The notes under the pieces are model-generated. The model was not told the origin of the DNA. It was given only the letters and a program-made list of their open reading frames with translations, and did not search any database. Of a DNA stretch of 13,253 bases, positions 1 through 13,253 are shown piece by piece; position 1 is the stretch's first letter, and each line of letters begins with the position of its first letter. The position numbers and the translations under genes are program-made. The DNA is from Marinosulfonomonas sp. GTDB lineage: Bacteria; Pseudomonadota; Alphaproteobacteria; Rhodobacterales; Rhodobacteraceae. The stretch lies in NCBI GenBank assembly GCA_019090845.1, contig JAHRVD010000366.1, positions 1 to 13,253 on the forward strand. The letters run 5' to 3'.

Positions 1-330
1 CATTGCTTCGTGGTTGCCCATCAGACATATCGCACCGTCACCCAGCGCTTTAAGCTGCGCCAAAACACCCAGACTATCAGGACCACGGTCAATATAGTCG
101 CCAACAAAAACCCGTTGCGCATCCGGATATTTTGCATCCAGTTTTTTCAGCAGGGGCCCGAGCAAATCCAAACGCCCGTGAATGTCACCGATAACGGCAA
201 CTTCAGTTGTCGGAGCCAGCGCGGGCACCGCATCGTTTTCCTGATTGAGCGTCTTGGGTTTACCGCGAGCCGGGTTCTTTTGTGCAAACCAAGATCGGAT
301 CGTAAACAACATCATCTCACCAAAATTCAT
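1..330 (-). CDS. Metallophosphoesterase (Ser/Thr protein phosphatase-like), N-terminal part
   Basis: The gene is cut by the left edge; 110 codons from the ATG at 330 are visible. It reads as a calcineurin-like phosphoesterase of the bacterial PrpA/diadenosine-tetraphosphatase type. Metal-binding signatures appear in the right order and spacing: GDIHG (residues 48-52), GDYIDRG (77-83) and GNHE (105-108). These Asp, His and Asn residues hold the dinuclear metal centre that hydrolyses phosphate esters; the substrate cannot be told from this fragment. About 45 residues precede the first motif. The start is uncertain: an in-frame ATG pair at 315/312 lies just after a GGTGAG stretch and could be the true start, since no good ribosome site precedes 330. 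The gene is divergent from the oxidoreductase at 500, with 169 bases between them. Family assignment is secure; the physiological role is unknown. Confidence 0.9.
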   Translation of the reverse strand, partial: MNFGEMMLFTIRSWFAQKNPARGKPKTLNQENDAVPALAPTTEVAVIGDIHGRLDLLGPLLKKLDAKYPDAQRVFVGDYIDRGPDSLGVLAQLKALGDGAICLMGNHEAM

Positions 331-429
331 CAGCAAATCATCTGCTGGATAGAGTTTGAGACTAGGCCAACGATCCAACGATGTCTGCAATCGTGTATTT
401 GATTGTCAGCAACGCAGTTGAAAAGGCTC

Positions 430-457
430 TTGGCATTCTCAGGAACGGCCGCATAAA
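430..457 (+). promoter_or_regulatory. Candidate sigma-70 promoter of the flavin oxidoreductase gene
   Basis: TTGGCA at 430-435 matches five of six -35 consensus bases. After a 16-base spacer, CATAAA at 452-457 matches four of six -10 bases. It lies about 43 bases upstream of the ATG at 500, in the divergent spacer. Found by eye only; no transcript evidence. Confidence 0.35.
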
Positions 458-499
458 TGACGCTCACAATCAGATTACTGCAAGTCAGGACAATCCGCT

Positions 500-1498
500 A
501 TGACGATCTATTCCGTGCTGGACCTATCTCCAATTGTCGAGGGGGGCACACCTGCTGACTCTTTGCACAACACTCTGGAACTTGCACAACACGCCGAACG
601 GTTGGGGTTTAAGCGGTTTTGGCTGGCCGAACACCACAATATTCCGGGCATCGCCAGTGCTGCCACCTCGGTGGTTATCGGTTTTGTGGCGGCAGGAACC
701 TCGACCATCCGGGTTGGCTCGGGTGGTGTTATGCTGCCCAACCACGCACCGCTGGTCATCGCCGAACAATTCGGAACGCTGGCAACGCTATACCCCGACC
801 GGATTGATCTGGGCCTTGGCCGCGCGCCCGGAACGGATATGGGAACTGCGCGCGCGTTGCGTCGCGGTATGGAACAGGCCGATACCTTTCCACAGGACGT
901 CATCGAGCTGATCGGCTATCTGGACGATGTTGCACCCGATGCCCGCGTGCGCGCTATCCCCGGACAAGGCACAAAAGTGCCGATCTGGATACTAGGTTCC
1001 AGCCTTTATGGCGCGCAACTGGCCGCGCATCTTGGGCTGCCCTATGCGTTTGCTTCCCACTTTGCCCCCGCCGCTTTGGAACAGGCAGCAGCGATTTACC
1101 GGCAACGCTTTCAGCCCTCGGAATTTTTGGAAAAACCCTATTTCATGTTGGCGGTGAATGTTTTTGCAGCCGATGACGCTGACACAGCGACCTTCCTGAA
1201 AACCTCGGCACAGCAAAGCATAATGCGGTTGCGCAGCGGCAATCCCGGACCTTTGCCGCGCCCGGTGGCCGACATCAGCGCCCAGCTTGACCCGGCGGCG
1301 ATCCGAATGGTGGATGAGGCGCTTTCGTGCTCGGTCATGGGCACACCTGACATGGTCGTTGAAGGAATTGAAAAGTTGATTGCGAAATACACACCGGACG
1401 AGATTATTTTCAACGCAGCTATCCACGATCATACCGCAAGGTTGCGGTCCTTTGCGATCGCCGCAGGGGCAATGCAATCTATCGCAGCTCGGCCTTAA
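500..1498 (+). CDS. LLM-class flavin-dependent oxidoreductase (luciferase-like, YhbW/MsnO8-type)
   Basis: This 332-residue protein is a single-domain bacterial-luciferase-like TIM-barrel enzyme, expected to use reduced FMN and act in the cytoplasm. Typical signatures are AEHHN (residues 43-47), [10 protein letters not shown] (73-82) and [13 protein letters not shown] (101-113), the set seen in the YhbW/MsnO8 branch. Length is normal for the family. The ATG at 500 is preceded by AGGA about ten bases upstream. The substrate is unknown: members of this branch oxidise varied organic compounds and genome context is rarely informative. The gene appears to be a single transcription unit. The next gene starts 219 bases downstream, and I see no functional link between this enzyme and the operon that follows. 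Confidence 0.93.
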
Positions 1499-1556
1499 TC
1501 CCAGTTATTTTGGCCGAAAATCGATCGGGTTCACGTTGTTCCACTCCATTTTGACC

Positions 1557-1570
1557 CCTGCAGTAGCAGG
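1557..1570 (+). terminator. Weak candidate terminator hairpin after the oxidoreductase
   Basis: CCTGC and GCAGG form a perfect 5-bp stem with a 4-base AGTA loop, 58 bases after the stop codon at 1498. A T-rich stretch (TTTCTTTTT, 1579-1587) follows, but eight bases after the stem ends, so this is not a canonical intrinsic terminator. Confidence 0.25.
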
Positions 1571-1634
1571 TGGGCAGGTTTCTTTTTGGTGTAGGCTTAA
1601 GTCAGGCGGCTAATTGCGGCAATTTCCGCTTTGC

Positions 1635-1646
1635 TTCCAATTGGAA
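1635..1646. promoter_or_regulatory. 12-bp perfect palindrome TTCCAATTGGAA upstream of the PqqD/HPr-kinase operon
   Basis: A perfect 12-base inverted repeat sits about 70 bases before the first gene of the operon. It is nested inside a wider inverted repeat, AGGCGGC (1604-1610) with GCCGCCT (1648-1654). It overlaps the candidate promoter, as an operator for a dimeric regulator would. The AT-rich centre could also arise by chance. Function is inferred from position only. Confidence 0.3.
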
Positions 1647-1667
1647 TGCCGCCTAGAAGTCTATGAT
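1641..1667 (+). promoter_or_regulatory. Candidate promoter of the PqqD/HPr-kinase/glycosyltransferase operon
   Basis: TATGAT (1662-1667) matches five of six -10 bases. TTGGAA (1641-1646) matches four of six -35 bases, but the spacer is only 15 bases, shorter than usual. It would place the transcript start about 45 bases before the ATG at 1718. This is the only reasonable promoter I see in the 219-base gap before an operon with no other long gap. Confidence 0.3.
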
Positions 1668-1717
1668 AAGCAGAAGGACCGTTCATCCCTTCGCGACAAG
1701 ACAGAGGTTTTCTGACG

Positions 1718-2128
1718 ATGCCGGACACATCCTATAAAGTTTCCAGCGCCGATATAGTATTTGAAGAGTTCGATGGTGACTTGGTTGTGCTGAATTTGGC
1801 GTCCGGACAATATTTTGGCCTGAACAGCCCCGCGGCTGCAATCTGGACTTCGTTGGTCTCTGGGGTTTGCCCAGCAGATATTGCGAACGCCGGGCCAAAG
1901 GCAAAAGCGGTGAACAAATTTGTCGAAGATCTTTTATCTTTTGAACTAATATTTCCAGCACCAGATGCCAAAGCTACGCTCAAGCCCGGTGAAATCGCAG
2001 CTCTGCGGGCAATCGGACCCGAACCGCTAATCGAAGTCTATGACGATCTTGCCGACCTGATCGTAGCCGATCCTATCCATGATGTTGATCAGGAAGCCGG
2101 CTGGCCTAACCTGCCTACCTCCGAGTAA
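1718..2128 (+). CDS. PqqD-like peptide-recognition (RRE) protein with conserved-looking acidic/Trp tail
   Basis: This 136-residue protein begins with a PqqD/RRE-like winged-helix domain (about residues 8-80). The usual pattern is clear: a beta hairpin with DLVVLNLASGQYFGLN (21-36), then AAAIW (39-43) and a Leu-rich final helix (FVEDLLSFELI). Such domains bind leader peptides and present them to modifying enzymes in PQQ, lasso-peptide and other RiPP pathways. Here it is followed by about 55 more residues, ending in an unusual acidic segment DPIHDVDQEAGWPNL (118-132). No PQQ gene is nearby. It heads a tight operon, 9 bases before an HPr-kinase-like gene, and I recall PqqD-like and HprK-like genes pairing elsewhere. 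An AGAGG ribosome site lies about ten bases before the ATG. The domain call is firm; what it binds is unknown. Confidence 0.85.
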   Translation: MPDTSYKVSSADIVFEEFDGDLVVLNLASGQYFGLNSPAAAIWTSLVSGVCPADIANAGPKAKAVNKFVEDLLSFELIFPAPDAKATLKPGEIAALRAIGPEPLIEVYDDLADLIVADPIHDVDQEAGWPNLPTSE

Positions 2129-2137
2129 TCTTGGATC

Positions 2138-3196
2138 ATGACGCTGGCCAACACCTCAAATGCACCACTGCATCTCAGGCTGGACGGGTTGGAAACCGCG
2201 CTTCGCAAGCTGTTCGACAATTTCGAAAACGCTTATGCAGCCGGAAGATTTGAATCCAGCGGTCCTAGCATGTCATGCCGGACGAACTTTCCCAAGTATG
2301 ATCAAATCTTAAAAAAGGCGCTGGCTTCCGAACAAAGGACAACCGGGGATAAATGCCGTGTTCTGGTGGCCCAAACCGGCAATCTCGGGCTGCCGGATTT
2401 GCGCTGGGGTGAGCATTACTTTCAGGAACGCGAGGTTGAAGCCCAGCTATCGGGCACCCGGTTTCGGCTGCACTATATGGATGACATTGGGTTTTGGCAG
2501 GTTTTTGACCGGCAACACCGAACCGGATTGCAATTGATGCAGTCACCCGATGGATATCCGGATTGGGACCCGGGATCACCGCTGCGAAATTTTATGCATT
2601 GGAATTTAGTGGGTAAGGATCAGGGGTTGGTGCATGCGGGCACGCTGGCGATCGGGGGAACCGGTTTTATGTTTGCTGGCCCCGGCGGTTCTGGCAAGTC
2701 GGCCACGGTGCTGGCGGGTATTGCGGATGGGATGAAATCGGTTGGTGACGACTACGTATTGGCCCGCATTGAAGACGGTTGTGTCAATGCGTCCGCGCTT
2801 TTTACCACTCTGAAGCAGGATCCCGAGGGAATGCAACGTCTTGCCCTCAATCAAGACAATTCAATATCATCGGGCGTCAACTGGCAAGGTAAGCACCAAT
2901 TCACATTGGCCGATGTCAACCCAACCAGCGGTGTTGCGGACATCCAAGTGCACGCCCTTTTCTTGCCCCACGTGACCGGGAATAATACGACGGTCATTCG
3001 TCCTGCTGGCGCAAAAGAAGCCTTTTTGGCACTGGCCCCATCTGGCGTATCACAAATACCGGGCGACCGTGACGCATCGTTCGCCATTTGCGCGAAATTG
3101 GCGCGCGATTTACCCTGTTATCACATCGAGTTGGGCGTCGATCCAAAAGAACTGATCGGCGCGCTTCGCAGTTTCGTGGACAAAGAGCTGTTATGA
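2138..3196 (+). CDS. HPr-kinase/phosphorylase-related P-loop protein (HprK-like)
   Basis: The 352-residue protein has an unrecognised N-terminal half and an HprK-like C-terminal half. Key elements are His166 in VHAG, the P-loop GPGGSGKS (181-188) and GDDY (203-206), in the same order and spacing as the catalytic His, Walker A and Asp pair of HPr kinase. The regulatory N-domain of Firmicutes HprK is absent, so PTS control is unlikely. Relatives include stand-alone HprK-like kinases, some of which phosphorylate RiPP peptides such as class II lasso peptides (established for a few). It follows the PqqD-like gene by 9 bases, and its stop overlaps the next start in ATGA (3193-3196), suggesting translational coupling. 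I infer phosphorylation of a peptide or small molecule handled by the PqqD-like partner; a purely ATP-binding role is possible. Confidence 0.85.
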   Translation: MTLANTSNAPLHLRLDGLETALRKLFDNFENAYAAGRFESSGPSMSCRTNFPKYDQILKKALASEQRTTGDKCRVLVAQTGNLGLPDLRWGEHYFQEREVEAQLSGTRFRLHYMDDIGFWQVFDRQHRTGLQLMQSPDGYPDWDPGSPLRNFMHWNLVGKDQGLVHAGTLAIGGTGFMFAGPGGSGKSATVLAGIADGMKSVGDDYVLARIEDGCVNASALFTTLKQDPEGMQRLALNQDNSISSGVNWQGKHQFTLADVNPTSGVADIQVHALFLPHVTGNNTTVIRPAGAKEAFLALAPSGVSQIPGDRDASFAICAKLARDLPCYHIELGVDPKELIGALRSFVDKELL

Positions 3197-3945
3197 AAAT
3201 CACGGTCATAGTTCCCACGTTCAACCGCGCCAAAACTCTGCCCTATGCAATTCGTTCCTTGGTTGAACAACGCGGCGACGCCGAGCTTGATATACTTGTT
3301 GTGGATGATGGTTCAACAGATGACACGCCGGATATTTTGGCTGATCTGTCACAACAGCACCCGGAAATACGGGTTGTTTCTCAGCCTAATTCCGGTGTCA
3401 CAATGGCGCGAAATACCGGCATCGAAAACCTGCACCCCGAGGCTGAATTTGTCTCATTTCTTGATTCCGATGATCTGTCTCCGGCGGGTCGGTTTGCGGC
3501 AGATTTGCCGAAATTCCAATCTGACCCCTTGGTTGAAATTACTTATGGGCGGATGATGTATGTGGAAAATTTTGATTATACCCGCCTATGCCCACAGACG
3601 GGTTCAAGGACGGCGGATATCATTGGGATTCACTTGTCCTGTGCAATTTTCCGGCGCAGGTTAATTGAACGGATCGGTCGGTTTGATCCGGAATTGCTTC
3701 AAGGCGAAGACACGGATTATTTGCTGCGGGTATTTGAGGCAAACACCAGGTTTTGCCAAACCGATACACAATGCCTTTATTATTTGCGCCATCCCGACAG
3801 TCTTACCAAAAACATCGCAGCCTCCAAACGCTATTTCGCGCTGGCAATTCGCAAGAGCATTCTGCGACGCAAAGCCGACCCCTCGATCCGAATTCACAAA
3901 CCAGATTTTGAAATTCAGGCGCTAAAAACAACAGGATTTTTCTGA
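3193..3945 (+). CDS. Family 2 glycosyltransferase (first of two)
   Basis: From the ATG at 3193, overlapping the previous stop by four bases, the product is 250 residues. It is a GT-A fold, family-2 inverting glycosyltransferase: VIVPTFNRA (5-13), VDDGSTDD (37-44) for nucleotide binding, DSDD (91-94) as the metal-binding DxD, and GEDTDY (171-176) supplying the usual ED catalytic-base region. No membrane segment is seen, so it should be cytoplasmic and transfer from a nucleotide sugar. The frame stays open upstream to 3088, but that stretch lies inside the HprK-like gene and the glycosyltransferase fold begins right at Met-Lys-Ile-Thr, so I chose 3193. Acceptor and donor are unknown; a GDP-sugar made by the last gene of the operon is one candidate donor. 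Confidence 0.92.
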   Translation: MKITVIVPTFNRAKTLPYAIRSLVEQRGDAELDILVVDDGSTDDTPDILADLSQQHPEIRVVSQPNSGVTMARNTGIENLHPEAEFVSFLDSDDLSPAGRFAADLPKFQSDPLVEITYGRMMYVENFDYTRLCPQTGSRTADIIGIHLSCAIFRRRLIERIGRFDPELLQGEDTDYLLRVFEANTRFCQTDTQCLYYLRHPDSLTKNIAASKRYFALAIRKSILRRKADPSIRIHKPDFEIQALKTTGFF

Positions 3946-3947
3946 CC

Positions 3948-4628
3948 ATGGAATACGGGGTTGTCATTCCTGCCTGGAATGCCGGGCGAACAATAGCACA
4001 GGCGCTGGACTCGGTTTTTGCGCAATCAAAGCAGCCGGCACAGGTTGTGGTGGTGGACGATGGATCGACTGACGACACCGCCTCGATCGCGCAATCAGTG
4101 TCTGACCTTGTGCAAATCGTGAAGCAGGAAAACCAAGGCCCAGGCGCCGCTTCATCGCGCGGTATGGGATTATTGACTACACCTTTGGGCGCATTCCTTG
4201 ATGCCGACGATATCTGGCTGCCGTCGAAAATGGCCTGCCAAATCGATATTTTGGTGAAAATGCCGGACGTGGATCTGGTATTTTCAAAAATGCGCCAAAT
4301 TCGGCACGGCTGCGCTGACGATGGAACCGGTGAAGAGCGCGGCGGGGCCACCCGTTCCACGCTAACTATTCGGCGCGAAGTGTTTTTGTCTGTTGGTGAC
4401 ATCATCGATCCAAAAGGCAACCGGGGTGATTTTGTCGACTGGATGGCGCGATTTCGGGAAGCTGGCCATCGGGAACATGAAATTAACGAGGTTCTGGCAT
4501 TGCGCCGGATAATCCCCGGCAGCCTGTCTTTTGGGCGAGATATAACCAAAGACAAAGGTTATCTGGAGGTTGCTCATCGGGCAATTTTGCGCGCGCGTAA
4601 ACGCCAATCTTCTACTGGGAACAAATAA
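3948..4628 (+). CDS. Family 2 glycosyltransferase (second of two)
   Basis: This 226-residue protein starts two bases after the stop of the preceding glycosyltransferase. It carries the GT2 hallmarks: VVIPAWNAG (5-13), VDDGSTDD (36-43), ENQGPGAASSRG (61-72, donor-site loop) and LDADD (84-88, the DxD). The C-terminal third is short; the region expected to contain the catalytic base reads RGDFVDWMARF, resembling the D-W-x-x-R ending of small GT2 enzymes. No membrane helix is visible. Sequence and length differ clearly from the first GT2, so they probably add different sugars or use different acceptors. It most resembles the broad GT2 group found with PqqD/HprK-type loci and surface polysaccharide genes; specificity cannot be read from sequence. 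Confidence 0.92.
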   Translation: MEYGVVIPAWNAGRTIAQALDSVFAQSKQPAQVVVVDDGSTDDTASIAQSVSDLVQIVKQENQGPGAASSRGMGLLTTPLGAFLDADDIWLPSKMACQIDILVKMPDVDLVFSKMRQIRHGCADDGTGEERGGATRSTLTIRREVFLSVGDIIDPKGNRGDFVDWMARFREAGHREHEINEVLALRRIIPGSLSFGRDITKDKGYLEVAHRAILRARKRQSSTGNK

Positions 4629-4632
4629 TTCA

Positions 4633-6129
4633 ATGGGGTATGCAGACGGCCGCTTTTTTCACAGGTTCCCAAACCCCGGCTGGGCGTGGCCACGCGGAAA
4701 CCTGGACCAGTTGTTATTCTCAGCCATAGCGCCGGATCAGGAATTGGCGTTGACCACGTTCAGATCATGGCTTGGTGCGACCGACATAGATGACATGGGG
4801 TTTCGCGAACATCGGCTTTTGGCAGCAGTTGCCGAACGGTTCGGAAATCAGTTGAAGGACCATGACGAATACCCTCGTCTGGTCGGGTTACAGCGCATGC
4901 TTTGGACAAAATCCCGCATGGCGGTGGCCGACGTGTTGCCAACACTTAAAACGCTGGTTGATCACGATATTCCTGTGATGCTGATAAAAGGAGCCGCGCG
5001 GTTGGCGCTCAATCCGGCTGATCAGAAATCTCGTGTGTCCCACGATCTGGACATTCTGGTTCCGCCTTCCCATTTTTCACAGGCCCTCGCCCAACTAAAT
5101 AAATTGGGCTGGAACAGCGCCAGCGGTGAGACGCATTTGTGCCTGACTGCCCGCCATCCCGGGTTGCGGGCGATGAATTTCTTCAAAGGTCGATACGGTG
5201 ATTTAGACCTGCATCAATGGGCATACGGTACAACGCACCAAATTACCGATCCGGAACGCGGGCTTTGGCAGAATGTTCAGCAATCATCCTACTTTGGCGT
5301 TCCGGTTTTCGTGCCCTCAGCCGCCGACAGGATCGCGCTTGCGATTTATCACAGTGGTCGGGAAAGCCATTCTCATAGTGACTGGTTGGTTGACTGTGCC
5401 CACTACCAAAATGATCCGCTGTTGGATTGGGACAGATTACTTGAAATTCTTACGCAGACCAATTCCCTTGTCCCTGCCAAGGTTGCGTTAAGTTATTTGG
5501 AATCTCGGATCGGTATCGCTTTACCACCGAATTTCATGGCTGGTTTATTTTTCGACCGTCAGAAAAACCTGCTAAAATTAGCATCCGACATGCTTCAGTC
5601 AAAGCCACGCAGCGACTGGAACACGGTAACAAAACTCGGGCGGGGGGTCGCAAAGCAAAGCCAGATGGCTCGCAGCCAACGACCCGTCGTAAACAGCTTG
5701 ATTATTCGCGGAAAGGTTACTGGTAAACGAAGCGGTGCAAGTCGCGGGTTCATAACCAGAATTTGCCTTGGCGCTGCAAAAACTGGAATTCATGCCATCA
5801 GATTGGAAATTGATGTCGATCTTCCGGGTGTGGCGCGACGGTTAGAATTTGAACTTAACTCGGAGAACCGGCATTTGGCGCGATTGCAGATACGTCAGTA
5901 TCGCAACCGCAAAGGACGCTTCGGGCTGATATACACCGGAAAGTTGGACTTGAACGATGAGGACAAAAATATCTGGCTGGACGCACGGCCCGGTCGTCAC
6001 CTGCGCGGCGGCGAACCGCAATTGATGGTCCAAAAATATGGCATTGTGCCTTTTCGCGTAGTTTCTTTTGAGTTGAGCGGCACCCAAATGGACGGGTTTG
6101 CAGGCAAAATTGGTGTGGTTGGGCAATAA
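4633..6129 (+). CDS. Nucleotidyltransferase-family protein with C-terminal domain of unknown function
   Basis: From the ATG at 4633 the product is 498 residues. Residues 110-150 hold the NTP_transf_5 signature: LIKGAA (117-122), then R134...HDLDILV (137-143), whose DxD would bind metal and nucleotide as in polymerase-beta-fold nucleotidyltransferases. The first 350 residues fit that family, which often accompanies HprK-like and PqqD-like genes. From about residue 350, after a basic stretch, there are some 140 residues, probably beta-rich (repeated RLEFEL, LIYTG-type strands), that I cannot assign. An alternative TTG start at 4570 would overlap the glycosyltransferase and sits directly on a GGAGG, too close to be used. 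The activity, nucleotidyl transfer to a sugar, peptide or protein, is inferred from the family only. Confidence 0.82.
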   Translation: MGYADGRFFHRFPNPGWAWPRGNLDQLLFSAIAPDQELALTTFRSWLGATDIDDMGFREHRLLAAVAERFGNQLKDHDEYPRLVGLQRMLWTKSRMAVADVLPTLKTLVDHDIPVMLIKGAARLALNPADQKSRVSHDLDILVPPSHFSQALAQLNKLGWNSASGETHLCLTARHPGLRAMNFFKGRYGDLDLHQWAYGTTHQITDPERGLWQNVQQSSYFGVPVFVPSAADRIALAIYHSGRESHSHSDWLVDCAHYQNDPLLDWDRLLEILTQTNSLVPAKVALSYLESRIGIALPPNFMAGLFFDRQKNLLKLASDMLQSKPRSDWNTVTKLGRGVAKQSQMARSQRPVVNSLIIRGKVTGKRSGASRGFITRICLGAAKTGIHAIRLEIDVDLPGVARRLEFELNSENRHLARLQIRQYRNRKGRFGLIYTGKLDLNDEDKNIWLDARPGRHLRGGEPQLMVQKYGIVPFRVVSFELSGTQMDGFAGKIGVVGQ

Positions 6130-7134
6130 ATGACAAAGGTAACAGTGAAAAAATCTGCGTTAGTGTGTGGTGCTGGCGGGTTCATCGGCGGGCATCTTGC
6201 CAATCGACTGAAACAAGAGGGGTTCTGGGTTCGGGGTGTCGACCTGAAACATGGCGAGTTTGAGAATTCCACCTGTGACAGCTTCATTCTGGGCGACTTG
6301 CGGGATCGAACCTTTGCAGAAGATGTGATTGACCACAAATTTGACGAAGTTTATCAGCTTGCGGCCGACATGGGTGGCGCGGGCTATGTTTTCTCTGGCG
6401 CAAACGATGCAAATGTCATGCATAATTCCGCCCTGATCAATTTAAATGTTCTGGACGTATGCAAAAATCGCGACATCAAAAGCGTTCTGTTTTCGTCATC
6501 AGCCTGCATTTATCCTGAGCATAATCAACTGGATCCCGACACGCCCAACTGCGCAGAAGACAGCGCCTACCCAGCCAGCCCGGACAGTGAGTATGGTTGG
6601 GAAAAGATATTTTCCGAACGGCTCTACCTGGCCTATAATCGAAACTTCGATATGAATTGCCGCGTGGCACGCTACCACAATATTTTCGGTCCCTATGGCA
6701 CATGGACGGGCGGAAAAGAAAAAGCTCCCGCCGCGATAAGTCGAAAAATTGCGTTGGCCCAGGATGGCGATTCAATTGATATTTGGGGCGACGGTCTGCA
6801 GACGCGCTCTTTCCTATATGTAGACGAATGCCTTGAGGGAACGCTCCGACTGATGCGATCCGATATTGGCGAACCTGTTAATATTGGCTCCGAAGAAATG
6901 GTAACGATCAACGAACTTGCGATGCTTCTGATCGCAATTTCCGGAAAAGATCTAAAGATCAATCATATTCCCGGTCCATTGGGCGTTCGCGGGCGAAATT
7001 CCGACAATCGGCTTATTCGCAAGTTACTGGATTGGGAACCGCAGGAACCGTTAATTACCGGAATGGAACGAACTTATAAATGGATCGCCGCCGAAGTTGC
7101 AAAACAACAAACAGCCGGCAGTTTCACCGTATAG
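6130..7134 (+). CDS. gme: GDP-mannose 3,5-epimerase (extended SDR)
   Basis: The 334-residue protein is an extended short-chain dehydrogenase/epimerase. GAGGFIGG (14-21) binds NAD. SSSACIYPE (122-130) carries Cys126 and YGWEK (155-159) is the Tyr/Lys pair. GPYGTWTGGKEKAPAA (187-202) carries Lys198. Cys126 and Lys198 line up with the two acid/base residues of plant GDP-mannose 3,5-epimerase (Cys145 and Lys217 in Arabidopsis, from memory), and GVRGRNSDN near the end is also shared. The enzyme should therefore turn GDP-D-mannose into GDP-L-galactose and GDP-L-gulose in the cytoplasm. Its ATG directly follows the TAA of the nucleotidyltransferase gene, so it is the last gene of the operon. It most likely supplies an activated L-sugar to a neighbouring transferase. 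Other GDP-sugar epimerases are less likely given both catalytic residues. Confidence 0.92.
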   Translation: MTKVTVKKSALVCGAGGFIGGHLANRLKQEGFWVRGVDLKHGEFENSTCDSFILGDLRDRTFAEDVIDHKFDEVYQLAADMGGAGYVFSGANDANVMHNSALINLNVLDVCKNRDIKSVLFSSSACIYPEHNQLDPDTPNCAEDSAYPASPDSEYGWEKIFSERLYLAYNRNFDMNCRVARYHNIFGPYGTWTGGKEKAPAAISRKIALAQDGDSIDIWGDGLQTRSFLYVDECLEGTLRLMRSDIGEPVNIGSEEMVTINELAMLLIAISGKDLKINHIPGPLGVRGRNSDNRLIRKLLDWEPQEPLITGMERTYKWIAAEVAKQQTAGSFTV

Positions 7135-7142
7135 TGCCGGTT
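7113..7142. terminator. Hairpin between convergent epimerase and fucosyltransferase-like genes
   Basis: AGCCGGCA (7113-7120) pairs with TGCCGGTT (7135-7142) as an 8-bp stem with one G-T pair and a 14-base loop that includes the epimerase stop codon. It lies in the 37-base gap between convergent genes, where a bidirectional terminator is expected. No strong T-run follows on either strand, so it may only slow or process transcripts. Confidence 0.35.
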
Positions 7143-7171
7143 GCACGGGCGAATTTGCTCGCTGCACTAAT

Positions 7172-8365
7172 TCAATTCTGTTGCTCCACGATCCGGGGGC
7201 CAATTCGGCTGGTAATATTGTGGCGACGACGAATTTTGTTCCTGATGGACAATGTTTTTCTTTTGGCACCAAAATTCCAGCGCCACTGGTCAAGCAGATG
7301 AAATAATCGCCGCAAGACGATGCAGAAATTGCCGCGGCGTGTGTTCTGGGCCGAATATTTGTCACCATCGCCAAATAGCGGTTTCAGCAGATCAGCATCC
7401 CCATTTTTAAAAAGCATCTCAAGCGTTAGTCTTTCAGCCCGAAGCGATACAACCAAATTTGAGAAACCGGAAAATCGCACGCCATTTGAATTTGTCGGGG
7501 CCAATCCGGTAAACACGAAATTCTTTGCGCGAGCCATTGCGACAAGATCACTGAACAGATCAAGCGCGGCAATTTGTGGGCTGACCAAATCTGATTCTGA
7601 CAGTGTAACCCCATCAGTTTCGGGCACATTGGAAACGCTCAATAGTCTGGTCGAAGGGTGGAAACACGATCTAGCGAAACTTTTGACTTTTTTGCTATCC
7701 GAACAAATCAACAAGTTCCGGCCCGCAAACAAACCTTTGGTGCGCCTGAAAAGGTTTTCATAATCGGTTTGATAATCGGTGTGGCGGATGTGAATGGCGT
7801 CATAGTCAGGTCCAATCGGGATCAGCCTTTTGGCAATGGCGTTTGCCAGATCAGCAGTGAACGCCAAGTCCCGCAAGACACATAAACCCGCAAGCCCGCC
7901 ACCGGCTTGCTCATACACAAGCAACGTCTCTGGGTGATCCGACTGGTGGTCAAAATTGATGTAAGAACCGGAGTCCCTGTCCTTGTATTGGACAACTTCA
8001 TTGTCCCATTCAGCAACGTAAAGCGAGGTGCGTTTGGCAAGGTTTTTGGGTCTGACGGATGTAATTTCATCCAGTTCGTTCCCGATTTCCTCGTTCCAGA
8101 TCAAAACTTCACAACCAAAATCATTCTGAATTTCAAACATGTCATCAATATGCGCACGAAGCCCGGATCGGGACATGTCCAAAACCAAAACCCGATCATA
8201 AGCCGATGCATATCGGCGCGATTTTTCCAGTTGGACCAAAGCGTCATTCAAACCGCCACGAGGACGCGTCAAAAGATATCGCTTATCGTTCTTAAGATGC
8301 CGCATCGGGTTTGGTTCGTCCTCAAATATCGGTGGTAGCATTTTGACCAGAAAACCGCTGCTCAT
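7172..8365 (-). CDS. Putative fucosyltransferase-like glycosyltransferase (NodZ/O-FucT fold)
   Basis: The 397-residue protein has the outline of GDP-fucose-dependent GT-B transferases. RPRGGLNDAL (34-43) is followed by RRYASAYDRVLVLD (50-63), resembling the N-terminal substrate loop. IHIRHTDY (191-198) carries the His-x-Arg motif whose Arg binds the GDP phosphates in NodZ and O-fucosyltransferases. LLICSDS (218-224) and the final ALDLFSDLVAMARAKNFVFTG stretch, here described by its two ends, match the C-terminal donor half. Overall similarity is remote. A basic tail (about 345-397) is unassigned. No signal peptide is evident; the start could be Met1, Met9 or Met21. It converges on the epimerase gene, whose GDP-L-galactose product resembles GDP-fucose; I infer but cannot show that this is its donor. 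Base composition looks as AT-rich as the operon. Confidence 0.72.
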   Translation of the reverse strand: MSSGFLVKMLPPIFEDEPNPMRHLKNDKRYLLTRPRGGLNDALVQLEKSRRYASAYDRVLVLDMSRSGLRAHIDDMFEIQNDFGCEVLIWNEEIGNELDEITSVRPKNLAKRTSLYVAEWDNEVVQYKDRDSGSYINFDHQSDHPETLLVYEQAGGGLAGLCVLRDLAFTADLANAIAKRLIPIGPDYDAIHIRHTDYQTDYENLFRRTKGLFAGRNLLICSDSKKVKSFARSCFHPSTRLLSVSNVPETDGVTLSESDLVSPQIAALDLFSDLVAMARAKNFVFTGLAPTNSNGVRFSGFSNLVVSLRAERLTLEMLFKNGDADLLKPLFGDGDKYSAQNTRRGNFCIVLRRLFHLLDQWRWNFGAKRKTLSIRNKIRRRHNITSRIGPRIVEQQN

Positions 8366-8392
8366 GAAATGGAAATCTCGGCTATGACCGAG

Positions 8393-8423
8393 TTGCGGCC
8401 AAACCAGATGTTTGCGAGATAAT
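8393..8423 (+). promoter_or_regulatory. Candidate promoter of the ankyrin/cytochrome c gene
   Basis: GATAAT (8418-8423) matches five of six -10 bases. The best -35, TTGCGG (8393-8398), is poor and the spacer is 19 bases. The start codon at 8467 lies about 43 bases downstream. Found by eye in the divergent spacer. Confidence 0.3.
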
Positions 8424-8436
8424 CGTGTATACGCGC

Positions 8437-8446
8437 GGTAATTACC
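8437..8446. promoter_or_regulatory. Palindrome GGTAATTACC in the leader of the ankyrin/cytochrome c gene
   Basis: A perfect 10-base palindrome lies 20 bases before the start codon and just downstream of the candidate -10, with a second small palindrome, GTATAC, at 8427-8432. The spot suits an operator. A separate 5-bp hairpin (CTCGG/CCGAG, 8377-8392) sits nearer the divergent minus-strand gene. No regulator is recognisable in the window. Confidence 0.25.
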
Positions 8447-8466
8447 AATTACTGGGAGTAAGGAAT

Positions 8467-9315
8467 ATGTTTTGTAATCGCCTATTGCACTTTTCCGTCG
8501 TGATACTTGCGGTTTGGGTTTCGGCTGAAAATGCCAATGCCGAGACGATCCATTTGATGGCCCGCAAAGGCGACGTTGCAGCGGTAATGGCTGAGATCGA
8601 CAAAGGCGTAGATGTTAATCTGCCCAGCACCAGACATACGTCCGAGGCCGGTGCCTCACCGCTATTTATTGCGGCAAGGTTCGGAAAAGCCGATGTGGTT
8701 GTCGCGCTGATAGGCGCCGGAGCGGATATCCATAAATTCTTGAAAGAACCCCATGGGGGTACCCATGGCACGCCGCTGCACGCAGCATCCCGCTTTGGTT
8801 CGGTTGAGGTGGTTGAAGTGTTGCTAGAGGCAGGAGCCGATCCAAACGTGGATGGGCCAGTAGTTGGGACCCCTCTACATTTGGCACTATGGCATGGCCA
8901 CTTGGAAATTGCACAAACCTTGATTGCTGCCGGAGCCACAGAACGCGTCGTGCAAGCACCCATATCCTCTATGCTGGCTGGCGCCAGTCTGGAACTGGGC
9001 AAGGAGGCCATAACAGGGTGTGGAGCCTGCCACAGCTTGGTTGCGGACCGAAACGATCCTGATATTGGTCCGACGCTCTGGGGCATCGTCGGTCGACCAA
9101 TCGCTTCGGTCGAAGGATTTGAATATTCATCGAGTATGGCGGCTGAAAATGGAAGTTGGGACTATAAAACCCTGAACAGTTTTATCGCTGCGCCGAAGCT
9201 ATATATGCCCGGATCTCACATGCGCGCGGTCGGCGAGATTGACGACGTTACGCGCAGAGCCGCAGCAATAGCGTATCTGCGGACACTTGCAGATAATCCG
9301 CTGCCGCTTCCTTGA
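8467..9315 (+). CDS. Exported ankyrin-repeat / cytochrome c fusion protein
   Basis: From the ATG at 8467 (TAAGGA just upstream) the protein is 282 residues. Residues 1-25 are a Sec signal peptide ending near ANA-E. Residues about 26-165 form four ankyrin-type repeats, with SPLFIAARFGKADVV, TPLHAASRFGSVEVVEVLL and TPLHLALWHGHLEIAQTLI as the clear cores. A class I cytochrome c domain follows: CGACH (185-189) attaches the heme, GPTLWGIVGR matches the helix after it, and Met247 in YMPGSHM is the likely axial ligand. It should be a periplasmic, soluble electron carrier with a protein-binding arm. An earlier GTG at 8425 would add 14 residues ahead of the signal peptide and lacks a ribosome site. 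The redox partner is unknown; it has no operon neighbours. Confidence 0.93.
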   Translation: MFCNRLLHFSVVILAVWVSAENANAETIHLMARKGDVAAVMAEIDKGVDVNLPSTRHTSEAGASPLFIAARFGKADVVVALIGAGADIHKFLKEPHGGTHGTPLHAASRFGSVEVVEVLLEAGADPNVDGPVVGTPLHLALWHGHLEIAQTLIAAGATERVVQAPISSMLAGASLELGKEAITGCGACHSLVADRNDPDIGPTLWGIVGRPIASVEGFEYSSSMAAENGSWDYKTLNSFIAAPKLYMPGSHMRAVGEIDDVTRRAAAIAYLRTLADNPLPLP

Positions 9316-9350
9316 GTATTTGTTTGGGCATATCCCGAAAATATTTCCAG

Positions 9351-9374
9351 GACCGCTTCGGGCTAAAAGCGGTC
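9351..9374. terminator. Strong hairpin between convergent genes
   Basis: GACCGCTT (9351-9358) and AAGCGGTC (9367-9374) form a perfect 8-bp stem with an 8-base loop. It lies between the cytochrome fusion (ends 9315) and the convergent DUF6868 gene (ends 9407). Read on the minus strand the stem is followed, after about eight bases, by a TATTTT stretch, so it fits best as terminator of the DUF6868 gene and may act both ways. Confidence 0.5.
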
Positions 9375-9406
9375 ATTGGCTCGGATCGCTCGTCACAGCC
9401 AATATA

Positions 9407-9646
9407 TCACATCAGCTTGAGCGCAATATAGGGGGCAAAGGCGAACACCACCGCCATAATTTTGTAGTTCCCCGCCCAACTGAAATAGGCCAGTTTCAGG
9501 TCTTTTTCATCTATCCCAAACATACGTTGATGAATGCCAATCATCCACGATTGCAATCCCAACATAGCCACCGTGGCAAACGCCAGGTAGGCGATGTTTA
9601 TCACAGCCATCCAGCCAAAGAATGTGGTAAGAGTTTCAACGGTCAT
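9407..9646 (-). CDS. DUF6868-family small membrane protein
   Basis: A 79-residue protein with two hydrophobic segments (about residues 10-30 and 60-77) joined by a polar loop with WMIGIHQRMFGIDEKD (34-49). Layout and motifs (ETLTTFFGW at the start, a Y-K pair before the second helix, a P-Y-I-A-L ending) match the DUF6868 family of marine bacteria, whose function is unknown. The start is well fixed: AGGAG at 9654-9658 lies seven bases upstream of the ATG at 9646. The frame is open a further 29 codons upstream, but that would run through the ribosome site. It probably sits in the inner membrane. It is a lone gene, convergent with the cytochrome fusion. Confidence 0.82.
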   Translation of the reverse strand: MTVETLTTFFGWMAVINIAYLAFATVAMLGLQSWMIGIHQRMFGIDEKDLKLAYFSWAGNYKIMAVVFAFAPYIALKLM

Positions 9647-10034
9647 ACTGGTTCTCCTAATTTTTGCCGACATACCCCAAGTAGAATGCCAAGGCGGGAA
9701 AATTGCCCCTGCATGGCATTTCTGACAAGTCATTTATTTAGAGCGCAACGGACGTCCGCCTGCCGCCTAGTGTCGAATGCGCCGCTTGGATTTGGGGTGC
9801 GAACGGCCCATACTGGTCATTGACCAACTCATTTGGCGCTGCGGCGCAGCTTTGGAATTGCGGACATTCAACCCCGATGCAGAATCTTAAACACATGAGG
9901 TCTGCAATGCCGACAAAGCGGCCATCAAACTTCGCGACCATTCGATGAGCCGTCCAGGCAAGGGTCTTCAAACGATAGTCTTGTAGGACCGGATGATTTC
10001 GTGTTCAAGTTTGGGATCAAGTGGGAGAAATGAA
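9647..10034. other. 388-base divergent spacer without a convincing gene
   Basis: The stretch between the DUF6868 and DUF4345 genes holds only unconvincing reading frames (a 77-codon frame on the minus strand, 9738-9971, has no ribosome site or family resemblance). It contains a 13-base palindrome (9814-9826), a small GCTGC-GGC-GCAGC hairpin (9838-9850) and a GCGGACATTC stretch of a kind I recall from roseobacter intergenic regions. It may be decayed or repeat-derived DNA carrying two divergent promoters. Confidence 0.5.
9814..9826. repeat. 13-base palindrome TGGTCATTGACCA
   Basis: Two perfect 6-base arms, TGGTCA and TGACCA, flank a single central T. It is in the middle of the divergent spacer, 168 bases from the DUF6868 start and 209 bases from the DUF4345 start, which is far for a simple operator. 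It could be a regulator site or part of a repeated element. Confidence 0.35.
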
Positions 10035-10436
10035 GTGGCAGTTTTTCAAGTTATCGTGCTGGTTGCATCGGGGGCTTTGCTTACCTTTGCGGGATCCATG
10101 AGGTTCATCAAACCGAAGGGTTCTTTATGCCTAGATACTTACTTGGCCGACTCAACAAACGATTTGCAAAATGACCAGGACTTGGCCAGTGAAATGCGCG
10201 GTGCGGGGGCGATCACCGCGGTTTTCGGAGTGATCATCTTACTCGGTATTATTCTTCCGGATTTTCGATTGACGTCATTCGTATGCGCAACTGTGTTTTA
10301 TCTCGGATATGCATTTGGACGGGGTTTTAGCTGGATCAAAGATGGTAAGCCAACCAGCCGGACAAGATTGGGATTTGGCATGGAAACGGTCCTTGGCGCT
10401 CTCAGCGGCATTTGCCTCGTCAACATTCTCAGTTAA
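10035..10436 (+). CDS. DUF4345-family membrane protein
   Basis: From the GTG at 10035 the product is 133 residues with four hydrophobic segments (about 5-23, 57-75, 80-97, 114-131). The E-M-R-G motif before the second helix and the overall four-helix plan match DUF4345, a small inner-membrane family of unknown function. The GTG start is chosen because GGGAGA lies six bases upstream (10023-10028) and the hydrophobic helix begins right after it. An ATG at 9993 would add 14 residues and lacks a ribosome site, while the ATG at 10030 is out of frame. The gene stands alone between long spacers. Confidence 0.82.
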   Translation: MAVFQVIVLVASGALLTFAGSMRFIKPKGSLCLDTYLADSTNDLQNDQDLASEMRGAGAITAVFGVIILLGIILPDFRLTSFVCATVFYLGYAFGRGFSWIKDGKPTSRTRLGFGMETVLGALSGICLVNILS

Positions 10437-10639
10437 CTGGATTATCTTACGCTCTGCATAGAGGTTTTTGCCGTTGAAATTTCAATCGTCCGCTTTGGGC
10501 TCGAAGTTGCCATTCGCTGCGGGTTGCACCAAGGTCTGCAGAGCGGGACTTAGTGAGCTTTCGTTGCGGTTGCACCAATGTCTGCCTTGTCGATCAGCCG
10601 GTTAAAAATTGAGCGTGCATGATAAGCCAGCGGTCGCGA
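10437..10639. other. 203-base spacer between convergent genes
   Basis: No gene is seen between the ends of the DUF4345 and YjeF-like genes. It contains a perfect 12-base palindrome, TTGAAATTTCAA (10474-10485), and the direct repeat at 10515-10585. There is no clear stem followed by a T-run, so I cannot place a terminator. Confidence 0.5.
10515..10585. repeat. Imperfect direct repeat of about 25 bases, two copies
   Basis: The copies are 10515-10539 (CGCTGCGGGTTGCACCAAGG and five more bases) and 10562-10585. They differ by two substitutions and one missing G, and their starts are 47 bases apart. The shared core is GGTTGCACCAA. It is noncoding and lies between convergent genes, so it looks like part of an intergenic repeat family rather than an operator array. 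Confidence 0.6.
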
Positions 10640-11353
10640 TCAATATTCAGCCATGTCTAGCGGGACGACCTCGCCGCAGTGCTGTCCGCAGACACAGCGC
10701 CGATATGCGGGGCAGTCACCGAATACGCTGATCGTCAGATCGTATCGGTCTGCGACCATGTTTGTGATATAGCCATCTTCAATGATTTCCGCTTCAGAAT
10801 AATCGATAAACTCACCGGTTCCTGCGTCATAGCCGGACGGCAAGTCGAGCGCGACAAGCGTGTAGTTGTCGCTATATCCGTTCGTCCATCCAAGGATTTC
10901 GCGCCAATACATACCTATGGGTCTGGTGAGTTCACGGCCAAACACCGCATCAATGACGATATCGCGTTCGTCAAAGCATTCGTTCATGACGTTCATCGCA
11001 TTTAGTTCGCCGCCATGGGGGATTTCGGGGAAGGAGCGATGGATCGCGGGGCCTATTTTACGTAGGGCTTTCGGGTAGCGTTCGTCGATCCGATCATGCT
11101 GGTCGCAATAGAACAGTTGGACAATATGTTGCCGTTCAACCAGATGTTTGGCAGCGAAGGCGCCAAGCGTGCCGACAAAGCCGGGGCCGCAGAACACTGT
11201 AAAAGTACAGCCTTCCAAAGATCGTCTCTCCGCGATCAACTCAACAATGCGGCGCCCTGCACGGTTCATTAGCTCCAAACCTTCAGTACGCCCGTTGGTA
11301 TCAATAGCAGCGCTTTCCAGCACTTTAGCCCCGATTTCGGAGAGAATTTCCAT
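10640..11353 (-). CDS. YjeF N-terminal domain protein (NAD(P)HX-epimerase-like) with degenerate loop
   Basis: The 237-residue protein has the YjeF-N fold: GLELMNRAG (25-33), CGPG (55-58), VIDAVFGRELTRPIG (133-147) and ALDLPSGYDAGTG (168-180). NnrE epimerases of this fold interconvert damaged hydrated NAD(P)H forms. Here the normally conserved nucleotide loop NNGGDG reads FVGTLG (59-64), losing both Asn and the Asp, although Asp135 and Asp170 remain. There is no C-terminal YjeF-C dehydratase domain. The tail has Cys214, Cys220, Cys222 and Cys226, which could bind a metal. True epimerase activity is doubtful; a scaffold or other ligand role, as for some eukaryotic YjeF-N proteins, is possible. 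Start 11353 is chosen because it matches the family N-terminus and follows AAGGA; the frame extends to 11416. Confidence 0.8.
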   Translation of the reverse strand: MEILSEIGAKVLESAAIDTNGRTEGLELMNRAGRRIVELIAERRSLEGCTFTVFCGPGFVGTLGAFAAKHLVERQHIVQLFYCDQHDRIDERYPKALRKIGPAIHRSFPEIPHGGELNAMNVMNECFDERDIVIDAVFGRELTRPIGMYWREILGWTNGYSDNYTLVALDLPSGYDAGTGEFIDYSEAEIIEDGYITNMVADRYDLTISVFGDCPAYRRCVCGQHCGEVVPLDMAEY

Positions 11354-11563
11354 TGTTGTTTTGATCCTTGTTGCGGCATTAAATCGTAACTGTTCGGCGG
11401 AAGAGGCTTCGCGCACTATCTCACTTGATCAACATAACCGGACATTCGTACAAGGTGCAGCATAAGTCACAATGGGGCGTTGCGGGCTGCGAACGCAGCA
11501 TTCGGTGACCGGTGGTCTCGAAGTCCGGTTTGGGCCGTTATCTGCCAAGAATTGCCAAATAAT
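11354..11563. other. Spacer between the YjeF-like gene and tRNA-Thr
   Basis: Noncoding 210-base stretch upstream of the YjeF-like gene and downstream of the tRNA. It should contain the YjeF-like promoter, but I find no good pair of promoter boxes. GCTGCG (11486-11491) and CGCAGC (11494-11499) form a tight 6-bp inverted repeat. Confidence 0.45.
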
Positions 11564-11639
11564 TGGTGCCGCATGAGGGACTTGAACCCCCGACCCATCA
11601 CTTACGAAGCGATTGCTCTACCAGCTGAGCTAATGCGGC
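11564..11639 (-). tRNA. tRNA-Thr, anticodon CGT
   Basis: Read on the minus strand, the cloverleaf is complete: acceptor GCCGCAT/ATGCGGC, D arm with GCTCAGCTGGTAGAGC, anticodon stem ATCGC/GTGAT around loop TTCGTAA, and a T arm GGGGG-TTCAAGT-CCCTC with one G-T pair. The anticodon CGT (plus-strand 11604-11606) reads ACG, so the tRNA carries threonine. The discriminator is A, followed by an encoded CCA (11564-11566 on the opposite strand). It follows the HemY-type gene by 42 bases on the same strand. Confidence 0.97.
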
Positions 11640-11656
11640 ACTTGGGCGGCTATTAG

Positions 11657-11674
11657 CACCCCGCAACTAGGGTG
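11657..11674 (-). terminator. Small hairpin after the HemY-type gene
   Basis: CACCC (11657-11661) and GGGTG (11670-11674) form a 5-bp stem with an 8-base loop between the HemY-type stop and the tRNA. On the minus strand it is followed by TAATAG rather than a T-run, so it is a weak terminator or a processing site. Confidence 0.3.
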
Positions 11675-11681
11675 TGTAGCC

Positions 11682-13145
11682 TTAATCTTTGTCCCCCGGA
11701 TCATCAGGCATGTGAACAACACCCTCTGGGGTGTTTTCGGGTTCAACCTCATCGGCAACTTCCGTTTCGGGCAGCCCAACAATAAGCGGCAGCATTTCGC
11801 TCGAGGCCGGCATTGCCACCTCGCCTTCGACAGGAATTTTCCAGGACATCGTGTCAAAGCCGTTGCAGTTGTTACAAACCGGGCCCCACGCGCTGTGAAC
11901 TGTCTGGCAGTTTTCGCACACCCACTGCGGGCCGCGTGACGCTGTGACAGCGCGGGTCAGCCAGCCGCGCACGACATCATCCTTGCTGCCTTCGCCACGT
12001 TCAATCGCCGCCATGATCGTCAGCGATCTTGCGGTTGGGTCGGTTTCAACCAACTCGCCGATGGATAGTCTGGCCGCTTCGTAATCCTTGGCGGCAATAT
12101 ACAGTTCTGCCATCAGCATTCGTGCCTCGGGATGGTCTGGGTCGTTTTTGACCAGACCCTGAAACCGCTTGATGCGGGCGTTGGCTTCTTCCTCGGGCAT
12201 GATGCTGGCAAAGGCCGATGCAAGGTCTGGGTGGGGCCGGACTTCCCACGCGGTTTTCAGCACCCTGCTCGCAAATCGCGAACGGCCGTCGGTGATATAG
12301 GCCTGCGCCGCCATCACTGCCGCCGGGATCAGATCGGGCGACAAACGGTTGGCTTCGATTGCCTCCTGGCGTGCTTCAATCGTGCTGCCGTTGCGAAAAA
12401 CCTCGCGGGCCTGGGATAGGGCCAGAACCGCGTCGCGGCGTTTGTGAACATCGCGCGGCAGGGCACCGTGGCGCTGTTTTAGCGCCAGCGTTTCGCGCGC
12501 ACCTTTCCAGTCCTCTTGCTCAGCCTGAAGCCGCAACAGGACATCCCCGGTTTCCGTGTGGCGTGGTTTTAGCGCAAAAGCTCGCTCGGCCAGTTTCATC
12601 GCAACTTCGGTTTCACCGTCTTCCAGTTTTTGCTTCATAATACCGCGCACACCGACAAAACGGGTGCGGTCGTCTTCCAGAAGGCGCTTGTAAACTTCGG
12701 TGGCTTTTCTGCGGTCACCGGTCATCTCGGCCGCCTGAGCGGTAATCAAATTGGTCAGTTCAGGCCTGCCCAGATATTTTTCGGCCTTAGCCGCCTTTGA
12801 CATCGCAACACGCCCCTCGCCCGACGCAAGTGCTGTCATCCCTTCTGACAAAGCCTCAAACCCGCGCCGTTCGCGATTGCGGTTGAAATAGCGCGACAGG
12901 GCGGTTTCATCGCCGTTCAGAAAGCGGACAATGGCCCCCAGAAAGCTCAGGATTTTCAGAACCAGCCAAAAGGCAACGAGCAAAACAATGACCGCGACAA
13001 CGCCCTGAAGCGGTCCCAGATTGAACTCGGTGTTGGCTATGGCGATACGCAGACCACCGCCGCTTTCAGCCAGATAACCCGCACCCAAGGTCAGCAGGGC
13101 AACAGCCGTGATGAAAAAGATAATTTTGAATAACGACCAGATCAT
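11682..13145 (-). CDS. hemY: HemY-type inner-membrane TPR protein with C-terminal zinc ribbon
   Basis: The 487-residue protein has two N-terminal membrane helices (about 3-25 and 47-69), as in the HemY N-terminal domain. A long helical region of tetratricopeptide-like repeats (about 90-390) follows, then a Cys4 ribbon: C410/C413 in WVCENC and C424/C427 in PVCNNC. The tail is acidic. This is the alphaproteobacterial form of the gene at the end of heme-synthesis operons; it is unrelated to the Bacillus protoporphyrinogen oxidase also called HemY. Its role is thought to be organisation of heme-synthesis enzymes or porphyrin handling at the membrane. The start at 13145 has AGGTGG upstream and lies nine bases after the stop of the previous gene, so both are one operon. 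Family call is secure. Confidence 0.94.
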   Translation of the reverse strand: MIWSLFKIIFFITAVALLTLGAGYLAESGGGLRIAIANTEFNLGPLQGVVAVIVLLVAFWLVLKILSFLGAIVRFLNGDETALSRYFNRNRERRGFEALSEGMTALASGEGRVAMSKAAKAEKYLGRPELTNLITAQAAEMTGDRRKATEVYKRLLEDDRTRFVGVRGIMKQKLEDGETEVAMKLAERAFALKPRHTETGDVLLRLQAEQEDWKGARETLALKQRHGALPRDVHKRRDAVLALSQAREVFRNGSTIEARQEAIEANRLSPDLIPAAVMAAQAYITDGRSRFASRVLKTAWEVRPHPDLASAFASIMPEEEANARIKRFQGLVKNDPDHPEARMLMAELYIAAKDYEAARLSIGELVETDPTARSLTIMAAIERGEGSKDDVVRGWLTRAVTASRGPQWVCENCQTVHSAWGPVCNNCNGFDTMSWKIPVEGEVAMPASSEMLPLIVGLPETEVADEVEPENTPEGVVHMPDDPGDKD

Positions 13146-13154
13146 TTACGCCAC

Positions 13155-13253
13155 CTACTCATTCACTAAACCGGCCAGAACTTTGGCCGCACCGACCGCC
13201 GCCTGACGGGCACGCGCGGTTTTGATCCACCCCGCCATTTCGCTTTTTGCAGC
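13155..13253 (-). CDS. C-terminal end of a mitofilin-like (COG4223-type) protein
   Basis: Only the last 32 codons and the TAG at 13155 are inside the window; the gene continues past the right edge. The segment is an Ala-rich helix ending in VLAGLVNE, with a Trp in GWIKTARARQAA, as in the C-terminus of the mitofilin-like inner-membrane protein that precedes hemY in Rhodobacterales. Nine bases separate it from the next start. The call leans on gene order, because so little sequence is visible. Confidence 0.65.
   Translation of the reverse strand, partial: AAKSEMAGWIKTARARQAAVGAAKVLAGLVNE

Follow-up and report, generated by a model that had tools for sequence, protein, structure and literature searches.

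Which molecule do the enzymes of this operon act on? Within the window, by which we mean the whole 13,253-nucleotide stretch of Marinosulfonomonas sp. DNA analyzed here, the initial annotation described six adjacent genes as one probably co-transcribed unit and proposed a glycosylated or glycan-linked product.

Five of the six genes recur as a cassette

Checking the open reading frames against the sequence reproduced the six genes and their junctions of 9, -4, 2, 4, and 0 bases exactly, and the domains assigned to them were borne out by Pfam and solved-structure matches (Table 1). This spacing suggests that the genes are co-transcribed; promoter-like sites numbered 4 against 5.6 in shuffled sequences, with no excess, and terminator-like sites 11 against 7.2 (SD 2.7), with no clear signal. 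In 25 of the 31 loci compared, the window included, the genes PqqD-HprK-GT2a-GT2b-NTP5 follow one another in this order on a single strand. Because order and strand recur in this way, we take the first five genes to be a real cassette; the chance co-occurrence that the initial annotation had named as speaking against its proposal was not what we found. The six-gene unit itself held for these five genes but not for the epimerase. All 31 loci gave a GT2a profile match, which lay no more than 5 kb from the RRE gene at 30 of them, and GT2b was present in 30/31, whereas GME was found in only 3/31, with 2 of these carrying it inside the same 5-kb range. What stays constant across loci is the set of RRE, kinase, GT2, and NTase genes, and the sugar-supply genes vary. 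The core cassette contains no peptidase, cyclase, or exporter. A radical SAM protein, considered as a core member, occurred in only 7 of 31 loci and was treated as accessory, because the window's own incomplete genome has just a weak match to it on another contig (E 8.5e-6, 30% identity).

Table 1. Features of the cassette and its neighbors, in window coordinates.
Feature	Position	Strand	Details
PqqD-like RRE-tail protein, whole	1718..2128	+	136 aa
RRE (PqqD-like) domain	1718..1969	+	residues 1-84 of first protein
Leader-like tail segment, EPLIEVYDDL	2021..2050	+	residues 102-111; predicted strand 105-108; P103 kept
Tail core, ADLIVADPIHDVDQEAGWPN	2051..2110	+	residues 112-131; nearly invariant (95-row alignment)
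HprK-like kinase	2138..3196	+	352 aa; H166, K187, D204, D205
GT2a, glycosyltransferase family 2	3193..3945	+	250 aa; PF00535 91 bits
GT2b, glycosyltransferase family 2	3948..4628	+	226 aa; PF00535 79 bits
NTP_transf_5 protein (NTP5), nucleotidyltransferase	4633..6129	+	498 aa; PF14907 65.4 bits
GDP-mannose 3,5-epimerase (GME)	6130..7134	+	accessory to cassette; 328 bits to 2c59, residues 12-331
NodZ-like gene	7172..8365	-	convergent with GME; possible GDP-sugar-dependent transferase

The system is rare and patchy, because few genomes in the prevalence samples carry it. Counting the genome at the center of each sample, the kinase was found in 6/295 genomes of the family and 7/385 of the class, and the tail described below in 6/385 of the class and 5/398 of the phylum. 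For other bearers, again with centers included, the tail occurred in 4/149 genomes of the phylum of G1052, 1/149 of the phylum of G1050, and 1/48 of the class of G774. The other genome of the window's genus in the family sample (G061) gave no kinase match. The cassette of one planctomycete MAG (L037) is a typical one and could reflect a binning error. Yoonia tamlensis (L021) and Sedimentimonas flavescens (L010) are among the bearers that are in culture.

The first gene encodes an RRE fused to a conserved tail

The PqqD-like protein scored 23.0 bits against PF05402, just under the 23.4 cut-off, while many of its homologs carry this annotation in precomputed form. It has the beta3-alpha3 winged-helix fold of leader-binding RREs, which take up their leader at the alpha3/beta3 cleft, and the closest solved sequences are TbiB1 and TfuB1, lasso B1 RREs of the same fold solved with leader peptides. 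Those chains are 84-99 residues long, and the alignment ends at about residue 84 of the window protein, leaving its tail without a counterpart. The protein is a lasso-type RRE fused to a C-terminal tail, a feature absent from the initial annotation and the most telling one of the operon. Second copies in two genomes (G1046 and G1048) are RRE fusions as well; beside the second copy in L109 only, an AsnB-like protein was noted by eye.

At the C terminus, the tail follows the consensus P.[VI]E.[YF]DDLADLI.ADPIHDVD...GWP. Over 95 aligned rows, mean pairwise identity was 0.68 for the tail (0.75 for residues 113-131), 0.43 for the RRE, and 0.15 for the linker, a conservation that is partly built in, as L008-L037 came from searches with tail patterns and P0001-P0120 from the words they share. 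D118, P119, H121, and G128 were present in 95/95 rows, W129 and P130 in 94/95, and P103 in 91/95. DPIH...GWP was found in 31/31 loci, although GWP is absent from both seed patterns. In L115, no Pro comes after the Trp. At matched degenerate codons of 28 genes, third-position identity was 0.40 for tail codons, compared with 0.35 for those of the RRE; the tail is therefore conserved at the protein level. It occurs in Pseudomonadota, one cyanobacterial plasmid, and two Firmicute MAGs (L035 and L036), whose RREs are 0.30 and 0.20 identical to that of the window. In the literature available to us, no paper was found for the core strings DPIHEV or DPIHDV.

AlphaFold placed a strand at residues 105-108 (pLDDT ~87) and modeled the core as disordered (pLDDT ~52-56). 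The segment before the core resembles a peptide recognized by an RRE: the motif [YF]xxPx[LVI] is present in divergent tails and short tail-bearing ORFs, and YxxP is a lasso recognition motif in the part of PMC12710340 available to us. Within the window's own subgroup, the YxxP form fits only 8/95 rows, and P.[LVIFAMT][EDS].[YFH]..[LM] fits 87/95. Of the LPP precursor motif YxxPxVLxHQxIxFETxxS, the tail of the window lacks the HQxIxFETxxS part.

No hydroxyl residue is invariant in the tail across the 95 rows, and Ser, Thr, and Tyr are wholly absent from DPIH onward in 34 of them, so that a plain phospho-Ser model is weakened. Taken as the substrate, the tail lacks a conserved Ser as a target for HprK-like peptide kinases of the PadeK/ThcoK/LppK type.

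The tail alignment was also used as a query (A5) and returned 331 short proteins at E <= 10. Among the 120 of these that were listed, 103 fit [YFWL]xxPx[LVIFAM]xx[YFHV], and 20 had a Met start and at most 35 residues before DPIH. These sequences are a lead toward a split, stand-alone version of the tail, and the short tail-only proteins could also be miscalled fragments. A 40-aa piece of the window as query gave no stand-alone candidate. No tail was found in viral contigs, and among plasmids it occurred only in Crinalium, again fused.

The HprK-like kinase is the closest partner of the tail

The kinase scored 17.8 bits against Hpr_kinase_C (PF07475; cut-off 33.3) and 29.1 bits against HprK_rel_A (TIGR04352; cut-off 200), and solved HPr kinase structures match it only around the P-loop. 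By these profile scores, it is HprK-like yet outside the named families. H166, K187, D204, and D205 are invariant in 20/20 aligned kinases and form the His-Lys-Asp-Asp motif of HprK-like peptide kinases described in the available text of PMC9266682.

Searches with the kinase provide a fairer test of tail conservation than the tail patterns. Besides the window, 12/12 places found by the kinase gave a tail-model match; five of them (L055-L057, L075, and L076) were new to the tail searches, five (L046, L047, L049, L050, and L052) had been reached by those searches as well, and the contigs of L053 and L054 match L008 and L009 of the first set in length. DPIH or DPVH...GWP was present in 8/12. L052 has DIVH...GWP, L056 lacks GWP, and L075 and L076 lack IHDV...GWP, reading Y..P.L.RYDDMA.LLALDP with another ending, so that they look like a leader with an altered core. 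Conversely, an HprK gene lay within 5 kb in 15/17 tail-found loci outside the first set. These matches link the kinase more tightly to the tail than any other partner.

NTP5 is conserved, and the epimerase is accessory

The PF14907 (NTP_transf_5) score of NTP5 lies above the cut-off of 31.2, and D138, D140, and D192 are nearly invariant in 26 rows; no solved structure matched by sequence at E <= 1. Its predicted fold comprises a nucleotidyltransferase domain (~84-307) and a C-terminal beta-sandwich (~356-486). Residues 84-307 are predicted to share their fold with FKRP and the ANT(2'')/LnuA/MenT enzymes, compared with which the beta-sandwich is extra.

The match of the epimerase to plant GDP-mannose 3,5-epimerase (2c59) covers nearly the whole length, including the SSACIYPE segment, and the next families scored ~100 bits. 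The plant enzyme serves ascorbate synthesis, whereas that of the window is bacterial and lies in a peptide/glycan operon, where its putative role would be the supply of GDP-L-galactose. GME was found in 5/120 genomes of the window's family and is enriched in cassette-bearing genomes (p 0.0025-0.008, from very small numbers). It is an accessory gene outside the core. An SDR sequence cluster had pointed to GME at 6 loci, of which no more than 3 pass the GME profile at E 1e-60. The NodZ-like gene occurs in 6/31 loci, among them all 3 with GME. The window copy matches NodZ at only E 0.055; its relative in L028 reached 22.2 bits (cut-off 28.3), and that in L021 had no Pfam match.

Proposed presentation of a peptide by its own RRE

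We propose, as a reading with about an even chance of being right, that the genes specify a RiPP-like pathway for tailoring a self-presented peptide, in which the RRE is fused to its own substrate peptide. By analogy, the pathway is best read as related to pseudomycoidin and LPP tailoring. The proposal draws on gene order, conservation, predicted folds, kept catalytic residues, and the linkage of tail and kinase. The product of the first gene would be an RRE that carries its substrate as the tail. The segment [YF]xxPx[LVI]/P.[VI]E.[YF], a predicted beta strand, would dock on this RRE, which would leave the flexible core DLADLIVADPIHDVD..xGWP exposed. In the presumed order, the HprK-like kinase would phosphorylate either the peptide itself or a sugar attached to it, and so activate it; NTP5 (ANT/MenT/FKRP fold) would then add a nucleotidyl or a sugar-phosphate/hexose unit; and GT2a and GT2b would extend the glycan. 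In the window strain, GME may supply GDP-L-galactose, which the adjoining NodZ-like gene may use, and the product would be glycosylated, with L-galactose as the putative sugar. Asp, His, or Trp would be the conserved candidates for the modified residue.

The main rival, possible but in our judgment doubtful, regards the tail as a docking or activating peptide for the kinase or a glycosyltransferase, the RRE-tail protein being an adaptor for enzymes whose real acceptor is something else, for example a glycan, a lipid-linked sugar, or a peptide that escaped notice. The lack of a conserved Ser, Thr, or Tyr, the absence of a peptidase from the cassette, and the tight tie to the kinase would all suit an adaptor, as would L113 and L114, where RRE-tail and HprK stand without a GT2 or NTP5 match in 11.8 and 5.4 kb. 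However, 20 residues kept across phyla while linker and RRE diverge would be unexpected for pure docking, and the RRE-bound look of the pre-core segment and the predicted short tail-only ORFs also speak against it.

It is improbable that the RRE acts in trans on a separate, unrecognized precursor and that the tail is a regulatory extension. Such an arrangement has precedents in lasso and LPP clusters, where, in the available portions of PMC9266682 and PMC13381572, the RREs B1 and LppB are discrete proteins and the precursors are separate from them. Yet no further small ORF family (at least 40 aa, which would miss shorter or very divergent peptides) was common to at least 3 of the 31 loci, and the leader features sit in the tail itself. 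We give an equally small chance to a surface-polysaccharide locus of the ordinary kind that has a GDP-L-galactose branch and in which RRE and kinase regulate glycan synthesis. The two GT2s, GME, the NodZ-like gene, and a pyruvyl transferase in L035 would fit such a locus, and capsule loci are where LPP clusters, too, are located according to the accessible part of PMC13381572. Against it, Pfam revealed no Wzx-, Wzy-, or priming-transferase-type family in the 13 window proteins, and it is the sugar-supply genes that vary beside a constant RRE, kinase, GT2, and NTase.

Returning to the self-presenting peptide, a more specific version, which we consider rather unlikely, is a phosphorylated and glycosylated peptide-derived factor of Proteobacteria, Cyanobacteria, and Firmicutes, with a near-invariant ADPIHDVD..xGWP, whose precursor is the tail of its own RRE and is modified at Asp, His, or Trp, not Ser. 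The cofactor precursors PqqA and MftA show such near-invariance, unlike antimicrobial RiPPs; therefore, such a product might serve as a conserved cofactor, as a carrier, or to prime glycan synthesis, and not as a weapon. For the self-presenting reading as a whole, a concrete substrate candidate of ~20 residues can now be named for the five-gene cassette. If it is the true substrate, an HprK-type kinase acting on a peptide without Ser, Thr, or Tyr would be new chemistry.

Comparison with known tailoring systems

The initial annotation knew of no characterized example, but relatives of the RRE, HprK-like kinase, and NTase trio do exist. The sets described in the literature available to us belong to Firmicutes and act on lasso or linear peptides that are phosphorylated on Ser. 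In pseudomycoidin, a paeninodin-type lasso, PsmK and PsmN are likewise an HprK-like kinase and a nucleotidyltransferase-family enzyme working on the lasso precursor, and PsmN adds one or two hexoses to the phospho-Ser (available text of PMC9266682). Compared with this pair, the window adds two GT2s and has neither a B2 peptidase nor an Asn-synthetase-like C cyclase among its 13 Pfam-scanned proteins. The candidate peptide lies on the C terminus of the RRE itself, and its core lacks an invariant Ser, the residue on which the characterized kinases PadeK and LppK act.

As far as the accessible part of PMC13381572 describes them, LPP clusters of Bacillota combine a discrete RRE, an HprK-like kinase, an NTP transferase, and a YxxP-type leader without a macrolactam cyclase, and LppK/LppN provide a precedent for the kinase/NTase pair. 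They also have an SpI peptidase, an MsbA-like exporter, and separate Ser-phosphorylated precursors with variable C termini, whereas no peptidase or exporter family was detected among the 13 scanned window proteins (Pfam). Some of the other loci (L017, L057, and L077) had an ABC transporter. In contrast to the LPP precursors, the core here is C-terminal, nearly invariant, and RRE-fused. Here, the known trio is joined by two GT2s and accompanied by a near-constant peptide that forms one protein with the RRE.

The five-gene cassette is conserved across related loci

We compared the window with 30 loci obtained by a related-locus search using the PqqD-like alignment (31 in total), and gene content was assessed by profile searches over six-frame translations. 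The one-strand order of RRE-tail protein, HPr-kinase-like protein (HprK), two glycosyltransferases (GT2a and GT2b), and nucleotidyltransferase (NTP5) was kept in 25 of the 31 loci, window counted; the five-gene cassette is real. HprK was found in 31 loci, GT2a in 31, GT2b in 30, NTP5 in 28, radical SAM in 7, NodZ-like in 6, and GDP-mannose 3,5-epimerase (GME) in 3, the counts within 5 kb of the RRE gene being 31, 30, 30, 28, 7, 5, and 2, respectively. The initial annotation had joined both GT2 and GME genes to the PqqD-like and HprK-like pair; across the compared loci this held for the GT2 genes, and GME proved to be an accessory. Of the six loci without the full order, L031 and L033 gave no NTP5 match in the six-frame profile searches, nothing was seen past GT2a on the 8.2-kb contig of L013, both glycosyltransferases of L034 were present in unclear order, and the Firmicute MAGs L035 and L036 carried the order NTP5-HprK-RRE-GT2.

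A radical SAM protein adjoins the cassette in L008, L009, L010, L011, L015, L016, and L019. Its gene lies immediately 5' of the RRE gene or 3' of NTP5 in six of these seven loci, and the five proteins scanned gave weak best NCBIfam matches of the MoaA, cytosylglucuronate decarboxylase, and PTO1314 types.

The window and the distribution of GME

The window comprises bases 1-13253 of contig C334, from a 2.25-Mb genome of 434 contigs rated 73.7% complete, and the closest named relatives of its PqqD-like protein in the related-locus search belong to Rhodobacteraceae, which points to a source of this family. The six genes and junctions described earlier were borne out by its open reading frames and sequence. 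GDP-L-galactose, the expected GME product, is a 6-hydroxy analogue of GDP-fucose, the substrate of NodZ; thus, GME and the NodZ-like protein may act as a pair in L-galactose transfer. A NodZ-like gene was present in all three GME loci. GME occurred in 5 of 120 genomes of the window's family, and, with the window excluded, two of the four GME-positive genomes were also kinase-positive (hypergeometric p 0.0025-0.008, the range obtained if the sample contains between 3 and 5 kinase-positive genomes). One of these two, G012, carries GME and the cassette on separate contigs.

Features in the window and in compared loci
Locus	Coordinates	Feature	Remark
Window	7172-8365	NodZ-like gene, 397 aa	Downstream of GME and convergent with it; weak likeness to NodZ
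Window	8467-9312	One protein, ankyrin repeats then cytochrome c domain	98.8 bits; 23.1 bits (above cut-off of 21.3)
Window	9410-13145	DUF6868, DUF4345, YjeF_N, HemY_N/TPR proteins	Remaining genes after operon; no visible link to cassette
L008	2569-3567	Radical SAM	
L017	4996-6096	Extra NTP5	Upstream of cassette
L055	8468	Extra NTP5	Near cassette
L036	7662-8864	NTP5 copy	DxD pair apparently lost; rest of cassette kept
L036	6273	Additional NTP5 match	
L035	11106-15813	Four homologous tandem genes, 381-401 aa	After Firmicute cassette; first has SGGADS motif, no Pfam match above cut-off
L108 (Bauldia)	8269-8877	Second RRE-tail gene + HprK	Tail ERYDDIAKIIAMDPIHDVDATTGWP
L109 (Bauldia)	7832-8296	Second RRE-tail gene + HprK	Tail ERYDDIAKIIAMDPIHDVDATTGWP; GT2 also follows
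L109 (Bauldia)	11246-13063	AsnB-like protein	After second RRE-tail gene; start judged by eye

The tail is conserved and accompanies the kinase

The PqqD-like protein consists of an RRE (residues 1-84), a poorly conserved linker, and the tail. Across 95 aligned proteins, mean pairwise identity was 0.43 in the RRE (residues 10-80) and 0.15 in the linker; tail residues 102-131 reached 0.68, and the stretch 113-131 reached 0.75. D118, P119, H121, and G128 were invariant, and W129 and P130 were present in 94. The RREs of L035 and L036 were 0.30 and 0.20 identical to that of the window, and their residues 113-131 were 0.79 identical to the window's. Beyond the window's subgroup, tails mostly read [YF][TSD]DMQ[DE]LL.LDP[IV]H[DE]V..xGWP, a type also carried by the Crinalium (cyanobacterium) plasmid pCRI9333.04, where the gene adjoins nucleotidyltransferase, HPr kinase, FkbM methyltransferase, and GT genes. 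At matched degenerate codons of 28 genes, third-position identity was about equal in tail (0.40) and RRE (0.35). Thus, selection on the tail acts at the protein level. We found no paper containing the strings DPIHEV or DPIHDV, and no description of such an RRE-tail fusion, in the literature searched, which left out most subscription journals.

Because L008-L037 had been retrieved with tail patterns, we sought cassettes independently by the kinase alone. This yielded 12 places besides the window, all with a tail-profile match. DPIH or DPVH followed by GWP occurred in eight (L046, L047, L049, L050, L053-L055, and L057); the tail of L052 reads YSLPVLEEFDELRELLLADIVHDTDDAGWP, L056 carries DPIHD and no GWP, and in L075/L076 the stretch Y[QA][SA]P[AT]L.RYDDMA[ED]LLALDP runs into PLPAAPR. 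As L053 and L054 are apparently contigs of L008 and L009, and another five were already in the tail searches, five of the 12 places are new. Conversely, of the 17 loci that were found by their tails and do not belong to the first set, 15 had a kinase within 5 kb, the exceptions being L048, which lacks one, and L051, a 3.7-kb contig.

The tail as a candidate peptide substrate

Among proteins of solved structure, the window's RRE is closest to TbiB1 and TfuB1, lasso RREs solved with leader peptides bound. Lasso RREs bind YxxP-type motifs in the alpha3/beta3 cleft, according to one report (PMC12710340). The segment immediately before the conserved core looks YxxP-like in many divergent tails and in 103 of 120 short tail-bearing proteins among the matches listed. 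In the window's own subgroup, what is kept of this segment is P.[VI]E.[YF] alone (YxxP form in 8 of 95 rows, the other form in 87). AlphaFold predicted a strand at residues 105-108 (pLDDT about 87), with the core at pLDDT 52-56. Judged from sequence and model, the tail appears to be a leader-plus-core peptide joined to its own reader.

The weak point lies in the residue to be modified. Characterised kinases of the HprK-like type target Ser, as described in two reports (PMC9266682 and PMC13381572), yet in 34 of the 95 tails the stretch beginning with DPIH is free of Ser, Thr, and Tyr. Either a core Asp, His, or Trp would be modified, or the tail merely docks. In view of this mismatch, we consider it about as likely as not that the tail is a self-presented substrate, and possible though less likely that it is a docking peptide.
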